In this document: piece after piece, positions 1 through 64,000 of the stretch
How positions within the stretch are numbered: the stretch's first letter is position 1
How the letters are laid out: every line of letters starts with the position of its first letter
Source of the DNA: a virus
DNA length: 64,000 nucleotides
Reading direction: 5' to 3' (one strand)
IMG/VR virus record: IMGVR_UViG_3300037247_000353
Location: 1-64,000 of that record
Notes under the pieces: generated by a model
Databases searched by the model: none
Told to the model about the DNA's origin: nothing
What the model saw: the letters and a program-made list of their open reading frames with translations, nothing else
Translations under genes and position numbers: made by a program

Positions 1-1542
1 TTTGCGGTGGTGGGGGTGGGGTTCGTCATTCTCAACAAGAAACTGCACGACCATGACATCTTCGATGGTGGGACCAACCCTAAGATTGTGAAGCTCGCTG
101 ATACCGTTCTTGTGATCGACGGGCCGAAGATCAACATCAAGTCCACGGATGACCCGCTTCTCACTACAGGCCGGGGGTCAGATAGTGTTTTCGACATTCG
201 GGCTGCGGTACGACCTCGAATTAGATGCCAACTATTTGGCGCCTGGAACAGAGGGCTTTTTCTCTATCACTGTTGGGCTCCCGAGGTTGAACTTCAAATA
301 GGCCCGTGGATGATGAACCGATCTGCGGCTACTCAAATTCTGGGTTATGGATGCATTCTTTTTAATGGCACTGAGGGCGCCCGCGTTAGCGTTCGCGGTG
401 AGGGGTGCCGTCATATATGTGACACTGGCCAGTTTTCGGTCACATCAGAAACTAACGATAATTTTTTCCAATGGGGAGCGCCCAAGAATAATCTATTTTA
501 CAATTGTGTATCAATCAACTGCTATGAGACAAGCTATTCCACGCATCGTGGTGCGCGGAACACAACCTTTATGAACTGTGTGTCAATAAATTCTGTAGGA
601 ACGGGGCTTACCGGGAGCGCTGAATTTACAGGCGGTATGATAAACAGAGGGCTAAACACCAAGGTATTTAACTTTCTTGTCATCGGAAGTGAACGGGGTG
701 TGTTTGAACACTCAGCTGCCAAAGCCTATGGCGAAATGAACCGGCCAACTTATGATGGGTTGCATGTTGAGGCTCTGACCGATCCGAGTGTTATAACGAC
801 CGGACTTATTGTCTTCGAGGCGGAAGCGACGGCGGGTGATAATGTAATTCATCTACGGAACGCCACCTTTACCGGCCCGATGGATAGGGGGATGACAACT
901 TGGCCGAATGCTGCTCCGGTGCTTGCCGAAAATATTCGTTTTACAGATTGTGTTACTCCAATTTTGCAAGGCACTAATCAACGCGTCGATCTTAGAGGGG
1001 CCATTTTCGATTATCGTGGCGCTATAAGTTCTCCAATAGAACTAGTTAGGGGAGACGATGGATCAGTTCTTAATATGACTGATTGGCAGGTAATCGGGAC
1101 GAGTGGAGAGGGGCCGTCGAACTTCTTTACGAACGATGATGTTAGCACTTGCACGGTGAGGTTAGGAAAGGGGCGCAGCGACTATCAGCCGACTGCTATA
1201 TACAAGTCTGGCGATCCCATCACAGTTGAACCTTGGGATAATATAGTCGATCCTCAATTCCAGACTTTCACTGCTAACGACACTACACCAGATGTCAGCC
1301 GTGGAAAGCTGTTCAAGACTAATAATAACACCTCAACTAAAACGATCACCATGCTTGACGGTGGGGTGGATGGGGCCATGGTGCGGATTATCATCAACGA
1401 TGCTTTTACAGCCGTTGATTTCACAGGCACGAATCTCAAAGGTAATGGTGGGGCTGATTGGTCGCCCACCAGCGGCGATCACATGACCTGTGTGTTTGAT
1501 GGTACAGACTGGTACTGTGACATAAGCGATAACACGGCATAA
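1..1542 (+). CDS. Tailspike/tail fibre, beta-helix type (5' partial)
   Basis: The reading frame is open to the left edge, so the gene probably starts upstream; GTG at 7 is only the first start codon inside the window. The product (at least 511 residues) is rich in short N/C/T/G repeats of the kind that form right-handed pectate-lyase-like beta-helices (NCVSIN occurs twice near residues 165-195). It ends in a compact beta domain with the pattern W-x-P-T-S-G-D-x-M-T-C-V-F-D-G-T-D-W-Y-C, common at the ends of phage fibres. Inferred role: receptor binding or polysaccharide depolymerisation. GC content is clearly higher than in the next gene, which fits recent acquisition. Confidence 0.75.
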   Translation, partial: FAVVGVGFVILNKKLHDHDIFDGGTNPKIVKLADTVLVIDGPKINIKSTDDPLLTTGRGSDSVFDIRAAVRPRIRCQLFGAWNRGLFLYHCWAPEVELQIGPWMMNRSAATQILGYGCILFNGTEGARVSVRGEGCRHICDTGQFSVTSETNDNFFQWGAPKNNLFYNCVSINCYETSYSTHRGARNTTFMNCVSINSVGTGLTGSAEFTGGMINRGLNTKVFNFLVIGSERGVFEHSAAKAYGEMNRPTYDGLHVEALTDPSVITTGLIVFEAEATAGDNVIHLRNATFTGPMDRGMTTWPNAAPVLAENIRFTDCVTPILQGTNQRVDLRGAIFDYRGAISSPIELVRGDDGSVLNMTDWQVIGTSGEGPSNFFTNDDVSTCTVRLGKGRSDYQPTAIYKSGDPITVEPWDNIVDPQFQTFTANDTTPDVSRGKLFKTNNNTSTKTITMLDGGVDGAMVRIIINDAFTAVDFTGTNLKGNGGADWSPTSGDHMTCVFDGTDWYCDISDNTA

Positions 1543-1548
1543 AACAAA

Positions 1549-3078
1549 ATGCCAGAAAATATTCAAACAAATGTTGTAGTTTGTGAAGGTGGACTTAATA
1601 ATCAAGCCAATCCTATAACAATTGATCCTGGTGAAACTATTATTTCTATCAATTATGAGCCAAGTCTTTTAGGCGGATATCGTAGATTGAGTGGCTTTAC
1701 AAAATTTGATACAACAGAATTTCCAGGGACAGGTGATAGAATCTTAGGAGTTTCTGTTTTTGGTGCCGGGGTTTTAGCTGCAAGAGATAATTCAACTCCT
1801 AATGTGGATATTTATGTTTCGTCTGGCTCGGGCTGGGGAGCAAAAATAAATACAGATACTAGAACAGCAGGCGGAAAGCATTTTTTCACTAAGTATGATT
1901 TTACAGGGACTCGTAGAATAATTGGAGTTGATGGAAAGAATAATCCATTTAGATGGGATGGTACAACTTATACATTATTAAATGCTGCTGGTTCTCCAGC
2001 TAACGCAAAATATATTGCAGAATTTAAACGACATATATTTTATTCTGGATATACTTCTAATACTGGCGCAATTACATTTAGTGCCCCTTTAGATGAAACA
2101 GATTTTACTGCTGCTAATGGTGCTGGTGAAATAGTAGTAGGAGATACTATAGTTGCATTAAGAAAGTTTCGGGACCAATTAATAATATTTTGTGATAATA
2201 GTATTTTTAAGCTGGTTGGTGATTCTAAATTTAATTTTGAATTATTACCAATTACTATTGATATTGGGTGCGCTGCTGCTGATACTGTACAAGAAATAGG
2301 TGGAGATTTGTATTTTCTTGGACCAAACGGTATTCGGACAATTGCAGGAACTGAGAGAATCGGTGACATTGAATTAGCAACTGTCTCTAAAAACATACAA
2401 GATCTATTTCCAAATGTTTTAGCTACTTCTAATGTAAATATAACTAGTGTTACTGTCCCATCAAAAGACCAATACAGACTATTTTATTCAAATGATAGCG
2501 ACGCTGTTGCAGATGCATTAGGTATTATCGGGGGAATAAAATTAGACACACAGGGCAATCTTAAATGGGAGTGGGGGGAGTTAAAAGGTATAAAAGCATT
2601 TTGTGCAGATAGTGATTTTATTGCAAATCAAGAACGAGTAATGCATGGTGCATTTGATGGGTTTATATATGAACAAGAACTTGGAACTGATTTTGCTGGT
2701 ACTGCTATAAATAGTGTGTTACAAACTGCTTATAACCATTTTGATGATCCTTCTAAACGTAAAGTTATCTATAAAGCAACAATATTTTATCAAGCCGAAG
2801 GTGTTATTAGTCTAGATGTTTTTGTTAACTACGATTATGATGAAGGTACTAAGTTACAACCAGCTAATTTTACAATAGCAGTAGGGGGAAGTACAGTTGT
2901 GTATGGTGCTGCTGTGTATGGTACAGATGCTTATGGTTCAGCAGAAATCCCACGAAAAGAACAAACAACTATTGGTTCAGGATTTCAAGCCTCTTTAAAA
3001 TTCTTAGCAAATGATAGTAATCCAGCCCACATAATACAAGGCTTTGCACTTGAATACGGGCTGGCTAGTAGGAGATAA
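1549..3078 (+). CDS. Virion/tail structural protein, possibly nozzle-like
   Basis: 509 residues, starting 6 nt after the tailspike stop. The N-terminal region (NPITIDPGE, then SLLGGYRRLSGF near residue 40) and repeated strand-turn units (FRWDGTTYTLL, RHIFYSG, RDQLIIFCDNSIFKL, GDLYFLGPNGIRTI) suggest a beta-propeller-like fold, as in podoviral tail nozzle proteins of the T7 gp12 kind. That assignment is by architecture and position only. Between the tailspike and the fibre, a tail tube/nozzle or fibre-attachment role is most likely. Codon use is AT-rich, like the phage core genes. Confidence 0.55.
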   Translation: MPENIQTNVVVCEGGLNNQANPITIDPGETIISINYEPSLLGGYRRLSGFTKFDTTEFPGTGDRILGVSVFGAGVLAARDNSTPNVDIYVSSGSGWGAKINTDTRTAGGKHFFTKYDFTGTRRIIGVDGKNNPFRWDGTTYTLLNAAGSPANAKYIAEFKRHIFYSGYTSNTGAITFSAPLDETDFTAANGAGEIVVGDTIVALRKFRDQLIIFCDNSIFKLVGDSKFNFELLPITIDIGCAAADTVQEIGGDLYFLGPNGIRTIAGTERIGDIELATVSKNIQDLFPNVLATSNVNITSVTVPSKDQYRLFYSNDSDAVADALGIIGGIKLDTQGNLKWEWGELKGIKAFCADSDFIANQERVMHGAFDGFIYEQELGTDFAGTAINSVLQTAYNHFDDPSKRKVIYKATIFYQAEGVISLDVFVNYDYDEGTKLQPANFTIAVGGSTVVYGAAVYGTDAYGSAEIPRKEQTTIGSGFQASLKFLANDSNPAHIIQGFALEYGLASRR

Positions 3079-3081
3079 ACC

Positions 3082-4614
3082 ATAGTAGGATACACACGTC
3101 AATCGGCAGGCTCTATAACAGATGGAGCAACAATTCAAGCCTCTCATTTTAACAATGAGTACAACCAACTTGAGTCTGCTTTTAATGCAACAACGGGCCA
3201 TGACCATACTGGTGGGGCTGGACTAGGGCCAACCATAGCACTATCAGGAGGCTCTATTGGAGTTACTGGTACGTTAGCTGTTGCTAATGGTGGTATTGGT
3301 GTTACCACATTAACAGATGGGGGTATTCTATTAGGCTCTGGAACTAATGCTGTTACTGCTATGGGGGTTTTAGCAGATGGATCAATTGTTGTTGGTGATG
3401 GTGCTACAGACCCTGTAGCAATAACAGCATTCACTTCTTCTACTGGACTTTTAATTCATGAACGTGGGGGTATTGAAGCTAATATTTCTGCTATTACAAC
3501 AGATCAATTCCTTGGGGGTACATCGGCAGGCGTTATAGGAATAAGAACTGCTGCACAAGTTACCACAAGCCTTGCACTAACTATTGGTACAAACACACAA
3601 GCGTTTGGTGCTAATTTAGATCAGATTGCAGCACTAGTACCAACAGCAGATAATTTTATAGTGGGTAATGGATCAGCATGGACTCTTGAAACTCCTGCTA
3701 ATGTACGAACTAGTCTAGGCTTAGTTATTGGAACTGATGTTCAAGCTGAAGATCCTGTATTGACTGATCTTGCAGCATTGTCAGCAGTTGCAGATAATGA
3801 ATTTATTGTTGGAACTGGTGCTGGTGTGTACGCCCATGAAAGTGGTACTACTGTTAGAACAAGCCTTGGATTAGGAACAGGGGATACACCTGAATTCATC
3901 AAACTTGGTGTTGGCGGAACTCTGACAGACGGCACTTTTCACGTCATCACGGCAAGCGCGGGCCCAGTGGCGGCAGATGCTGCTGGGGACGATTTAGTCA
4001 TCGAGAATAATACAGATGGCGGGATTACTATTCTTACGCCGAATAATGCAACGGCAGCTATATATTTTGGTGATCCACAAAGTGCCACTAGTGGCGGTGT
4101 ACAATACCAGCATTCAACGAACACTTTACAGCTTCGTGCTAAGGGGGCAGTTCAGGTAACAATTGATAGCAACGGCGTTACGATGCCGAACCAACCTGCC
4201 TTCCTGGCATTCAACAGTGCAACGGATGGGAATGTAACAGGCAACGGTGCCTCAACAACGATTGATTTTGATACGGAAGTCTACGATCAAAACGCGGATT
4301 TCGCGGCTGATACATTTACCATGCCAGCGCCAGGAGGTAAATGCTTACTTACAACCAGCGTTCAGATCAGCGGACTAGTCAGCGCGACGAATATAGCCTT
4401 ATCAATCGTTACATCCAATAGGAGCTATCGAACAGATTTTTCAAGTCCGCCAGACACGCTCTTTACAGTCCAAATGAGTTGTGTGGCCGACATGGATGCG
4501 TCGGATACGGCGACTGTGGTGGCCATTGTCTCCGGCATGGCGGGGGATACAGCCGATGTTCTCGGCAATGCGACCACCTTGTTAACCCATTTCTCAGGTT
4601 GTTTACTTGCATAG
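3082..4614 (+). CDS. Tail fibre protein with probable ATA start
   Basis: The first ATG in frame is at 3361, but the frame is open from 3079. The upstream codons encode a typical fibre N-terminus (GYTRQSAGSITDGATIQASH, then FNNEYNQLESAFN and TGHDHTGG). No ATG, GTG or TTG precedes this; the codon placed after a good ribosome site (AGGAGA at 3070-3075) is ATA at 3082, giving 510 residues. Repeats of the type LADGSIVVGDG and VPTADNFIVGNGSAW fill residues 70-270. From about residue 275 the gene becomes GC-rich and ends in a globular beta domain (about 4190-4614), probably the receptor-binding tip. Confidence 0.7.
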   Translation: MVGYTRQSAGSITDGATIQASHFNNEYNQLESAFNATTGHDHTGGAGLGPTIALSGGSIGVTGTLAVANGGIGVTTLTDGGILLGSGTNAVTAMGVLADGSIVVGDGATDPVAITAFTSSTGLLIHERGGIEANISAITTDQFLGGTSAGVIGIRTAAQVTTSLALTIGTNTQAFGANLDQIAALVPTADNFIVGNGSAWTLETPANVRTSLGLVIGTDVQAEDPVLTDLAALSAVADNEFIVGTGAGVYAHESGTTVRTSLGLGTGDTPEFIKLGVGGTLTDGTFHVITASAGPVAADAAGDDLVIENNTDGGITILTPNNATAAIYFGDPQSATSGGVQYQHSTNTLQLRAKGAVQVTIDSNGVTMPNQPAFLAFNSATDGNVTGNGASTTIDFDTEVYDQNADFAADTFTMPAPGGKCLLTTSVQISGLVSATNIALSIVTSNRSYRTDFSSPPDTLFTVQMSCVADMDASDTATVVAIVSGMAGDTADVLGNATTLLTHFSGCLLA

Positions 4615-4631
4615 GAGAGAGAGAAAAAAAA

Positions 4632-4925
4632 ATGGCAATATATACGTTCACTATTGGCAACATTACGGTTACAATTAATTTACCAGTTCTTGAAGAATCT
4701 ATTCTCGCTGATCAAGTGGTTAGTCCGGCAGACTGGATTGAAGGCTTTACTAATCATATTTCGGCTAAGATTGAACGGCATAAGCAAATTATTGTTGATA
4801 ACGAAATCACAACAGCGCGAAAGTCTGGGAGATTAAACCGACTTTCAGCAACAGACGACGCAATTGTTCAATCTTTGTTTAACCGTCCTGGTTATAAAAA
4901 TCGTAATCAACGAGAAAATGGCTAG
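4632..4925 (+). CDS. Small hypothetical protein next to tail fibre
   Basis: 97 residues starting MAIYTFTIGNITVTI. The start is chosen because GGAGAGAGAG lies just upstream of ATG 4632; the frame is open further upstream but that part overlaps the fibre gene and reads as low-complexity. The C-terminus is basic (RPGYKNRNQRENG). No family recognised. Its position directly after the fibre suggests a fibre chaperone or accessory virion protein, which is a guess. Confidence 0.6.
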   Translation: MAIYTFTIGNITVTINLPVLEESILADQVVSPADWIEGFTNHISAKIERHKQIIVDNEITTARKSGRLNRLSATDDAIVQSLFNRPGYKNRNQRENG

Positions 4926-4963
4926 TGCTGAAAGCAACAACTAATTTAAAGGGTCTAAATTAA

Positions 4964-6295
4964 ATGGTAGATATTTTTCCAGAATTTCCCCCTAGTGACG
5001 AACAAAGGCAGCTGGATATTTTTGGCAACCCAATTAATTTTGATAATACCCAACAAGTAGGAGATCTAGTTGGGAATTTAGTTAATCAACCCTCTTTACC
5101 TCCTGGCACTGAAATAGTTCCTGAACTACTTGAACCTGGGAAGGATGAATTTTTACAGCCTGCTCCTGTGTTAGATACAGGATTAGCTGCTACAGCACCA
5201 ACAGTAACAGCCCCAGGAGTAGAATCACAATTTGATGTGAGTGGTGATGTTAGTGATGTAGTTGCACCAACACTTGATGTTGATGCACAAACTGCTGAAG
5301 TCCTTGATCCAAATGCACAACAAGCAGCTACATTTGAAGCTTCTCTATTAACTCAAGAACAAATTGAAAGTGCGTTGGTTAGCACTGAATTATCTAAGCT
5401 TTTGGACTTTGAGGCTGGCGATGTACCTAAAGAGTTTAAAGGCGCAATACTAGCAGCTACAGCAGCAGCTAATGCTCGTGGACTTGGTTCAAGTACCATA
5501 GCAGCAGAAGCTATAGCGGCAGGACTTGTAAATGCTGCTTTACCAATTGCTCAAGGCAACTCCCAAGTTCGTTTATCTTCTATGTTATCTAATCAAGCAG
5601 CAGAAAATGTTGCTAAACAATTTAATGCAACTAGTAAGAATCAAGTCCGACAATTCTACGACAGTTTAAAATCACAAATAGATCAATTTAATGCTTCTGA
5701 GACAAATAGAATTAATTTACAGACAGCATTAAGCCAAGCACAATTTGATATCAATGCTCAGATCACAAATGCACAGAATGATCTTGCTGCTGCAACTACA
5801 GAGGCAGAACTATCTGCTGCTTCTGAGAGACTTGAATCACAATTAGCATTACAGGCAGCTGTACAAAGTGCCCAACTTCTTGCACAAATAGAACAATTTA
5901 ACACGGGACTTGCAGATTCTAGACAACGATTTAATATTGACAACCAATTAATAATTGATCAAAGCAACACCCAATGGCGAAGATTAATTAATACAGAAAA
6001 TACTGCTGCCACTAACGCTGCTAATCAGGCCAATGCTATGAACTTATTAAGTCTTTCTAACTTTGCATTATCTGCATTGTGGCAACAATTTAGGGATGAA
6101 GCATTTTGGGCGTGGACTTCTGGAGAAAATGAAATAGACAGAGCGCATAACCTAGCTATTGCTGCATTTAATAGGCAGACATTGTTTGATCAAATTGATG
6201 AACAACAAGAGGCGGATTTGTTTGAACAGATTGGACAATTTGCTTTAAATCTTATTGGGAATATTTTTGATGATTCAGAAGAAGAAGAAGAGTAA
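4964..6295 (+). CDS. Probable internal virion protein
   Basis: 443 residues. A proline-rich, acidic N-terminal ~130 residues is followed by an alanine-rich helical segment (ARGLGSSTIAAEAIAAGL near residues 172-189), then a long Gln/Asn-rich coiled-coil region (about 200-350) and an acidic tail ending in EEEEE. The A-R-G-L-G-S-S-x-x-A pattern recurs in internal (ejectosome-type) proteins of marine podoviruses. It is followed by further virion-type genes with almost no spacing, consistent with an internal core or DNA-ejection role. Confidence 0.5.
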   Translation: MVDIFPEFPPSDEQRQLDIFGNPINFDNTQQVGDLVGNLVNQPSLPPGTEIVPELLEPGKDEFLQPAPVLDTGLAATAPTVTAPGVESQFDVSGDVSDVVAPTLDVDAQTAEVLDPNAQQAATFEASLLTQEQIESALVSTELSKLLDFEAGDVPKEFKGAILAATAAANARGLGSSTIAAEAIAAGLVNAALPIAQGNSQVRLSSMLSNQAAENVAKQFNATSKNQVRQFYDSLKSQIDQFNASETNRINLQTALSQAQFDINAQITNAQNDLAAATTEAELSAASERLESQLALQAAVQSAQLLAQIEQFNTGLADSRQRFNIDNQLIIDQSNTQWRRLINTENTAATNAANQANAMNLLSLSNFALSALWQQFRDEAFWAWTSGENEIDRAHNLAIAAFNRQTLFDQIDEQQEADLFEQIGQFALNLIGNIFDDSEEEEE

Positions 6296-6300
6296 TATAT

Positions 6301-6642
6301 ATGTTTGATTTTATTGGGGATCTTATTGATGATGTTCTATCTATCTTTGGCGTAAGTGGTGGAGACGTTATTAGTGGTCTTATCACAACAGCTAGTGAGT
6401 TTATAATAGGCGGTCCGTCAGGACAACAACGCCAGACTCAGCGTCAACCTGAAAGTAAAATTGCAGGTGGTGTTGCTACTGGGAGAGTACCTCGACCGGA
6501 TGTTCCTGGCGCTCCGGGTGTAGCTGATGTAGATGCTTTTCATGCAGAATGGTTAGCAAGAATGCGCAGATTCGCTTCACTAGCAGCAATAGTAGATACT
6601 GGTGGGCCTCGAACGCTTGGCACACAAGCTAGGAGAAACTAA
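6301..6642 (+). CDS. Small virion-associated protein, amphipathic N-terminus
   Basis: 113 residues. The N-terminus (MFDFIGDLIDDVLSIFG) is strongly amphipathic, followed by a Gly/Ile-rich hydrophobic stretch, a Gln/Arg linker (GQQRQTQRQPE) and a short helical tail. Its stop overlaps the next start (TAATG). Short proteins with this layout sit among internal virion genes in related phages; membrane interaction during ejection is an inference. Confidence 0.5.
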   Translation: MFDFIGDLIDDVLSIFGVSGGDVISGLITTASEFIIGGPSGQQRQTQRQPESKIAGGVATGRVPRPDVPGAPGVADVDAFHAEWLARMRRFASLAAIVDTGGPRTLGTQARRN

Positions 6643-7142
6643 TGGCACATCAACAAGGTTTTGCTTCTAAACCTGAAACCCCTCAACCTCAACAAAATAA
6701 TCCTCAAATTGATCCTAAAGCACTTCAACAACCGCGAAAACGCCCAAGTAGATTTAGTGCTCCTGTACCTGGAGAATCTTTAACTTCAACGCCACAAAAT
6801 ATGGTGTTTGAAAAGCCTCCACAGTTTACTGATCTTGAAACTGCTACAGAATTTATTTGGGAGCAATTAAATAAAAGAGGCAGCATGTTAAAATTATTAG
6901 CTATGCTAGATAAACAAGTACCTGTTGATGGGATTGTCAAAACAATTCTTTTTAGCGGGTTTGCATCTGGTAAATGGACTCCCGATTTAGCTATCCTAAT
7001 GGCAAAGCCTATTATAGCAATGGTAATGGCTATTGGTAGAGGTGCAGGGATTAAACTACGAAACAAAACAGAAAAGAAATCTAAAGGACAAAAGGACTTA
7101 GAGACTATTATTAACATAGATACTGGAAAAGTAAATGGCTAA
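6642..7142 (+). CDS. Hypothetical structural-operon protein
   Basis: 166 residues with a Pro/Gln-rich, probably disordered N-terminal third (many QP and PQ pairs) and a helical C-terminal two thirds containing a hydrophobic helix (LAILMAKPIIAMVMAIG near residues 117-133). It overlaps its neighbours by 1 and 8 nt, so it is translated with the virion set. No family recognised. Confidence 0.55.
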   Translation: MAHQQGFASKPETPQPQQNNPQIDPKALQQPRKRPSRFSAPVPGESLTSTPQNMVFEKPPQFTDLETATEFIWEQLNKRGSMLKLLAMLDKQVPVDGIVKTILFSGFASGKWTPDLAILMAKPIIAMVMAIGRGAGIKLRNKTEKKSKGQKDLETIINIDTGKVNG

Positions 7143-8136
7143 TTTTCTTAGAAGCTTTGGAACTGGGTTTTTAAGTGCAGCCAATCAAAGATTTGCTGAA
7201 GATCGTAAATTACAAATAGCTAATGATGCTGCAAAAGCAAAACTTATTAGGGAAAAGATTTTGCCTGATTTTCAGGCATTAAAGATTAGTGGCCCAAAAT
7301 CTAAAAAAGATTTGGAAAACAGTCTATCTATAATTAATCAATTGGGTGGCGCAGGAAGTGGTGTAGCACAAGCGGCAGTAGCTGGTGGATTAATAACTAC
7401 TGGGGAAGTTCCAGAATTTCTACAAAATATACCGTCTGAAGTTAAAGAACGTTTAGCTGCTGATCCTTTTTCGTTTACTCCAGGCCAGACAGGTAAACCG
7501 TCTTTAGAAGAGTTTGCAAGACAACGTGGTGTTTCTGTTAATGATCTTATAAAAGCTGGAATTGATCCTAGTCAATTTCCTGGCACTCCTGGTGTAGCTC
7601 CACAAGTTACCAGAGGTCCAGAGGATCGGGTACAAGGATTTGATATTACACAAGCATTACCTTCACCACAAGAACAACGGGTAGAAAAATTAGCAACAGC
7701 TTTTGTTGGTAAGGCGAATATGTTTGCTTCTAATCAAGATTTTAATCAGGCTAAACGGGCGTTTAGACAGGGGGATTTTGAAACAGTTTTAGATTTAACT
7801 GCACGTTCACCTAATATACAGAATAATATCTTCCTTCCTATTTTAGAACAGATTCTTGAATCTGGTATTGATAGTCTTAATCCCAATCAAATAATACTTT
7901 TAGATTTATATAGACAACGAGATCCATTAACTCAAATGATGAATATGTTTTTATTACAAAATAAAGATGAATTTGAAATAATGATGAAAGAACTTGTAGC
8001 AACTGAAGAAATTACAGAACCGCCAGGGCCTGATGCTTCTGATGAAGAAAACTTTAGTTGGTGGGAACAGAATATAGCCCCAATACTTAATTGGGCCACA
8101 GAAAGATGGAATAAAATACGTGGACGTAAACAATAA
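7135..8136 (+). CDS. Probable internal virion protein
   Basis: 333 residues, beginning MANFLRSFGTGFLSAANQRF, an N-terminus typical of phage core or ejection proteins. Helical, with Asn/Gln-rich stretches (FASNQDFNQAKRAFRQGDFE near residue 200) and an acidic region before a basic C-terminus (RWNKIRGRKQ). Overlaps the upstream gene by 8 nt and shares the stop/start TAATG with the giant gene downstream, so the two are probably co-translated partners. Confidence 0.5.
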   Translation: MANFLRSFGTGFLSAANQRFAEDRKLQIANDAAKAKLIREKILPDFQALKISGPKSKKDLENSLSIINQLGGAGSGVAQAAVAGGLITTGEVPEFLQNIPSEVKERLAADPFSFTPGQTGKPSLEEFARQRGVSVNDLIKAGIDPSQFPGTPGVAPQVTRGPEDRVQGFDITQALPSPQEQRVEKLATAFVGKANMFASNQDFNQAKRAFRQGDFETVLDLTARSPNIQNNIFLPILEQILESGIDSLNPNQIILLDLYRQRDPLTQMMNMFLLQNKDEFEIMMKELVATEEITEPPGPDASDEENFSWWEQNIAPILNWATERWNKIRGRKQ

Positions 8137-11100
8137 TGCCTGATCCCCGGAAACTTGAGGGGGGGCTAGTTCAACCAATTCCCCCTGAACAGTTAGAACC
8201 AACTGTTCCTGAATTAACTGGTCTAGATCAACTAAGACAATCTCTTCCTGAAGCTATGGCTCGTGGTGTTAGCCAAGGTCTTATAGGCTCTTTTGAAATA
8301 GGATTAGAGTCTTTTGCTTTAGAAATGCGTCAATCTCGTGGTATGACTATAGATTTTGCTAGTCGGGGTAGGGCCGCTGCTGTATTAGATGAAGATGAAT
8401 TTCAACAATACATTAAAGATGTTATGGGTAGTCAATTCACAAATGTAAGAAAAAGCCAACTTATTAGGGGGGCTCAAGCATTACGTGAGGGAACAGGAAC
8501 ACCTGAAATATTTGATAAAATTCTTTCGCTTGCTCCTAAAGAAGATAATACAGTAACTCGGGCGCAAGCAGCTATGCGTGCTTTCATTAAAGAAAATCTT
8601 GACATTGATCCTGAATTACAAGAAACTCTTGCTGTTGAAGTTGCTACAGCTGCTGGGACCGGAGTAGCTTTTGTAGCTATGCGATTTATTCCAGGTATAG
8701 GTCAAGTATCTATGGGGACTTTCGCTGCTTTAGTAGGTTCTGGAGAGTCTATTAAACGGGCTGTTGAAGCTGGTGCTTCTAATGAACAACAAGCCAGAGC
8801 AGGGCTTCTTGGGGCAATGGCCGGTGCAACTAATATAATTCCTATTGAAAGATTATTCAAACCCTTCAAACGTATCAAAGGATTTAAGGGTGCATTATAT
8901 GCTATAGCACAGAGAATGGTCTCTCAAGGACTTCTAGAAGGCTCTCAGGAGGCTGTAGAGGGCTTTATGCAGAATGCTATAGCCAGAGTACATACCTCAG
9001 ATCAAGATTTATTAGAGGGTATTGAAAGACAAGGACTAGTAGGCTTTCTTGTAGGAACATTATTCGGTGGTGTTGGGGCTATTCCTCGTTCTCAAGCCGT
9101 TACATCTGAATTTATCCGCAAGGGTCTATTAGGCTATCCTACTGCTACTGATCTAGTCAATCAGCAAACTGGTGAATTTCAATCAGTTCCTGAAATTGTA
9201 GGTAATATTCGTATTGACAAATTTGATCCTGCTGATATGCAGAATCTTATTAAAGAAAGAATTCAAGTTGCTGGAGTATTATCTAGTACTGCGTTAGATG
9301 AGTCTTCAATTACATTAACAGAGCCTGAGTTTGCAGAAGCCAGACGTGGAGGTAGGGATGTAGAAGGAGCCCTAGTTCCAATAGAACTTATTAACAAATT
9401 AGCAGCAGAAATTGGTGCTGATCCTGCTAAACTTGGGCCTGTATTAGAGAGAGAATTTGGACAGGCTTTAAACGCAGAACAAATAATGGCTCTACGTATT
9501 ACCGTCGCACAGGCTGGTAATGACTTTTTTGATAAGGGGGATATTTATAGAAACAATAAAACATCTGAAAATAGAGCACAGGCAGTATTAGCCTTACAGA
9601 GATTTGAAGCTATTCTAGAAACTTTATCTGGTGCAGCCGCAGAAGCTGGACGATCTGTAAGGATATTTAGAGAGCCTGTTTCTGGTGAAGAAAGAGCAAA
9701 AGGCATTGAACAAATATTAAAATTAGTAGGTACAGATAAATTTGATGCTGCTATGGATATGTTTTCAAGTCTAGAAACACCCGGACAAATAGCTGAACTT
9801 ATTGAGACAGGGCGAATTACTAAAGCTGGACCAATGGATATGCTAGTAGAAGCATATATAAACTCTTTACTTTCTGGTCCTCAGACACATGCTGTTAATA
9901 TTATATCTAATACCGTAACAGCAATCGGCTCTGTATTTGAAACAGCAACGTCTGGTATACTAGGTAAAACTGTTTATATTGGTGCTAAAGATAAAGTTTA
10001 TTTAAGAGAAACTAGTTCTCGTGCCTATGGAATGATAGCTGGTTTTGGTGACGGTATGGTAGCACTAGGAAAAGTTATTTGGGACGAAAGACGAGCTAGT
10101 GAATTATTAAAAACAGAAGCTCGTTTTAAACGGGCCATTCCCTCATTTAAAGTAGGACCATTTAATTTAGGAGGAAGTACAATTCGTATTCCTACTAGAT
10201 TGCTTGCTGCGGAAGATTCTTTCTTCAAGGCTATTGGATATCGTATGGAACTACAACAATTAGCCAAACATGAAGCTATTGTTCGTGGTCTAAAAGGAGT
10301 TGAGCACAGGCAATTTATAAGGGACTTTCCAAAAATATTAAAAGAAATGAATAAAGCCGAACAGCTTGCTATTAAAGCGGGAGTCTTAAATAAAAAAGGT
10401 CAAGATAAATTTATCAGAGCTAAATTAGAAGAAGCTGGATTTCCTCTATCACAAGAGCAACTTGATCGTTATCAAGATGTTAATTTACAAGCGATAGAAG
10501 CGGCACACTATCAAACATTCACAAAGCAGCTGGGAAGAACTGGTCAGGCCGGTTTAAACTTCCTTAATTCACATCCTGCACTTAAATTTATTGTGCCTTT
10601 TGCTCGTACTCCTACAAACATTGTTAAGTTTGCTGGTGAACGTACACCATTTTCTTTGTTTTCTCCCAGAGTACGGGCAGAACTAATAGGTAGAAATGGG
10701 TTTTATGCCTCACAACGTCAACAGGGTAAATTAATATTTGGCACAAGTCTTATGACATGGGCAGGTTCCTTGGCAGCACAAGGATTATTAACAGGAAGTG
10801 GGCCAGAAGACCCAGAAGAAAAAGCTAGTTGGTATAACACTGGTGAATGGCAACCAAACTCTGTTAGATTTTGTAAAGATTGTCCTTGGATTTCCCTTAG
10901 TCGTGTTGAACCACTCGGAATTATACTTTTTACGGCGGCAAACTTTCAACAAATAGCCAGCAAACTTCCTGAAACAACTGCTGATGAATTAGCTGTAGCA
11001 ATATCAGTAGCTATTACAGATAACTTAGTTAGTAAAACATGGCTTACTGGGCCTGCGGCATTAGCTCTTGCTATTAACGATCCAAACAGATACGGTAAAG

Positions 11101-11771
11101 CGTTTATGGAACGTTTTGTTGGTTCTTTAGTTGTACCCACAGGGATAGCTCAAATAACCAGAGTTGAAGATCCGGTATTAAGAGAAGTAAATAGTATAAT
11201 GGATGCAATTAGGCGTAGACTTCCATGGTCTTCTCCTAATCTTGAACCTAATTACAGATGGGATGGAGAGATTATATCTTTCCAAGGTAGTTTTGGTCCT
11301 GACTTAGTATCTCCGTTATACAAAACGGAAAGACCAGAACAACCTGATGTAGTTAATAGAGAGCTTGTTAGTTTGGGAACAGGAATTAAAAAGCCTACGC
11401 CAGAGATTGAGGGAGTGGATTTATTAGAGCTTCCTGGGGGTGCAAGACTTTATTCTCAATACATTGTAATGGCTGGAAAACCTGCTAAAAAAACTCTTGA
11501 GGCTCTTATCACAGTTATGCGAAATGGGCCTCAAGGAAATATATGGGATATACAAACTAATGAAGAGAAAGAAAAACGAATTAGAAAAGTTGTAGATAGA
11601 TTTAGAGACGCGGCTAAAACAGTAATAATGTTTTCTAACCAAGAGCTTTTTGCAGCAATTACTAAAAAGAAAATAGATAGGGCTACAGCAATTAGAGCAG
11701 GAAAACAACTATGGCCTGACGAAACAGTCAAAGCTATTTTTGGTAGCTCTCCCCCAAAAGGAGAGCAATAA
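8136..11771 (+). CDS. Large internal virion / polyvalent-type protein
   Basis: 1211 residues, the longest gene in the window. Begins MPDPRKLEGG, a leader shared with the gene at 48724. Residues ~165-320 hold Gly/Ala hydrophobic helices (GVAFVAMRFIPGIG, GLLGAMAGATN, GFLVGTLFGGVG). Near residue 577 is NSLLSGPQTHAVNIISN and near 817 FIVPFARTPTNIVKFAGE, signatures I associate with large polyvalent-protein associated domains (LPD38-like) and phage internal ejection proteins. No lytic transglycosylase catalytic motif was seen. Inferred role: internal core protein entering the cell with the DNA, possibly spanning membranes. Confidence 0.6.
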   Translation: MPDPRKLEGGLVQPIPPEQLEPTVPELTGLDQLRQSLPEAMARGVSQGLIGSFEIGLESFALEMRQSRGMTIDFASRGRAAAVLDEDEFQQYIKDVMGSQFTNVRKSQLIRGAQALREGTGTPEIFDKILSLAPKEDNTVTRAQAAMRAFIKENLDIDPELQETLAVEVATAAGTGVAFVAMRFIPGIGQVSMGTFAALVGSGESIKRAVEAGASNEQQARAGLLGAMAGATNIIPIERLFKPFKRIKGFKGALYAIAQRMVSQGLLEGSQEAVEGFMQNAIARVHTSDQDLLEGIERQGLVGFLVGTLFGGVGAIPRSQAVTSEFIRKGLLGYPTATDLVNQQTGEFQSVPEIVGNIRIDKFDPADMQNLIKERIQVAGVLSSTALDESSITLTEPEFAEARRGGRDVEGALVPIELINKLAAEIGADPAKLGPVLEREFGQALNAEQIMALRITVAQAGNDFFDKGDIYRNNKTSENRAQAVLALQRFEAILETLSGAAAEAGRSVRIFREPVSGEERAKGIEQILKLVGTDKFDAAMDMFSSLETPGQIAELIETGRITKAGPMDMLVEAYINSLLSGPQTHAVNIISNTVTAIGSVFETATSGILGKTVYIGAKDKVYLRETSSRAYGMIAGFGDGMVALGKVIWDERRASELLKTEARFKRAIPSFKVGPFNLGGSTIRIPTRLLAAEDSFFKAIGYRMELQQLAKHEAIVRGLKGVEHRQFIRDFPKILKEMNKAEQLAIKAGVLNKKGQDKFIRAKLEEAGFPLSQEQLDRYQDVNLQAIEAAHYQTFTKQLGRTGQAGLNFLNSHPALKFIVPFARTPTNIVKFAGERTPFSLFSPRVRAELIGRNGFYASQRQQGKLIFGTSLMTWAGSLAAQGLLTGSGPEDPEEKASWYNTGEWQPNSVRFCKDCPWISLSRVEPLGIILFTAANFQQIASKLPETTADELAVAISVAITDNLVSKTWLTGPAALALAINDPNRYGKAFMERFVGSLVVPTGIAQITRVEDPVLREVNSIMDAIRRRLPWSSPNLEPNYRWDGEIISFQGSFGPDLVSPLYKTERPEQPDVVNRELVSLGTGIKKPTPEIEGVDLLELPGGARLYSQYIVMAGKPAKKTLEALITVMRNGPQGNIWDIQTNEEKEKRIRKVVDRFRDAAKTVIMFSNQELFAAITKKKIDRATAIRAGKQLWPDETVKAIFGSSPPKGEQ

Positions 11772-12037
11772 TGGAATATACTATCTTCTTAACACTTCTT
11801 GAACAATCACCAGGACTTATTGGTGTTATAGTAATTGCTTTGGCCTTTATAAAATATATTCAAAAACGTGATGGACTTATGAAAACTCTTACAGATAGTT
11901 GTAATTCAGTGCAACATGAATCAAACCAAGTAATGCGAGAGACCAAAGAACAACTTGGAAGAAATGCTGAAGTCTTATCTGAAGTATTTCACACTATTAA
12001 ATATATAAATGAGCAGAACGGAAATAGGAACCATTAA
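11771..12037 (+). CDS. Holin-like small membrane protein
   Basis: 88 residues with one transmembrane helix (GLIGVIVIALAFIKYI, about residues 16-31) followed by a basic turn and a polar coiled coil with C-terminal NGNRNH. Start overlaps the preceding stop (TAATG) and the endolysin follows immediately. Position and topology fit a holin or pinholin-type lysis protein; a tail-anchored scaffold role cannot be excluded. Confidence 0.55.
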   Translation: MEYTIFLTLLEQSPGLIGVIVIALAFIKYIQKRDGLMKTLTDSCNSVQHESNQVMRETKEQLGRNAEVLSEVFHTIKYINEQNGNRNH

Positions 12038-12337
12038 ATGATTAAAAGAGGAGTTAATGCTGACGGACTTCAACCCGAAATTCTATTAGCTATTATAGAA
12101 GCTCGTGAAATATACAGAGATTTAAATGCGGAATTAATTATTACAAGTTTACTAGATGGTAAGCATATGCCTGGCTCTTTTCATTACAAAGGGTTGGCTG
12201 TTGATTTAAGAACCAGACACTTAACTAAAACTGATCGTGCTCTTGTAGCAGCGAGACTTAGGGTAGCACTAGGACCAGAATATGACGTTGTATTAGAAAA
12301 GACTCATATGCATGTAGAATATGATCCAAAGGAATAA
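12038..12337 (+). CDS. Endolysin, M15-family peptidase
   Basis: 99 residues, a compact M15 (VanY/L-alanyl-D-glutamate peptidase) domain. The zinc signature S-x-H-x-x-G-x-A-x-D is present as SFHYKGLAVD (about residues 47-56), and the C-terminal H-x-H pair as THMHVEYD (near residue 90). These supply the His/Asp/His zinc ligands. It cleaves peptidoglycan stem peptides to lyse the host. Lies directly after the holin-like gene; there is no cell-wall binding domain, as usual for phages of Gram-negative hosts. Confidence 0.85.
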   Translation: MIKRGVNADGLQPEILLAIIEAREIYRDLNAELIITSLLDGKHMPGSFHYKGLAVDLRTRHLTKTDRALVAARLRVALGPEYDVVLEKTHMHVEYDPKE

Positions 12338-12341
12338 ATTA

Positions 12342-13043
12342 ATGCTTCCAGTCGTACTTGTTCATGGATATAAATATGATCCAACCGCTACAAATGAAAA
12401 TAACCCCCATGCTACGATCTTCAAAAAATGGAGAAAGCAGCTTAAGGGTTATTCTGTAATCGACTACGGGTGGTTTTCTGTACCACTGACCGTATGTAAT
12501 ATATTTAAATCATGGTCGAACGGCTGTTACAATACCTATAGATGGGCATGGCGTCTAGCTAAGGAAGAGTCAAATAAACTAGAAGATGTAATAAATGATA
12601 TAGGAGAATGTAATATAATTGCACACTCCCTAGGCACTCGTGTTGCCTTACAGGCGATTAAGAATAAGGCCAATGTTCACACAGCTATCTTTCTAAATGG
12701 CGCAGAATATTCTAACACAGCAGCTAACATTGCTGAATTATCACAAACAAATTTTCATAATATGTATGTTAAAACTGATGATGTATTAAGAAAAGTAGGG
12801 AGATTTGCTCCCCCATTCTTTGGTGATGATATTTTTATTGGGCAGGCAGGGCTTCAAGTTCGTTTAGATAATTGGAAAGATTACCAACTTGATAGCAAAA
12901 AAACTCAGCTATGGGGGAAAAACAAAGGCTATGATTTACGCGGGGATAATCCCGATAGTATAGGGGACCATGGGTATAGTCACACATGGCTACCTAATTG
13001 GGAACTGTATAGAGATATATTAACAGAAAAGGGGAGCTTTTAG
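12342..13043 (+). CDS. Alpha/beta hydrolase in lysis cassette
   Basis: 233 residues from ATG 12342, preferred over an ATG at 12321 because AAAGGA is properly spaced before it. The nucleophile elbow is AHSLG (G/A-x-S-x-G type) in NIIAHSLGTRVAL near residue 95; the oxyanion segment is VLVHGYKY at the N-terminus, and a C-terminal GDHGYSH offers the catalytic His. This is a serine esterase/lipase-type fold. Following the endolysin suggests an envelope-lipid role at lysis, analogous in position (not shown in sequence) to LysB of mycobacteriophages. The stop codon lies inside the terminator hairpin. Confidence 0.65.
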   Translation: MLPVVLVHGYKYDPTATNENNPHATIFKKWRKQLKGYSVIDYGWFSVPLTVCNIFKSWSNGCYNTYRWAWRLAKEESNKLEDVINDIGECNIIAHSLGTRVALQAIKNKANVHTAIFLNGAEYSNTAANIAELSQTNFHNMYVKTDDVLRKVGRFAPPFFGDDIFIGQAGLQVRLDNWKDYQLDSKKTQLWGKNKGYDLRGDNPDSIGDHGYSHTWLPNWELYRDILTEKGSF

Positions 13044-13049
13044 CTCCCC
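13031..13049. terminator. Hairpin between converging operons
   Basis: GGGGAGCT-TTT-AGCTCCCC forms an 8-bp stem overlapping the hydrolase stop codon. Flanking AAAA on the left becomes a U-run on the minus strand, so it is best as a terminator for leftward transcription but may act both ways between the late plus operon and the minus operon. Confidence 0.65.
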
Positions 13050-13083
13050 TAATTCATATCCAGCCCGGTTCAGGAATAAAGCA

Positions 13084-13272
13084 TCACCTCCAAATATTTA
13101 ATAGCTTTATATAAAACCATATTTTAATTGGTCCAACATGTAGTTGAATTGCTGGTGCACATAAACAGGGCCAATAAAGTAATGAAAGTCCTAATGAAAT
13201 ACGATAAGGATAAAATGTAAAGCCGCCGCCGATCCGACCAATAAAAAAATCTCTTTGTTTTATTTGCAACAT
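13084..13272 (-). CDS. Small hydrophobic protein
   Basis: 62 residues, mostly hydrophobic/aromatic (GLSLLYWPCLCAPAIQLHVG), so probably membrane-associated. A strong AGGAGA lies 6 nt before ATG 13272 and overlaps the stop of the upstream gene, which is why this start is trusted. Last gene of the minus operon. No family recognised. Confidence 0.55.
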   Translation of the reverse strand: MLQIKQRDFFIGRIGGGFTFYPYRISLGLSLLYWPCLCAPAIQLHVGPIKIWFYIKLLNIWR

Positions 13273-13281
13273 AAACTTCTC

Positions 13282-13491
13282 CTAAGTAGCAAGCATGCGT
13301 CTGAGTGTATGACCAGACATACCAGAATAATAATGACACCCACAAGTAACTATATATACCTTACAATCATTGCAGCGTTTCTCTGTCCATTCGCAATAAG
13401 GAGTTACACAAGAACCAAAATCACAATAAGTTTCAGAAATATTTTCATGTTTACATTCTCTAACCCCATCCCAAAATTTCATATTACTCAT
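13282..13491 (-). CDS. Cysteine-rich putative zinc-binding protein
   Basis: 69 residues with eight Cys and several His: C-x-H-E near residue 13, CDFGSCVTPYC (23-33), RCNDC (39-43) and CGC-H (50-53), suggesting one or two zinc sites. No family recognised; such mini zinc proteins are frequent in this operon. Confidence 0.6.
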   Translation of the reverse strand: MSNMKFWDGVRECKHENISETYCDFGSCVTPYCEWTEKRCNDCKVYIVTCGCHYYSGMSGHTLRRMLAT

Positions 13492-13494
13492 ACT

Positions 13495-13992
13495 TCACTC
13501 ACTAAATGTTAATTGTTGTCCTATATTTAAGCCCCATGTGAACCATGCAGTAGCAAACCAACTACCGCTACCTTGACCTGATGGGGTCTCAAAGTTAATT
13601 CTTTTAGGTAAGAATATAACCTCAACGCCATGTTCTCTAAATAGAGCTTGGCGTCTTTTAGTTTCAAATGTAGTTAATGGGAGTAACAGAGCAAAGGGTT
13701 TTCCTAGTTTATAACACCGTGCAAGGAATTCATTCTTTAAAGAATATGGGGGATTTGTAATAATACAATCAAAGTCTTTACCACAATCCTCAATTAAGAA
13801 ATCACACCCAACAGTAATATCCGTACCAAAACATTCTGTTACAAACTTATAAAGCTCATTAACTAAATTCCCATTCCCACAAGCAGGCTCCCAAATACTC
13901 CAGGCCACATCTAGATAAGGAATAAGAGGATGTACAGCATGTGCAGGGGTTTGAAAATCATCACTACTCACTACATTCTGAGGAAGTTTCAT
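13495..13992 (-). CDS. DNA N6-adenine methyltransferase-like protein
   Basis: 165 residues. S-adenosylmethionine motif I is seen as WEPACGNGNLV (about 32-42) and the catalytic amino-methyltransferase motif IV as NPPYS (about 79-83). The compact single-domain size fits phage adenine-N6 methyltransferases, which protect phage DNA or mark it; target specificity cannot be read. Overlaps the upstream gene by 4 nt (ATGA). Confidence 0.75.
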   Translation of the reverse strand: MKLPQNVVSSDDFQTPAHAVHPLIPYLDVAWSIWEPACGNGNLVNELYKFVTECFGTDITVGCDFLIEDCGKDFDCIITNPPYSLKNEFLARCYKLGKPFALLLPLTTFETKRRQALFREHGVEVIFLPKRINFETPSGQGSGSWFATAWFTWGLNIGQQLTFSE

Positions 13993-14345
13993 AGCTTACT
14001 CCGTGTGTTAAGAAGAAAAATTGATCCAATCCAATCAGGTGGTGTAGTTCTAGCAAACACAACAGCCCCTTTTGCATATCTTTTATTCCTTTGTTGGTCC
14101 ATACTAGCACCAGTAGTAAATACATCGTCTACAATAAGTACTGGTCCTTCTGTTATATAATCTTTTAATCTATTTGCTAAAAGTAGCCCACCTCTTGGGA
14201 CACCCTCTACAGAACCAAATGAACCAACCATATTTGAAACTAACCAAGCTAAACATTCCCAATCTTTGTATGTAAGATTAGCACATTCTATTTTAAATGG
14301 TAATGTTAATCCGCTATGGGATACAAAATCTTTTAATACAAACAT
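13989..14345 (-). CDS. Phosphoribosyltransferase (orotate PRT-like)
   Basis: 118 residues from ATG 14345, chosen because a separate coupled gene ends at 14350 just upstream. It begins MFVLKDFVSHSGLTLPFKIE, like orotate phosphoribosyltransferases, and carries the PRPP-binding loop VLIVDDVFTTGAS (about 70-82) plus an upstream GVPRGG loop. Predicted reaction: transfer of a base to PRPP. It is shorter than bacterial PyrE (about 210), so substrate and activity are uncertain. Next to ribonucleotide reductase, it fits nucleotide salvage. Confidence 0.7.
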   Translation of the reverse strand: MFVLKDFVSHSGLTLPFKIECANLTYKDWECLAWLVSNMVGSFGSVEGVPRGGLLLANRLKDYITEGPVLIVDDVFTTGASMDQQRNKRYAKGAVVFARTTPPDWIGSIFLLNTRSKL

Positions 14346-14349
14346 TTCT

Positions 14350-14517
14350 TTAATCTTTCCTATAAGGTGACTTAGTTTTAGGTGGATATCGCTCTGCTTC
14401 ATGCCACCATCGCACACACATAGGACTATCAAAATACTCTTCAGGTGGCCCCCAAGTATCAACAACATAGTCTGGCTTTTCTATTATAGTACCATTTGTA
14501 TGTTCATAGTAATACAT
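14350..14517 (-). CDS. Small hypothetical protein (55 aa)
   Basis: Starts MYYYEHTNGTIIEKPD and contains the aromatic motif EYFDSPMCVRWWHE (about 27-40). Start and the preceding stop share TAATG at 14517-14519, strong evidence of translation. I recall similar short phage proteins with a YFDSP-x6-WW core; function unknown. Confidence 0.7.
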   Translation of the reverse strand: MYYYEHTNGTIIEKPDYVVDTWGPPEEYFDSPMCVRWWHEAERYPPKTKSPYRKD

Positions 14518-14711
14518 TACTTCATACTCCTATATTCCCAAAGCCAACTGCCATCAAAACCATCAAAATAGTATCTACCCTTTCTTTCAAAAGTTTCTAA
14601 CCATCTACAATCACTTGTAGCCACACGTGTTGGTAACCAAGCAAAATATTTATGCCAGATCTTTTTCGCCTCGTGCCGCTCATGGTGTGATCTTCCACAA
14701 TTGAATTTCAT
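14517..14711 (-). CDS. Small hypothetical protein (64 aa)
   Basis: Rich in Trp, His and Arg (CGRSHHERHEAKKIWHKYFAW at the N-terminus, GSWLWEYRSMK at the end). Overlaps the gene before it by 4 nt and shares TAATG with the one after. No family recognised. Confidence 0.6.
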   Translation of the reverse strand: MKFNCGRSHHERHEAKKIWHKYFAWLPTRVATSDCRWLETFERKGRYYFDGFDGSWLWEYRSMK

Positions 14712-14917
14712 CGCAAATAACTCCTCATGGTTTCATTAATACCAAACAAATCTCTAACAACATTACGTATCATACAGGCAATTGCGGGTGTGGCCTCGTA
14801 TTCATGATTCCATTCATCCATTATTATTTGAAAATGTTCAGAATTTATATATTCTAAATCTGTTTGAATATCTCCACTATCCGTTAAGCTAACAGAAAAA
14901 CTAATTAATTTGGTCAC
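14708..14917 (-). CDS. Small hypothetical protein (69 aa)
   Basis: Start taken as GTG 14917, which forms a GTGA overlap with the reductase stop; a TTG at 14926 is the alternative. The protein mixes beta-type N-terminal strands with an acidic middle (MDEWNHEYEATPAIACMI). No family recognised. Confidence 0.55.
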   Translation of the reverse strand: MTKLISFSVSLTDSGDIQTDLEYINSEHFQIIMDEWNHEYEATPAIACMIRNVVRDLFGINETMRSYLR

Positions 14918-16596
14918 GCCCCACAAATACCCCCTCTTTGAGTCAATTCACAAATATCTATATACTCAATAGATTCCTCAAAAACCTCTCCAATTTTCTC
15001 TCGTGCTTCTTTATACGATACAGGTGTGAGGGGTTGCCCGCCCCTAGAGCCATCAGCATAACAAGTAAACCCACGTAACCTATGAGCATAAGATGCCAAA
15101 CAATCAGCAAAAGGCTTAACGGTATCTGGATTATTTTTCTCACTACCCCATTTTGGGATATTGATTGTTGAAGATATTGCTTGGTCCACATAATCTTGAA
15201 TATCTGCTTGAAATTTAATTCTTTTTTCATAATCGTTTGCCAATTGTAAAGCAGTTTGTAGGCTGTCCGGCTCAACACCATACCGTTCAATTAAATCTTG
15301 ACCAGCAGCATCAATAACTATTTGGTGATGCCAGCGCGTTCCTTTGAGGTATCTCCTTTTATACGCCACCGCAAAAATGGGCTCAATGCCAGTAGTAGTA
15401 CCAGCAAGAATACCAATAGAACCAGTAGGTGCAATAGCACAGGTAGCAATAGGAACACTAATACAAAGCCTATTACTAAACCGATTAGCAGTGGCGCGAG
15501 AAACAGACCTATAGATTGTAAGCCATTTTTGCAACTCTGGAGTAACTTCATATTCTGATCCTCTTTGCACAAGCCACTCATGTAGCCCCATAAGACCTAA
15601 ACCAAGGCGCCTATTCTTTTCTCTAATTTGATAGACTTTTTGATAGGGTAAGTGAGCACCTAAAGTACCACACACTAAAAATTTAGTGGCCAAATTAACT
15701 ACATCAGTGAATTCGTATATATTTTCAATACGACTAAGGTTAATACTACCAAGATTACAAACATCACTATCATCTTCGGAGGTAATTTCGGTGCAAGCAT
15801 TTCTTAATGTCTCCTGTTCTTGATCGAAAAAGTTGAATGAAAATCCTGGTTCAGAAGTTGATAGAGCCTGTTCACAATTCTTTAAAAACACTTCACCATA
15901 ATCACCAGTATTCCAATAATCACATAACCATTTTGTACCATAATTAACAGATATATTAGTCATATCTAATGGGGCGCGACAATTAAAATCAGCCTCTTTT
16001 AGTTCAGCTAAAGTTTTATCTGTACCGCCTACCTTTATAGTATGCCAATTCTTTATTTCTAAAAACCTATCAACATCAGCATGTTCTAAACTAAGGGAAG
16101 CATAGATTGCACTACGTCTTGATCCTCCTTGCATAATGAACCGCCCAATCTCATTGAGCATTTCCATTTTAGCTATTGGCCCGGAAGCGTAACCTCCAGT
16201 ACCACGTAACAAAGAACCAGAAGGGCGATAAATACTATAATCCACTCCGATGCCGCCCCCTGTAGATAAACAGAGTTCAGCTTTCTTAGAAAGTTCCGCC
16301 CAATCTTCACGATTATCCTCCAATGCTTTTAATAGATAGCAGTTATTAAAGAATTTTCTTTTGCGACCTGCGTAATATAGGTAGCGCCCACCAGGAATGA
16401 AAAGCATCCTACGTATATATTCTTTTAACTGTTCTTTTTCATCTTCTTTCATATAAGTTGAACAAACATCATCAACTAATGTATTACATAGTTCATCCCA
16501 AGTCTGTGCCCCCTCGTGAGCATATTTTTGATTAAATATATCTTCACTAAACCTACTCCTAAATGCTGGATTAAGTTCCGATTTCCACTCTCCCAC
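14914..16596 (-). CDS. nrdJ: Ribonucleotide reductase, class II (B12-dependent)
   Basis: 560 residues from GTG 16596, preceded by AAAGGAGA. Reduces ribonucleotides to deoxyribonucleotides with adenosylcobalamin, with no small subunit, and none is seen nearby. Visible features: N-terminal redox Cys in FNNCYL (~residue 87), active-site N-x-C-x-E as NACTE (~265), second redox Cys in VCNLGSINL, the phosphate loop APTGSIGILAGTTTGIEP (~390) and a C-terminal Cys pair (CELTQRGGICGA) for re-reduction. Length fits the short monomeric phage form. Cobalamin dependence suggests a host that makes or imports B12. Confidence 0.9.
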   Translation of the reverse strand: MGEWKSELNPAFRSRFSEDIFNQKYAHEGAQTWDELCNTLVDDVCSTYMKEDEKEQLKEYIRRMLFIPGGRYLYYAGRKRKFFNNCYLLKALEDNREDWAELSKKAELCLSTGGGIGVDYSIYRPSGSLLRGTGGYASGPIAKMEMLNEIGRFIMQGGSRRSAIYASLSLEHADVDRFLEIKNWHTIKVGGTDKTLAELKEADFNCRAPLDMTNISVNYGTKWLCDYWNTGDYGEVFLKNCEQALSTSEPGFSFNFFDQEQETLRNACTEITSEDDSDVCNLGSINLSRIENIYEFTDVVNLATKFLVCGTLGAHLPYQKVYQIREKNRRLGLGLMGLHEWLVQRGSEYEVTPELQKWLTIYRSVSRATANRFSNRLCISVPIATCAIAPTGSIGILAGTTTGIEPIFAVAYKRRYLKGTRWHHQIVIDAAGQDLIERYGVEPDSLQTALQLANDYEKRIKFQADIQDYVDQAISSTINIPKWGSEKNNPDTVKPFADCLASYAHRLRGFTCYADGSRGGQPLTPVSYKEAREKIGEVFEESIEYIDICELTQRGGICGA

Positions 16597-16613
16597 TTAT
16601 ATTAAGTCTCCTT

Positions 16614-16742
16614 TCATTTAATAATATCGTATCTTGTCCCCACTATTTTGTCCCCACAATGTTTACACACCATTGCCCCGAAATTTTTATACAGAGGATG
16701 CCAAAAATATGAGTGGAAACCTAATCGGCAACGAACTTTCAT
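16614..16742 (-). CDS. Mini zinc-ribbon protein (42 aa)
   Basis: Starts MKVRCRLGFHSYFWH; candidate ligands are Cys5, His10 and the pair C-K-H-C near residues 26-29. Its ATG overlaps the protease stop as ATGA, and its end carries the reductase ribosome site. Such small zinc proteins are common in phages; function unknown. Confidence 0.7.
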   Translation of the reverse strand: MKVRCRLGFHSYFWHPLYKNFGAMVCKHCGDKIVGTRYDIIK

Positions 16743-17170
16743 AATTTCCTCACTTGAATTTTTGAGCCTGTATAAACATCACATAGACTAGCCATTTTTA
16801 CAGCCTCTTTAGCAGAAGCACCCATACGCATTGCAGTTATAGCAGCCTCTTTTCCAGAACCAATGGCCCAAAACTTTTCATGCACTTTTACTAATGGGCC
16901 ATAAAAACCTGTAGCTAAATACAATCCTTTTTTATTTAATAGAAGATAATCAAAATCATTATCATTTTTATCACTACTATTATTCTTTCTTATAATTTTC
17001 TTATCTTTTTTATAAAGCCTAACAAATTCTACTGCATTATCAAAATTACCACAGGTGCCAATTAACTCATCCCTTACACGAAATATTTTATGCATTTCCA
17101 TTATAACACTCTCAAACACCCCCTGAGTATCTGCTGCCATTACATTATCACATACTGCCACTGTTGTCAT
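16739..17170 (-). CDS. HslV-like Ntn-hydrolase (proteasome-type protease)
   Basis: 143 residues against ~175 in bacterial HslV. After Met removal the N-terminal Thr would be the nucleophile (MTTVAVCD). Asp14 in MAADTQG and Lys28 in MHKIFRV match the Thr-Asp-Lys triad; FWAIGSGKEAA and SLCDVYTGSKI match the conserved core (AIGSG) and end of HslV. No HslU/ClpY ATPase gene is visible, so it may use host HslU, self-assemble without an unfoldase, or disturb the host complex. Coupled by ATGA overlaps on both sides. Confidence 0.75.
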   Translation of the reverse strand: MTTVAVCDNVMAADTQGVFESVIMEMHKIFRVRDELIGTCGNFDNAVEFVRLYKKDKKIIRKNNSSDKNDNDFDYLLLNKKGLYLATGFYGPLVKVHEKFWAIGSGKEAAITAMRMGASAKEAVKMASLCDVYTGSKIQVRKL

Positions 17171-17328
17171 AATGATTCCTTTAAAGATCTATTAACTTTC
17201 TCTTGTAATGCCCTTATAAAGTGATACGTTTCCATACAAAGCGGATCACCTGGAGATAAATCTAATCCCATTGACCCTGCTTCTTTTAATCTTTCTAACA
17301 GTTCTTCAACATAATTGCTATCTAGCAC
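17167..17328 (-). CDS. Small hypothetical protein (53 aa)
   Basis: GTG start at 17328, seven bases after GGAGGG; stop overlaps the protease start as ATGA. Acidic, helical (VEELLERLKEAGSMG, then YHFIRALQEKVNRSL). No family recognised. Confidence 0.65.
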   Translation of the reverse strand: MLDSNYVEELLERLKEAGSMGLDLSPGDPLCMETYHFIRALQEKVNRSLKESL

Positions 17329-17593
17329 TAGTTTCCCTCCAATTCAACCAGGAACATATATCTAAAAGTAAATCTAAATTCCTATTATAAAACTTCCCAA
17401 CAACACTATCTCTATAATCTCTAGAAAAATCATGTAAATAGTAAACAGTATCTTGTAATCTCTTATTAAAATGATAGGTTACGCCAAATTTAATCCCATC
17501 CTTTTTACATAATTGACATGCTATAAACTTATTCTTGTGGAATATGAATCCTTTTTTTATTATACTCTTTCTCAGATATTTTTCTAATTCCAT
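17318..17593 (-). CDS. Hypothetical protein (91 aa)
   Basis: The only in-frame ATG (17593) overlaps the upstream AT-hook gene by 65 nt; a non-ATG start nearer 17530 is possible. Contains C-Q-L-C and many basic and aromatic residues; ends NWRETSAR. No family recognised. Confidence 0.5.
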   Translation of the reverse strand: MELEKYLRKSIIKKGFIFHKNKFIACQLCKKDGIKFGVTYHFNKRLQDTVYYLHDFSRDYRDSVVGKFYNRNLDLLLDICSWLNWRETSAR

Positions 17594-17882
17594 TTAAAAA
17601 CTCTACACATAAGTTTGCTTCAGTTTCTACAGTAAATCGTGCTATAATTTCTGGATATATTGCGCCACGGTTAAGGTCGTATATAAAATAGTATTTTATA
17701 AAGGCATCCATAGCATCTGTTTCTACTCGTGAACGTAATATATAACGATTATCTCTTCTACTTGATTCAGCTACAGCCTCTATAATATCGTCATTAGGAA
17801 CATGAGCAGGCAGAACCTTTCTCTTATTTTTACTGCCCTTTGGTCTACCTCTTCTTCTCTTAACCGAATTTTGTTTCACCAT
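17529..17882 (-). CDS. AT-hook-containing putative DNA-binding protein
   Basis: 117 residues from ATG 17882, with AGGTG upstream. Residues ~6-22 read KRRRGRPKGSKNKRK, a good AT-hook (core RGRP) for binding the minor groove of AT-rich DNA. The rest is a helical/beta domain of unknown type. Could be a transcription or nucleoid-associated factor acting on AT-rich phage promoters. Confidence 0.6.
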   Translation of the reverse strand: MVKQNSVKRRRGRPKGSKNKRKVLPAHVPNDDIIEAVAESSRRDNRYILRSRVETDAMDAFIKYYFIYDLNRGAIYPEIIARFTVETEANLCVEFLNGIRKISEKEYNKKRIHIPQE

Positions 17883-17907
17883 ATTTAGTTTCACCTGTAA
17901 GGGTTAC

Positions 17908-18234
17908 CTATTTAGCATCTGGAAATAATTCTACTTGTTTTGATGGGCTCTCTTGCTCTTGTACTTTTTCATTTGGGTGTGGCATCAAACTCATTGCGTT
18001 ATGATATACCTCCCCATTATTCCATAGTTTAACATCTTCATAAGGTACCGCAACACGGCGATACAATTCCATTTTAGCACACTCAAGCACACCAATTATC
18101 TCATTAAGAGTTGTATAAGATAAGCCACTATCTCTAATATACCCATCCAGGATGGTGGATATTTTATAGTTTAATTCTCCTGGCCTTAATGGGATTAAAG
18201 CATCGTCTCTATCTTCTTGTTTTACATATGGCAT
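17908..18234 (-). CDS. DUF6899-like phage protein
   Basis: 108 residues. Pattern MPYVKQEDRD, then RPGELNYKIST, LNEIIGVLECAKMELYRRV and APYED-like VPYEDVKLWNNGEVY matches a widespread short phage family I know as DUF6899; function unknown. Shares TAATG with the gene before it; GGAGA lies upstream. Confidence 0.65.
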   Translation of the reverse strand: MPYVKQEDRDDALIPLRPGELNYKISTILDGYIRDSGLSYTTLNEIIGVLECAKMELYRRVAVPYEDVKLWNNGEVYHNAMSLMPHPNEKVQEQESPSKQVELFPDAK

Positions 18235-18407
18235 TAACTAATCTCCCTTTCTTCCCTAATAGCATCTAAAACATCAGCAGCAAGTCCAGACTCATATCCT
18301 AAGCGACACAAACTACTGAATGCTTCCTCATATGTTATATCCTCATTATAATAAGACTCTTCAATCTCATCAATTTTAGCTTCCCAAAGTCTTTTGACTT
18401 TACCCAT
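18234..18407 (-). CDS. Small acidic protein (57 aa)
   Basis: Begins MGKVKRLWEAKIDEIEES and is predicted helical. Start follows GGAGATCG; stop shares TAATG with the next gene, which supports translation. No family recognised. Confidence 0.65.
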   Translation of the reverse strand: MGKVKRLWEAKIDEIEESYYNEDITYEEAFSSLCRLGYESGLAADVLDAIREEREIS

Positions 18408-18791
18408 TTACACGATCTCCAGCGGCCATTCCAAATATTCTACAGGCTTTTCTTGTTGTTTAAACATTTCTATCTCAACCGAGATTCCATAACTGTCTTG
18501 CCAAGTTGGCATTTGATATACCAGTAACCCCATTGCAGTATTCATAAATGGTGTATCAGCAGGTAGCCATATCTCATGGTCAAGAGGATTCATCCCACCA
18601 TGAATAGCAATAGGATGCGTATGAGCGATTGGACAATATAACTTAACCCCTTTAGAAATTAACCAAGCTGCACCTTTTGATACCTCTTTAAATGCAGCCT
18701 CAATACCATCTGGATATTTACTATAAGGACTTGCTAAATACCAAAACTCATTTGGCTCAATATCTTGAAGTTTATTAATTAATACTTTCAT
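18408..18791 (-). CDS. DUF1937-like (nucleoside deoxyribosyltransferase-fold) protein
   Basis: 127 residues with YLASPYSKYPDGIEAAF (~18-34), then CPIAHTHPIAIHGG and PADTPFMNTAMGLLVYQMPTWQDS, the conserved blocks of DUF1937, related in fold to nucleoside 2-deoxyribosyltransferases. A nucleotide or base processing role is likely given the neighbouring pool enzymes. Strong AAAGGAGGA ribosome site. Confidence 0.7.
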   Translation of the reverse strand: MKVLINKLQDIEPNEFWYLASPYSKYPDGIEAAFKEVSKGAAWLISKGVKLYCPIAHTHPIAIHGGMNPLDHEIWLPADTPFMNTAMGLLVYQMPTWQDSYGISVEIEMFKQQEKPVEYLEWPLEIV

Positions 18792-18940
18792 CTAATAGGT
18801 TCCTCCTTTTCTTTCTCATAACCTGTACCATCACAGCGAGGGCAAATTTCTGTCGTAGAATACCAGAAATGACAAATATATATTTTGCCCTCGCCGTTAC
18901 ATTCAATACAGGTATTCCGTAATGCCTGTGATTCAACCAT
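18788..18940 (-). CDS. DnaJ-type zinc-finger mini-protein (50 aa)
   Basis: Two C-x-x-C-x-G-x-G repeats (CIECNGEG at 11-18, CPRCDGTG at 33-40) form a DnaJ-like zinc finger. Stop overlaps the DUF1937 start (ATGA). Two similar repeats are inserted in the phage DNA polymerase. Possible protein-interaction role. Confidence 0.7.
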   Translation of the reverse strand: MVESQALRNTCIECNGEGKIYICHFWYSTTEICPRCDGTGYEKEKEEPIR

Positions 18941-19180
18941 CTATGCAGGATTCCAATTCTTCTCCATTACATTAAGCCTACCAGTAAGTCTCTTAAGACG
19001 CTTGCGAACAGCATCTATCTTACGCTGTACGACCTTACGTTTCTGAGTAAGCTCACCAACTAATGTAGTTAGCTGAAACTCTTGCCATACTTTGTCAGCA
19101 TATTCATCAAATGAAGAATCCATTACAACCGGAATAGGGTCGTCACCACCAACCATAGTATACATTTCTACTTTAGCCAT
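18941..19180 (-). CDS. Hypothetical coiled-coil protein (79 aa)
   Basis: Start set at ATG 19180 because AAGGAGAA lies 6 nt upstream; an ATG at 19219 has no such site. A beta N-terminus (MAKVEMYTMVGGDDPIPVV) is followed by a basic coiled coil rich in K/R. No family recognised. Confidence 0.6.
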   Translation of the reverse strand: MAKVEMYTMVGGDDPIPVVMDSSFDEYADKVWQEFQLTTLVGELTQKRKVVQRKIDAVRKRLKRLTGRLNVMEKNWNPA

Positions 19181-19490
19181 TTTTATTTCTCCTTTCAAGT
19201 TCTCTATCGGTCCATTCAATAGCAGCCACAGCTAGTGCTGCTGTTTTAATCATTGATTTCCGGAAGTTCTGCAACACATTATCTGTATATGGAGGAAATC
19301 CACCAGGAAACCAAATTGTAGCGTATCGAGTAATGTAAGTAACCCAATCATTCAGGCCATTGTAGCTATCATCTACCTCTTTACTATATCCAATCTTTTG
19401 CTGGAAGTCCCGCTCATTACTAATTTCAACAAAAATATCTTCTTCTGTAAAATCATCATCAAACTCTTCTACACTTTCTATTTGTGCCAT
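19173..19490 (-). CDS. Hypothetical protein, MazG-neighbourhood type
   Basis: 105 residues. The blocks EISNERDFQQ, NDWVTYITRYAT and RKSMIKTAALAVAAIEW resemble short phage proteins often near nucleotide pyrophosphohydrolases; helical content suggests an all-alpha NTP-PPase-like fold, but catalytic E-x-x-E/D motifs are not clear. Overlaps both neighbours. Confidence 0.5.
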   Translation of the reverse strand: MAQIESVEEFDDDFTEEDIFVEISNERDFQQKIGYSKEVDDSYNGLNDWVTYITRYATIWFPGGFPPYTDNVLQNFRKSMIKTAALAVAAIEWTDRELERRNKNG

Positions 19491-19846
19491 CTATCATCCT
19501 CTCCTATGTTATTTTTTTCAAACCAAGCCAAAGCTATCGCACACCATATCACAGATATTAAGTGTCTTTGACCATCTTCTCTATCATACTTCTCTCCCAT
19601 TAACCATCGTGTCAGATGGCTCATAAGGGCTCTTACTACACGCCCCCATTTAAATCCTTTCTGCCAATTTCGATCATCGTATTTCTTAGCCCCCATCCCA
19701 TATAACTCTGCTAGTTCTAACAATATATCTGGCGGAATAAGATCAAACCTATCAAGCTTCTCTTTATCATGCTTTGTGCCTTGTTTAACTATAATTCCTT
19801 TTTCTATGATGGCCCCACCAAACACTAAATCCTGAGTATCATCCAT
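19478..19846 (-). CDS. dATP/dGTP diphosphohydrolase-like protein
   Basis: 122 residues. KHDKEKLDRFDLIPPDILLE (~25-44), GAKKYDDRNWQKGFKWGR, then HLTRWLMGEKYDREDGQRHL match the family formerly DUF5664, annotated as dATP/dGTP diphosphohydrolase N-terminal domain. The His/Asp residues would bind metal. Likely adjusts deoxypurine pools together with the reductase. Confidence 0.75.
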   Translation of the reverse strand: MDDTQDLVFGGAIIEKGIIVKQGTKHDKEKLDRFDLIPPDILLELAELYGMGAKKYDDRNWQKGFKWGRVVRALMSHLTRWLMGEKYDREDGQRHLISVIWCAIALAWFEKNNIGEDDRWHK

Positions 19847-19847
19847 A

Positions 19848-20099
19848 TCAGCCCTCTTTTAAGAACTCATAAAATTCTTTTGCAGTATTTAGCACAGACT
19901 CAGGACCATAGTAATAACAATCACGAGACCAATATGCAACTGATAGCGATAATGCATCCATACGCATTTCGTAATCATCAGGCTCAATCGTGTCTAAGAA
20001 ATCCTTAAGCTGTTCAAAATCAACATCATCCCCAGTAATTACTACTTCAACCACACGTTTCTCTCTTTCTTCGGCGAGATTAAATATATTATTCATCAT
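19848..20099 (-). CDS. Hypothetical acidic protein (83 aa)
   Basis: Begins MMNNIFNLAEEREKRVVEVV and is acidic throughout (DDVDFEQLKDFLDTIEPDD). Overlaps the phosphoesterase end by 11 nt; either of two adjacent Met codons could start it. No family recognised. Confidence 0.55.
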   Translation of the reverse strand: MMNNIFNLAEEREKRVVEVVITGDDVDFEQLKDFLDTIEPDDYEMRMDALSLSVAYWSRDCYYYGPESVLNTAKEFYEFLKEG

Positions 20100-20871
20100 A
20101 CAACTCCTGTAGCCTATTCATTGAGAATACTTCAAGATCATATTCTCCGTCTTTAACATTATGTTTTAACACAACCCCAGACCACCACATGAATTGGGTA
20201 TTAAGAGCATACTTTTTAGTATATGAAGTATCAATAAAACAACCCGCGCTTAAGCCGTGTATTCTTTTTCCATTTGGTAGTGCTCGCGTTGCATAATCGA
20301 ACAAATGATTATGACCAACGGTACAAGAACACATCATTTTAGCCAAAAGACTTGCTGCAACATTGGAACCAGATATTGGATCTCCCTTAATCCCACTTGG
20401 AAAAAAATGACAATACCATATACCATTTATTTCTATTGGAATACTAAATGGAATAACCTCCCAACCATATTCTTTGTAATTTAAATCAGAAAATCCTATA
20501 GTTCCTTCTAATTCAGGGCTACATTCAATAGCTCGTTCTATTCTTTGTTCATGGTTCCCTAAAGTAAGAACTTTTCGAGGTTTGTATTGACTTTTTTTAT
20601 TTTTTCTTTGTTGTTCATTATAATAATTAATTGGAACCTGAATAAGATCTAATGCTTTATGAGCAGCAGTAATATCATTGTTATACCGCCGGCCTTCAAA
20701 GTCTTTTTTTCCTCTATCATAAGAACACAATGCTTCCATAGCAGAAAAATCACCTAAACAAATAATAACATCTGGTTTTTTATCTACTATAAACTGCCCT
20801 AAGTGTTTAAATCGTCTGTTATCTTCATCAGGTTTCACATGAGCATCAGGTATAATTAGATGACTTGTCAT
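20089..20871 (-). CDS. Calcineurin-like metallophosphoesterase
   Basis: 260 residues. Metal-binding blocks are in canonical order: IPDAHVK (D-x-H, ~7-13), CLGDFSA (GD, ~39), TLGNHEQR (GNHE, ~104) and TVGHNH (GH-x-H, ~187). Hydrolyses phosphomono- or diesters with two metals; phage examples act on nucleic acid ends or nucleotides, but the substrate cannot be read. Confidence 0.8.
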   Translation of the reverse strand: MTSHLIIPDAHVKPDEDNRRFKHLGQFIVDKKPDVIICLGDFSAMEALCSYDRGKKDFEGRRYNNDITAAHKALDLIQVPINYYNEQQRKNKKSQYKPRKVLTLGNHEQRIERAIECSPELEGTIGFSDLNYKEYGWEVIPFSIPIEINGIWYCHFFPSGIKGDPISGSNVAASLLAKMMCSCTVGHNHLFDYATRALPNGKRIHGLSAGCFIDTSYTKKYALNTQFMWWSGVVLKHNVKDGEYDLEVFSMNRLQELYDE

Positions 20872-20889
20872 ACACGCTAATACCCCTTT

Positions 20890-21237
20890 CTAGGCATTAC
20901 CCTTAATCTTAACATTCGCTAAACTAATTACATTTGTATAATCTATATTATCCTTTTTCTCTAATGCTTCCTCGGGCATTTTTTGCATCTCATTAAGATC
21001 TATACCACTCTCCAATAGTTCTTTTTGTAGAGCCCCTTGGCCTGCCTCATAAAGAACTAACGGGTTGGTTTGTAGTATCTCCATAATTCCACGAACTAAT
21101 AGCAATACATGGGAGTTTCCTACGTGCTCAACATTAGTTTTAGCGTATGCTTGAAAGCCTCCCTGAGTTGCTACTATATATACTCCACCACTTTCATCTT
21201 CTAAATCAAATATCTTTTTTTCTTTATCTTTTGTCAT
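20890..21237 (-). CDS. Hypothetical protein (115 aa)
   Basis: Start at ATG 21237 after a perfect AGGAGGT; an upstream ATG at 21273 lies within the nuclease gene. Acidic, helical, with GGVYIVATQGGFQAYAKTN near the N-terminus and a long helix SHVLLLVRGIMEILQ. No family recognised. Confidence 0.6.
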   Translation of the reverse strand: MTKDKEKKIFDLEDESGGVYIVATQGGFQAYAKTNVEHVGNSHVLLLVRGIMEILQTNPLVLYEAGQGALQKELLESGIDLNEMQKMPEEALEKKDNIDYTNVISLANVKIKGNA

Positions 21238-21238
21238 T

Positions 21239-21577
21239 CTACCTCCTATATTCTTTAATAAAAAACTTAGCATCTAATACAGCCAATGGTCTATGCCTAT
21301 CTTGCCTTATTATAACTAGAGGTTCTCCCTTTCCTGAATGATTTTTACACTGATTGTATGCCTTATAGACAGCAGAAAAACCATCTTTTTGAGATTTACA
21401 TTCAATTTTAAAATCAAATAAGTATCGTTTATCTTTTGTTAATTTAACATCAACACCACTTTCTCCCATTATAGCAGTAGTTATATCATCAAATGATATT
21501 CCTAATGCAAGAAATAGCTCATCCCTTACCCAATTCTGCAATCTTCTCCCTTTAGCTTTGGCTGATTTTATTTGCAT
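21239..21577 (-). CDS. PD-(D/E)XK-type nuclease (HJ resolvase-like)
   Basis: 112 residues. KAKGRRLQNWVRDELF at the N-terminus, then a Glu/Asp (ESGVDVKL, ~39-46) and the catalytic I-E-C-K (FKIECKSQ, ~57-64) give the E-D-ExK layout of small resolvase-type nucleases; a Q-C-K-N-H segment follows (~76). Likely resolves branched replication or packaging DNA. Its start overlaps the zinc-finger gene. Confidence 0.7.
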   Translation of the reverse strand: MQIKSAKAKGRRLQNWVRDELFLALGISFDDITTAIMGESGVDVKLTKDKRYLFDFKIECKSQKDGFSAVYKAYNQCKNHSGKGEPLVIIRQDRHRPLAVLDAKFFIKEYRR

Positions 21578-21725
21578 TTTCTTTACGTCTTCTTTCTAAA
21601 ATAGCTGCTAAATCACCACGTAATCTGTCTACATGACAGGCCCTACATACTCGTTTAATAGGTCTACCCATACGCTCACGATCTGGAACCTCAGCAGGAT
21701 TTTGTCTGCAAATAATACAAAGCAT
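21552..21725 (-). CDS. Zinc-finger mini-protein (57 aa)
   Basis: MLCIICRQNPAEVPDRE with Cys pairs C-I-I-C (3-6) and C-R-A-C (27-30) plus His31, and a basic C-terminal helix (LERRRKENANK), suggesting nucleic-acid binding. Ends 26 nt inside the nuclease gene. Confidence 0.65.
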   Translation of the reverse strand: MLCIICRQNPAEVPDRERMGRPIKRVCRACHVDRLRGDLAAILERRRKENANKISQS

Positions 21726-21727
21726 AA

Positions 21728-21937
21728 TTACACTTTCACAGCCATAAAATGTTTCTTAATTTCATCGGGCATTCTTTCATATGTCTCTGAAGGTACATTA
21801 ACCCCAATGATATTTAAAACATACGCTAAATGACTGGCATTGATCGACAAATGATTTCCAACAAATCGCCATACTACTTTTTGAGGTTCTTCAACAATCA
21901 CCTCTTCTGGAACAATATCAATTACTTCATCTACCAT
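21728..21937 (-). CDS. Hypothetical protein (69 aa)
   Basis: MVDEVIDIVPEEVIVEEPQ N-terminus, then RFVGNHLSINASHLAYVLN. AAGGA precedes ATG 21937. No family recognised. Confidence 0.55.
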   Translation of the reverse strand: MVDEVIDIVPEEVIVEEPQKVVWRFVGNHLSINASHLAYVLNIIGVNVPSETYERMPDEIKKHFMAVKV

Positions 21938-21949
21938 TTGTATTCCTTT

Positions 21950-22168
21950 CTATTTCCACTCATATTCTTTTAGTCTATCAGCAGTATCAATTCTAATATT
22001 TCCACCGACAGAAAACCCATCTGTAATGTCACAAGTGGAGATATCATAGTCTTCAAGATTTCTTCCAGCATCAGTAAACCATAGTTTCTTTAGTTTTTCC
22101 CTATCTTTTTTGAGTCCAACAATAACTTCATCTTGCCCTTCAAAAATTATAATTTTGGTCATTTTCAT
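21950..22168 (-). CDS. Hypothetical protein (72 aa)
   Basis: Start overlaps the exonuclease stop as ATGA with GAGGA upstream. Alternating beta pattern (TKIIIFEGQDEVIVGL) then basic helix. No family recognised. Confidence 0.6.
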   Translation of the reverse strand: MKMTKIIIFEGQDEVIVGLKKDREKLKKLWFTDAGRNLEDYDISTCDITDGFSVGGNIRIDTADRLKEYEWK

Positions 22169-23031
22169 TCCTCACTGATAAATGTGTAAAATTTCCATGG
22201 TTTGTTCTTAGCAGTACTAACAGGACTTGGAAGATACTCTGCATCTGGCCAACAATGTCTCTTGAACTGACAAAAACTACAAACCATAGGCAAAACCATA
22301 TTCCCTGTTTTCTTCTGGTAATAAATTTCCTCAATGGGCTTAAAGCACTTTTTAAATGGCGCATCAGATGTTAATGAAATAATCTTATCTTCAACATCTT
22401 GTAGCGCCTTGAGTCTATATTGCTTATCATATTGAGGAAATTCTAATATCGTTAGCACACCGCTATTCTTATTTAATACTATCCATCCACCCACAGGCTT
22501 ACCTGTAGCCTCAGAATATAGATACAACTGAGGTATGTATCCAAATGTATCATCTTCAAGTATCTTTTTAAATCCTCCCCTATCTCCAAACTTATTATTA
22601 AAGGCAAAGTCAGAAGCAGATTTTATATCCCAAATCTTTCCATCTATTTCCACATCATAGGAACCTGAAAGATCTATTCCTCCAATCTTTAAAGTAACTT
22701 TTTGCTGTTCAGATTGTATCTCTATCCCAGCGTTACGCATGAGGAACATTATATATGCTTCTGAAATATCACCCCAAAGATTTCGCGTAATTGAATTGTA
22801 TTCTCTACTCTCTTTGGGTAGATTATATTTCTCAGCTTGAAGTTGGCATAGTGGTCTACCTATAGAAGACATACGGATAGTAAACTTCTTTTGTTTGTAG
22901 CTTTCAAACTGATTAAATAAGGCACTTGAACAGGCAACAGCAAATTGTTTAACAGTATCTTGATTAATTAGTTGCCGATCATTTGTAGCCCTATGCAAAA
23001 AGTCTTGGAGCTTTGTTAAGAGTAGCGACAT
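22165..23031 (-). CDS. Cas4/RecB-like exonuclease with Fe-S-type Cys cluster
   Basis: 288 residues. The PD-(D/E)XK core reads GSYDVEIDGKIWDIKSAS (Asp, then D-I-K, ~125-142), preceded by a helix GDISEAYIMFLM and followed by PQLYLYSEATGKP. One Cys (PLCQLQAEK, ~62) plus C-S-F-C-x5-C (~253-260) is the AddB/Cas4-style iron-sulphur set. Phage members act as recombination/replication exonucleases. It sits in the replication block and is not part of a CRISPR locus. Confidence 0.75.
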   Translation of the reverse strand: MSLLLTKLQDFLHRATNDRQLINQDTVKQFAVACSSALFNQFESYKQKKFTIRMSSIGRPLCQLQAEKYNLPKESREYNSITRNLWGDISEAYIMFLMRNAGIEIQSEQQKVTLKIGGIDLSGSYDVEIDGKIWDIKSASDFAFNNKFGDRGGFKKILEDDTFGYIPQLYLYSEATGKPVGGWIVLNKNSGVLTILEFPQYDKQYRLKALQDVEDKIISLTSDAPFKKCFKPIEEIYYQKKTGNMVLPMVCSFCQFKRHCWPDAEYLPSPVSTAKNKPWKFYTFISEE

Positions 23032-23231
23032 TATTTAATTAGTTCCTTTATCTTATCACGGATTCTTATTGCGCGCATCTTTTCAGCACTGGCCTTATTA
23101 AGACGAATTTCTGCTTGGGATAGCGCATGATCTTCAAGTTTCATCGTCTCGCCACAAGCAATAACACAAGCCTGTAACTGAGTGGCAAGTTTCTCTAAAC
23201 CTTTTACAATTTTATCAACACTCTTAGTCAT
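23031..23231 (-). CDS. Small coiled-coil protein (66 aa)
   Basis: Start at ATG 23231 (MTKSVDKIVKGLEKL) after GGAG; an ATG at 23243 is the alternative. Helical throughout, ending in RIRDKIKELIK. Coupled to the exonuclease. No family recognised. Confidence 0.6.
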   Translation of the reverse strand: MTKSVDKIVKGLEKLATQLQACVIACGETMKLEDHALSQAEIRLNKASAEKMRAIRIRDKIKELIK

Positions 23232-23232
23232 C

Positions 23233-24090
23233 TTACTCTCCATCTTTCATAGTTTCGGGAAGTTCATCATTAAGTTCCAAATCTTTTAGAGTTGCCTTTG
23301 GAATATCAACATCAAATGGGATTGGATTATTAGTCTTTTCATATTGCATAAGAATTTCTGTATTCTCAAAGTCAATAGTCTCTTGGAACTTCTTCATCAT
23401 ATCAAAATGCTCAGGGGTAAACTCTAACTCCGTTGCATCTATCTTTACCTGGGCAATATAAAACGTATTACTACCTCTTTTCTCACGTTTAGTAGTCATA
23501 AGAAATTGATGGTAGATAAACTTTTTACCACGCCTAGTAAAACTATCAATAGCACCATCAACAATTTGGTAATTCATACCTTGAGCATAGAAGACACAAG
23601 GCTCTTCAACAACAGTTACTGTATTGTTTTCGTTATCTACAGCCTCTCCTGATACAAGTCCCCAAACCATACGAGCACATTTGATTAGTTTTTGTTCAAC
23701 TTCTTCGTCTTTGGTAAGATCTTTCTTTAAGGCCCCACGTACTTTACCACAGGCTACTCCCCCCTTTTCGTCAAGAGCCTCTTCATTCCAATTCTTAAAT
23801 ATAATAGAACGATTACTATATTTACTCTCAGCATTATCCCATACACGGTATTGAAAACCACTTAGTAAAGGCCGAAATTGTATTTCTTTAAAGAAAACAA
23901 CCTTTCCTAATTCAGAATTATACAGAGAATAAGTTCCTACAGGTATCTCCTTTTCATCATCATCTAGGGATTCTCTATTGATCTTTAGACGTTGCAGATT
24001 ATTCTGCGTGTTCTTGGTTTGTCCTAAAAACTCTAGAAGTTCTTCATCATTTACAGATTTTTCCATAATCGCAGGTACATTAGATTCCAT
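23233..24090 (-). CDS. Putative ssDNA-binding/replication protein
   Basis: 285 residues with beta-rich middle (FKEIQFRPLLSGFQYRVW, QGMNYQIVDGAIDSF, IYHQFLMTTKREKRGSN) and an acidic C-terminal tail (DLELNDELPETMKDGE) like those of single-strand binding proteins. It is the first gene after a promoter-like element, between helicase and exonuclease, a normal SSB location. Assignment is inference from layout; no sequence family was recognised. Confidence 0.45.
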   Translation of the reverse strand: MESNVPAIMEKSVNDEELLEFLGQTKNTQNNLQRLKINRESLDDDEKEIPVGTYSLYNSELGKVVFFKEIQFRPLLSGFQYRVWDNAESKYSNRSIIFKNWNEEALDEKGGVACGKVRGALKKDLTKDEEVEQKLIKCARMVWGLVSGEAVDNENNTVTVVEEPCVFYAQGMNYQIVDGAIDSFTRRGKKFIYHQFLMTTKREKRGSNTFYIAQVKIDATELEFTPEHFDMMKKFQETIDFENTEILMQYEKTNNPIPFDVDIPKATLKDLELNDELPETMKDGE

Positions 24091-24158
24091 AATATATTAT
24101 ATTTCTTCCTTTCATAAAGATTTATACAGTTTTTTTATTTTAGGTATTTTATATATAT

Positions 24159-24205
24159 ACCCTTCTCTTTAAGAGGTAACATAAAAATTAGTGTTTGTCA
24201 AGCAC
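24159..24205 (-). promoter_or_regulatory. Conserved promoter-like element (copy A)
   Basis: Reads on the minus strand TTGACA (24196-24201), then after 17 nt TACCTCT, then AAGAGA-AGGGT. Nearly the same ~46 bases recur at 44958-45003. It lies just upstream of the 24090 gene and downstream of the 24188 stop. TTGACA fits a -35; the conserved part downstream includes an inverted CTCTT/AAGAG. Probably an internal regulated promoter. Confidence 0.5.
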
Positions 24206-24400
24206 TTTTTTCTTATAAATGTCAAAATCTTTATAATTTATCCATTTTATGTAGAGATTTCCACACATAGGGCACTTACTAGGGGGGGAATTTGGGTGAA
24301 TTGCAAGGCCCTCTCTGTTCCAACCAACACTTGGACCTTGTTTTTGCTCCCATTTACAGCTACATCTAAGACATTCATAAGATGCTAGTTTAAGTTTCAT
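24188..24400 (-). CDS. Zinc-ribbon protein (70 aa)
   Basis: C-L-R-C-S-C at residues ~10-15 and C-P-M-C-G at ~43-47 form a classic zinc ribbon in MKLKLASYECLRCSCKW. Its last codons contain the TTGACA of copy A. Overlaps the next gene by 11 nt. Function unknown. Confidence 0.6.
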   Translation of the reverse strand: MKLKLASYECLRCSCKWEQKQGPSVGWNREGLAIHPNSPPSKCPMCGNLYIKWINYKDFDIYKKKVLDKH

Positions 24401-24620
24401 TTTCTTTATGCCACTGTTCTATTTCCTTAAATCTCATAAAAGCTCTGTCTAATTGGCGTATAGCAACACTATTTGTATGGTGAATACAACACCTATCAGC
24501 ATCTAAAATATTATTAAGCTTAAACTCATAACCTTCTAATAGCTCTTCAACACAATTAACTAAAAAGGTTATAGCATCTTGTTGAGTTTTTAACTGTTGC
24601 ATTGGAGATTTAGTTTTCAT
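24390..24620 (-). CDS. Small hypothetical protein (76 aa)
   Basis: Start uncertain: ATG 24620 overlaps the helicase end by 11 nt; GTG 24635 is an alternative, and AAGGAG sits unusually far from the ATG. Helical with a C-C-I-H-H segment. No family recognised. Confidence 0.5.
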   Translation of the reverse strand: MKTKSPMQQLKTQQDAITFLVNCVEELLEGYEFKLNNILDADRCCIHHTNSVAIRQLDRAFMRFKEIEQWHKENET

Positions 24621-25821
24621 AGCGACTAATTTCACTCCTTAGTCTTGTGATAGGATGTGTATGTATCCCTGTAACTTTATTCTTTAACACATTGATTTGT
24701 CTAATAGTTTCATCTTCACCACCATGGCGCATACCTATACCAATAATCAAATCACCTTCAGCAGCCTTACCTGTACGACTGTTCTCAAACTGATCTAAGG
24801 TAACATTTAACTTACCCTCAGCCTCCGCAGACAACTGAGAAATGGCTATAGGAGCTACGTTAAACCGCTTCCCAAGCTCCCTGGTGCGTATGTATATTTC
24901 TCGTAGCCTTTCATGCGTTCCATTAAATGTTCCTGCAATTTCCACCTTATCAAGCTGATCAATTACCACAATATCTGGTTGAAATTCTTCCACATATCCC
25001 TCAATCTGAGGTATAGTTAGGGTAACTGCATCATAAATCTTTAAATTAGTACGAAGAAGCCCACATTGTCTTTTTGTATCCTCTACTGTAGCTTGTATTT
25101 CAGAGAATGTTTTACCCGTTAAGGCAGAAACTAATCTAATCTTAGTTCGTACTGCTGGTTCTTCATTAATAAACGCAGCAACCTTAGCGCCCTGCTGTAA
25201 AAAACCTCCTGGGGCAGCCACAAGAGATATCCACATAGCTGATTTACCTACCTCTGGCCTTGCTCCAATGATAGTAAAAATACCTGGGCCAATACCACCG
25301 ACTACTGATTGAAGTTCCACCAAATTGAACCTATATTTAGTTGTGTGTTTTACTAGCTCTATAAGTTCTTCAATATCTGCTGTTACCTCTACAACCTCTG
25401 TTTGTAATGGCGTATTCTTTTCTAGTTTGGCGATAAGATGTTTTAATTCAGGGATTTGTGCTACATCACCTTCTATTAGCTCTAGGGAAGCACTAGCTAT
25501 TTGCCTGCCCATTTCTTTTCTATAAAGCCCCAATAAAATATCTGCAATAAGTTCTTTCTTAGGTAGCGCAACCTCTTTAAGTTCAGTAATTAAAAACTCT
25601 ATATTCATTTTTGCAGCAGTTGTTAAAGTTGGATTATTCTCCTTATATAACATAAAGATTTCATCTTCACTTAAATCAGTTTTATATTTTTTATGCGCTT
25701 CTACAATAGTTTCATATAATCTATTCAATCCTTCTGGAAACATGGCCCTTAAAAGCCGACACTCGTGCTCCTTGAAGAACTCATAATTTAGCAGAAGTTT
25801 TAATAATTGTTTTTCAATCAT
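24610..25821 (-). CDS. Replicative DNA helicase, DnaB-like
   Basis: 403 residues. A helical N-terminal ~170 residues precedes a RecA-type ATPase: Walker A GARPEVGKSA (~192-201), Walker B PDIVVIDQLDKV (~288-299), a sensor region IAISQLSAEAEG and an arginine/DnaB motif 4-like end (NVLKNKVTGI). Unwinds DNA ahead of the phage polymerase using ATP, with the primase at 31.2-32.1 kb supplied separately. Confidence 0.85.
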   Translation of the reverse strand: MIEKQLLKLLLNYEFFKEHECRLLRAMFPEGLNRLYETIVEAHKKYKTDLSEDEIFMLYKENNPTLTTAAKMNIEFLITELKEVALPKKELIADILLGLYRKEMGRQIASASLELIEGDVAQIPELKHLIAKLEKNTPLQTEVVEVTADIEELIELVKHTTKYRFNLVELQSVVGGIGPGIFTIIGARPEVGKSAMWISLVAAPGGFLQQGAKVAAFINEEPAVRTKIRLVSALTGKTFSEIQATVEDTKRQCGLLRTNLKIYDAVTLTIPQIEGYVEEFQPDIVVIDQLDKVEIAGTFNGTHERLREIYIRTRELGKRFNVAPIAISQLSAEAEGKLNVTLDQFENSRTGKAAEGDLIIGIGMRHGGEDETIRQINVLKNKVTGIHTHPITRLRSEISRYEN

Positions 25822-26002
25822 AGCTATCTTCTTGTTTTATTTTTTTATACATAAATGAATAGGTATCAATTACCTGGCTATCAGACATAATTGGTAAATC
25901 ATCTAAATCATCATAAAAATAAAGTTCATCTGGTGTCGGTATTTTATGGCCACTAGATGTTGTTGGTATTCTCCATGGATGATTCCCTTTTGGTTTTTTC
26001 AT
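25814..26002 (-). CDS. Small hypothetical protein (62 aa)
   Basis: Pro/Asp-rich (PTPDELYFYDDLDDLP), ending near the helicase start with an 8-nt overlap. No family recognised; translation inferred from the overlap and codon use. Confidence 0.5.
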   Translation of the reverse strand: MKKPKGNHPWRIPTTSSGHKIPTPDELYFYDDLDDLPIMSDSQVIDTYSFMYKKIKQEDSYD

Positions 26003-26016
26003 TATAGACCCTTTTC

Positions 26017-26217
26017 TTATTCTTGTTTGTATTCATAATAATTTTCAAGCTGTATGCTTTTATCTATTAGCACCATTCTTAAAAATTCATTAATATTTGT
26101 TGGATAACTAGAGAAATAATGAAGTCTAGTTTTTACTATTCCAGTACGTATTTGTAAAGTGGCAACAGGAGTCCAAGTTGTTGTACAATTCGTGAAACTA
26201 TACAAATTACTCGGCAT
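26017..26217 (-). CDS. Small hypothetical protein (66 aa)
   Basis: Start at ATG 26217 with GGTGAT upstream; an earlier ATG at 26229 lies in the preceding gene. Thr/Tyr-rich N-terminus (MPSNLYSFTNCTTTW), possibly beta. No family recognised. Confidence 0.5.
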   Translation of the reverse strand: MPSNLYSFTNCTTTWTPVATLQIRTGIVKTRLHYFSSYPTNINEFLRMVLIDKSIQLENYYEYKQE

Positions 26218-26428
26218 AACTATCACCATTAGTATATTTTATATGTAATCCTTGTATTAAAGCATACCACATAATAAAACTTTGTAATTCCTCTTCATGA
26301 GATAGGTAAATTGTTTTTGGTTTATTTATCCCTTTATATTTTGCGTCTTGAAGGAGCTTGTAAAATATAGAATACGCCATCTGCTCTTCTTGGGTTGTTC
26401 CAAACTTTAAGTCATTTCTGTTAGACAT
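26207..26428 (-). CDS. Small hypothetical protein (73 aa)
   Basis: Reads MSNRNDLKFGTTQEEQMAY, with a helical core SFIMWYALIQGLHI. Start may also be ATG 26434. Overlaps both neighbours. No family recognised. Confidence 0.5.
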   Translation of the reverse strand: MSNRNDLKFGTTQEEQMAYSIFYKLLQDAKYKGINKPKTIYLSHEEELQSFIMWYALIQGLHIKYTNGDSYAE

Positions 26429-26771
26429 CAGCATATTTTGTCTCTTTATTTATTAAATCTAATGTCCAACCTAGGGGATAATTACCAATCATAGGATAGC
26501 CCTCTAAGCGTGTTGAACGAAGATTTCTACTATATTTGATAACATCAGTGTTATTACCTTTACTTTTTAAAGAAATAGTTACCATATTAATTATATTAGT
26601 AATTGCTCTTAAGTCTTTAGCTTTTGCTACATATGTTGTCGCTCTTTTTATACTTATTATACTATAAGGATGTGTGCTACCTGTTAAATAATCATAAATA
26701 TAAAAAAGAGTACTGGACTCATGATTAACAGCACATACAAATTCTCCAATAGAAAATCTTGGTTTACTCAT
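26421..26771 (-). CDS. Hypothetical protein (116 aa)
   Basis: N-terminus FSIGEFVCAVNHESSTLFYI resembles the small barrel-like F-x-I-G-D/E-x-V opening also found at 26771 and 30931; the rest is basic. Overlaps the next start by 1 nt. Function unknown. Confidence 0.55.
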   Translation of the reverse strand: MSKPRFSIGEFVCAVNHESSTLFYIYDYLTGSTHPYSIISIKRATTYVAKAKDLRAITNIINMVTISLKSKGNNTDVIKYSRNLRSTRLEGYPMIGNYPLGWTLDLINKETKYADV

Positions 26772-27010
26772 TATGATCTCTCTATTAATCTATGTTTTAC
26801 ATATTCTAAAATATTTTCTGGGTCTGGATATATCTCTAATTCTTTTTTCTCAAATAGAAAATCCCTATCAGTAGTTTTATCTGTAAACCCACTATCTAAT
26901 TTTACTCTATAATACATTCCTCCTTTAGTTATAGTTCCAATCTTATAAAATGTACAAGAAGGGCTGCATCCATTTGGTAATATTTTAACTCTATCTCCCA
27001 CATGAAACAT
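26771..27010 (-). CDS. Small barrel-like protein (79 aa)
   Basis: MFHVGDRVKILPNGCSPSC opening followed by TITKGGMYYRVKLDSG is the pattern of KOW/SH3-like small beta barrels; then an acidic helix. Follows the glutamyl-tRNA synthetase gene by 3 nt. Possible RNA or protein-binding adaptor. Confidence 0.55.
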   Translation of the reverse strand: MFHVGDRVKILPNGCSPSCTFYKIGTITKGGMYYRVKLDSGFTDKTTDRDFLFEKKELEIYPDPENILEYVKHRLIERS

Positions 27011-27013
27011 AAT

Positions 27014-27886
27014 CTAAATCCTATTATATTTTTTATTAAACCATTTTAGTTTTTGCTCATCAACATTGGCTTGACTATTTCTCATTCGTCCTTGAGTTAA
27101 GAACATTTCTACTGCTCTTTCTTTTGAGATTAAGCTATTAGCTTTGTTATCCTCATGAGGGCTCCAGCCTAATCTTAAAAGAAAGTTTAACAATGCTTCT
27201 GGATTGTAATCAACATATTGAGAAAGAGAAAAACTACTATCACGTTTACTTAATTTCTTCCCGTCCTTGAAAAGTAACCCAACATGAGCAAATTTAGGTA
27301 GCTTTTGCGCTCTGTCTGGAAAACATTTATTTAGAGCATTCCAAATAGCAATTTGTTTCGGAGTATTTGAGATATGGTCTGTCCCTCTAATGATATAGTT
27401 AATAGTGTGATCCCAATCATCCACCACACTAGCCAACTGATAAGTAGGACTGTTATTAGACACATCCCCCCGTAAGAGAATAAGCCTCTTATCAATTTGC
27501 TCATAATTTGTTTCAGTGATGGGAATATCTCCTGCAATTTCATCATACCATGCCTCCGGGAGTTCAGGATTGTGAAGAGCTATCGCACCATTAGGTAATC
27601 TTATTGCTACTTTTTTGTCTAACAAGATTAATGCAAATCCCGTGTATAAATCTATGTATTCACTCTGACAAAACTGTTTATCAAAGTCTAGCCCAAACCA
27701 ACCTATCACAGTAAAGATTGCTTTAGATACAGCCTCCTGATTACGTCTTGCATCCGTATCATCCACCCTAACTAAAAATTTACCACCACTAGCCCTTGCA
27801 GCCAACCAATTAAAATAGGCTGTTCTCATAGTACCTAAATGCATTTCACCAGTGGGTGATGGTGCTATTCTAGTGTTATATACCAT
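27014..27886 (-). CDS. Glutamyl-tRNA synthetase catalytic core, no anticodon-binding domain
   Basis: 290 residues against ~470 in bacterial GltX. The Rossmann core is intact: APSPTGEMHLGT (HIGH motif, 8-19), VRVDDTD (39-45), IIRGTDHISNTPKQI (165-179), DGKKLSKRD (KMSKS, 208-216) and the stem-contact region to KWFNKKYNRI at the C-terminus, exactly where the alpha-helical anticodon-binding domain normally begins. KLSKR and the Glu-type RGTDH segment argue for a GluRS rather than GluQ-RS. Expected reaction: ATP-dependent glutamylation of a tRNA acceptor end without reading the anticodon. Starts by TAATG coupling. A tRNA-Glu-like RNA is encoded 8.4 kb upstream in the same transcription direction. 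Confidence 0.85.
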   Translation of the reverse strand: MVYNTRIAPSPTGEMHLGTMRTAYFNWLAARASGGKFLVRVDDTDARRNQEAVSKAIFTVIGWFGLDFDKQFCQSEYIDLYTGFALILLDKKVAIRLPNGAIALHNPELPEAWYDEIAGDIPITETNYEQIDKRLILLRGDVSNNSPTYQLASVVDDWDHTINYIIRGTDHISNTPKQIAIWNALNKCFPDRAQKLPKFAHVGLLFKDGKKLSKRDSSFSLSQYVDYNPEALLNFLLRLGWSPHEDNKANSLISKERAVEMFLTQGRMRNSQANVDEQKLKWFNKKYNRI

Positions 27887-28101
27887 TATTCAACCTTTTT
27901 ATTTAATAGCACAACTTTCACTAAATTATGCATATCTTGTATAATTTCTATATAGTTCATCCTTTGAAGGAATGATAATTCATCACACTTTACTCTCCAT
28001 CCAGTAATTAATTCATTTTCCTTATATATTTTTCCTTGTATATAATCCTTTTGATATTGCACAGAAAGCGTAAATGTCCTAAGCACAATAAAATATTTCA
28101 T
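27886..28101 (-). CDS. Small hypothetical protein (71 aa)
   Basis: Coupled to both neighbours (ATGA and TAATG). Its layout, an N-terminal strand block, then G-x-x-Y/W, then SFLQRMNYIEIIQDM and a hydrophobic tail, resembles the next upstream protein (SLIQRIKYLIRDGWV), suggesting a tandem paralogous pair. No known family. Confidence 0.6.
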   Translation of the reverse strand: MKYFIVLRTFTLSVQYQKDYIQGKIYKENELITGWRVKCDELSFLQRMNYIEIIQDMHNLVKVVLLNKKVE

Positions 28102-28349
28102 TTGATTGACTCATTAAATAATACACACTTTATTAAATCTTCTATATTTTTAGGCTCAGTTATTGTAACCCACCCATCTCTAATAAGATACTTTATTCGC
28201 TGTATTAAAGACATTCCCGGACAAGTAGTATTTAAATCCACAAATTCTAATGCGGATTGACAATATATAGTCCCTGGTTGAAACCACACATAAGATCTAT
28301 CACTTAATTTTTTTAAATAGAATGCGCGTCTAGGGGTAAAAAATAACAT
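28098..28349 (-). CDS. Small hypothetical protein (83 aa)
   Basis: Begins MLFFTPRRAFYLKKLSDRSY and contains SLIQRIKYLIRDGWVTI, similar to SFLQRMNYIEI of its downstream neighbour. Directly follows the polymerase. No known family. Confidence 0.6.
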   Translation of the reverse strand: MLFFTPRRAFYLKKLSDRSYVWFQPGTIYCQSALEFVDLNTTCPGMSLIQRIKYLIRDGWVTITEPKNIEDLIKCVLFNESIK

Positions 28350-30487
28350 CAGCCAATCTCTTCTTTAACAACAGTTTCTAAATTTAATAAATTTGTTCCG
28401 CGCTTTATTTCAATCATCAGGGGGGTATCAAGCTCTATATCGTACCTTCTTTTTAACGCCGCAGGAATCTGTCTATGAGATTCAAGAATTAAATCTCGTA
28501 CAAGATCTAGTTCATCTGGATGTGTATCAATTACTCCATCATCATGGGTTGTAAGACATAACAAAGATTTTGGTTTATATTCTTGCCAAAGATACCATAA
28601 TTCAATTAACCATACTGGTACTATATCTGCTGTGGCAAACCCTTGAACTGGATAATTCTTAATTTGTGTTGCGTTAGTTGATGTTCCCCATTTAGTACGT
28701 TTAGCATTTGGAAAAGCATACTCTCTACCAGATGGCAACACAATCTTTTTAGTTGTAATTGCTTCAGTTTGTAATCTATCATGCCACCTAGCAATATCTT
28801 CATGCTTCTCTAAAAAGAATTTATAATACGCCCTTTCATTGTCAGTACCAGTAGATCCGCCGTATAAAGGCTTGAAGGTATGGGGTTTAGCATCTTGCCT
28901 AGAGCATTCAATAATATCTGCTGTAACTTGATGTGCATCAACTTTATTTTTAATATCTTCACGTCCTGCTTTATCATTAGCTAAAAATACCGCTGTTCGA
29001 TACTCTAATTGACCTTGATCTGCATCTGTTAATACACCCCCATCAAACCGCGATATAAACACTTTTCTAATGGGAAATGTATGTACTCTTGGTTGGTTTT
29101 GAAGATTAGGACTCCTACTCGTTAAGCGTGCAGTTGCTGCTACGCATTGTAAGTATTGTTGATGTAATATATCATCTTCACCAACAGCTTTTTCAATACC
29201 AGCTACAAAAGTGTTTAAATACGTCTCAATTGCATTTAATCGTGTCACCCCAACAAAAAATTCCTTTTCCGGCCCTAAAGAACTTTGAGCTAAATATTCT
29301 AACGTTTCTTTACTTGTTCTAAACCCACCCGCTGTTGTTTCATATGATCCACGAGGAATCTTTTTAAATCCTGCAATCTGTGCAAGTTGTTGATAAATAA
29401 TTCCAACTCCATTACAATCTCTACATGATGTAAGCTTTTTGGCAGCTTCACCAGTTTTATTAATTTTTCTGGATTTTCCTGCGCCCTGGCAAGCAGGGCA
29501 TTGGTTCGCAGTAGTTCTGTATATAGGGCATGTGTATCTTTTAACATAGTGTACAAACTCCTTTTCCTTCATTCGGGTTCGGTATTTCTGCCGAACTGTG
29601 GTGCCTGTTTGTTCTATCCCAATATTAAATATTCTCTTCCAAACAGGTTTATCAGTTACCTTACGACTGTAAATTAATTGAGAAAGCTGTTCAGGACTGT
29701 CTAAATTAATTGGTGTATCTCCCATAACATTAGCTACCATTTTTCCTAGTTTATTTTTCAATACTATTTGTTCTTTTAAATACTCTTTCTTAACTTTTCT
29801 AAGGGCCTTTTTATCTATTTTAATTCCATTACCTTCCATATCAATTAATACTTTTGTGTACTCATTCATCATTTTTATAGTTGGAATTAATCCTTTATTT
29901 TCTTTCTTTTTAAGTTCTTCTTGTTGCTCTAACCAAAGACATAAAAGAGCGTCAATATCACTTATATTATATTCAGAAAGAATTTCAAATGGAACATTTT
30001 CCATACTAATATTTTTATCTAGGTATTCTTGTATCAAATCAGCCCTTTTAGTTGCACTTAAATTATACTGTCTACCAAGTGCTTCTAATGATATGGCCTT
30101 TTTTATTCCTCTATTTAAAACATATTGTCGTATCATAGTACAATCAATATCACAAACATATTTAAACCCACTTTCCCACAACCACGCCAAATCAAACTTC
30201 GTATTGTGACAGACTAATAAAGATGTATTATCAAGAATTTTTTGAATTTCTTCTTTACTTTGTAATTGCTCTTTAACAAAAACAGGCTGTAATTCATGAT
30301 AAAATAATCGAAATTGAATTTTTATCTCAGTTTGAGACATTTTTAAATAGTATTTTAGAATATTACTTAATGAAAGCGATAGATATGCAACACTTACAAG
30401 TTTATTTTTAGGATTATACGGACTCGGATCTTTTTTCCCATTAATAACTTGATAGGTTGTTTCACAATCTAAGAATGTTATGGTCAT
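28349..30487 (-). CDS. polA: DNA polymerase, family A, with zinc-binding insertion
   Basis: 712 residues. 3'-5' exonuclease motifs: LDCETTY (D-x-E, ~6-12), HNTKFDLAWLW and YNISDIDAL. Polymerase motifs: A as TDADQGQLEYR (~480), B as KPLYGG with downstream ERAYY, and C as THDDGVID (~660). No 5'-3' exonuclease domain, as in T7-type polymerases. An insertion at roughly residues 325-380 carries DnaJ-style Cys repeats, CPACQGAG and CRDCNGVG, predicted to bind zinc. Overlaps the Fic gene by 4 nt. Confidence 0.93.
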   Translation of the reverse strand: MTITFLDCETTYQVINGKKDPSPYNPKNKLVSVAYLSLSLSNILKYYLKMSQTEIKIQFRLFYHELQPVFVKEQLQSKEEIQKILDNTSLLVCHNTKFDLAWLWESGFKYVCDIDCTMIRQYVLNRGIKKAISLEALGRQYNLSATKRADLIQEYLDKNISMENVPFEILSEYNISDIDALLCLWLEQQEELKKKENKGLIPTIKMMNEYTKVLIDMEGNGIKIDKKALRKVKKEYLKEQIVLKNKLGKMVANVMGDTPINLDSPEQLSQLIYSRKVTDKPVWKRIFNIGIEQTGTTVRQKYRTRMKEKEFVHYVKRYTCPIYRTTANQCPACQGAGKSRKINKTGEAAKKLTSCRDCNGVGIIYQQLAQIAGFKKIPRGSYETTAGGFRTSKETLEYLAQSSLGPEKEFFVGVTRLNAIETYLNTFVAGIEKAVGEDDILHQQYLQCVAATARLTSRSPNLQNQPRVHTFPIRKVFISRFDGGVLTDADQGQLEYRTAVFLANDKAGREDIKNKVDAHQVTADIIECSRQDAKPHTFKPLYGGSTGTDNERAYYKFFLEKHEDIARWHDRLQTEAITTKKIVLPSGREYAFPNAKRTKWGTSTNATQIKNYPVQGFATADIVPVWLIELWYLWQEYKPKSLLCLTTHDDGVIDTHPDELDLVRDLILESHRQIPAALKRRYDIELDTPLMIEIKRGTNLLNLETVVKEEIG

Positions 30488-30927
30488 TGATTTGCTTCTA
30501 AAGTTTGATAGTAGAAACTATGTAAAAACCCGAGTGGGGCTTTACCACCAATTTGCCAAAGCCATAAGGCCCTACCAGAGCGCCCGTTGCCATCCGTGAA
30601 TGGATGAAGTTGCTCGTAAGCTAAATGGGTTTGGTAAGAGTTTGAAGAGCGATTTGGATGAATACTATGTAATAAAACTTCTAATTGTTTTTCAATTTGT
30701 GGGCCGCCCGCCGGTGGGTAGAAGCTTCCTACGCGAACATCAAGCCCTGAACGGGCTCTAAGTATTGCTCCTGGTTGTATAATTGATACAAAGGCTTCAA
30801 GGTCTCTTACTGTAATCTCTTTATTCGCTAAAAGAACCTCATGCGCTGCTATTTCTTCTTGGGTTGGATTTCTATTTATCCCTTCAATTCTATTACTTTC
30901 TGTTATAAAATCTTTAAGAGTCCACAT
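30484..30927 (-). CDS. Fic-family protein (AMPylase-type)
   Basis: 147 residues, a compact Fic core. The catalytic motif HPFTDGNGRSGR (~111-122) is complete: His base, Asp for metal, GNGR for phosphates. An N-terminal SNRIEG (11-16) matches the inhibitory motif (S/T)-x-x-x-E-(G/N), so it may be auto-inhibited. Predicted to transfer AMP or another nucleotide moiety to a target hydroxyl, possibly a host protein. Lies between polymerase and primase genes. Confidence 0.85.
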   Translation of the reverse strand: MWTLKDFITESNRIEGINRNPTQEEIAAHEVLLANKEITVRDLEAFVSIIQPGAILRARSGLDVRVGSFYPPAGGPQIEKQLEVLLHSIHPNRSSNSYQTHLAYEQLHPFTDGNGRSGRALWLWQIGGKAPLGFLHSFYYQTLEANQ

Positions 30928-30930
30928 AAT

Positions 30931-31248
30931 CTACTCCATAGTTGGTAGAGTTGAAGTTATAGTCTTAAACTGCTCAACAGTCATTCTTTTATTCCATTCT
31001 AACATTGCAACAATAAATCTACCAAGAGAAAATTCTTTTTCAAGAAGATCTGCATTAATAGTCCATGAGCGCCCATCATGTAATTTTGTGCAACACATTA
31101 ATCGATATCCAGGGTTTGTGTGAATCTCAATAATTTTAACAGGCATAAAAGGAAAATAATGACAGTACAAACAAAAATGCCCTTTATAGCTCCCATTACT
31201 CCAATTACCACGAAACACAAAATAGGCCGTATCCCCTATATTAAACAT
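30931..31248 (-). CDS. Hypothetical protein (105 aa), barrel-like N-terminus
   Basis: Begins MFNIGDTAYFVFRG, the same F-x-I-G-D opening as small barrel proteins at 26.4-27.0 kb, followed by Cys/Tyr-rich HFCLYCHYFPF. Start at ATG 31248, with the reductase-type CGGAG site upstream. Function unknown. Confidence 0.6.
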   Translation of the reverse strand: MFNIGDTAYFVFRGNWSNGSYKGHFCLYCHYFPFMPVKIIEIHTNPGYRLMCCTKLHDGRSWTINADLLEKEFSLGRFIVAMLEWNKRMTVEQFKTITSTLPTME

Positions 31249-32065
31249 CAAATAATCTCCGTATCTCTTCTGAATTATAGCACTTTAAATCTTCTGTTAA
31301 AAGATGAATAGTTGTTGGCCTATAATATTGCAATTCTTTCTGCATACTAAGTGCTAATTTAGAGGCATCTTTATCTAATGCAATAATGAATCTCTCATAT
31401 TGTAAAAACTCTTTTAAATAATTAGCCTGTAAAAAAGTCCCTAATAAGGCTGCACTATCACAATAGGCACTGGCTGCACAAGCAGAACAACAATCTTCAA
31501 CAATAATTAAAGTTTTATATATTGGATCTTGTTTATGCCTATTCGTTGGACAAATAAATGCCTGAGAAGATTTTCCGTAACGTCTCCATTTTGGAGCGCC
31601 TCCTTTTGTAAGCCTTTTCCCAACAGCATCAATAGGTACCCCAGTAGATAAATCCCAAATCATAAAAACAATTCTATCATCGTATGGATCATAGCGAATA
31701 TCTGCCAAATCCTCCCTGTAGGCATCCCAACAGTTATTATCATGCAAAAATTTATTAATTCTTTCTCGTCCAACTGTTTCTGGTATAAAAATAAATCTAT
31801 CTAATGAGAAACTACTGTTAGATTTCTTATTTACAACAACTTCAAACTCTCTTTTTAAACTTTCTGTGCTAATATCTGTTTGTCTTCTACCCTTAAGTTT
31901 ACAAGAAGCTTTAAAACAATAAAATAATATTACGGTACCTAAATTAGTTACACTAAAAGTATTTTTACCCCCACAACTTGGACAATCCATACGCCTACTT
32001 GTTTGAGGCTCTGGAATATCTTTAAGAAGATGTTGTAATTTTATTTCTGATTCTATTAAGTTCAT
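31241..32065 (-). CDS. DNA primase (zinc ribbon plus TOPRIM)
   Basis: About 274 residues from ATG 32065; ATG 32095 would add ten. N-terminal zinc ribbon CPSCGGKN ... CFKASCK (~28-57) and a TOPRIM core with IVEDCCSACAAS (catalytic Glu region) and FIIALDKDAS (D-x-D, ~230) match the T7 gp4A primase half. Makes primers; its helicase partner is separate (24610-25821). Overlaps the peptidase gene by about 44 nt. Confidence 0.85.
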   Translation of the reverse strand: MNLIESEIKLQHLLKDIPEPQTSRRMDCPSCGGKNTFSVTNLGTVILFYCFKASCKLKGRRQTDISTESLKREFEVVVNKKSNSSFSLDRFIFIPETVGRERINKFLHDNNCWDAYREDLADIRYDPYDDRIVFMIWDLSTGVPIDAVGKRLTKGGAPKWRRYGKSSQAFICPTNRHKQDPIYKTLIIVEDCCSACAASAYCDSAALLGTFLQANYLKEFLQYERFIIALDKDASKLALSMQKELQYYRPTTIHLLTEDLKCYNSEEIRRLFDV

Positions 32066-33665
32066 TTTGTACATCCGGGTATGTGTCATAACCAAGATAA
32101 AACCAATTATCTTTAAAGAATTTAATACTTTGTATAATTATGGCTGAAATATCATCAGAATCAAAATTAGCTTCCTCTACTAGTGTTGTATTAACAACAA
32201 GAATATTTGCTAATATCTCCTTTATTGTTGAAAATAGCTGTCCCATGCTGAAAGAAGTATCATCATATTTAGAGAAATCCTCCCATGCCCATTTTAATAT
32301 TTCTGCGTAATCAGAAACTTCAATTGTGTATAGCGCCGAATGATCGTTATAAATTTGAAAGTTCCTATTAGTTAACATAATCAATGTGTTATATAATTCT
32401 TTTTGTTTGCTCCCAAGATCACCAGTGTCTGTTTTAGACTCAGGGATTACAGCAGGAAGGGTTTTATCTTTAGACTGCTGTTTTAATAGGGCATTTTCCT
32501 TTAACAAATCTAAAATAGCTTGTTGTAATTCAAAGGCAGATTTTGTTTGTTCAATATATTGTCTAATTAGCCGCCGCATACCTACCTCACTACATGAGTT
32601 AATAAGACCCTTAGAAAGCACCCAAGGAGGAAGTTTATTGGAGTCAGTATTATAATTTATATCTTTATAAGACGTGTATTTTCCAATAGATGTCACATTG
32701 TCTCTAGGCCAGCCTGTACCATACACAGGAGGGGCTTTATATAATGATCTTTCAGTTGGAAGATCCTCCCAATCAACTTTTATTAGGGCAGGTGTTAATA
32801 TAGTAGTAAGCCAAGCAGTATTTAAGCATTCTTCAGAGCTATGTTGACAAAAGTATCCAACAGATAGATTAGTACACTCTGAAATCAAGCCAGTATAATT
32901 TGCAGTATCTGTAAACGTTCCTATTGCCCCTTTAAACCTCCTATTTATTTTATTTGGAGTTATAATTAAGTCCGTTAATTGATCTGCAAACGCATTTACG
33001 AATTTGTGTGAGCAACATACACCCCCCCTTTGTCTATCTATAATATCTAAATAGTCCATTCTATCAAATGCAATAGCTCTTTCTATGCCAGCTACAAGCC
33101 CAGGCTTTCTGTTTCTAATATCGGATGAACCAACCCCGCCAACCTCTTCACCAACATGAAAAATATAAAGTCCAGGTATCTTGGCCCGTATTAAATTAAT
33201 TAAGATAAAAATTCCTGCTTTATCATCAGCACCTAAAGTGGTAGGAGTATACAAATAACGCCCATCTTTATATTCGTTTGTTATACCCCCCCAAACAAAA
33301 CTCTTTTTTGCTCTCTCACTCTCTTGAGCTATAAATAAATCTAATTTTTTAGGTTTACCTTCTAGATCAGTAAAATATCCTTTCCTAAACACCATATCTA
33401 TATGGCAAGAAAACATTGTTGTATGGTTTCCTCCGACTTTAACTATAAGATTGCCTACCCCATCTTTATACATTTTTTGCCCTTTTGGGAGGTATTTTTT
33501 TATGGTGGCTGTTATTGCTTCATATAACGGATGAGGAGCTATGCAGGATAACAGATCATACAGCATAAAGGGTATTATTTTTTCTTTTCTGATTAGTTTA
33601 CAGACTTTTGTATCGGCTTTAGGTAAAAAGCTCTGTTTATTGCGCCAAGGTGTCTTGCTACCCAT
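32022..33665 (-). CDS. M20/M42-like metallopeptidase with C-terminal extension
   Basis: 547 residues. The N-terminal ~290 residues carry a di-zinc aminopeptidase set: FSCHIDMVF (H-x-D, ~81), LGADDKAGI (bridging Asp, ~142), HVGEEVGGVGSSD (catalytic/metal Glu pair, ~165), AFDRMDYLD and a late QHSSEE (~270) for the last His. The ~250-residue C-terminal part is helical and unknown. A cytoplasmic peptidase has no obvious place in a replication operon; peptide recycling or removal of an amino-acid modification are possible. Start by TAATG coupling. Confidence 0.75.
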   Translation of the reverse strand: MGSKTPWRNKQSFLPKADTKVCKLIRKEKIIPFMLYDLLSCIAPHPLYEAITATIKKYLPKGQKMYKDGVGNLIVKVGGNHTTMFSCHIDMVFRKGYFTDLEGKPKKLDLFIAQESERAKKSFVWGGITNEYKDGRYLYTPTTLGADDKAGIFILINLIRAKIPGLYIFHVGEEVGGVGSSDIRNRKPGLVAGIERAIAFDRMDYLDIIDRQRGGVCCSHKFVNAFADQLTDLIITPNKINRRFKGAIGTFTDTANYTGLISECTNLSVGYFCQHSSEECLNTAWLTTILTPALIKVDWEDLPTERSLYKAPPVYGTGWPRDNVTSIGKYTSYKDINYNTDSNKLPPWVLSKGLINSCSEVGMRRLIRQYIEQTKSAFELQQAILDLLKENALLKQQSKDKTLPAVIPESKTDTGDLGSKQKELYNTLIMLTNRNFQIYNDHSALYTIEVSDYAEILKWAWEDFSKYDDTSFSMGQLFSTIKEILANILVVNTTLVEEANFDSDDISAIIIQSIKFFKDNWFYLGYDTYPDVQNELNRIRNKITTSS

Positions 33666-35266
33666 TAGGTAACTCCCGATTCTGTAGAACGAAGTGTGCT
33701 ATTACTTGAAAGTAATCCAAGAGAATATAATTTTTCACATAGTTCTTGTTTCATAGAATAAGATTTACCCATATACGCAACCCTATAGCCCGATGTAGAA
33801 AATTCATTAGGTTCTGTTTTAATCGAATTTATTGTTTTATTATCTATAGATACATAATCATGAATAACAAGAACCCCACCATATTTCATACAGCTATGCT
33901 TATTAGTATAAATGAGTGTTCTATTAAAATAATCTAGATAACAAGTATTCAAAAGTCGTAATTGTAATTGCCCATCAGAGTTACGAGCATAAACATAACC
34001 ATGATCATGGGCGCATTTCTTGCTACAAAATGTTTTACCCCCCTCCCAAGAACTATGACGCCTTTCTTTGCAAATAATACCACAGTTATAACATCTAATA
34101 GTTTTTATATGTGATTCTCTAATAAATCCTCCAGTAGAACCTGTTGGAATATTAGCTAAAGAAGATTCGGAACAGTCAAAGGTTAAAATAAATTCTTTAC
34201 TCTTAGTGTCAAAGTCTCCATGAATATTTGTAGATATATTATCCATATAGGGCATGGGTAGCAAGTGTTCTTTCAAAGTTTTACTATAAAGCCCCGGAAC
34301 CCTAATTTGTATAGGTTTAGAAAACCTATCATTTAGTTTGTTGTATCCAAGATCGTTAAGTATATTTATGAATTTTGAAGCATAAAAATTGTTTATGGTA
34401 AACACACGTCCGTATTTCCAAATACCAGGGCTTGTTTGGTAAATACAAGTTCGTGCTACAACTTGTTTATTTTTAACGCAATAAACCCCTTTAATATCAG
34501 GATGATAGGCTAATAAAGACATAGGGTGGTGTCCATGCTTTAATATTTCGCTCCAAGCCGTTATTTTATCATCAGTTAATGTCATACAGGTGCCAACCCC
34601 GTTGTTCCTAAACATATCCACATAGTCTTTGGGTTTCTCTGCATATATTAATTCAAGTGGTCTAGTTAATTCGATATAAGAATCAGCCAAAGCATTTATT
34701 TGATCATTTTTAAGATATTTTCTAATGTTTGTATACCTAGTAAGTGCTCGTATTACCGAGATTTCTTCATATCTTTTAATTTTTTTCCATGCTCTTGAAA
34801 ACGGACTCCAACTATTGGGCTTATCATACCTAATTTTATTAAATGTTTTTAGACCATCAAAACAAATGATCCAACAAATATTTTTTAAATCCGATAAATT
34901 AATTGTATCCAATACTAAATTTGGAAAAACACAAACATTACCAGGAGTCTTACTAGCAATTATTATAGGGGAATGTTCAAAAATCTTATCCATTTGTAGG
35001 CTCATATTAAGTCTATTATTTTGTTCACCAATTTCCAAATCCTCTTGAAATTTTAGATAGCGGATATGCAAAAACCTAGTTAATCTGGCAGCCGCGTTAA
35101 ACACTGGATCATTTTTTAAAATCTTTTGAGTTTGTAATAATTCTTTATATTGTATTTGTAATTCCTTTGACACTAGAGGTAAATAATCCTTTTCAATTAA
35201 TTTTAACTCCTTTGAAAGACCAGCAAAATTAATCCTACAGTGATCTCTATTAGCTACTTGTGGCAT
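33665..35266 (-). CDS. Unknown protein, paralogue of 35269, with zinc finger
   Basis: 533 residues. Central core (~195-345) contains GTCMTL, AYHPDIKGVYCVKNKQVVAR, WKYGRVFTINNFYASKFI and LPMPYMDN, matching in order blocks of the neighbouring 334-residue protein (SCMSPK, YTQGVYLKVANRGVARA, YYGIIYAESGFYRSLFL, CPLPYHD). After the core is a zinc finger C-Y-N-C ... F-C-S-K-K-C (~390-420). The core looks like a known but unassigned phage/plasmid family with a C-M-S motif. No function assigned. Confidence 0.6.
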   Translation of the reverse strand: MPQVANRDHCRINFAGLSKELKLIEKDYLPLVSKELQIQYKELLQTQKILKNDPVFNAAARLTRFLHIRYLKFQEDLEIGEQNNRLNMSLQMDKIFEHSPIIIASKTPGNVCVFPNLVLDTINLSDLKNICWIICFDGLKTFNKIRYDKPNSWSPFSRAWKKIKRYEEISVIRALTRYTNIRKYLKNDQINALADSYIELTRPLELIYAEKPKDYVDMFRNNGVGTCMTLTDDKITAWSEILKHGHHPMSLLAYHPDIKGVYCVKNKQVVARTCIYQTSPGIWKYGRVFTINNFYASKFINILNDLGYNKLNDRFSKPIQIRVPGLYSKTLKEHLLPMPYMDNISTNIHGDFDTKSKEFILTFDCSESSLANIPTGSTGGFIRESHIKTIRCYNCGIICKERRHSSWEGGKTFCSKKCAHDHGYVYARNSDGQLQLRLLNTCYLDYFNRTLIYTNKHSCMKYGGVLVIHDYVSIDNKTINSIKTEPNEFSTSGYRVAYMGKSYSMKQELCEKLYSLGLLSSNSTLRSTESGVT

Positions 35267-35268
35267 TG

Positions 35269-36273
35269 CTATCTCCGTGTCAATGTTTCGTGTGCAGGTT
35301 GCATATCTGAATCGAAGTATCCGCGATAATAATATGAACTACCTAGCAGCTTAGCTGATTTTGGTAAAAGCTTTTTTGGACCAAAATAAAACATATTTTC
35401 TTTTTTATTAAAATGACAATAATATCCTCGGCTTAAACAGTCGTGGTAAGGCAAAGGACATATTGGTTTTTCCAATATTTGTATTGCTGGAACCTTAAAA
35501 ACACTATTTATATTGGGGCGATTATCGTAGCAACTAGCGGTAAAACCCTTATTTTTCAAAATCGCCAAAAATAAAGATCTATAAAAGCCGGATTCTGCAT
35601 AAATAATTCCATAATATTTTTTAAATTTATGTGTTGGATTTTTTCTAATTAAGATTGCCCTAGCAACCCCTCTATTTGCAACTTTCAAATACACACCCTG
35701 CGTATATGGACAGTGAGAATACCACATAGACGGCCATAAATTATGTTCTTTATACAAATAGTTCCGTAACCAAGTATTATATGATGTACTTTTAGGAGAC
35801 ATACAACTAAGTGCATGAACCTCATACAAAGCAATATGATCTTCAGGAGTCTCACAAATTACCATCTTTGCAGAATTTTTTAATATCTTATGCATTATTT
35901 TTTGGGAGTAGTCTCGTATTTCATTATCCTTAAGTCCACTTTTATTTAACCTTAAATATTTAATCAGAAAAGAAGTTAGTTTTACAGTCTCATTAACTTT
36001 TAAATAGTTAGTTTCTGGAACTGTTTTTAGTTTTCTTTTTAGCCCAATTAAAGTAGGTTTAAATGTGTCTTCATCTATTTTAATCTTACGTTTAACTAGT
36101 TTTGTATTAAATTGAATATGCTTATACACACGCACACGACCCTCCCCGTTCAGAGAGGCTAATGGCAATTTTATGGGAATGGAATCTGGGAATTCTTTGC
36201 GAATAATACGAAATATAACATATGCTTCAGGGCACGTACTGTCCAATAACGTTTCAATAGATTTGGAAAACAT
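35269..36273 (-). CDS. Unknown protein, paralogue of 33665
   Basis: 334 residues; AGGAGC precedes ATG 36273. Shares the core described for the adjacent gene (SCMSPK ~155, GVYLKVANRGVARAIL ~195) but lacks the zinc finger. It is the first protein gene after the tRNA-like RNA, 26 nt beyond its 3' CCA, so both are on one transcript. No function assigned. Confidence 0.6.
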   Translation of the reverse strand: MFSKSIETLLDSTCPEAYVIFRIIRKEFPDSIPIKLPLASLNGEGRVRVYKHIQFNTKLVKRKIKIDEDTFKPTLIGLKRKLKTVPETNYLKVNETVKLTSFLIKYLRLNKSGLKDNEIRDYSQKIMHKILKNSAKMVICETPEDHIALYEVHALSCMSPKSTSYNTWLRNYLYKEHNLWPSMWYSHCPYTQGVYLKVANRGVARAILIRKNPTHKFKKYYGIIYAESGFYRSLFLAILKNKGFTASCYDNRPNINSVFKVPAIQILEKPICPLPYHDCLSRGYYCHFNKKENMFYFGPKKLLPKSAKLLGSSYYYRGYFDSDMQPAHETLTRR

Positions 36274-36298
36274 TTAAAGCTCCTACACATTTGATAGG

Positions 36299-36393
36299 TG
36301 GCGTCCCAGGCTGGATTTGAACCAACGTTTCACTCTCTAGTTATCCACTAGTGACTCAAGAGAGAGCGTCCTAGACCGCTAGACGACAGGGAC
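36299..36393 (-). tRNA. tRNA-Glu-like RNA with abnormal anticodon arm
   Basis: 95 nt on the minus strand. Acceptor GTCCCTG pairs with CTGGGAC (one T-T mismatch), then discriminator G and encoded CCA. D arm GTCT/GGAC with loop AGCGGTCTA and linker TC are nearly those of bacterial tRNA-Glu; T arm is GTTGG-TTCAAAT-CCAGC. The anticodon stem CTCTC/GAGAG encloses 24 nt instead of 7, and no T33 plus anticodon is found in register. Part of that insert (CTAGT-GGATA-ACTAG) can form its own hairpin. Either a non-decoding tRNA-like glutamate acceptor, a tRNA with an insertion needing removal, or a decaying gene. Confidence 0.7.
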
Positions 36394-36397
36394 ATAC

Positions 36398-36415
36398 GGG
36401 GGAATCTCTTCCCCC
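36398..36415. promoter_or_regulatory. Hairpin just 5' of the tRNA-like RNA
   Basis: GGGGGAA-TCTC-TTCCCCC gives a perfect 7-bp stem, 4 nt before the tRNA-like 5' end on the minus strand. No U-run follows, so processing signal or barrier is likelier than termination. Confidence 0.5.
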
Positions 36416-36419
36416 GATT

Positions 36420-36441
36420 AACCACTAAGAATTTAGCGGTT
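36420..36441 (-). repeat. Palindromic element, CTAA/TTAG family (copy 1)
   Basis: On the minus strand AACCGCTAA-N4-TTAGTGGTT, 9 bp with one G-U pair. The wobble is only possible in minus-strand RNA, suggesting an RNA hairpin. Sits 5 nt past the stop of the 36446 gene. Related hairpins are at 40.4, 41.5, 45.1, 47.2 and 63.4 kb. Confidence 0.5.
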
Positions 36442-36445
36442 TATG

Positions 36446-36883
36446 TCACGCTTGCCCTGAGAGCTTGTAGGAGCCAACAACAGTAGCCTTGCCTCGCCCT
36501 GGTCCTACCGCGAAATCACGCGACCGGAGATTGAGGGAAACACAGTCACCATCACGATTTGTGCCAAGGTGGGCATAGACATTATTACCCTCGGCAATCG
36601 TGAACAGCATATCATCTGCAACCTTTGAACGGGCCATCTTCTTATGCTGACTTGGGGGAAGGAAGTTCGCCTTAATGTCGTAGGAGCCCACGACAATTAC
36701 CTTCTTACCAGCCCCTGAGACTGATGTGAAGGCCAGATTACCATTCGCCATATTGATGCTGGCGAACTTTCCGTTTTGACCAATAGCACCGTAACGTTTT
36801 TGGCCAATACGACCGCTGGCCATGCTGATACCAAAAATTGCACCAACAGGGACACTACGACGAGTAGTTTTCTTATTCGGCAT
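36446..36883 (-). CDS. Hypothetical GC-rich basic protein (145 aa)
   Basis: Starts MPNKKTTRRSVPVGAIFG; Gly/Ser/Ala-rich with repeated beta units (VVGSYDIKANF and VVGSYKLSGQA; FASINMANGNLAFTSV). Much richer in G+C than the surrounding operon, as are 38691 and 45783, perhaps because these are highly expressed early genes. Preceded by a long structured leader. No family recognised. Confidence 0.65.
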   Translation of the reverse strand: MPNKKTTRRSVPVGAIFGISMASGRIGQKRYGAIGQNGKFASINMANGNLAFTSVSGAGKKVIVVGSYDIKANFLPPSQHKKMARSKVADDMLFTIAEGNNVYAHLGTNRDGDCVSLNLRSRDFAVGPGRGKATVVGSYKLSGQA

Positions 36884-36929
36884 TTACAATCCTATCTGGA
36901 TTTGGGTTTCAACATTATAGGACAGTAAC

Positions 36930-37116
36930 CTTACACCAGGGCGTCATGGCGACCCGATGCGACTTCGCTGCCCTTCACCAAAGTCAAGGTGTTCGATGAC
37001 GAGACCTGTTTTGTCACCTACAGGGAGGCGGACCCATGTATCTCGCCTTTAGGGGTGGTAGCCTTATTCCTAGGATGGCATCTGCCGAGCCAAAACTACC
37101 ACGCAGAACGCTTCTT
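36930..37116 (-). ncRNA. Multi-hairpin structured RNA region
   Basis: About 185 nt, GC-rich against AT-rich flanks, without a convincing gene. Four successive stems: GTGGTAG/CTACCAC (37055-37102, 7 bp), CGAGA/TCTCG enclosing CCTGT/ACAGG (37000-37045), CACC/GGTG (36977-36991) and AGGGC/GCCCT (36938-36974) with inner GCG/CGC. A promoter-like pair lies just upstream. Could be a stand-alone RNA or the 5' leader of the 36446 gene. Two short frames of 36 and 28 codons exist (sharing GTGA) but have no clear ribosome site for the first. Confidence 0.4.
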
Positions 37117-37122
37117 TCATCC

Positions 37123-37151
37123 ATTATCTAAATAATACCATAATGAATCAA
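37123..37151 (-). promoter_or_regulatory. Sigma-70-type promoter candidate
   Basis: Minus strand TTGATT (37146-37151), 17 nt, GATAAT (37123-37128). Transcription would begin about 37116, right before the first stem of the structured RNA region. Confidence 0.45.
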
Positions 37152-37358
37152 TTAAGTCAAATCAGATATAATAGTATTTATAATAGTTTGAATGTTTGTT
37201 ACTTCTTTACACCTAAACCCAGCACCTATGCTTATTGTAGAACCAATAATCATAGATATATGTTGTTCATGTATTATTTTAGAAACTATATCATTATCAT
37301 CCACTATATACATATTCCCTTTATGGCACCTGCAACCACATATAATTAATTTACTCAT
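37152..37358 (-). CDS. Small hypothetical protein (68 aa)
   Basis: MSKLIICGCRCHKGNMYIV then IIGSTISIGAGFRCKEV, a Rossmann-like/SLOG-like rhythm. Start overlaps the deaminase stop as ATGA. Function not assigned. Confidence 0.6.
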   Translation of the reverse strand: MSKLIICGCRCHKGNMYIVDDNDIVSKIIHEQHISMIIGSTISIGAGFRCKEVTNIQTIINTIISDLT

Positions 37359-37771
37359 AATTTATCGTACCCATCTTTTGTAGTGTAGTACACATTTTCA
37401 ATTTTAGCAAGTTTGATTAATTCTTGGCATATTTTGCAAGGTCTAGCCAAAGCAATTTCATCTTGTTTAGTTATCCTTAAAGTAAATAAACTAAGTCCTT
37501 CACAATTATCTAACCCCTGAAATAAAATTACAGCCTGCTCTGCATGTAGATAGGGATAAGGAGTAAATTTCACTAATGCAGGGTGAGTTTTATAGCTATT
37601 ATACCTTGATATAATTCCTACTGGGCCATTAACAAGCACAGCACCTAACCTAAATGTGCTGCCATCTCTACCACCTACACCTGGGCCATCCAAGGCTATC
37701 AATCTAGCTATATCGAACATACGTTTGTGCCGGGCTATTTCTATACCCGATATGAAATCTTTAAGTTGCAT
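37355..37771 (-). CDS. Cytidine/dCMP deaminase-like protein
   Basis: 138 residues from ATG 37771 (the longer frame to 37801 is inside another gene). Zinc signature HAEQAV (~80-85: His ligand and catalytic Glu) and PCKIC (~110-114: two Cys ligands) mark a cytidine/deoxycytidylate deaminase fold. Probably converts dCMP to dUMP for thymidylate supply or deaminates a related base; no thymidylate synthase is visible. Confidence 0.7.
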   Translation of the reverse strand: MQLKDFISGIEIARHKRMFDIARLIALDGPGVGGRDGSTFRLGAVLVNGPVGIISRYNSYKTHPALVKFTPYPYLHAEQAVILFQGLDNCEGLSLFTLRITKQDEIALARPCKICQELIKLAKIENVYYTTKDGYDKL

Positions 37772-37934
37772 TATTTTTTCCAGCGATTCTAATGGCATCA
37801 TTAATCATATCGCGAACTTGATGAAGCTCTTTATACGTCAAATATATTTCATATCTAGGTATATCATCAGGATTACCTTGAAGACAATAAAAATTTGTTG
37901 ATTTATCGAAAGATAAGGTTATCAGACATTTCAT
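37761..37934 (-). CDS. Small hypothetical protein (57 aa)
   Basis: MKCLITLSFDKSTNFYCLQG, then a basic helix ELHQVRDMINDAIRIAG. GGAG overlaps the upstream stop; its end overlaps the deaminase start by 11 nt. No family recognised. Confidence 0.65.
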   Translation of the reverse strand: MKCLITLSFDKSTNFYCLQGNPDDIPRYEIYLTYKELHQVRDMINDAIRIAGKNNAT

Positions 37935-37939
37935 GTAAT

Positions 37940-38263
37940 CTACTCCGGGGGTTTCAACATTTGTTGTATATTTTTAAACGCATGTTTTTTATGAATATCA
38001 GACATTTTAAATTGATTATCCTCTAAATCAGTTCTGTAATCTCCCTGCAAGACAGCACGATGATACTCAATTCTATTAGTCCACTTACCAAGAAATAAAT
38101 GAATACAGCCAAGACTTAATTTTTTGTCATAATAATTATACAATTGTGTTTTAATATCATAAGTTAAGGGTTTTGGCATAAGGGGATTAAATAAATGAGG
38201 AAAGTCTGTTGTAAGGACGCAAAATATATTTGTATATATATTTAACCTAGTAGGACTTTTCAC
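37940..38263 (-). CDS. ProQ/FinO-domain RNA-binding protein
   Basis: 107 residues from GTG 38263 after GGAGGAAC. Residues ~20-85 follow the ProQ/FinO pattern: FPHLFN, KPLTYDIKTQL, LSLGCIHLFLGKWTNRIEYHRAV, then GDYRTDLEDN (invariant Tyr, Arg and D-L). These proteins bind structured RNAs and hairpin 3' ends, protecting or pairing them. It lies in the same operon as the structured RNA region and tRNA-like RNA. Plasmids often carry FinO relatives, phages less often. Confidence 0.75.
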   Translation of the reverse strand: MKSPTRLNIYTNIFCVLTTDFPHLFNPLMPKPLTYDIKTQLYNYYDKKLSLGCIHLFLGKWTNRIEYHRAVLQGDYRTDLEDNQFKMSDIHKKHAFKNIQQMLKPPE

Positions 38264-38573
38264 GTTGTTCCTCCCTGGAAGAATGTATAACTGGTTTTAA
38301 ACCATCCCCATAATAAAGTAGACAATATATACCCGCCATATTTAAAGAAACAAAAGACCAACTACCAGTTTCTACATTAACAAAGAAATGTAAAGTATGT
38401 TTACTATCACCAAAAACCCCTGTAAGTAAGACAATTTCTCCATATGTTTCATATAGATCAAGCTCTTTATTACAATCTATTGATATCGTTGTGTTAATTC
38501 GTTCAGCAAGACTAGAAGTAGGCACAATAGCAGCAACACAAGCAATAGCTAATATCTTCAATATTTTTAACAT
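38247..38573 (-). CDS. Secreted/periplasmic hypothetical protein
   Basis: 108 residues with a clear signal peptide (MLKILKILAIACVAAIVPTS, cleavage near SLA-E) and a small beta domain with VNVETGSWSFVSL and MAGIYCLL. First gene after the promoter at 38602-38641. Periplasmic; perhaps envelope defence or superinfection exclusion, which is a guess. Confidence 0.65.
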   Translation of the reverse strand: MLKILKILAIACVAAIVPTSSLAERINTTISIDCNKELDLYETYGEIVLLTGVFGDSKHTLHFFVNVETGSWSFVSLNMAGIYCLLYYGDGLKPVIHSSREEQREKSY

Positions 38574-38601
38574 GGTGCTAATCCTCCTTTCACCATGTCT
38601 T

Positions 38602-38641
38602 ATTATACTATTACTAAACCCTTATGTCAAGGTCAGCGACC
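38602..38641 (-). promoter_or_regulatory. Consensus sigma-70 promoter with operator-like palindrome
   Basis: TTGACA (38625-38630), exactly 17 nt, TATAAT (38602-38607): a perfect consensus. Immediately upstream, GGTC-GCT-GACC (38631-38641) is a palindrome repeated at the 40758 promoter. Should drive the long leftward operon. Confidence 0.9.
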
Positions 38642-38642
38642 A

Positions 38643-38675
38643 AAAAAATAGGGCCGCCCACTAGGGCGGCCCCTA
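38643..38675 (-). terminator. Rho-independent terminator
   Basis: GGGCCGCCC-4 nt-GGGCGGCCC, 9-bp GC stem, followed on the minus strand by TATTTTTTT. Ends the transcript of the 38691 gene just before the next promoter. Confidence 0.9.
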
Positions 38676-38690
38676 AGTCTAGACAGAGAT

Positions 38691-39962
38691 TTATGCAGCA
38701 GCTTTTCCGATCTGTTCATGTAACACTTTGTAGATACTCATAATCGGCAGACGTTCTTCCTCGGGCAACTTGAAGATATTTGGAATATCCTCAAGACGCT
38801 CAACAGCCTGTTGGAAGCAGTTTGTAGCAATGCCGTTCGATTCACATTGGACCTCGATAGCCGCCTGAAGGTTGACCAAATCACCAGCAAGTGATTCAAC
38901 ACCCTGTTTATCCAGGCTTTCAATCATTTCCTGAACTATTCCACACACCTGCTTTTGAACCTCTTCCGGGATTTTAACTTCCCCGGTTTTCATTTCACGA
39001 GTCATGGCCTGCATACCTTGCCAAACATCTTCAGGGGTTGATCCTTCCCCAAGATGCACTTCAACCGGAGTAGCCGAGGAACTGGAGATAGTTGCCTCAC
39101 GTTGTTGCTTCTTACGACGTAGTTTACCTGTCTTTTCATCGGTTTCAATCGACGAAGAAACAGTATTCTTGCTGAACACCTTATCATGTAGCAGGTCTGC
39201 ATTATCCGCTGACATGTAAGTGAAGTAAGAATCAATATTAGGCTTTACAATAGGCTCTTTCTTTTTGCCTTTGGCCTCATAGACTATTTCAGGTTGAAGC
39301 ATATTATACGGGGCTGCTGGGGCTACAGCATGCTTCTTGGGGTTGAACTTGGTCCCATCAGCCTCTGCGGGGGTACCAAGCATAGGCCGAGGCGACTTCT
39401 TAAAGATCTTATTCTCAGCAATACCAAAACACATGAGGATACCCGCCCTGTAGCATTTAGGTAGAGTGCTTTTGAGCGTTGGGCTCTCAAGAGTGTCCTT
39501 GAACGCAACTCCAGTCTCAGTGGAAGCGTTCTCAACTTCCTCCAAGAATGCAGCTTTTAATTCAAGCCATGCATCTTCTTTCGGTACTGGACCTGAAGGG
39601 GTCAGATTTGAAAGGGCGATACCCCTAACCTCAACCGTCTTATCTCCCTCCTGCTTCACACCCTCTTTGACGCCCATGCCTTCAGTGGAACGCCACATCA
39701 ACTCAGCCATATGTGACATAATTTGAGCATAGATACTCGTATCGCCCTTGAGCGTGAACCCTTCCAAGTCCCTCAGAAGCTTAATAGCGTCCTTCTGAAG
39801 CTCCATAGCATCGGCGAGCTTGGGCTCGAAGGTACCTCTATCAGGGGCAATTTCGTCAAGCATAGGAAGCCCAAACGGCGGCAAATTATCCCCGGCCTTT
39901 GGGGCATCTTCAGTGGCCGATTTAGCTGCTGCTTCACGCTGTACTTTGTTTGGCTTACCCAT
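38691..39962 (-). CDS. Unknown early protein (423 aa)
   Basis: GC-rich codons, its own promoter and its own terminator: a single-gene transcript. Charged, helical sequence with a Lys-rich patch (KTGKLRRKKQQRE ~290) and Ser-rich linker; C-terminal helix ends GKAAA. No signal peptide, no recognised motif. Its isolation suggests a strongly expressed takeover or structural-regulatory protein. Confidence 0.65.
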   Translation of the reverse strand: MGKPNKVQREAAAKSATEDAPKAGDNLPPFGLPMLDEIAPDRGTFEPKLADAMELQKDAIKLLRDLEGFTLKGDTSIYAQIMSHMAELMWRSTEGMGVKEGVKQEGDKTVEVRGIALSNLTPSGPVPKEDAWLELKAAFLEEVENASTETGVAFKDTLESPTLKSTLPKCYRAGILMCFGIAENKIFKKSPRPMLGTPAEADGTKFNPKKHAVAPAAPYNMLQPEIVYEAKGKKKEPIVKPNIDSYFTYMSADNADLLHDKVFSKNTVSSSIETDEKTGKLRRKKQQREATISSSSATPVEVHLGEGSTPEDVWQGMQAMTREMKTGEVKIPEEVQKQVCGIVQEMIESLDKQGVESLAGDLVNLQAAIEVQCESNGIATNCFQQAVERLEDIPNIFKLPEEERLPIMSIYKVLHEQIGKAAA

Positions 39963-39985
39963 AACATATCTCCCATATTGGTAAA

Positions 39986-40027
39986 CCCTATTATCACAAT
40001 AGGGGTAAATTTCGGGAAATCCCGAAA
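39986..40027 (-). promoter_or_regulatory. Two palindromes in the 5' leader of the 38691 gene
   Basis: CCCTATT-5 nt-AATAGGG (39986-40004) and TTTCGGGA-AA-TCCCGAAA (40010-40027) stand between the promoter and ATG. Either repressor operators near the start point or mRNA-stabilising hairpins. Confidence 0.5.
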
Positions 40028-40035
40028 CTGCCTAC

Positions 40036-40064
40036 AAAATACGCCATAGGGAAATCTATGTCAA
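40036..40064 (-). promoter_or_regulatory. Sigma-70 promoter for the 38691 gene
   Basis: Minus strand TTGACA (40059-40064), 17 nt, TATTTT (40036-40041). The same pair TTGACA/TATTTT drives the rightward early genes at 40871. Confidence 0.8.
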
Positions 40065-40179
40065 GGAGAAGAAATTCCTAGAAAAAAGCTAGGAAAATCA
40101 GGAGGATGGCCAAAAATTTTAGGAAAATAGGATTGGGGGGAGGTTGACCTGTTGCGGGTTTGTTCCCGGCACGTTTTAT

Positions 40180-40401
40180 TTAAGAATAAAGATTCCGTAT
40201 ACATCTATAAAGCCAACGAGAACCAAGGCCTAATGTCAAATATATCAAAATAGCGGGAAGGGAGAGCGGCCAAAAGGCACCTGCCCACGCCATCAAAAGA
40301 GGAGACTTTCCAACAATATCGTTTGGGTCAGAGGAGGCGTAAACTATAGCTGTAATCACAGACATTACTAAATATCCAAATATTATCATTGAAGTAATCA
40401 T
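40180..40401 (-). CDS. Small two-helix membrane protein (73 aa)
   Basis: From ATG 40401 (MITSMIIFGYLVMSVITAIV) with GGGAGAAG upstream; a TTG at 40419 is the alternative. Two hydrophobic segments, the second LSLPAILIYLTLGLG, with a basic end. Function unknown. Confidence 0.55.
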   Translation of the reverse strand: MITSMIIFGYLVMSVITAIVYASSDPNDIVGKSPLLMAWAGAFWPLSLPAILIYLTLGLGSRWLYRCIRNLYS

Positions 40402-40424
40402 CACCTTCTCCCTTCCCAAATTAC

Positions 40425-40445
40425 GTCGCTAAAGTATTTAGCGAC
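40425..40445. repeat. Palindromic element, CTAA/TTAG family (copy 2)
   Basis: GTCGCTAAA-GTA-TTTAGCGAC, 9-bp perfect stem, between the 40493 and 40401 genes. No U-run. Confidence 0.6.
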
Positions 40446-40492
40446 AAACCCGGTCTTAATCCACCAGGGCTTCCAAAATTCCCACTATTTCC

Positions 40493-40720
40493 TCATCGGA
40501 TTTCTTCTTTATATGTGAGTGTCACCCCAAAATTAGCTATGTGATTTGGCTTAGAAAAATAAAAACAATAATCCTTAACATTCAGACTTGGTAAGTCAAT
40601 ATTTAGTGAACGTAACCAAGTAAACAAAGCCTCCTGAACCTGATCAGGGTTCATTTCAAAAGTCATTGTTCTTATAGTACTATCCTCGATGCATATTGTA
40701 GGACGTTTATCAGTAATCAC
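40493..40720 (-). CDS. Small hypothetical protein (75 aa)
   Basis: GTG start at 40720 five bases after AGGAGG; the longer open frame runs through the promoter. Begins MITDKRPTICIEDSTIRT; contains YCFYFSKPNH. First and perhaps only gene of the 40758 promoter with the membrane protein after it. Confidence 0.65.
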   Translation of the reverse strand: MITDKRPTICIEDSTIRTMTFEMNPDQVQEALFTWLRSLNIDLPSLNVKDYCFYFSKPNHIANFGVTLTYKEEIR

Positions 40721-40757
40721 AGAAACCTCCTGGGTTTGGATTAAGCTTTGCGACCAA

Positions 40758-40797
40758 ATACTACCAAATATATACCATTGCGTCAAGGTCAACGACC
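40758..40797 (-). promoter_or_regulatory. Sigma-70 promoter with operator-like palindrome
   Basis: Minus strand TTGACG (40781-40786), 17 nt, TAGTAT (40758-40763), preceded by GGTC-GTT-GACC (40787-40797), the same operator-like arrangement as at 38602-38641. Confidence 0.8.
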
Positions 40798-40870
40798 GGC
40801 CCCGGAAAAAATTCCTGACAGGCTGCTAGTCCCTTGATTTTTCTGAAAAATTTTCAAGAATTTAAACTTC

Positions 40871-40899
40871 TTGACAGACTTTTCGGAAAGGTATATTTT
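40871..40899 (+). promoter_or_regulatory. Rightward early sigma-70 promoter
   Basis: TTGACA (40871-40876), 17 nt, TATTTT (40894-40899), then AGGAGT and the 40942 gene. Just upstream, 40836-40862 has an imperfect AT-rich palindrome (CTTGA ... TCAAG) that could be an operator or UP element. Confidence 0.85.
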
Positions 40900-40941
40900 G
40901 GATAACGAAATGCCAGAAGCCTATTAACAGGAGTAAATACT

Positions 40942-41148
40942 ATGCAACGCAAACGCCACCTTCAAATCCTAAAAATGCTTAAGGAAGCAAGGCAAAGTAG
41001 TGCAACATTTAGCGCGACTTGGCAAACCCAAATCAGAAAAGCCTTCATTGACCTGGAACATGCTGCATTTAAAGCCAGGGCAATATCCCAAACACGATCT
41101 CAGACCACTAAAGACCAAATCAAAAACTTCGTCAAATCTCAGGGATAA
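40942..41148 (+). CDS. Small basic protein (68 aa)
   Basis: MQRKRHLQILKMLKEARQ: helical, basic, Ser/Thr-rich. First gene of the rightward early cluster with AGGAGT before ATG. Possible nucleic-acid or host-RNA-polymerase binding; unproven. Confidence 0.65.
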   Translation: MQRKRHLQILKMLKEARQSSATFSATWQTQIRKAFIDLEHAAFKARAISQTRSQTTKDQIKNFVKSQG

Positions 41149-41159
41149 GGAGTAAGCAA

Positions 41160-41324
41160 GTGGCTTATGTTACTGAAGACAAGCGCGTCCAGCAAATTAT
41201 CAACCGCCTAAACGCTCACAAAATAACCCGCGAACAAGCCGCCCAAGAGATCAAAGCCTTGCCACCACAAAAGGGCGCTCGTTGCAGTTTTCTTGATTGG
41301 GAAATTGAAGAAGCCCTATCATGA
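41160..41324 (+). CDS. Small hypothetical protein (54 aa)
   Basis: GTG start after AAGGAGT; reads MAYVTEDKRVQQIINRLN and ends WEIEEALS. Stop overlaps the next start as ATGA. No family recognised. Confidence 0.65.
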   Translation: MAYVTEDKRVQQIINRLNAHKITREQAAQEIKALPPQKGARCSFLDWEIEEALS

Positions 41325-41596
41325 AAGTATTTAAAATCATAGTTCGAGGTCATGGGCCATTTCCCATAGACCTGTTAAGACGAGAGCTATGTTGGCCTCG
41401 TGCAACATGGGATTCACTAGCCATAATAGAATCCTTACAGAATTTCAATACGGTCGCTAAACAATTAGCGACCTACACAATCACCTTGACTGGACTAAAA
41501 ATGCCAGTTATAATGCTTTGGAGGGAGTGTGGGTATTGTGTAGTTAAAGTCGAAGGAACTACTCTGAAGCGTGCTGAACACAAACTAGGAGTATGA
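41321..41596 (+). CDS. Small hypothetical protein (91 aa)
   Basis: Begins MKVFKIIVRGHGPFPID; contains GLKMPVIMLWRECGYCVVKV. Carries a perfect copy of the palindromic element within its codons. ATGA-coupled to the gene before. Function unknown. Confidence 0.6.
   Translation: MKVFKIIVRGHGPFPIDLLRRELCWPRATWDSLAIIESLQNFNTVAKQLATYTITLTGLKMPVIMLWRECGYCVVKVEGTTLKRAEHKLGV
41452..41473. repeat. Palindromic element, CTAA/TTAG family (copy 3), inside a gene
   Basis: GGTCGCTAA-ACAA-TTAGCGACC, 9-bp perfect stem, coding for V-A-K-Q-L-A-T in the 41321 gene. Confidence 0.65.
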
Positions 41597-41599
41597 AAC

Positions 41600-41887
41600 A
41601 TGAAGTTCAATGATCTTGAATTTGGCCCAGGGTCTCCATTTACAGGGGGTATACAAGCCAAACACTTCTTCCCTAACGGATATGGCGCTTCTGTAATACT
41701 AAGTCCCGTATCTTATGGGAGTGATCAAGGACTGTACGAATTGGCAGTCCTAGAAGGCAATGAAAGGAAATGGCGTCTATGTTATGATACACCTGTCACA
41801 GAAGATGTGATTGGTAACTTGACTGAGACGGGAGTAGAAAACCTTCTCGCCACAATTGAAGCACTAGAACACAAAATAGGAGTGTGA
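41600..41887 (+). CDS. Small hypothetical protein (95 aa)
   Basis: AGGAGT upstream. Beta-rich N-terminus (DLEFGPGSPFTGGIQ), Trp/Tyr core, helical end shared in style with the preceding gene (both end HKxGV). No family recognised. Confidence 0.6.
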   Translation: MKFNDLEFGPGSPFTGGIQAKHFFPNGYGASVILSPVSYGSDQGLYELAVLEGNERKWRLCYDTPVTEDVIGNLTETGVENLLATIEALEHKIGV

Positions 41888-41893
41888 CTAGCT

Positions 41894-42223
41894 ATGGAAC
41901 AGGAAATAGGTTATAAGGTACTTACAATATACCGTAAATCAGCAATAGTATCTAGAGTAAGTAGGAAGGGACAAGGGAAAGGTACCGTTTATTATCCTCC
42001 ACATAAGAAAGTTGTACCTAACAGCGGGTGTGGCCCGCTATGCATATTCACTAAACTTAGTCAAGCTATGGTCTTTAAGAAAATACAAGCCCCATCAGGA
42101 ATCGTTGTTAAGTGCAACTACGAGAAATCATTAAAAAACCATATTTGGATATTTGAATATTTATCTATTAGTTTTTTGCCTCGTGGGACAATCTTAGCTG
42201 ATTCTGTAACCTGCTTGGAATAA
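41894..42223 (+). CDS. Small protein, paralogue of 43418 (109 aa)
   Basis: MEQEIGYKVLT at the start, CGPLCIF in the middle and the identical last 12 residues GTILADSVTCLE are shared with the 109-residue protein at 43418. Beta-rich, possibly secreted-protein-like but without signal peptide. Function unknown. Confidence 0.65.
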   Translation: MEQEIGYKVLTIYRKSAIVSRVSRKGQGKGTVYYPPHKKVVPNSGCGPLCIFTKLSQAMVFKKIQAPSGIVVKCNYEKSLKNHIWIFEYLSISFLPRGTILADSVTCLE

Positions 42224-42246
42224 GTCTTTTTGAAAGGAAAAAGACC

Positions 42247-42504
42247 ATGATCGGAAAAGGAACTACAAATAACTCACTGGCTAAATACAATCGGTCTCAA
42301 ATGCAAGCCTGTATTACGGTGGCTAGTAAGCAACGTGCAGCTAATCCTAGTGATCCATACACATATGATCGAGTTATGACGCACTTACTCGGTGGACTGT
42401 GTATGATTTCAGATTACGAAGTAGAGTTTCGTAATGAACCAAGGACTACTGAAACTGGTAAGCCATACAATATTCAGATTCCTTGTAACCAGAAAAGGCC
42501 GTAG
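42247..42504 (+). CDS. Small hypothetical protein (85 aa)
   Basis: MIGKGTTNNSLAKYNRSQ; AAAGGA precedes ATG. Helical centre (YDRVMTHLLGGLCMI). No family recognised. Confidence 0.6.
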   Translation: MIGKGTTNNSLAKYNRSQMQACITVASKQRAANPSDPYTYDRVMTHLLGGLCMISDYEVEFRNEPRTTETGKPYNIQIPCNQKRP

Positions 42505-42508
42505 GAAC

Positions 42509-42835
42509 ATGTCAGCAGATAATTGTATAGCTATCCTGAAAACTACCGACAAATTCAAGATAGTCGGGCCAGGGCATCTAAAAAATCTATTTGGGGAGGG
42601 TATTATTGCATACCGTGTAGCTCATATCCAGGCTCATGATAACTACGAGTGGTATAAAGACAATGAAATCCATAACTTAGGCTGCTGGTTTGCAGACCTA
42701 TTTAAGAAATCAGAAGTATTTTATTCTAAGGACGAGGCAGCTAAAAGAGTAGTAGAACTATTACGCAAAGTTGATTATGTAGAATATGGTATAATTGACC
42801 TAGACGCATCAGAATACAACTTCCCAGGCTGTTAA
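42509..42835 (+). CDS. Small hypothetical protein (108 aa)
   Basis: From ATG 42509 after TAGGAAC (an earlier in-frame start at 42434 lies in the preceding gene). MSADNCIAILKTTDKFK, YRVAHIQAHDNYEWYKD and YSKDEAAKRVVELL form a recurring phage protein type of unknown role. Confidence 0.65.
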   Translation: MSADNCIAILKTTDKFKIVGPGHLKNLFGEGIIAYRVAHIQAHDNYEWYKDNEIHNLGCWFADLFKKSEVFYSKDEAAKRVVELLRKVDYVEYGIIDLDASEYNFPGC

Positions 42836-42845
42836 GGGGACTATC

Positions 42846-43004
42846 ATGAGCATCTGTCAACAAGCTATAGCATCCCGTCGCAAGGCTCGTAGAGATACAC
42901 GCTACAAAGGGCTTAAGTTAGGTGATGCTGGTGTATCTAGGCGTCGTCTTGAGGCCAAGGTACGACGGGAATATGAGCGCAGTATGCGTAAACACAGAAA
43001 ATAG
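42846..43004 (+). CDS. Very basic small protein (52 aa)
   Basis: Arg/Lys make up about a third of the residues (SRRKARRDTRYKG; SRRRLEAKVRREYERSMRK). Likely RNA/DNA-binding. No clear ribosome site beyond GGGGAC. Confidence 0.55.
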   Translation: MSICQQAIASRRKARRDTRYKGLKLGDAGVSRRRLEAKVRREYERSMRKHRK

Positions 43005-43015
43005 GAGTAAATACC

Positions 43016-43183
43016 ATGAAGAACGTGATCTCAATGTTACTTGTACAAATAGGAGGCCTGCTTGTCCTATCCGGCCCTGTTATGGCTTATCTTGAAATAG
43101 GGCTTTGGGGAGTCCCAATGATGTGGGGAATAGCGATACTACTTATGGCAGTCGTCAACCATAATCTGGACTACAGACAATGA
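43016..43183 (+). CDS. Small membrane protein, two helices (55 aa)
   Basis: MLLVQIGGLLVLSGPVMAYL and MMWGIAILLMAVV are membrane helices. TAGGAGT before ATG; stop overlaps the next start (ATGA). Confidence 0.6.
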   Translation: MKNVISMLLVQIGGLLVLSGPVMAYLEIGLWGVPMMWGIAILLMAVVNHNLDYRQ

Positions 43184-43368
43184 AAACCTTAACAGGTCGA
43201 ACAATATGTCCAATATGCCTTTGGAAAGCACTAAAGATCCAATGTTGTTGTGAGCCAGATAAAGCAAAGAGAATACTTATACTTTCTGAATCAAATTATG
43301 CTGCTGCTGCCAAAACATTAACTGGTAAATGTCCTCATAGGAGTACAGGTGATGCAAGAGCTACTTGA
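43180..43368 (+). CDS. Cys-rich small protein (62 aa)
   Basis: C-P-I-C (10-13) and C-C-C near 22-24, plus C-P-H at ~51, suggest a zinc site. ATGA-coupled to the membrane protein. No family recognised. Confidence 0.55.
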   Translation: MKTLTGRTICPICLWKALKIQCCCEPDKAKRILILSESNYAAAAKTLTGKCPHRSTGDARAT

Positions 43369-43405
43369 ACTACTATTAAGCCTACTTTGGCTTTTCCTCT
43401 TGTAA
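43352..43405 (+). CDS. Possible hydrophobic micropeptide (17 aa)
   Basis: MQELLELLLSLLWLFLL after TAGGAG; overlaps the previous gene end. Nearly all Leu; may be a membrane peptide or only a leader that couples translation. Confidence 0.3.
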   Translation: MQELLELLLSLLWLFLL

Positions 43406-43417
43406 GGGAGTAAGACA

Positions 43418-43747
43418 ATGGAACAGAAAATAGGTTATAAAGTGCTTACCAAAGATAGATGGTCATCAGTTATGAAATCTGAACATGGGGGACGTAAATA
43501 CGACATAAACAAAGAAGTAAAACCAATATCTGATTGCGGGCCATTATGCGTATTCGACACTTACAACAACGCGGGGCGCTTTAGAGAAATGTTTTGTCTT
43601 GGGAGAGCCTTAACAGTAAAGTGCAAATATATACAGTCCAAACAAATTTATATATCCTTTATATACTTAGGAAATGAAGAAAGACGAATCTTAACAAAAC
43701 TACCAAAAGGCACTATTTTAGCTGATTCCGTAACTTGCTTAGAGTAA
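43418..43747 (+). CDS. Small protein, paralogue of 41894 (109 aa)
   Basis: Same length and ends as the 41894 product: MEQKIGYKVLT, CGPLCVF and GTILADSVTCLE, with divergent middle. GGGAGTAAG upstream. Function unknown. Confidence 0.65.
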   Translation: MEQKIGYKVLTKDRWSSVMKSEHGGRKYDINKEVKPISDCGPLCVFDTYNNAGRFREMFCLGRALTVKCKYIQSKQIYISFIYLGNEERRILTKLPKGTILADSVTCLE

Positions 43748-43751
43748 AACA

Positions 43752-43898
43752 ATGGATAATGATCCCAATAATATCTCAAGCAACTATTCTACTGGAAACA
43801 AGAGCTATTGGAAGTGTATCAATCTGGACAGATCCAATAAACTTTATGCAAAACTTATGAACGGCAAGAAGTATGAGGATGATCCTCGTGCAAACTAG
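43752..43898 (+). CDS. Small hypothetical protein (48 aa)
   Basis: MDNDPNNISSNYSTGNKSYW, polar N-terminus with basic end. Starts 4 nt after the previous stop; ribosome site weak. No family recognised. Confidence 0.45.
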   Translation: MDNDPNNISSNYSTGNKSYWKCINLDRSNKLYAKLMNGKKYEDDPRAN

Positions 43899-43909
43899 GA
43901 GTGAGTAAA

Positions 43910-44152
43910 ATGAATATCTACGGAATCCCAGTTTTTGGTTGGTTAATTGGGGCCATCATCCACATTAGCTTAGCAATTCCGTTCTACTTCATCTGGAATG
44001 CACTAGCACCGACTTACTTCTATTTCGTTCCCCTTATCTACCAGCAAATAGGGTTTTGGGAATGTGTTGGCCTGTTCATAGTTATCTCAATCCTTAAGAC
44101 TGTTCTAATCCCACGCTTAGTGTCCTCCAGCAGTTCATCAGGAAGCAAATAG
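43910..44152 (+). CDS. Small membrane protein (80 aa)
   Basis: ATG 43910 after TAGGAGTGAG (GTG 43901 is the alternative). Two or three hydrophobic helices (VFGWLIGAIIHISLAI; VGLFIVISILKTVLI) and a Ser-rich tail. Confidence 0.6.
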   Translation: MNIYGIPVFGWLIGAIIHISLAIPFYFIWNALAPTYFYFVPLIYQQIGFWECVGLFIVISILKTVLIPRLVSSSSSSGSK

Positions 44153-44166
44153 AAAGAACATACAGC

Positions 44167-44358
44167 ATGACCATCAAGGTCGTTAGTTACACTAATCGAC
44201 TATGCTTACGTTGTCAAGACCCCAAAGGATTTGAGAGCAAAGGAATTCATAATAGAATTTGTAAGAAATGTAAAAAGCGTGATGGTGAGAAAGTAGATTT
44301 ACCGCATCAATTTTTATTAGCTAATAAGCCAAAAGGGCCTAGAATAATATCAAACTGA
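44167..44358 (+). CDS. Zinc-finger small protein (63 aa)
   Basis: C-L-R-C (13-16) and C-K-K-C (32-35) make a four-Cys zinc finger in a basic protein. Possible nucleic-acid binding. Confidence 0.6.
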   Translation: MTIKVVSYTNRLCLRCQDPKGFESKGIHNRICKKCKKRDGEKVDLPHQFLLANKPKGPRIISN

Positions 44359-44370
44359 GGAGTAGAAACT

Positions 44371-44589
44371 ATGGCAGACCGACAAGTTTTGACCTATGAG
44401 GACCCCAGTGGGATAGGGGACCGCATAGAAATTATTGTTCATGCTGGGGGAGTTTATTTCATGATTGAGTCCGATTGGGCGGGAGATACAGAGAGAGGTT
44501 TTGGTGAGTCGTGCTCAATCACAATCCCACAAAAAAAGGCGATTGAGTTTTTGAGCCAATTAACTAAAGCCTTGACTAATAAGGAGTAA
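44371..44589 (+). CDS. Small hypothetical protein (72 aa)
   Basis: TGAGGAG upstream. Beta strands (RIEIIVHAGGVYFMIE) then a helix (AIEFLSQLTKALTN). No family recognised. Confidence 0.6.
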   Translation: MADRQVLTYEDPSGIGDRIEIIVHAGGVYFMIESDWAGDTERGFGESCSITIPQKKAIEFLSQLTKALTNKE

Positions 44590-44594
44590 AGACC

Positions 44595-44711
44595 ATGGAG
44601 TGCGTATCTGATTGGCAACCTGTAATTGATGCCCTGGCCCTGGTTTTAGGCGTGATTGGAATGGCCGGAGTAATTGGAGTTTTTTGGTTGATAATAGCAA
44701 CTCTTAGATAA
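44595..44711 (+). CDS. Small membrane protein (38 aa)
   Basis: AAGGAG then ATG; one membrane helix ALVLGVIGMAGVIGVFWLII. Function unknown. Confidence 0.6.
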   Translation: MECVSDWQPVIDALALVLGVIGMAGVIGVFWLIIATLR

Positions 44712-44723
44712 GGAGTTAAGAGC

Positions 44724-44888
44724 ATGACACGAGAAGAATGGATAGAGTTTGATCGGATCAAATATACTCCAGATGTGCAATTAGCTATGCGAGCACGTTG
44801 TGAGGAACAAAGACACGAATGGGAGAATTGTGCAACAATTATGTTTGAGTTTTACACAGCCTGCAAATGGTGTGGAGAACGTCAATAA
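44724..44888 (+). CDS. Small zinc-ribbon-like protein (54 aa)
   Basis: AAGGAGTTAAG before ATG. C-E-E-Q-R-H (26-31), C36 and C-K-W-C (47-50) could hold zinc. Last gene of the rightward early cluster. Confidence 0.6.
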   Translation: MTREEWIEFDRIKYTPDVQLAMRARCEEQRHEWENCATIMFEFYTACKWCGERQ

Positions 44889-44957
44889 TTTGCGGGAATT
44901 AAGTATTTGTATATCACCCTAAAAACAAAAAAGAGTAAAAAAAATACTTATTACATG

Positions 44958-45003
44958 ACCCTCTAACTTAGAGGTAACAGTAAAAATACCCCTTGTCAAG
45001 AAC
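44958..45003 (-). promoter_or_regulatory. Conserved promoter-like element (copy B)
   Basis: Minus strand TTGACA (44994-44999), 17 nt, TACCTCT, with the palindrome CCTCTAA-C-TTAGAGG; nearly identical to 24159-24205. Here it lies after the rightward early genes and points back into them, so an antisense transcript or a protein-binding role is possible. Confidence 0.45.
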
Positions 45004-45068
45004 TATTTTATAAGCTATTGATATCATTACTTAATCTATACTATGTAATAAAGGAACAAACCATGATT

Positions 45069-45094
45069 TGGTCGCTAATATAATTAGACGACCA
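45069..45094. repeat. Palindromic element (copy 4)
   Basis: TGGTCG-CTAAT-ATA-ATTAG-A-CGACCA, 11-bp stem with one bulged A. Differs at one loop base from copy 5 at 47228-47253. It abuts the stop of the 45095 minus gene. Confidence 0.65.
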
Positions 45095-45376
45095 CTATTG
45101 AAATAATAATAAACGGGCCTTTAAGTATTCTGTGATGTTTCTATTATCTTCTACAATAGTGCATCTTTGAATACCCTTTAAGCTAACTTTTGCATATCCT
45201 AGTTGTGAAAAGTGTGAACTTCTATAATTTGGCCTATCCAATAGTTTTATTTTAACCATTATATCTCCGTGATAAAATTCTAATTGTTTTATCACTATGA
45301 ATTTTACTATTCCTGTTCCCCAATAACTAGGGGATTGGTATATAATACCACTATGTTTGGCAAGTATATCATTCAT
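45095..45376 (-). CDS. Small protein, paralogue of 45397 (93 aa)
   Basis: GGGAGTG precedes ATG. C-terminal half (IKLLDRPNYRSS, AKVSLKGIQRCTI, NITEYLKARLL) aligns with the neighbouring protein. Probably a small beta fold; function unknown. Confidence 0.65.
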   Translation of the reverse strand: MNDILAKHSGIIYQSPSYWGTGIVKFIVIKQLEFYHGDIMVKIKLLDRPNYRSSHFSQLGYAKVSLKGIQRCTIVEDNRNITEYLKARLLLFQ

Positions 45377-45396
45377 ATTCTACACTCCCAAAGATT

Positions 45397-45639
45397 CTAC
45401 TGTATTAACATGACTTTTAGATATTCCATAATATTGTTACCTGATATTATTTTACAGTCTTTAAGACTTTTTAAACTAATTACTGCATGACCTTTCATTA
45501 CATCACAACAACTGATAAAGTCTGGTCTATTTAATAGTTTTATTTCTATATGACTGCCTATTGGATATTTCCTTATTACTACAAACCTCCAATTGTAGTA
45601 ATTTTCATAGATATTATGCTTATATGATTCTATATCCAT
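45397..45639 (-). CDS. Small protein, paralogue of 45095 (80 aa)
   Basis: From ATG 45639 (MDIESYKHN). IEIKLLNRPDFISC, AVISLKSLKDCKI and NIMEYLKVML repeat the downstream protein, so the pair arose by tandem duplication. Confidence 0.65.
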   Translation of the reverse strand: MDIESYKHNIYENYYNWRFVVIRKYPIGSHIEIKLLNRPDFISCCDVMKGHAVISLKSLKDCKIISGNNIMEYLKVMLIQ

Positions 45640-45720
45640 GACGAGCCTGCAAGCTGTTGAAAACAAACAAACAAAAAAATAAATCTGGCTAGACCCCTTG
45701 ACATTTCAAGATTCATCCTA

Positions 45721-45738
45721 AGTGCCTTTTCAGGCACT
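45721..45738. promoter_or_regulatory. Leader hairpin before the 45783 gene
   Basis: AGTGCCT-TTTC-AGGCACT, 7-bp perfect stem. A TTGACA lies 17 nt upstream (45699-45704) but no -10 follows at the right distance. May be a mRNA 5' stabiliser or operator. Confidence 0.5.
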
Positions 45739-45782
45739 CCGCCAAAACCCGAAAGGGTATGATCCAACGGAAGGTAAAACCT

Positions 45783-46043
45783 ATGTCAGATTGGACAAAG
45801 ATCGATACTACCAAGTTCACTGGCGAACTGGCCAAATCCTACAAGGCTTTCGACGCCACGCGCCAGGATATGATACTGGCCAGGGAAATCTTGGAGACGG
45901 AAATGGTTAAGAAGCTTTCCAAGTCCGGCAACATTCCCAAGGGACAAGAACCAAAGTTCTCGTACAAATGGGGCCTGGTATCGTTCCTCATGGCTGATAA
46001 GAAGCGTACTCCCGCCGCAACATCCGGCGGAATCACTCTGTAA
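45783..46043 (+). CDS. GC-rich small protein (86 aa)
   Basis: From ATG 45783 (MSDWTKIDTTKFTGELAKSY) after GGAAGG; an ATG at 45759 is less well placed. Polar, helical, with GNIPKGQEPKFSYKWG. Monocistronic, between a leader hairpin and a terminator, with GC-rich codons: probably well expressed. Confidence 0.65.
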   Translation: MSDWTKIDTTKFTGELAKSYKAFDATRQDMILAREILETEMVKKLSKSGNIPKGQEPKFSYKWGLVSFLMADKKRTPAATSGGITL

Positions 46044-46072
46044 CCTGCCAATCTCACCACATACCTTTGAGG

Positions 46073-46101
46073 GTCGCCCTAACAGGCGACTCTCTCTTTT
46101 T
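46073..46101 (+). terminator. Rho-independent terminator
   Basis: GTCGCC-6 nt-GGCGAC followed by TCTCTCTTTTT. Ends the 45783 transcript. Confidence 0.8.
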
Positions 46102-46115
46102 GCCTGGATTCCTTG

Positions 46116-46253
46116 CTATTGGAATAGCCACCAAAGCCCATAAATGGCCCCGACAATTGGGGTCACAACAAATAGCAAGAACCCTGCCAAAGCCACCCAG
46201 AACAGGCCGGCCCAGACTATTAAATCCAGGAGCCATTTGCCTAGTTGCAACAT
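46116..46253 (-). CDS. Small membrane protein (45 aa)
   Basis: Third of three close ATGs chosen: AGGAGG is 8 nt upstream and this frame gives MLQLGKWLLDLIVWAGLFW and FLLFVVTPIVGAIYGL, two membrane helices. A longer overlapping frame (46054-46416) lacks protein character. Confidence 0.6.
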   Translation of the reverse strand: MLQLGKWLLDLIVWAGLFWVALAGFLLFVVTPIVGAIYGLWWLFQ

Positions 46254-46457
46254 CATTCATTCCTCCTTGATTTCGCCAGTTTAGCGGGCTGGCCAGTGTC
46301 CAGGGTCGCTTGGTTACACCAACGACCTTCCACACTCCCCACAAATCTAGCCTAGAAAGCCCTGGAAGGCACCGTGTAGGCTCAAGCCAGGGTGCTAGGC
46401 TACTAGGGTAGCTCAAACCCTATCCCAACGATTAAAGATTCGAGAATCATTGAAATA

Positions 46458-46526
46458 TCAGAAGGGCCAATATGCTATGATCATGGCTATGAGAAAGCCT
46501 ACAACAAACCCTATGATGTATTCCAT
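46458..46526 (-). CDS. Possible membrane micropeptide (22 aa)
   Basis: MEYIIGFVVGFLIAMIIAYW, a single membrane helix starting 4 nt after the previous stop. No ribosome site, so doubtful. Confidence 0.35.
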   Translation of the reverse strand: MEYIIGFVVGFLIAMIIAYWPF

Positions 46527-46530
46527 GATA

Positions 46531-46746
46531 CTATTTCATTCTTACTGGTGAACAGGGTTTCAAATCAATGATAACAGCCTCATAAGCGTATTTCTTTTTG
46601 TAGTCTTCAGCTCTATCCTTCCATTTGAAAAGTGCAAATGTTATGTCATTATATCTGCTTACTACGGCATACCTGAGAGAAGAGATATCTAACTCTCTTT
46701 CATGGGTTTCGGTTATAGTGATCTTACTTGGTAAGCCTGTAGTCAT
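46531..46746 (-). CDS. Small hypothetical protein (71 aa)
   Basis: AGGTGATG before ATG. Contains SSLRYAVVSRYNDITFALF and a Lys/Tyr-rich end. Belongs to the leftward unit of the 46880 promoter. Confidence 0.6.
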   Translation of the reverse strand: MTTGLPSKITITETHERELDISSLRYAVVSRYNDITFALFKWKDRAEDYKKKYAYEAVIIDLKPCSPVRMK

Positions 46747-46758
46747 AGCATCACCTAT

Positions 46759-46851
46759 TTAGTTGTTAAGGAAGGGTTCAAACTGTCCAGTTATGCCTAA
46801 AAGAAATATTGCGATACCAGTCGCCATAAGTATTGCATAGATTGTGTTCAT
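46759..46851 (-). CDS. Membrane micropeptide (30 aa)
   Basis: MNTIYAILMATGIAIFLLGI, one membrane helix, with AAGGAAC upstream and a promoter directly before it. Short length keeps the call tentative. Confidence 0.5.
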   Translation of the reverse strand: MNTIYAILMATGIAIFLLGITGQFEPFLNN

Positions 46852-46879
46852 TGTTTTGTTCCTTGTGTTGATTATCCTT

Positions 46880-46908
46880 AGTATATCTTAATATCTTGGT
46901 TAAGTCAA
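46880..46908 (-). promoter_or_regulatory. Leftward sigma-70 promoter
   Basis: Minus strand TTGACT (46903-46908), 17 nt, TATACT (46880-46885), 29 nt before the 46851 start codon. Confidence 0.8.
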
Positions 46909-47227
46909 AGTGACTATGGATATAGTTTAGGTATGTTCAGATATGTAGTTTCTACCCCTCCCTTGATCCCCCTATTCACCCTATCACTTATGCCCCTGTA
47001 TCCCTTAATGGAAGCCAAGTATTGCCAAGGTGTTCCTTATGTACTTGCAAGTAATACAGGCCTAGGTTGAAATGCCTATTCCAAGTCATGATGAAGTAGT
47101 CCATAGGACTGGCCAAGTAATGATTGGGATTTTAGGGATATGTTAGGGGGGGTACAAGGGCCACTGGGGGGGTGCGGGATACGTTTGTATGACATATCTT
47201 GAAAATGCCCAATATATCCTTAAACCA

Positions 47228-47253
47228 TGGTCGCTAATGTAATTAGACGACCA
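47228..47253. repeat. Palindromic element (copy 5)
   Basis: TGGTCG-CTAAT-GTA-ATTAG-A-CGACCA; 25 of 26 bases equal copy 4 at 45069-45094, including the bulged A. Both follow a CCATG. Confidence 0.65.
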
Positions 47254-47479
47254 AAACATATCAAAAATATACAGAAATAACTAAAATATGGTTAAAGGAT
47301 GTTATAGATGATCTATTAAAGCCCTTCGGGCGGTACCTAAAAACATAACTAAATCAATACCTTATAGTATACCCCTTAGTAACCTATTGATTTCATTGAG
47401 TTATTAGTAATAGTTCCCAAAACAGCCCTATTTGCCATTTTAGCCAAATCCTGTCAAGTAAAATCGTACTTTTTAGGGT

Positions 47480-47608
47480 AAAAAAAACCTAATGAAAACA
47501 ATGACTTATAAAATAGTTTCAATTACAGGCATTTTTTTTATTGACAACATGTATTTTGAGTGCTATACTAAGTATTAGGGGTTTTAGAAATCCCATTAGG
47601 TTTTTTTT
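47480..47608. repeat. 15-bp inverted repeat around the rightward promoter
   Basis: AAAAAAAACCTAATG (47480-47494) and CATTAGGTTTTTTTT (47594-47608) are exact reverse complements bracketing the promoter at 47541-47569. Confidence 0.6.
47541..47569 (+). promoter_or_regulatory. Rightward sigma-70 promoter, structural genes
   Basis: TTGACA (47541-47546), 17 nt, TATACT (47564-47569), 217 nt upstream of the first gene. The only clear promoter seen for the rightward packaging/structural block. Confidence 0.85.
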
Positions 47609-47786
47609 TATAAAAAAAGCTTAAAGAAATTGAAATAAAAAAAAGCTTATACAATTTCCATAATTCTAGGTTTGGATTTAAGTAGGAATCTGTATATAAA
47701 TATACCAGATATTATTTCTGTGAATTTATTGCTCTCAAGAGCACACAGACACTAAAATCATATAAAGGGCTCTGAGCTAAATCAAT

Positions 47787-48083
47787 ATGAAATTATCTGA
47801 AATATTAAATTCTCTAAAAAAGAAAAAAACCCCAAAAGTTTGGAGACCTAAATTATGGGTTCCAGAACCTATGGAATTACCTGTAACGGTATATATTTTA
47901 TCCGATAAGAATTTTGAAATTTCTGCAAAACGTAGAGGTTTTAAAAAACGAAAAGGAGCATTTGCTGTATGGGGAAAGGATTCTAACGGGAATCCTGTAA
48001 GTAGAATTTATATGCGTTATCATAAATTACATCTGTTTTCCCACGAGATTCGCCATCTTCAACAAGGACATTTCCATGACTAA
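47787..48083 (+). CDS. Putative zinc metallopeptidase (98 aa)
   Basis: C-terminal SHEIRHLQQGHFHD contains H-E-x-x-H followed by G and H residues, a zincin site. N-terminus is Lys-rich (NSLKKKKTPKVWRPKLW). Similar HE-x-RH-x-x-x-G-x-F-H ends occur in short phage proteins. Preceding leader is AT-rich and has no strong ribosome site. Confidence 0.6.
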   Translation: MKLSEILNSLKKKKTPKVWRPKLWVPEPMELPVTVYILSDKNFEISAKRRGFKKRKGAFAVWGKDSNGNPVSRIYMRYHKLHLFSHEIRHLQQGHFHD

Positions 48084-48306
48084 AAGTATATTATTTGTAA
48101 TTATAGGATTAGTCTTAGGTAGTTGTAGCTATTTACAAAGTGCTACACAATCTGTAAAAACTGTTAATGATACTATTGCACAAACACTTATAATAGGCAT
48201 GTGTGGAATTACTGTCGGTGCTTATTATAGATTGAAAAACCCCCTTCATAAAGAGGCTATTAATAAGCTTTGTGGTGGGGATAATATAATTGAGTTAGGA
48301 GAATAA
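48076..48306 (+). CDS. Putative lipoprotein (76 aa)
   Basis: Signal sequence MTKSILFVIIGLVLGSC with a lipobox-type L-G-S-C (Cys17), then a short periplasmic part and a second hydrophobic stretch (LIIGMCGITVGAYY). Could be an outer-spanin or envelope protein; it is far from the endolysin. Confidence 0.6.
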   Translation: MTKSILFVIIGLVLGSCSYLQSATQSVKTVNDTIAQTLIIGMCGITVGAYYRLKNPLHKEAINKLCGGDNIIELGE

Positions 48307-48307
48307 T

Positions 48308-48724
48308 ATGTTAAAAGGTATTGCTCCATTTTGTTTAGCTCTTGGGTTGTTTACTATTTGGCCTTCTGGGGCTCAAGCACTTCATATAGTTCCAGTTGAA
48401 GGGGAAGAAGTAATAGTAGGTAATTTTTGTTATGATACTTCAAAGTATTTTGAAGAAGTTAACAAACTTAATAGAGAACTGGGACTTGAAGCTGCTAAAA
48501 AACGCTATTGGGAAATTATGGCTGATAAAGACACCCCTTGTTATGCGGGCAGGCAGATTACTGGTCGTTTAGGTAAAATGCTCAGCGAAGAGAAAAATCT
48601 TATAGGTAATGGGAATCAATGTTTCCATTCTCAGATTTGGGAAATATTCCCTCTTTTTGGTGAATCAGATCGTAAAATCTATACGGTTTGGCACGTTAAA
48701 TGTTCTAATCTCAATGAAGTCTAA
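48308..48724 (+). CDS. Secreted hypothetical protein (138 aa)
   Basis: Signal peptide GIAPFCLALGLFTIWPSGAQA followed by a soluble domain with four Cys (GNFCYD, TPCYAG, NQCFH, VKCSN), likely disulphide-bonded in the periplasm. GGAGAATA upstream. Stop shares TAATG with the next gene. Confidence 0.6.
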   Translation: MLKGIAPFCLALGLFTIWPSGAQALHIVPVEGEEVIVGNFCYDTSKYFEEVNKLNRELGLEAAKKRYWEIMADKDTPCYAGRQITGRLGKMLSEEKNLIGNGNQCFHSQIWEIFPLFGESDRKIYTVWHVKCSNLNEV

Positions 48725-49746
48725 TGCCCGACCCACGTAAACGTGAAGGTGGAACTATTAGATCTGTTCCAGCTAAATCTGGAATTGGATTTGAACAGTT
48801 TAGAGAACGAACCGAATCTTCAGTTGAAGATTCACGTAAACAACTTCAAGAATTCTTTCTAGATCTTACTAATCAAGTTGGCGAAGTTCGTGAAGATTTA
48901 TTAAATACTCCTTTTCCATTAGCTCCAAGTATCAATGATCAGATGAAAGCTCTTAGAGAGTTTATTGGGTTTCCAGAAGAACTTTCAGTTGGGGAACAGG
49001 CACTTGGTTTTGGTGTTGGAAGTATTAAAGGGATTAGAGGTGTTCCTGCTAATATTAAACTATCTGGTAAAAAAGTTCCGAATATTAATCCCAAGGCCTT
49101 AGAGTTTGGTCCCAAACAAAAGATGGAATTGCAAAAATTAGTTTCTGAAACTGGACAATTTACTCAAACTTTTTCAGAAACTAAACCAGGAACTAGGCCT
49201 GCAAGAAGTTATTTAGAGGCTCAAGCTCGGGTAGTTCAAGAACGAAAACGTATTCAAACTAGAGTAAAAGAAGTTCAAAAAGATTTGGATAGATTGTCAA
49301 TAGCAGAAGTTAATCCTTTAGTCCCGTTAACCTTAATCCAAGAGATTGCTAAAAAGGGACTACGGGCAAAGGCAAGTTATGATTCTGGAGCCCCTGGCCC
49401 AGAAGGTAGTGGTAATTTTGTAATTGCATTTAAATCAAAAGATGCAGTTACAAATTTTAATGATGAATTTGTAATACTTCCTAATCCAGATGGCCCTATA
49501 TTAGCTGTAAATTTTAATAGTCCAACAATAAAAGCAGAATTACGACCGCAATTCAAAGAGGCATTTCCTAATAAATTTCTTGCTGATGAAATAGGTGAAG
49601 AGTTTCAGCCTGGAGAACTTCAAAGAATGGCTGGTGAGACTGCAAAAGATGCTCCCCCACCCGATAATTTCAGCTATTATAATTTAAAGAATTTTGAAGA
49701 TGGTTTGCAAGTTATTAATAAAATGTTGGATATAGCAAAACAATAA
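48724..49746 (+). CDS. Probable virion-associated protein (340 aa)
   Basis: Begins MPDPRKREGG, nearly the same ten residues as the 1211-residue internal protein at 8136. Helical, with a coiled coil (RVKEVQKDLDRL ~180) and a beta/globular segment GSGNFVIAFKSKDAV. The shared leader suggests a common virion targeting or cleavage signal. Confidence 0.5.
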   Translation: MPDPRKREGGTIRSVPAKSGIGFEQFRERTESSVEDSRKQLQEFFLDLTNQVGEVREDLLNTPFPLAPSINDQMKALREFIGFPEELSVGEQALGFGVGSIKGIRGVPANIKLSGKKVPNINPKALEFGPKQKMELQKLVSETGQFTQTFSETKPGTRPARSYLEAQARVVQERKRIQTRVKEVQKDLDRLSIAEVNPLVPLTLIQEIAKKGLRAKASYDSGAPGPEGSGNFVIAFKSKDAVTNFNDEFVILPNPDGPILAVNFNSPTIKAELRPQFKEAFPNKFLADEIGEEFQPGELQRMAGETAKDAPPPDNFSYYNLKNFEDGLQVINKMLDIAKQ

Positions 49747-50114
49747 TGAAAAAAAATCTTACAGATAAACAACAAAAGTTCCTTGATATTCTTTTTGGAG
49801 AAGCAGAAGGCGATCCCCAAAAGGCTATGGAACTTGCTGGTTATGTTTCAAGTAGATTTCATGATTTGTTAGAATCACTTCATGACGAAATTATACATAA
49901 GGCGGAACAATTCATTGCTATGCACGCCCCTGCCGCTGCTATGGGGCTTACTGGTATCCTATTAGGTACTGATGATAAGCCTAATACTAATGCGCGAATG
50001 GAGGCTGCTAGACAAATACTTGATAGGGCCGGGATTGTTAAGAAAGATAAGATGGATATTAATATTGATTCGGAAAAAGGAATATTTATATTTCCCGCAA
50101 AGGCTCCTGAATAA
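49746..50114 (+). CDS. Terminase small subunit-like protein
   Basis: 122 residues. LTDKQQKFLDILFGEAEGDP then QKAMELAGY is the helix-turn-helix opening of small terminases, followed by an oligomerisation-type helix pair and RMEAARQILDRAGI. Recognises phage DNA for packaging. The large subunit lies 7.5 kb downstream, split off by the fibre block. Confidence 0.65.
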   Translation: MKKNLTDKQQKFLDILFGEAEGDPQKAMELAGYVSSRFHDLLESLHDEIIHKAEQFIAMHAPAAAMGLTGILLGTDDKPNTNARMEAARQILDRAGIVKKDKMDINIDSEKGIFIFPAKAPE

Positions 50115-50503
50115 TGTTTGGTGAAGATTTTATAAAAGAGCCCTATCAGAAACAGGCTAATGATGATAGAATTGTACGTCGAAAGAGTTACAAAGTCCCA
50201 TTTGGTTGGGCGAAATTTCCAAAAAATCCTAATTATATTGTTCCAGTTCCTAAAGAGTTGAAGGCTCTAGAAATAGCAATTCAATACAGAGATACTGGTG
50301 AATATTCTTGGACAGAGTTAGCTGCTTGGCTCCATAAAGTAACAGGCAGAAAAATATCCCACATGGGATTTAAATATAATTATCAAAAAGCGAAGGAAAA
50401 AGAGAATGGTAGCACATCCAGTCAAGAGACCAACATTGCCAAGGAAAGCGAACCCCCGAGCATTAGCAGCAGTAGCGAAAGTCCGGCCAGTCAAAGCACG
50501 TAA
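50114..50503 (+). CDS. Hypothetical DNA-binding-like protein (129 aa)
   Basis: PFGWAKFPKNPNYIVPV and YSWTELAAWLHKVTGRKISH look like a recombinase-style helix-turn-helix; the final ~33 residues are Ser/Pro-rich and coincide with the overlapping gene in another frame. May assist packaging. Confidence 0.6.
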   Translation: MFGEDFIKEPYQKQANDDRIVRRKSYKVPFGWAKFPKNPNYIVPVPKELKALEIAIQYRDTGEYSWTELAAWLHKVTGRKISHMGFKYNYQKAKEKENGSTSSQETNIAKESEPPSISSSSESPASQST

Positions 50504-50585
50504 TAGACCTTTACTCCCTGCTAAAGCTAATCCCAGAGCAGTTGCAGCTGTAGCTAGGGTACGCCCTGTTAAAAGAGCCCGCTAA
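50406..50585 (+). CDS. Overlapping gene for a basic repeat protein (59 aa)
   Basis: Reads in a different frame over the last 98 nt of the previous gene. ATG follows AAGGA; stop shares TAATG with the next gene. The protein contains two copies of a basic repeat (ANPRALAAVAKVRPVKAR and ANPRAVAAVARVRPVKRAR), rich in Pro, Ala, Lys and Arg like histone H1 tails. DNA condensation or virion packaging aid is possible. Confidence 0.6.
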   Translation: MVAHPVKRPTLPRKANPRALAAVAKVRPVKARNRPLLPAKANPRAVAAVARVRPVKRAR

Positions 50586-50893
50586 TGGTAGGATTTATAT
50601 TAGCAACTACTCAAGCAAATGGAACTACTACTGGTAAAAAAATAGTTGAACATGAGCGCGGACATATATCAAAACGTTATAGTTATACAATGTATATTTA
50701 TGGCACAGTTGATAGTGCTGATATTCAACTTCAAGTTTCACATGATAATACAAATTGGGTGAATATGACTGGTGGAGCTTTTGCAAATACAGCATGGCCT
50801 ATATCAACTAACGTTGAATTTTATGGAAACTGGGTACGAGTAGTTGTTGCTAACGGGTCTGGATCTGAATCTGTGAATGTGGTGTGGATATAA
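50585..50893 (+). CDS. Small beta-sandwich virion protein (102 aa)
   Basis: SYTMYIYGTVDSADIQLQV, HDNTNWVNMTGGAF and FYGNWVRVVVANGSGS show a jelly-roll/beta-sandwich pattern found in phage decoration proteins. TAATG-coupled. Confidence 0.55.
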   Translation: MVGFILATTQANGTTTGKKIVEHERGHISKRYSYTMYIYGTVDSADIQLQVSHDNTNWVNMTGGAFANTAWPISTNVEFYGNWVRVVVANGSGSESVNVVWI

Positions 50894-50895
50894 TT

Positions 50896-51459
50896 ATGTT
50901 GAAAAGTCCAGTAATGCATGAAGATTTACCCTCTCTTGGGGGCATACAACAAATTGAAACTATTTATGACTTGATAAAAAATGAGATTGTGTATAAAAAA
51001 CGAATAGCCTATTTAAAAAAGAAACGGGAGGAATTGGTTGATCTTATTAGTACTGTTGGTTCAGTTAACGCAATTCATGAGATACGAGAACAGGCTAAAA
51101 TAGAAAAAATAAAGATTACTGAAGAGTTAAATGCACTTAGGGATAAGAAAGAAAAGGCTGATGTAGTTATAGCTGAAGCACATACTAGAGCTAGATCTAT
51201 TGAAGCTGATGCAGCTAGCCGTGCTAGAGATCAACAGACTACTTTGGATTATCGTGAAAAAGAATTAACTGAAAATAGAAAACAGTTTGGTGAACGTGAA
51301 CGAATGTTACGATTGGCTGAAGTAAAAGTAGGTGAATCTCAAACTGCTGTGAATTCTGAATTAAAACGTGTTAAACAACTACAAGAAGCAGCCAATAAAG
51401 CACGTATGGATTTTGAAACACGCAGACAAAAAGTAGAGAAATTTATGGCAGGAGTGTAA
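50896..51459 (+). CDS. Coiled-coil protein (187 aa)
   Basis: ATG 50896 (MLKSPVMHEDLPSLGG); an earlier frame start at 50884 overlaps the previous gene. Residues ~25-185 are one long coiled coil rich in E/K/R. Possible fibre-attachment or scaffolding rod. Confidence 0.55.
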   Translation: MLKSPVMHEDLPSLGGIQQIETIYDLIKNEIVYKKRIAYLKKKREELVDLISTVGSVNAIHEIREQAKIEKIKITEELNALRDKKEKADVVIAEAHTRARSIEADAASRARDQQTTLDYREKELTENRKQFGERERMLRLAEVKVGESQTAVNSELKRVKQLQEAANKARMDFETRRQKVEKFMAGV

Positions 51460-51945
51460 ATGGCCGAGTTTTTAATCGCCAACCGCGACACCTCGGTCGC
51501 TGGCGGCTGTGCCATAGGTGACATCAGAGACGTGCGCCCTGACGGCTGGAATTGGTCTAAGGCCGAACTGCCGAATGTCGTGAAGCTCTCCGGCGTAGCT
51601 TATGACAGGAAATACAAACTCCCCGACCAGCGCGTGTATACCAAGCCGGTGATTGATCGGGCTGGGAACTACTACGACTTGGTAAAGATGGAGGCAGGAT
51701 TACAGGGCACAGATGTTTTCGTTGCTGCCGACCCTGCCAAGATCGACGTGTACGAAGGCGATGTTAAGCAGAAGACCTTGGCCGATGGTAAGGAGTTGGT
51801 GAAAGATCGAGGCGATGATGCACCCACAAAGACTGTAGTGCTGAAGTTTGGCGATGTTGTGCTTGAAACACGTCTCGATTCTGAGACCATCAATAAACGC
51901 CGCTATCGTATTTCCGGCGGTGTTATTATAGATAAGACTGTCTGA
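51460..51945 (+). CDS. GC-rich hypothetical virion-block protein (161 aa)
   Basis: MAEFLIANRDTSVAGGCAIG; beta-rich. G+C jumps sharply at this gene compared with the coiled-coil gene just before it, marking the left edge of an imported block. No family recognised. Confidence 0.55.
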   Translation: MAEFLIANRDTSVAGGCAIGDIRDVRPDGWNWSKAELPNVVKLSGVAYDRKYKLPDQRVYTKPVIDRAGNYYDLVKMEAGLQGTDVFVAADPAKIDVYEGDVKQKTLADGKELVKDRGDDAPTKTVVLKFGDVVLETRLDSETINKRRYRISGGVIIDKTV

Positions 51946-53198
51946 TGGCTGTCGATTTCACAGTCACGATTAAATCCTCGGGCGGCAGCTACACCACGTT
52001 GAGTTCGGCTGAGTCCGCCATAGACAGCGATATATCCACGGCCGTTACCACCAGTCAGGTCTTCACGATCAGCGAGGCATCCGAGGCCGTCATCGCGGAT
52101 GGTACGGCCATTAAGGGACAGACCTCTGCGGCGACTGGCACGCTACTCCACGCCACAACTACGCAAGCCTATATCATAAGCGTCTCCGGCACATTCCAGG
52201 CTGAGAACATAATCAAGACGGACGATAGCGGCAGCACCATAACCCTCGATGATACTGGCGATGTCATTGACAATTGCGTATTCGAGTGCCACGCACAAGA
52301 TTTGGACGATTCCGTTGCGGTTAATGGCTGGACAACGGGAACCACTGTTGGTACCCACGGAATAGTATTCACTTGCCCAGTAGGCCAGCGACATGATGGC
52401 ACTGACCGCGATTTATCCGGGCAAGGATTTAAAATCTCTAGTTCAGCCGACAAGGTTATTGAGATTGCAGGTGTCGTAGATAGTTTTAAGATGGAATGGC
52501 TTAATGTTGAAGGTATAAACCAGAGTGCATTTGCAAAAACAGGCAGTGGTGGTGATATTGAGATTAAAAATTGTGTTTGCTCCAGAAGTGGCACTACTGG
52601 AAATGAAATTGCTATCAATATTGCCGCCGCAAACGAATATGTATTAGAAAATATTATTTTAACGGTTGCTAACTATCGAGGCATCGATGCTCGCCTATCA
52701 ACAAAACTCACGATGTCCCATTGCACCACTTTTGGCAACGAGACAGATTCAACATATGGTATTCTCTTAGATAACGATAACACGGACGTCGTCAAGAATT
52801 GCATAACAACTGGCTTTGTCACGACTAACTGGTTCAATAGCTCGGGCGCCGGAAGGCTGCACAGAAAAAATGCGACCGACGATACAAACGAGGCCGAAGA
52901 CACAGACTCTCCGGATAGTCTGTTGGTCGTCGCCACTGATGAATTTGTCGCCGTGTCGTCCGCTTTGGGAACGGCTGACTTTCACTTAAAGACGGCCTCT
53001 GAATCCGAAGGCGCTGGCGAAGCTGGCGTCTCCACAATCGATATCGACAATGACTCCCGAGACGGCAGCACACCGGATATCGGGGCGGATGAGTTTGTGG
53101 CGGCTGTGGGTGGCCGCATTATGTCAAGTTTGGCTGGCTCGGGGGGATTAGCTGGCTTTGGTGGCATTGCTGGGCAGGGTGGGGGGCTGGCCGCATGA
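51945..53198 (+). CDS. Beta-helix virion/fibre protein (417 aa)
   Basis: Pectate-lyase-like repeats (IEIKNCVCSRSG, LTMSHCTTFGNET, TDVVKNCITTGF) and a typical end block DNDSRDGSTPDIGADEF (~375-391), then a Gly-rich tail. Probably an adsorption or fibre protein. Confidence 0.6.
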   Translation: MAVDFTVTIKSSGGSYTTLSSAESAIDSDISTAVTTSQVFTISEASEAVIADGTAIKGQTSAATGTLLHATTTQAYIISVSGTFQAENIIKTDDSGSTITLDDTGDVIDNCVFECHAQDLDDSVAVNGWTTGTTVGTHGIVFTCPVGQRHDGTDRDLSGQGFKISSSADKVIEIAGVVDSFKMEWLNVEGINQSAFAKTGSGGDIEIKNCVCSRSGTTGNEIAINIAAANEYVLENIILTVANYRGIDARLSTKLTMSHCTTFGNETDSTYGILLDNDNTDVVKNCITTGFVTTNWFNSSGAGRLHRKNATDDTNEAEDTDSPDSLLVVATDEFVAVSSALGTADFHLKTASESEGAGEAGVSTIDIDNDSRDGSTPDIGADEFVAAVGGRIMSSLAGSGGLAGFGGIAGQGGGLAA

Positions 53199-56100
53199 GT
53201 TCTGACTATCAATTAGAGGATACAATCTATCTGCCCTTCACAACGCGGGCTTTTGCAACGGGTATTCCCACGGCGCTAGTCAGTGGTGTGGTGGACATCT
53301 ATGAGGATGTTACCGCGACTCCCATCATTACGGCAGAGACTTTGACTGTCAGTTTGAACGGTCATGCAGGTTTTAACATGATTACTGTTACGGCAACGGC
53401 AGCTACTGGATTTGGGGCAGGTCAAAGTTATACTGCCATTCTCGACGCCGGTACTGTTGATAGCGTGAGTGTGATAAGTGAGGTGGTTGCTCATTTTACC
53501 TTGGACATGTCTGCTGCTGCAAAGGACTTGGCGAATGGTAGTGATGGCCTCGGTGCGATCAAGGCCGAGACGGCAACGATTGTTACCGATACGAACGAAA
53601 TTCAGGGGAAGCTGCCGACGAATAAGTTTATGGGTTCGTCTGACGGGGCCGACGACGACGGGACGCTGAATACTATTTCCACGAATGTCAGCAACGTGGA
53701 GACGGATACGCAGGATATTCAGGGCCGACTTCCTGCCGCGCTATCAAGCGGGAATATGAAAACCGACGTGCTGGCAATCTCGGGTGACACCACGGCCGCC
53801 GATAATCTCGAACTTCAGTACGACACCACGGGTCTGACAGGGGATACCTTCCCGGCGACTCAATCACAAGTTGGTAATATCGGTTCGTCGTCCGGCGGGT
53901 CGCTTTCGTTCCAAGTCGAGATTGACAATGCCATTACCGACACGATTGATAATGCGGCGGCAGTAGATAAGGGTTCGGGGCTGGTTGGGATTCCGGTTAC
54001 GAGCCACGCCTTCACAGCCGATTTCGAGGTAACGATTGCCGGGTCAACTAATTATAACAATGCGTACACGATTGTCAGTGAGACGGCTAATGAGATCGTG
54101 ATCACCGAAACTTATGCGGCGGAAACGTTCGGCGGGACAGAAACCATCATTTCGACCATCAAGACCATTGGCAAGGTTGGCACCGAGGCTGGGACATTCG
54201 CAAATACCGAAGCACAGGACAGTTCTTATCACGTCCTCACGAATGATGGGGATAATCTTGATTGGGTGTATCAGATCGATGTGGGCGGCGGTCGCACGGC
54301 GTCTCTTATCAAATTCAACGGCTATTTGACGGGCAATACCGACACCGTTAACATTCAGGCTTATGATTTCGTGGGGAGTGACTGGGAAACCAGAGCGGTT
54401 TTGCAGGGCACAGCACAGACGACGGATCAGACGCTATCAATTAGCTTACTGTCGAAACATACAGGAATCTCTGGCGCCGACCTCGGCAAGGCTCTCATCC
54501 GCTTCGTTGACGCCACCGCTGCTGGCCACGTTCTCGGCATTAACGAGTTGCTTATCGAGGCGGTTGGTATTGGGCAGACAGTTGGGTATGCCAATGGCCG
54601 GATTTGGATAGATACCGTTAATGGTATTGCGGGAACTGAGCCCTATGTTAATGGCTTGGCTGACAACCGCACAGACCTTCTTGCTAGTGCCAAAACTTTG
54701 TCCGCGCCGGGGGCGGTTGGCTTGACGGATTTCCATGTAACAAACGGCTCTACGATTACGCTGGCAGAAAGCACGGTTATGGAGTCGTATTTTGGCGACA
54801 ACTGGACACTTGCGCTCGGTGGCCAGGATGTGGACGGGGCCTATTTCCAAGGTGCTCATGTAACAGGCGTTGGGACATCAGCAACAGAAGTACATTATGA
54901 GGGTTGTGATATTGGCACAATGTCGGTCCAGATTGGACACTTTGATTTCTGTGCATTCGGCGGTACTGTCACTCAAACTCTTGCAGGTGATTATGAATAC
55001 CATAATTGCTATAGCAATGTTGCGGGATCTGGTGCCCCGACTTTCACAAAAACTGCGGGACAGGTAATTACTGCTGAATGGCGCAACTGGATGGATAGTA
55101 TTACGGTTTCTGGATTGCAGTCTGGTGATACGATTACCATTAATGGTCGTCTCGGGACAGTGACATTGAACGGCGCAGATGCCACTGTTGAGATAAGAGG
55201 GTCTTATAAGAGCATTGTCAATAACTTAACCGGAAGCCCCACTGTGAATATAGATGGTGCATGGCAGGGTTCGGACATAGCGGACACTCTTACGGACACG
55301 ACAGAGATCGGCACGGCTGGGGCCGGTCTAACTGACATTACTCTCAATGCGGCCAGCATCGATCTCGTGTACGATGAGCCACTTTCGGGCCATCAGACCC
55401 AAGGGACCGGCGGTGCAGCTCTTACGATGACAGCCTATGCTGGTCCTCACGGCCCGGGTGTTTATCTCGATGACGGGGTAGCAAACACGGGTACGACGCT
55501 TGGCGATGATGGTACGGTCGAGAATCCTGTCAGCACGATTGCTGCGGCGACTACCATCGCCTCGAACCTCGGAGTTCAGACGTTCTACTTAATCAATGAT
55601 ACTGTAATCACGCTGGCCCAGCCTTATGAAGGCTATACGTTTATTGGTCTTGGTGTCAGTAATAAAATTACGCTGGGCTCGTCAGATGTAGATAATAGCG
55701 AATTTCATAATCTTATCCTGACCGGAACGCAGGGTGGTACTGGTCAAATGCATACGATAGGTTGTTCATTAACGGCGCTCGTTTCTGCCGAAATTATTGC
55801 ACATGACTGCTGGTTGATTGGGAACACGACACTTCGTGCTGCGACTACTCACATATTCAAAGCTTGTTGTAGTGCTGTAGCAGGAGCATCAACGCCTGAC
55901 TTAACTTTCCCTGGCTCGGGAACGACGGAAGTGAGTTTCAGGCACTACTCTGGCGGGCTAACAGTTAAGAGTGCCACAACAAATGACACAATGTCTTTTG
56001 AAGCTGATGGCCAGCTTATCATCGATTCTACTTGTACCAGCCTTACTGTGAGTGTGCGCGGCAACTGTCAGATCACAGATAATGGCACGACGACCAGCTT

Positions 56101-56551
56101 GATCCAGGAAGCTGCGATAAATCTGACGAATATTAATGCCGAGATGGACACTGCACTCAACACGGCAATCCCAGGCGGATCTACAGCAGATTCGATCAAT
56201 GAACGTATCGTAGCAATTGATGATTTGACCCAGGCTGCCGGGGGCGGCGATTTGGCGGCTATTCTGGGTGATACTAATGAATTACAAACGGATGATGTTC
56301 CTGGACTCATAGCAGCACTTAACGATGTTTCTGTAGCAGATGTTTTAACAACGCAAATGACTGAAGCATACGCTGCTGATGGTGCAGCACCTACTGTAGC
56401 ACAGGCATTAATGATGATTCAACAATTGTTAGGTGAGTTTGCAATTTCTGGTACTACCCTAACTATGAAGAAAGTGGATGGTGCTACAACAGCTGCCACA
56501 TTTACTTTGGATGATACCACTAATCCAACTAGTCTTACTAGAGCTACTTAA
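53195..56551 (+). CDS. Large fibre/appendage protein with duplicated beta domain
   Basis: 1118 residues. N-terminal Ig-like module (YLPFTTRAFATGIPTALVSG), then two copies of a ~220-residue beta domain: the first begins GRIWIDTVNGIAGTEPYV (~470), the second GVYLDDGVANTGTTLGDDG (~755). Each has Cys-containing strand repeats and an NC/CC-S-x-VAG turn. The last ~90 residues revert to AT-rich codons and end in a conserved block (QALMMIQQLLGEFAISGTTL). Confidence 0.65.
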   Translation: MSSDYQLEDTIYLPFTTRAFATGIPTALVSGVVDIYEDVTATPIITAETLTVSLNGHAGFNMITVTATAATGFGAGQSYTAILDAGTVDSVSVISEVVAHFTLDMSAAAKDLANGSDGLGAIKAETATIVTDTNEIQGKLPTNKFMGSSDGADDDGTLNTISTNVSNVETDTQDIQGRLPAALSSGNMKTDVLAISGDTTAADNLELQYDTTGLTGDTFPATQSQVGNIGSSSGGSLSFQVEIDNAITDTIDNAAAVDKGSGLVGIPVTSHAFTADFEVTIAGSTNYNNAYTIVSETANEIVITETYAAETFGGTETIISTIKTIGKVGTEAGTFANTEAQDSSYHVLTNDGDNLDWVYQIDVGGGRTASLIKFNGYLTGNTDTVNIQAYDFVGSDWETRAVLQGTAQTTDQTLSISLLSKHTGISGADLGKALIRFVDATAAGHVLGINELLIEAVGIGQTVGYANGRIWIDTVNGIAGTEPYVNGLADNRTDLLASAKTLSAPGAVGLTDFHVTNGSTITLAESTVMESYFGDNWTLALGGQDVDGAYFQGAHVTGVGTSATEVHYEGCDIGTMSVQIGHFDFCAFGGTVTQTLAGDYEYHNCYSNVAGSGAPTFTKTAGQVITAEWRNWMDSITVSGLQSGDTITINGRLGTVTLNGADATVEIRGSYKSIVNNLTGSPTVNIDGAWQGSDIADTLTDTTEIGTAGAGLTDITLNAASIDLVYDEPLSGHQTQGTGGAALTMTAYAGPHGPGVYLDDGVANTGTTLGDDGTVENPVSTIAAATTIASNLGVQTFYLINDTVITLAQPYEGYTFIGLGVSNKITLGSSDVDNSEFHNLILTGTQGGTGQMHTIGCSLTALVSAEIIAHDCWLIGNTTLRAATTHIFKACCSAVAGASTPDLTFPGSGTTEVSFRHYSGGLTVKSATTNDTMSFEADGQLIIDSTCTSLTVSVRGNCQITDNGTTTSLIQEAAINLTNINAEMDTALNTAIPGGSTADSINERIVAIDDLTQAAGGGDLAAILGDTNELQTDDVPGLIAALNDVSVADVLTTQMTEAYAADGAAPTVAQALMMIQQLLGEFAISGTTLTMKKVDGATTAATFTLDDTTNPTSLTRAT

Positions 56552-56802
56552 TGGCTATCAGAACTGTTATCACACGGGGGTATGGTAATGGTACATTTAA
56601 TGGAACAATAGCATTAGTTTCTCTACGTGGGTATATTTCATCTACTGTTGTACCCCCTTCACCTGAAGGAAATATAATATTTGGTCAAAGATACAACATG
56701 ATTTACCCCCCAGTAGAAGATCCACTTAGACCTACCTCTTTAACAGAATTTACTATAAGAAAAAGAGATAAAAAGCCAATAATAACAGGTGGAGATCATT
56801 AA
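56551..56802 (+). CDS. Small virion-operon protein (83 aa)
   Basis: Starts MAIRTVITRGYGNGTFNGTI, a recurrent short protein next to fibre genes; ends KKPIITGGDH, repeated in the microgene that follows. TAATG overlap with the fibre gene. Confidence 0.6.
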   Translation: MAIRTVITRGYGNGTFNGTIALVSLRGYISSTVVPPSPEGNIIFGQRYNMIYPPVEDPLRPTSLTEFTIRKRDKKPIITGGDH

Positions 56803-56803
56803 G

Positions 56804-56866
56804 ATGAGAACCTGTAACAAATGCGGAACTAAACAAAAACCCATCATTAGTGGTGGAGATCATTAA
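56804..56866 (+). CDS. Zinc-knuckle microprotein (20 aa)
   Basis: MRTCNKCGTKQKPIISGGDH: a C-x-x-C knuckle joined to the same PII(S/T)GGDH end as the preceding gene, encoded by a ~25-nt direct repeat. Strong AAGATG context but only 1 nt after the previous stop. Confidence 0.5.
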   Translation: MRTCNKCGTKQKPIISGGDH

Positions 56867-56878
56867 GGAGAAAAATAA

Positions 56879-57619
56879 ATGACAAGTCCAACTGTCTTTT
56901 TGGATGAACGATATATGCTTCGTCCAGAATATGAAACTAGAAATTATGACTTAGCTACAGACAGTCGTACTATGGATTTCCCCGCTAGTGGTATTAAAAT
57001 TGCCGGGACTGCTGTAAGTGCAACTGCTGCTGAACTTAATTATGTTGATGTTACCACAGTCGGCACAGTTCAAGCAACTAAGGCTGTAACTGTTGATGCA
57101 GATAAGCGGCTTATTTGGACTACAACTAGTTCAACAACTGTTAATCCCATTTCCTTCACTAGTACTATGACTGGTGCTGGTACCACAGGAGGTCGCGCTT
57201 ATTTTGAAATGACTACCAATGTTGCGCTCGGGGGCTGGGCAAACGCAATTAAAGCGTTTACTAATTTTGGTGCATCTGGGAGTGTTTCAGGACTAGGTTC
57301 AGCACTTGTTGCTGAAATTAACCTAGAAGCTGGAACTACAGTTGGTACGTATGCCCCTCTGGAGTCAGAGATAGTTATGCCATCTGGTGCATCCACTGGA
57401 ACATCTACTAGCTTTTTATATTGTAACATATCAGGTACTGATGAAGGAACTGCTAATGCAAATATGTTCCTCTTTGAGCTTGGTGCTGGGGTCACTATTA
57501 ATACTGGAGATATGATTCAAACCATCGCCGAGGCCACCGTTGCCTCGACCCATTCGATCAAGATTAAAATTGCCGGTACGACCTATTATATTCCGATAAA
57601 TACCGCCCAAACCTTTTAA
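56879..57619 (+). CDS. Virion decoration/fibre-like protein (246 aa)
   Basis: AAGGAG upstream. Begins MTSPTVFLDERYMLRPE; residues 50-240 are a Thr/Gly/Ala-rich beta domain (TVDADKRLIWTTTSS). The last ~33 codons are GC-rich and encode HSIKIKIAGTTYYIPINTA, a widespread terminal domain. Likely a capsid-surface protein. Confidence 0.6.
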   Translation: MTSPTVFLDERYMLRPEYETRNYDLATDSRTMDFPASGIKIAGTAVSATAAELNYVDVTTVGTVQATKAVTVDADKRLIWTTTSSTTVNPISFTSTMTGAGTTGGRAYFEMTTNVALGGWANAIKAFTNFGASGSVSGLGSALVAEINLEAGTTVGTYAPLESEIVMPSGASTGTSTSFLYCNISGTDEGTANANMFLFELGAGVTINTGDMIQTIAEATVASTHSIKIKIAGTTYYIPINTAQTF

Positions 57620-57626
57620 TTAAATT

Positions 57627-59270
57627 ATGCCACTATTTGACGACGTTTTACCTTTACCAAAAAAGAAAACCAGACCGCTTGACCTTAAATTAGGCCCAGC
57701 TTCTGGTTCGACAAATGAAGCTACTAAACGTCGTCATGAGACTAAACGTAAAAAGAAAAAGGCTGAACGAGATTTAAAAAAGCTACAAAAAGTAGATGCT
57801 GAAGCTCTTAAAGCCAAACAAATTCTTAAAAACGAGAAGATTATTGTAACTCAGGGTGAGTTTGATTCAGTACCTAGAAAAATTAAAGAATATTTAGCTG
57901 ATAAAGAAATACTTTTTCAACCTCACCCTGGTCCACAAACAGCCTTCTTAGCTGCTTCTGAACGAGAAGTATTTTATGGGGGAGCTAGAGGTGGCGGAAA
58001 GTCTTACGCATTACTTGTAGATCCGTTACGGTTTTGTGGGAACGCATACCACACTGGTTTACTACTTCGTAAAACCATGCCAGAGTTACGAGACCTAATA
58101 GAACACTCTAAGAAACTTTATCCAAAAGCATATCCAGGTGCAAAATGGAGAGAACAAGATAAGGAATGGAGATTTCCAAGTGGTGCTAGACAAGAGTTTG
58201 GATATGCAGAAACTATCAGTGACGCCTTGCGATATCAAGGAAGAGCCTATAATTGGATTGGGATTGACGAATTACCACAATATGATAGTCCCAAAATATG
58301 GTACGACCTTCGAGGATCACTCCGTTCCGCACATGGAATACCCCTATATATGCGAGCTTCCGGAAACCCCGGAAACATAGGTTCACATTGGGTTCGGGAA
58401 ATGTTTATCAATCCCGCTGCACCTGGAGAAGCCTTTGAAATAGTTGTTAATCTACCAGATGGTAGAAAGAAAATTATTACTCGTAGATTTATTCAGGCTA
58501 AGTTAAAAGATAATCCCTCACTAATGCAGAATGATGATTATCTTATTATGTTAGCTTCGTTACCTGAAGTAAAACGTAAGCAATGGTTAGAAGGAGATTG
58601 GGATGCGTTTGAAAATTCAGCCTTTCCAGAATTTAATAGAGCAGTCCATATTGTGGAACCATTTAAAATTCCAAATAATTGGACACGATTTAGGGCTTGT
58701 GATTTTGGGTATTCTAGTCCTGCTTGTATCTTATGGTTCGCCATAGATTTTGATAATAATTTAACAGTCTATCGTGAATATTATGGAAAAGGACTAACTG
58801 CTGATAAATTAGCTCAAAAAGTTTTAGAAATGGATCAAGGTGAGAATATACGTTCTGCTATTCTTGATTCATCTGCATGGTCTAAGAGAGGCGATGTTGG
58901 GCCTAGTATAGCAGAAGTTATGAATAGGATGGGTTGTCGTTGGCGTCCTTCAGATAGGTCAAAAGGAAGTAGGGTTGCTGGTAAACTAGAAGTACATAGA
59001 CGTTTAGCAATTGATCCTATTACTGAAAAACCAAGATTACAGATAACTAACAACTGTAAAAATTTAATTAGAACCTTACCAACACTTCCGTTAGATGAAA
59101 ACAATGAAGAAGATGTCAACACACATGCAGATGATCATGCTTACGACGCACTTAGATACGGGTGTATGTCACGGCCATTAAATCCGGGACAAGATGATAA
59201 CTTTTTAGAAGATATGAAAAGAGGAATGGAACAAGATCGGATGATTGTGGATCATCAATTTGGATACTAA
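57627..59270 (+). CDS. terL: Terminase large subunit
   Basis: 547 residues. A Lys-rich N-terminal ~110 residues precedes the ATPase: Walker A GGARGGGKSY (~117-126), Walker B WIGIDEL (~209), coupling motif ASGNP. The nuclease domain shows RACDFGYSSP (~353), AILDSSAW (~413) and DDHAYDALRYG (~504-514) with metal-binding acids. Cuts and pumps phage DNA into the procapsid through the portal. Confidence 0.93.
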   Translation: MPLFDDVLPLPKKKTRPLDLKLGPASGSTNEATKRRHETKRKKKKAERDLKKLQKVDAEALKAKQILKNEKIIVTQGEFDSVPRKIKEYLADKEILFQPHPGPQTAFLAASEREVFYGGARGGGKSYALLVDPLRFCGNAYHTGLLLRKTMPELRDLIEHSKKLYPKAYPGAKWREQDKEWRFPSGARQEFGYAETISDALRYQGRAYNWIGIDELPQYDSPKIWYDLRGSLRSAHGIPLYMRASGNPGNIGSHWVREMFINPAAPGEAFEIVVNLPDGRKKIITRRFIQAKLKDNPSLMQNDDYLIMLASLPEVKRKQWLEGDWDAFENSAFPEFNRAVHIVEPFKIPNNWTRFRACDFGYSSPACILWFAIDFDNNLTVYREYYGKGLTADKLAQKVLEMDQGENIRSAILDSSAWSKRGDVGPSIAEVMNRMGCRWRPSDRSKGSRVAGKLEVHRRLAIDPITEKPRLQITNNCKNLIRTLPTLPLDENNEEDVNTHADDHAYDALRYGCMSRPLNPGQDDNFLEDMKRGMEQDRMIVDHQFGY

Positions 59271-59299
59271 AGAAATAAATTAATAAAGGAGTATATATA

Positions 59300-59542
59300 A
59301 TGCCTACACATGTAGGAAAAAAATTACCTGATTTTACTCGCAGCAAACATAAACAAGGCGACTTTAACCCAGATTTATCTGGAGGTAGTGTTGAGAAACG
59401 AGAGAAAAAGGGTCAAGATTTCACCAAAAATGCAGACCCTGGTGGAGATCAAAAAGCTTTTCCAACAACTAGTGGGGGGTTAGCTAGCAATGATGTTCAT
59501 CCCTCTGTAAATGACAACTCATTAATAAAAGCATTTAATTAA
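59300..59542 (+). CDS. Small hypothetical protein (80 aa)
   Basis: AAAGGAG before ATG. Lys/Asp/Gly-rich, low-complexity (MPTHVGKKLPDFTRSKHKQG), probably unstructured. Lies between terminase and portal. Confidence 0.6.
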   Translation: MPTHVGKKLPDFTRSKHKQGDFNPDLSGGSVEKREKKGQDFTKNADPGGDQKAFPTTSGGLASNDVHPSVNDNSLIKAFN

Positions 59543-59551
59543 GGAGTTCTA

Positions 59552-59728
59552 ATGCCAAAACCGAAATCAAAAATTTTATCTGGCACACCTGGCTTAAAAG
59601 ATACGGATGTACAATCCCAAAGAAAGTTTTTTAAGGACAGGATTAAAAAAGATACAAAATCTTTAAAAAGACTAGATAAAAAATCCGAAAAAGAACGAGC
59701 TAGACGCCATAAAGATAAGGTTAAATAA
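59552..59728 (+). CDS. Small very basic protein (58 aa)
   Basis: AAGGAG before ATG; shares TAATG with the portal. KKDTKSLKRLDKKSEKERAR: over one third Lys/Arg. May bind DNA or the terminase-portal complex. Confidence 0.65.
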   Translation: MPKPKSKILSGTPGLKDTDVQSQRKFFKDRIKKDTKSLKRLDKKSEKERARRHKDKVK

Positions 59729-61833
59729 TGCCTTTTGAAGAAACTGAAGGCCCTAAAGTAACAGCTTTTGAAGATAAGGACAAAGCGGATTCTTCGCAAG
59801 GAGAATTACCGGGTCTAGTTGCGACTATTAAAGATCGTTTTACTCGTGCTGAAGATGCTAGATATAGGCATGAACAACGATGGTTAAATGCTTATAGAAA
59901 CTATAGAGGCATTTATAATCCATCTATGCAATGGCATGATGAGGAGCAATCTCGTGTATTTATTAAAATAACTAAGACAAAAGTTATAGCTTCTTATGGT
60001 CAAATATTAGATGTTTTATTTTCTAATAATAAAATACCATTAACTGTTGAACCCACTAAGGTTCCAGAAGGTGTTGCGGAATATGTTAATGTTCAACCAG
60101 AAGGACTTGCAGAACAAGTTCCTGAAGTAGAGAATCTAGATGTTTATGGATTTGATGGGGATGGTAAAGATCTTCAACCTGGGGCAACTCGTGAGACACT
60201 TTTAGGCGGATTGCAAAGTAAATATGAGGGATTGAATATTCAGGAAGGACCATCCCCTGATAAGACGAAATTCCCGCAACTTCAACCAGCTAAAATTGCA
60301 GCTAAAAACATGGAAAAAATAATCCATGATCAATTAGATGAGGCAAATGCACAAACAGTTCTGCGTCATTCTATTTTTGAAATGGTTTTACTTGGCCATT
60401 GTATAATTAAAGGCCCGTTTAATTATGATAAAACAGTGAATGATTGGCGACGAGGTGATAATGGCGGAATTGAACATTTTACTAGAGTAAAAACTATTCC
60501 TCTCCTAGAAGCTGTGAGTATTTGGGATTTCTATCCCGACCCTGACGCTGTAATTATTGAAGATGCTGAATGGGTTATTCAAAGACATGGACTTAATAGA
60601 AGTCAATTCCGTGATTTAAGAAATCGTCCGTTCTTTAGAGAATCAGCAATTGAAGAGTGCCTAGCTGAAGGTCCGAATTATGAGAAGCGAGGCTATGAAG
60701 ATTCTCTTAAGAATGATGAATCTGGAACAGAATTTAACCAACAGAGATTTGAAGTACTAGAATATTGGGGAATCCTTGATAAAGATTTAGTTGAAAAATC
60801 AGGATTTACAGCAGAAGATTTAGATATTGATGTTGAGGATTTTGATGAATTAGATGAATTTCAGGTAAATGCTTGGATATGTGGTGGGCGTGTTTTACGA
60901 CTTGTATTAAATCCTTTCACACCAGTTAGACTTCCTTATATTTCTTGTCCTTATGAAATTAATCCCTATCAGTTTTGGGGTGTTGGGCTTCCTGAAAATA
61001 TGGAAGATACACAAATGGTAATGAATGGTCATGCTCGAATGGCTATTGATAATCTTAAATTAGCTGGAAACTTGGTGTTTGATGTAGATGAAACACAACT
61101 AGTTCCTGGCCAAAGCATGAAGATTTATCCTGGAAAAATATTTAGACGGCAGACAGGCCAACCAGGACAAGCAATTCATGGTATTAAGTTTCCCAGTACT
61201 GCTACAGATAACATGCTATTCTTCGATAAGTTCAGACAATTAGCAGATGAAGAAACTGGTATTCCTTCATTTTCACATGGTCAAACGGGTGTTACGGCAA
61301 CAACTAGAACTGCTGCTGGTATGTCTATGTTATTTGGTGCTGCTGCATTAAGTGTAAAAACAGTCGTTAAAAATGTTGATGATTTTATTTTACGTCCTCT
61401 TGGTGAATCATTATTCCATTGGAATATGCAATTCAACAATGACGATATTGAGATACGGGGCGATTTAGAAATTCGGGCCAGGGGGGTCTCTTCTTTACTG
61501 CAAAAGGAAGTTCGCTCTCAAAGACTATTAACTCTTGGTCAGGTTGCAGCTAATCCTCTAATCGCTCCGTTTCTTAAATGGGATAAATGGCTTAGTGAGG
61601 TTGCCACAGAACTTGAAATTGATCCTGAAAAGTTTGTTAATAATCCAGAAGAAGCTGCTTTATTTGCAACTATGATGGCTAAACAGGCGCAACAACTAGA
61701 GGGTAGTAGCCCGACAGGCCCAGAAGGACAAACAGGTGCGGGAAATACTGGAGACGTTGGAAGTGCTGCGGGACCATCCGAACCAGGTTTTACAGGCACT
61801 CCACAATTATCAAATGGACAAACATCTAGCTAA
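59728..61833 (+). CDS. Portal protein
   Basis: 701 residues, the size of P22-type portals. N-terminal helices with AYRNYRGIYNPSMQW and KITKTKVIASYGQILDVLF (~85-103), wing/stem region (ISCPYEINPYQFWGVGLPE ~412) and a crown with TGVTATTRTAAGMSMLFGAA (~530). Forms the dodecameric DNA channel and terminase dock. Ends in a Gly/Pro-rich tail. Confidence 0.85.
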   Translation: MPFEETEGPKVTAFEDKDKADSSQGELPGLVATIKDRFTRAEDARYRHEQRWLNAYRNYRGIYNPSMQWHDEEQSRVFIKITKTKVIASYGQILDVLFSNNKIPLTVEPTKVPEGVAEYVNVQPEGLAEQVPEVENLDVYGFDGDGKDLQPGATRETLLGGLQSKYEGLNIQEGPSPDKTKFPQLQPAKIAAKNMEKIIHDQLDEANAQTVLRHSIFEMVLLGHCIIKGPFNYDKTVNDWRRGDNGGIEHFTRVKTIPLLEAVSIWDFYPDPDAVIIEDAEWVIQRHGLNRSQFRDLRNRPFFRESAIEECLAEGPNYEKRGYEDSLKNDESGTEFNQQRFEVLEYWGILDKDLVEKSGFTAEDLDIDVEDFDELDEFQVNAWICGGRVLRLVLNPFTPVRLPYISCPYEINPYQFWGVGLPENMEDTQMVMNGHARMAIDNLKLAGNLVFDVDETQLVPGQSMKIYPGKIFRRQTGQPGQAIHGIKFPSTATDNMLFFDKFRQLADEETGIPSFSHGQTGVTATTRTAAGMSMLFGAAALSVKTVVKNVDDFILRPLGESLFHWNMQFNNDDIEIRGDLEIRARGVSSLLQKEVRSQRLLTLGQVAANPLIAPFLKWDKWLSEVATELEIDPEKFVNNPEEAALFATMMAKQAQQLEGSSPTGPEGQTGAGNTGDVGSAAGPSEPGFTGTPQLSNGQTSS

Positions 61834-62029
61834 AAAAGTAAATATAGTTCTTTACAATGATTCTTGGCAGTTCTTTGAACAATATTTGCAACAAGAATTA
61901 GATCGCGCATATGTAAAGTTTGATAACGCAAAAGAGCCGAAAGACTTTTACGCTGTACAATCTGAAATACGAGTTTTAAAACGTTTTCTTAATCTTAAAG
62001 AATCTATTAGACAAAGTTTGGAAAATTAA
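61814..62029 (+). CDS. Small protein after portal (71 aa)
   Basis: ATG 61814 (MDKHLAKKVNIVLYND), overlapping the portal by 20 nt. Helical, with FEQYLQQELDRAYVKFDNA and IRVLKRFLNLKESI. Common companion of portals in related phages; role unknown. Confidence 0.6.
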   Translation: MDKHLAKKVNIVLYNDSWQFFEQYLQQELDRAYVKFDNAKEPKDFYAVQSEIRVLKRFLNLKESIRQSLEN

Positions 62030-62980
62030 ATGCCTGAAGGTTTTGTTAATCCACAACATGCAATATTGCCGGAGTTTCCCACAGGAGAACAGAAACCTTT
62101 TGGGGGGCTTCTCAGTAATCAAAGTTCTGATGGATTTCAAACCCAACTATCAGAAACTTTTAATAAACAAAGACGTAAAGATCAACCCTTATTAGAAGCA
62201 TTTCTTGATGCTAATGGTAGGCTAGCTTTTAGATTTGTTGATGCGGGTGGAAATGCTATTGCTCAGCCAAGAGTAACAACTCCAGGATTTGTCCCATCTT
62301 CTTTAGGAATCACACCACCCACACTTCCTGGAACAACCCCTTCAAGCACTCCAAATGGAGTGGCTTCTCCAACTGCTTCTGAAAATTTAATTAACGATAC
62401 TGGTGGATCTGGTCAAGACACGGCCGATCCTGCGCCCCCAAATACTGGCAATCTTTCTGCGCGGCAGGGATTCATGAATGCATTGGGGTTTACAAATCCA
62501 GTTACAGCAGCGATTGCGGTTGGGCGCGCCTTAGCAAATAGAGAAGATTTAACTATTACAGGGCTTATTGATGATGTCCGCGATTTACTCGGTATGTCTG
62601 AGGGTGAGGCTAGTCCGCCAGGAACAGGCGGTCTAGGGCAACAAAGTGGCCCCAGAGGCATGGGAGTTAGTCCAGCTGATGCACGTTCTAATAGACGTTC
62701 AAGAAGCGCATTCGATGGTATGAGTGCTGCTGGTACATCTGGGCCTAGTAGTGGGGTTGGCTCCCAGGCTGGACAATCTGGTGGGCAAGGTCCGAGTGGG
62801 ACTGGTGGCAGAGGTGGTGGTGGACCGGCGAGCGGGGGTGTTGGTGGGGCTACTGGGCAATCTGGTGGTCAAGGCCCTAGCGGATCTGGTGGTCGCGGTG
62901 GTGGTGGTCCTGGTGGTGGTCCTGGTGGTGGAGACCCGGGACCAGATGCGGGACCAGGTGGTCCTGGCACCGGATTTTAA
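62030..62980 (+). CDS. Structural protein with Gly-rich tail (316 aa)
   Basis: A folded N-terminal part (LLEAFLDANGRLAFRFVDAGG), a Pro/Thr/Ser linker, a helix region (ALGFTNPVTAAIAVGRALA), then ~90 residues of Gly/Ser/Gln/Pro repeats (GQSGGQGPSG occurs twice). The repeats invite slippage and strain variation. Probably virion-associated. Confidence 0.55.
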   Translation: MPEGFVNPQHAILPEFPTGEQKPFGGLLSNQSSDGFQTQLSETFNKQRRKDQPLLEAFLDANGRLAFRFVDAGGNAIAQPRVTTPGFVPSSLGITPPTLPGTTPSSTPNGVASPTASENLINDTGGSGQDTADPAPPNTGNLSARQGFMNALGFTNPVTAAIAVGRALANREDLTITGLIDDVRDLLGMSEGEASPPGTGGLGQQSGPRGMGVSPADARSNRRSRSAFDGMSAAGTSGPSSGVGSQAGQSGGQGPSGTGGRGGGGPASGGVGGATGQSGGQGPSGSGGRGGGGPGGGPGGGDPGPDAGPGGPGTGF

Positions 62981-63001
62981 ACACAAAAGGAATAAATAAA
63001 A

Positions 63002-63436
63002 ATGCCAATTACTTCAGGTGAGATACAACAAAATCTCAAAAACTTAAAACCAGAACAGTTACAGAAACTACAACGGTTTCTTACACCAGGATTTGCGACT
63101 GTTGCTGGTGTATTATTTGGGGATGATGTTGGAGACTTTTTAAACTCTATTGCTAATCCGGCTATGCAATTAGTTCCTGTACCAGTAAAAGCTATTCAAT
63201 TTCTAGGAGAAGATAAGGTTAACAAGTTTTTTCAAAAGGCAGCAGAAAATGCTGATCTTGTTGAACAAGAACAAATGGCAGCGCAGCCCCAACAGGGTGG
63301 ATTTGCAGCGCCACAACAAGCACAACAACAAGCTCCCGAGAGTCCTCCGGCTCCCACGGGCTTCTCTAATCGCCCTCAGCTACCATTACCCACTACTAGT
63401 AATGCCCTGAGTGTAGATAATCAACCAATACAATAA
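63002..63436 (+). CDS. Hypothetical structural-operon protein (144 aa)
   Basis: Helical N-terminal half (LKPEQLQKLQRFLTPGF, VAGVLFGDDVGDFL), then Gln/Pro/Ala-rich unstructured tail. No family recognised. Confidence 0.55.
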   Translation: MPITSGEIQQNLKNLKPEQLQKLQRFLTPGFATVAGVLFGDDVGDFLNSIANPAMQLVPVPVKAIQFLGEDKVNKFFQKAAENADLVEQEQMAAQPQQGGFAAPQQAQQQAPESPPAPTGFSNRPQLPLPTTSNALSVDNQPIQ

Positions 63437-63445
63437 TAGGCCACG

Positions 63446-63465
63446 GTCGTTAAACTATTAACGAC
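63446..63465. repeat. Palindromic element, TTAA variant (copy 6)
   Basis: GTCGTTAA-ACTA-TTAACGAC, 8-bp stem between the 63002 gene and the scaffold. Compared with copies 2-3 both arms carry compensatory changes (CTAA to TTAA), keeping the pairing. Confidence 0.6.
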
Positions 63466-63482
63466 TCCCCTAGGAGGAAGAA

Positions 63483-64000
63483 ATGGCAGACAAAACAAGT
63501 ATTGTCAGACGCCCTTATCATGGTGAATACCAAGAAGAGTTATCTGATGATAAAAAAACAGAAACAGAAATCAACGTATCTGATTCTGATAAACCTAGTG
63601 AAGAGGCAGCTACCTCTGAAGAGAACCCTTCTGATGATTCTGCTGATGCTGAAGAAACAGTTGAAGCTGGAGACAAGGCTAGTCAAGAAGAAGATACTGA
63701 ATCAACAGAAGCAACTTTAACTAAGAGCCCTGAAGAACCTGAAGCTAAGGTTTGGAAAAAACGCCATGACGATGGAAGACGGTATCAAAGTAAGTTACTA
63801 GATCGTACTAAACAGCTAGAGCAACAGCTTAAAGAGAAAGGCACTGTATCACTTCCAAAAAGTAAGGAAGAAATAGATGAATGGAGACAGAAGTTTCCAG
63901 ACGTTTATGATATAGTTTCTTCAATTGCTGCTATGCAGTCTGATGAAAGAACTTCTAATGTTCAGAAACAGCTTGAAGAAGTTAGTCAAGCTCAAGAAGA
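63483..64000 (+). CDS. Scaffold-like protein (3' partial)
   Basis: AGGAGGAAGAA before ATG; the frame is open to the window edge (172 residues seen). First ~85 residues are extremely acidic and Ser/Thr-rich (ENPSDDSADAEETVEAGDK), then a charged coiled coil (RTKQLEQQLKEKG) and EEIDEWRQKFPDVYD. Typical of capsid scaffolding proteins, which lie between portal and major capsid genes. Confidence 0.65.
   Translation, partial: MADKTSIVRRPYHGEYQEELSDDKKTETEINVSDSDKPSEEAATSEENPSDDSADAEETVEAGDKASQEEDTESTEATLTKSPEEPEAKVWKKRHDDGRRYQSKLLDRTKQLEQQLKEKGTVSLPKSKEEIDEWRQKFPDVYDIVSSIAAMQSDERTSNVQKQLEEVSQAQE

Follow-up and report, generated by a model that had tools for sequence, protein, structure and literature searches.

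The analyzed stretch (hereafter the window) covers 64,000 nucleotides of a 68,416-bp virus record, IMGVR_UViG_3300037247_000353. Its DNA polymerase (with a DnaJ-type zinc insert), helicase, SSB-like, terminase and portal-like proteins are most similar to those of Pelagibacter phage HTVC033P, Roseobacter phages CRP, and Puniceispirillum phage HMO-2011, i.e., a podovirus of the HMO-2011/HTVC033P type. The window encodes a short glutamyl-tRNA synthetase (mini-GluRS) and, on the same strand but 8.4 kb apart, a tRNA-Glu-like RNA without a usable anticodon (Table 1). The genes for two paralogous proteins with a predicted GNAT-fold domain, a peptidase, a primase, a Fic-like protein, and the DNA polymerase lie between them.

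Table 1. Features of the window discussed in the text (positions refer to the 64,000-nt stretch).
Feature	Coordinates	Strand	Size	Description
mini-GluRS	27014..27886	-	290 aa	Class I catalytic domain with HIGH/KMSKS-type motifs, no anticodon-binding domain, shortened insert
tRNA-Glu-like RNA	36299..36393	-	95 nt	No anticodon loop, CCA encoded
Predicted GNAT-fold protein	33665..35266	-	533 aa	Predicted GNAT-fold domain at residues about 202-313, candidate glutamyl transferase
Paralogue of the 533-aa protein	35269..36273	-	334 aa	ORF starts about 25 nt after the 3' end of the RNA
Metallopeptidase	32022..33665	-	547 aa	M28/M42-like
Small protein	36446..36883	-	145 aa	Two similar halves, possible substrate or accessory protein
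Cytidine-deaminase-superfamily protein	37355..37801	-		Link to the module uncertain
Non-coding stretch	36884-37150	-	about 260 nt	Richer in G+C than its surroundings, upstream of the small protein
Hairpin	36395-36430	-		Strong hairpin (CGGGGGAA-GAGA-TTCCCCCG) ending a few bases before the 5' end of the RNA, possible processing signal
Small-protein families	26771-27010 and 27886-28349	-	70-110 aa	Near the GluRS
GluRS stop and next start	27008-27016	-		Next small gene in the same frame, two codons after the TAG stop

The sequence-only reading had described a synthetase that stops where the anticodon-binding domain (ABD) should begin and an RNA with the arms of tRNA-Glu but a 24-nt anticodon loop, and our analysis confirmed both. 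The mini-GluRS matches PF00749 (E 3.6e-51) and no other Pfam domain, and has the HLGT and KLSKR signatures (HxG at residues 16-18, KLSKR at 211-215). The RNA has 6 of 7 acceptor pairs (one T6-T67 mismatch), complete D (4/4) and T (5/5) stems, and G73 followed by CCA. The Rfam tRNA model gives it 36.8 bits (cut-off 29) when the stretch is scanned alone, and it is the only RF00005 match in the whole record (E 1.1e-7). However, default ARAGORN and a scan of the whole window against Rfam with fast filters both miss it because of the anticodon arm. A 24-nt loop over a 5-bp stem is a correct description of this arm, although RNAfold extends the stem to 7 bp and places a small hairpin inside the loop. 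We found no match to a sigma-70-type promoter or to a terminator around the RNA. The non-coding stretch upstream of the small protein has no Rfam match and does not fold better than shuffled sequences (z -0.67). The small gene that follows the GluRS stop codon would add a 79-aa tail upon readthrough, but this arrangement is probably due to chance. Families of such small proteins, many with a VGD-type start and a short C-terminal helix-like end, and several in tandem copies, also lie near the GluRS in two related phages (L154 and L187, see below).

Conserved absence of the anticodon domain had been put forward in advance as a test of the reading, and we searched viral sequences for relatives of the enzyme. 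A scan with a two-sequence alignment returned 49 viral loci. Together with records of a phage collection, these fall into full-length GluRSs of about 440-516 aa and mini-GluRSs of 250-325 aa that end at the same point, while three loci (L157, L169, and L188) are broken or cut. All 22 sampled mini members match PF00749 and none matches the ABD (PF19269 Anticodon_2), whereas the 14 full-length controls match both. In a tree including 24 cellular GluRSs and one GluQRS, the mini members form one clade (100/99, 100% of bootstrap trees) with no cellular member among those sampled, on a long stem of 0.74 changes per column. The best cellular matches to the alignment are 38% identical. All 22 minis have D where all 14 controls have E in the RIxDTD motif, and their insert between the two halves of the catalytic domain is shortened. 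GluQRS (YadB) is also a GluRS paralogue of similar length without ABD. Yet, the mini-GluRS scores 138 bits with the GluQRS model TIGR03838, below its cut-off of 276.7, against 249.5 bits for gltX_bact, and the single GluQRS in the tree falls outside the mini clade. The first 43 codons differ from those of a 5-kb contig (L001) by 22 synonymous and 6 replacement codons, as expected of a working gene. Upstream of this GluRS start, 86% identical to the window's over 43 residues, L001 has two tRNAs with anticodon UUA (3878-3953 and 4375-4448), which would read the stop codon UAA and whose partner is unknown. Hence, the enzyme belongs to a phage-specific synthetase branch and is not a single truncated gene.

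We then searched related phages for the RNA. Three relatives share the replication module of the window (L142, L154, and L187) and a fourth shares its structural genes (L168). Anticodon-free Glu-type RNAs were found in four of these five phages, including the window: one in the window, one in L187, four in tandem in L154, and one in L168. We had expected an RNA in the small gap before the predicted GNAT gene in all relatives, but it is there only in the window, and elsewhere the RNAs lie at other places of the cluster. All seven encode CCA, and their acceptor (95.9% of cells paired), D (100%), and T (100%) stems are kept. In contrast, the anticodon arm differs in every RNA: a 22-24-nt loop in the window, an 8-bp stem in L187, an apparent GCAA tetraloop in L168, an apparent CUUG tetraloop in one L154 copy (L154a), and other arms. 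None has the 5-bp stem and 7-nt loop, with a YUC anticodon, of tRNA-Glu. Covariance of the RNA had also been named beforehand as a check: 98.2% of the core cells are paired, 10 of 16 core pairs show changes on both sides, and none of 500 shuffles does as well. The possibility that these are decaying tRNA genes, suggested by the acceptor mismatch in the window and by two unpaired cells out of 112, is thus very unlikely given the compensatory changes, the CCA kept in 7/7, and the four copies in L154. A precursor with a small intron is equally unlikely. ARAGORN with introns allowed fits a 15-nt intron, but the resulting anticodon is UGA (Ser) instead of Glu, the arms of L168 and L154a are short hairpins with nothing to remove, and the arms differ in every RNA.

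Published identity elements of bacterial tRNA-Glu are the anticodon loop bases U34, U35, C36, and A37, together with U11-A24, U13-G22:A46, and the loss of residue 47 (PMC9976931). The RNAs keep U11-A24 (7/7) and U13-G22 (6/7), both major elements, and have lost those of the anticodon, while the enzyme has lost the domain that reads it. The D-stem pair 12-23 is C-G in six RNAs and G-C in L168, with U11-A24 unchanged. The states of A46 and residue 47 were not settled, since the variable region cannot be delimited without a normal anticodon stem. In the window record the odd RNA is the only tRNA found, and no tRNA other than the odd Glu-type ones was found in the records of L154, L187, and L168.

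Not all the evidence points to a strict pair. The sequence-only reading had stated that its interpretation would fail if homologous phages had the GluRS without such an RNA and with a normal tRNA-Glu, and this is partly the case. Jumbo phages of the same mini-GluRS clade have ordinary tRNA-Glu genes, and large tRNA-rich phages with a mini-GluRS mostly have tRNA-Glu genes with UUC or CUC anticodons. One 635-kb phage with a mini-GluRS also has a tRNA-Glu-like gene with an enlarged D loop and apparently a UUC anticodon (LR745206.1:421470-421561). L142, whose GluRS is the most similar full-length relative (56%), has only a tRNA-Tyr, and an unfiltered covariance search of its 62-kb record found no Glu-type RNA, although this record may be incomplete. 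Several of the records are fragments. These observations leave room for a role in translation, where the mini-GluRS charges host or phage tRNA-Glu without reading the anticodon and the odd RNA is unrelated to it. We consider this unlikely, since the odd RNA is the only tRNA of the window record, the relatives' tRNA content is as given above, and the Glu identity elements and covariation are kept. We infer that the ancestral partner was probably a normal tRNA-Glu and that only the podovirus branch shed the anticodon. In the tree, the GluRS of L154 does not group with those of the window, L142, L187, and L168, and the association may therefore have formed or been exchanged more than once.

We also considered that odd anticodon arms might be a trait of Glu-type RNAs only. 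A control scan with another D-arm type found at least 68 odd arms, at least 58 of them with good acceptor and T stems, and this argument was dropped. Such tRNA-like genes, with intact acceptor and T stems, are frequent in viral contigs, also in non-Glu classes; most lack an encoded CCA and default finders miss many of them. Among 17 records of other large phages with odd Glu-type RNAs, none has a PF00749 protein. Oddness alone is thus not evidence for the function proposed here, and the case rests on the same RNA type recurring with the same synthetase and the same predicted GNAT family. The frequency of odd arms in several classes, and the four copies in L154, are compatible with the RNA being charged or bound but acting as a decoy or sink, e.g., for host GluRS, EF-Tu, or a host tRNA-targeting toxin or defence effector that reads the acceptor, D, or T arms. 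This is also unlikely in our view, since it explains neither a dedicated synthetase without ABD nor the co-occurring predicted GNAT proteins, and an anticodon-free RNA cannot be a decoy for anticodon nucleases.

The 533-aa and 334-aa proteins next to the RNA, which the sequence-only reading had named as candidate users of the glutamyl group together with the peptidase, have one relative each in L142, L154, and L187. The 533-aa protein used as a single query found no relatives in viral contigs or phages, and an alignment was needed. A scan of viral contigs with the common domain returned only those three contigs, and the phage collection, which includes 12 HMO-2011-type isolates, has none. HTVC033P gp12 is not a relative of the family. 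These proteins co-occur with the mini-GluRS in 4/4 testable genomes and were not found elsewhere. Co-occurrence was not tested across metagenomes as a whole. The model of the whole 533-aa protein is poor (pLDDT 55.7), and only the part resembling GNAT enzymes was used. Modelled alone, this domain reaches a pLDDT of 73. All 50 rows of a second structural aligner (VIA) are GNAT proteins with Z from 6.5 to 8.7, and the 50 best Foldseek matches include FemX six times, MprF twice, and leucyl/phenylalanyl-tRNA-protein transferase twice. However, the Foldseek matches are weak (E 2e-3 at best) and mostly acyl-CoA enzymes, which leaves the fold a prediction on which the comparison does not decide, and a shared fold does not prove the donor. 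The acyl-CoA P-loop ([RQ]xxGx[GA]) is absent from the region between strand 4 and helix 3 in 5/5 proteins.

GNAT-fold enzymes such as FemABX, L/F-transferase, MprF, and VlmA-DhpH take an aminoacyl group from tRNA outside the ribosome (PMC12945691). The proteins described here have no sequence family match to them, and one predicted GNAT domain was located in a larger protein; the tandem GNAT domains and tRNA-binding helix of FemABX were not examined, as only one domain was modelled with fair confidence. These transferases use cellular aminoacyl-tRNA, whereas here a private synthetase and RNA travel along. We found no Pfam match to the lantibiotic dehydratase-type domain of PEARL (LanB-like peptide aminoacyl-tRNA ligase) in the two proteins or their relatives; the predicted fold points elsewhere, but this does not settle whether they are related to PEARL. 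tmRNA is another anticodon-free tRNA-like RNA expected to be aminoacylated, but the RNAs described here lack an mRNA-like part and are of Glu type instead of Ala type. As for the other neighbours, the predicted catalytic residues of the peptidase are conserved in 4/4 relatives, but its relatives are common in phages without any GluRS, which makes its part in the module uncertain. The 145-aa protein is conserved upstream of the predicted GNAT gene in all four genomes (blastp E 1e-7 for the best pair, weaker for the others). The cytidine-deaminase-superfamily protein is also found near the mini-GluRS in L142 and L187.

Taken together, the interpretation of the pair as a glutamyl donor used outside decoding is partly supported, and it is the best-supported reading of our data. 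In this view, the mini-GluRS charges the phage's own RNA with glutamate, recognising the acceptor and D arms instead of the anticodon. The Glu-RNA, unable to read a codon, would be used as a donor by the predicted GNAT-fold proteins, which would transfer Glu to a phage or host acceptor (a protein or small molecule), and the peptidase may trim or remove that residue. The sequences show the parts, their conservation, the loss of the anticodon in the RNA and of its reader in the enzyme, and the co-occurrence. Charging, transfer, the acceptor, and the role of the peptidase are inferred, as neither charging nor transfer was assayed. We regard charging of the RNA by the enzyme as likely, and the full chain including the predicted GNAT user as about as likely as not. 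The same even odds apply to the possibility that a virus has taken a whole synthetase-tRNA pair out of translation, enzyme and RNA having lost the anticodon check together, to serve only as a private glutamyl donor for a viral transferase that labels phage or host molecules. Literature searches, restricted to open-licence papers, found no description of such a pair, in which both halves of the anticodon check are missing together in a lineage.

A dedicated aminoacyl donor made of a private synthetase and an anticodon-free tRNA would show that the coding and the charging functions of tRNA can be fully separated in nature. It would name a new route by which phages could modify proteins or metabolites, and would give a small RNA/enzyme pair that works without an anticodon. 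Since the anticodon-free RNAs are missed by default tRNA finders, similar systems may be common and unseen.

Follow-up and report, generated by a model that had tools for sequence, protein, structure and literature searches.

The window analysed here, a stretch of 64,000 nt, is contained in the virus record IMGVR_UViG_3300037247_000353, which comprises 68,416 bases (68 kb). On the minus strand of the window, from position 36393 to 36299, lies a tRNA-like RNA with an encoded CCA, whose sequence and coordinates were checked. The Rfam tRNA model (RF00005) matched positions 36302–36393 of this strand with 36.8 bits, compared with a gathering threshold of 29, and the alignment left a 25-nt unaligned stretch that was confined to the anticodon arm. 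The match had an E value of 1.1e-7 in the whole 68-kb record and was its sole tRNA match; a fast whole-window Rfam run missed it.

As shown in Table 1, all three arms of the body (acceptor, D and T) are canonical and resemble those of tRNA-Glu, U6xU67 being the single mismatch (6/7 acceptor pairs), and the bases of the tertiary core (U8, A14, G18G19, U54U55C56, A58 and C48) are retained. The RNA thus has the 7-bp acceptor (six of the seven positions paired), D arm, T arm and tertiary core of a decoding tRNA; what it lacks is the 5-bp anticodon stem with a 7-nt loop and U33. These results bear out an earlier note on this DNA, which had described a tRNA-Glu body with an altered anticodon arm; the strand that encodes it is the minus strand.

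Table 1. Features of the tRNA-like RNA and its flanks, with window positions
Feature	Position	Strand	Basis
145-aa ORF, upstream, same strand as the tRNA-like RNA	36446..36883	-	
Tandem pair of hairpins, 3 nt short of the 5' end of the tRNA-like RNA, without a T-run	36394..36446	-	fold z -5.43
Acceptor stem, 5' strand GTCCCTG	36387..36393	-	Rfam tRNA alignment
D arm GTCT-AGCGGTCTA-GGAC, Glu-type, G18G19 present	36368..36384	-	Rfam tRNA alignment
Anticodon-type stem, 5' strand CTCTC	36362..36366	-	folds
24-nt loop TCTTGAGTCACTAGTGGATAACTA replacing the 7-nt anticodon loop; contains a weak TAGT/ACTA inner hairpin	36338..36361	-	
Stem, 3' strand GAGAG	36333..36337	-	
Variable region TGAAAC, last base C48	36327..36332	-	
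T arm GTTGG-TTCAAAT-CCAGC	36310..36326	-	Rfam tRNA alignment
Acceptor stem, 3' strand CTGGGAC, U6xU67 mismatch	36303..36309	-	6/7 pairs
Discriminator G73 and encoded CCA	36299..36302	-	
334-aa ORF, start 25 nt past the CCA, AGGAG ribosome-binding site	35269..36273	-	

The 334-aa ORF probably shares a transcript with the tRNA-like RNA, and the tandem hairpins may possibly act as a processing or insulating element. For both the 334-aa and the 145-aa ORF, we found no family match and no homologue in IMG/VR or INPHARED. The best promoter-like site was located at 37160–37132 of the minus strand; such sites were no more numerous than expected by chance. Between this site and the 145-aa ORF, a GC-rich stretch of ~250 nt (36884–37131, minus strand) contains no ORF of 70 aa, and its fold was not above chance.

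This arrangement raises the question of whether the tRNA-like structure works as a leader element of the 334-aa gene, as a signal for processing or stability, instead of as a free RNA. The element ends 25 nt ahead of the start codon and follows two strong hairpins, as such a signal might. However, the other phage tRNA-like RNAs described below have no neighbouring gene in common, and a mature 3' end is suggested by the encoded CCA and the complete body; we accordingly consider a leader element very unlikely.

The extended anticodon arm

Past position 26 and ahead of the variable region, CTCTC and GAGAG close a loop of 24 nt (7 + 17), and therefore no anticodon loop is present. The loop is exactly 17 nt longer than the normal one of 7 nt, in agreement with the ~17 extra nucleotides counted initially. 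In a free fold, the CTCTC/GAGAG stem could be extended to eight pairs. Because one G is common to this stem and to CTAGT/ACTAG, the two helices cannot both form fully. The fold z value of the inner hairpin was -0.02, and an equal hairpin was obtained in ~6% of shuffled loops. Therefore, of the inserted hairpin proposed in the earlier note, the extended arm closed by CTCTC/GAGAG stands, but the inner CTAGT/ACTAG helix is weak and near chance level. What lies beyond chance is a nearly whole tRNA body without an anticodon loop, not the inner hairpin. When antisense targets of the 24-nt loop were sought within the window, the longest match was 10 nt, which is the chance expectation.

A class II tRNA, in which a long variable arm had been misread by folding, could have a similar size, since the total length of ~92 nt is within the class II range. 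However, a 5-bp stem with a 7-nt loop cannot be placed anywhere past position 26, so that the canonical anticodon arm and separate variable arm of class II are absent, and ARAGORN reported no tRNA at this locus. The failure of the RNA as a classical long-variable-arm tRNA, which had been noticed at the outset, is thus confirmed, and we regard the probability of a class II tRNA as close to negligible.

Viral RNAs of the same layout

We searched viral sequences with a Glu-type pattern (a Glu D arm, 36–60 nt and a T loop) and found nine other loci (L042–L050). For example, CCGGC and GCCGG in L042 enclose an ACCATG...CATGGT hairpin. As a separate observation, positions 3600–4772 of L049, a 195-kb phage contig, contain aberrant Glu-like tRNAs lined up in a row; one of these was scored as tRNA-Sec.

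As a control, we used a pattern with a D arm that is common to many other tRNAs (elongator-type), for which few cases were expected. This pattern was found in at least 120 viral stretches, and the specificity of the class for Glu was rejected because the control gave even more cases than the Glu-type pattern. We determined 110 distinct viral elongator-type tRNA bodies with 10–34 extra nt in the anticodon arm, a number that is a lower bound. In 94 of these 110, 6–7 of the 7 acceptor pairs were formed, compared with 4.1% when acceptor halves were swapped between sequences; 91 of the 94 lacked a canonical anticodon arm and were kept, and these 91 had 86 distinct acceptors. T stems were perfect in 104 of the 110 distinct bodies. 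Among the first 67 cases, the best closing stem had five pairs in 27 (40%), compared with 9% in shuffles, and T33 was present in 9 of the 27 resolvable elongator-type cases. Because of this acceptor pairing, the diversity of acceptors, the excess of closing stems and the rarity of T33, the set as a whole consists neither of decoding tRNAs, nor of introns at 37/38, nor of random debris. The window RNA has the anatomy of this class: its acceptor and T stems are paired, the extra stretch is 10 nt or longer, and a canonical anticodon arm is missing.

An intron-containing tRNA-Glu, in which removal of 17 nt would yield a functional anticodon in the archaeal and eukaryotic manner, had been put forward as an analogy in the earlier note; indeed, the extra stretch resembles in position and size the Nanoarchaeota introns found by the same pattern. 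We therefore tested every join of the loop ends that gives a loop of 7 nt, in all stem registers, and counted as positive those RNAs in which N-U33-(C/U)UC resulted. No cut point in any register restored this sequence in the 10 Glu-type phage RNAs (the window copy and the nine others), whereas 7 of the 15 archaeal controls were positive; for the window copy, the nearest rejoined loop, UCUU/CUA, has C33 and U37. Because a Glu anticodon is not regained by any excision, and archaeal intron controls pass the same test, the intron idea fails, and the low frequency of T33 in elongator-type cases also speaks against the analogy. The phage is, moreover, related to bacterial phages, and bacteria are not known to have a protein tRNA-splicing system. 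We conclude that an intron is extremely unlikely.

For 12 of 30 carrier virus records, many of which are fragments, the extended RNA was the sole match to the tRNA model, as it is in the window; this is therefore evidence against codon supply as its purpose. The tRNA finders either missed the extended RNAs or gave an undetermined or spurious isotype, and no Rfam family other than tRNA was found for them. No neighbouring gene was common to the carriers, except within groups of two or three related phages, and no target was indicated by the neighbourhood. Shine-Dalgarno-like motifs were not enriched in the arms (42/91, compared with 35 +/- 4.5).

One family of the class could be analysed by covariation. 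Its alignment, A1, contains ten members from different contigs (L101, L127, L137, L149, L164, L168, L172, L174, L191 and L196), and RNAalifold independently recovered the acceptor, D, replaced-arm and T helices. The alignment has 24 pairs, with 97.5% of cells paired, and both sides changed in 12 of the 24, including all five pairs of the stem that closes the replaced arm. None of 500 shuffles was as good, and slid controls were far below. The core of the arm follows UCA-N-GGY-GAAGG-RCC-N-AA with few exceptions. This family is demonstrably under structural (compensatory) selection, the replaced arm included, and is a candidate for a new Rfam family. In a three-member family with identical acceptors (L105, L115 and L177), the arm (G/A)UUAAAGGAUA / (G/A)TTAAAGGATA is kept while the flanking stem changes and, as read by eye, appears to covary. 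No copies of two of the families were found in the isolated phages of INPHARED.

For comparison with bacteria, we examined a sample of 398 genomes from the phylum to which the Shewanella genome mentioned below belongs, and none of them contained an elongator-type extended RNA. Ordinary tRNAs that match the same D and T arms numbered 131 in 31 genomes, or ~4 for each genome; because the viral collection contains more bases, the viral and bacterial sets were compared per tRNA gene and not per base. Separately, we observed in 2 of 97 Shewanella genomes (L062, positions 1009–1076, and G449:C1:2216160-2216226) a tRNA-Glu copy in which a TTTCTCTGGGTAGAGAGTC hairpin replaces the anticodon loop; the L062 copy lies inside a tRNA-Ala/Glu array and adjoins a gltX-like ORF. 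We also observed three deltaproteobacterial contigs (L053, L064 and L082) that contain a Glu body with 55–60 nt between the D and T arms. The last bases of this stretch are CTCGC, CTCGA or CTCAC, which would fit a hairpin located between positions 33 and 34 of tRNA-Glu(CUC); two of the three are rejoinable to a Glu anticodon.

Phage lineage and possible roles

The portal and the DNA polymerase of the phage are 54% and 48.5% identical, respectively, to those of Pelagibacter phage HTVC033P. By these two proteins it is classified as an HMO-2011-type podovirus, grouped with phages of alphaproteobacteria. Relatives were found by both DNA polymerase and portal, and an equivalent RNA was absent from them; no tRNA over the cut-off was found in the 16 records checked (10 complete relatives and 6 polymerase relatives). 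Two of 26 portal relatives carry a tRNA-Cys upstream of the replication genes, which we considered as a counterpart and rejected, as it is an ordinary tRNA without sequence relation to the tRNA-like RNA. No homologue of the copy at 36299–36393 was found in the collections searched, which may omit near records. Because the 16 relatives were without a tRNA above the cut-off and 2 of the 26 portal relatives have only an ordinary tRNA-Cys, the tRNA-like RNA looks like a gain specific to the lineage of this phage, as judged from the available sequences.

Such a gain could be recent and decaying. In that case, a host tRNA-Glu would have been acquired recently and its anticodon loop broken by a 17-nt insertion or template switch, and the product would have no function. 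Consistent with decay are the single copy, the U6xU67 mismatch in the acceptor and the chance-level inner hairpin, and because no homologue was found and the 16 relatives checked are without the RNA, we assign a damaged acquired tRNA a minor but appreciable probability. However, nearly everything outside the anticodon loop is intact, including the CCA and the closing stem; the change is located exactly where dozens of other phage tRNA-like RNAs are altered, and one family of these is under structural selection. Homologues with an ordinary 7-nt loop, named beforehand as the sign of a damaged gene, were not encountered, no homologue of the window copy having been found.

The best-supported interpretation is that the window RNA is a functional non-decoding tRNA mimic of an HMO-2011-type podovirus, to which we assign a probability of roughly 0.6. 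A non-decoding mimic had been preferred in the earlier note as the simpler reading, and it is favoured here by the intact body, the missing anticodon, the many unrelated phage RNAs of the same layout and the structural selection on one family. The results suggest that this mimic belongs to a widespread class of viral RNAs. For the broader proposal that many tailed-phage lineages carry unrecognised tRNA mimics, in which a lineage-specific structured arm replaces the anticodon arm and which are used against or through host enzymes that read tRNAs, with the window holding one of them, we consider the chances evenly balanced.

If the RNA is such a mimic, it would be part of the transcripts of the minus-strand genes, undergo tRNA-like trimming at the CCA and in the vicinity of the two upstream hairpins, and fold into an L shape. 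Host factors that read the elbow and the acceptor end would then recognise it, with decoding being impossible. Among the possible uses, that of a decoy is the most likely: the RNA might occupy a host tRNA-directed enzyme, such as a tRNA-cutting or tRNA-modifying factor, perhaps one of phage defence, and the extended arm might prevent reading of the anticodon or hold a partner. The decoy step, taken alone, is speculative and rather doubtful; it is favoured because the RNA cannot read codons. A close second, nearly as likely, would be a regulatory RNA in which a stable tRNA body serves as scaffold and displays the arm.

The usual explanations for phage tRNAs are codon supply and the replacement of tRNAs that host defences have cut. 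Whole-body non-decoding RNAs, which are often the sole tRNA-like gene of a phage record, fit neither explanation. If functional, they would provide a direct handle on the host tRNA-binding factors that phages must block or borrow.

Comparison with known tRNA-like RNAs

The phage RNA shares with tRNA(Glu), as modelled in RF00005, the acceptor, D and T arms, the tertiary core and the CCA, and differs from it in the 24-nt loop and in having neither an anticodon nor U33. In the archaeal intron-containing tRNA-Glu genes found here (for example L051, L055 and L061), the anticodon arm of a Glu-type body likewise contains extra nucleotides; however, excision restores CUUUC/CUCUC loops in these genes and not in the phage RNA.

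The cases in a study of non-canonical prokaryotic tRNA genes were attributed to integration fragments, CRISPR spacers and ambiguities in the sequence (PMC9897764). We found no open-access paper that describes phage tRNA bodies whose anticodon arm has been replaced. Non-decoding tRNA-like RNAs are already known, and the phage class with a replaced anticodon arm is apparently undescribed.

Further non-decoding tRNA-like RNAs include tmRNA, YrlA and those of herpesviruses. Murine gammaherpesvirus 68 encodes tRNA-like transcripts that are not for decoding and that carry extra hairpins after the tRNA body. In this animal herpesvirus the hairpins thus follow the body, whereas in the phage RNA the anticodon arm is replaced. 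The herpesvirus transcripts are cited in PMC6409571. The bacterial Y RNA YrlA (RF02553) resembles the phage RNA in its non-decoding tRNA mimicry, but its ends and Ro-binding stem are arranged differently. Sub-threshold matches to RF02553 were obtained in two carriers of the class (28–29 bits, compared with 69), and Rfam gave no YrlA match at the phage tRNA-like RNA.

The pseudo-tRNA tRNA-Other of Bacillus cereus has no role in translation and is regarded as a structural part of a regulatory RNA; RACE and deletion showed that it is expressed and acts outside translation (PMC3399842). Compared by description and not by sequence, tRNA-Other resembles the putative phage mimic as a tRNA-like RNA with no part in translation, and differs from it in being chromosomal, located at a genomic island, equipped with a Trp anticodon and part of a larger RNA (PMC3399842).
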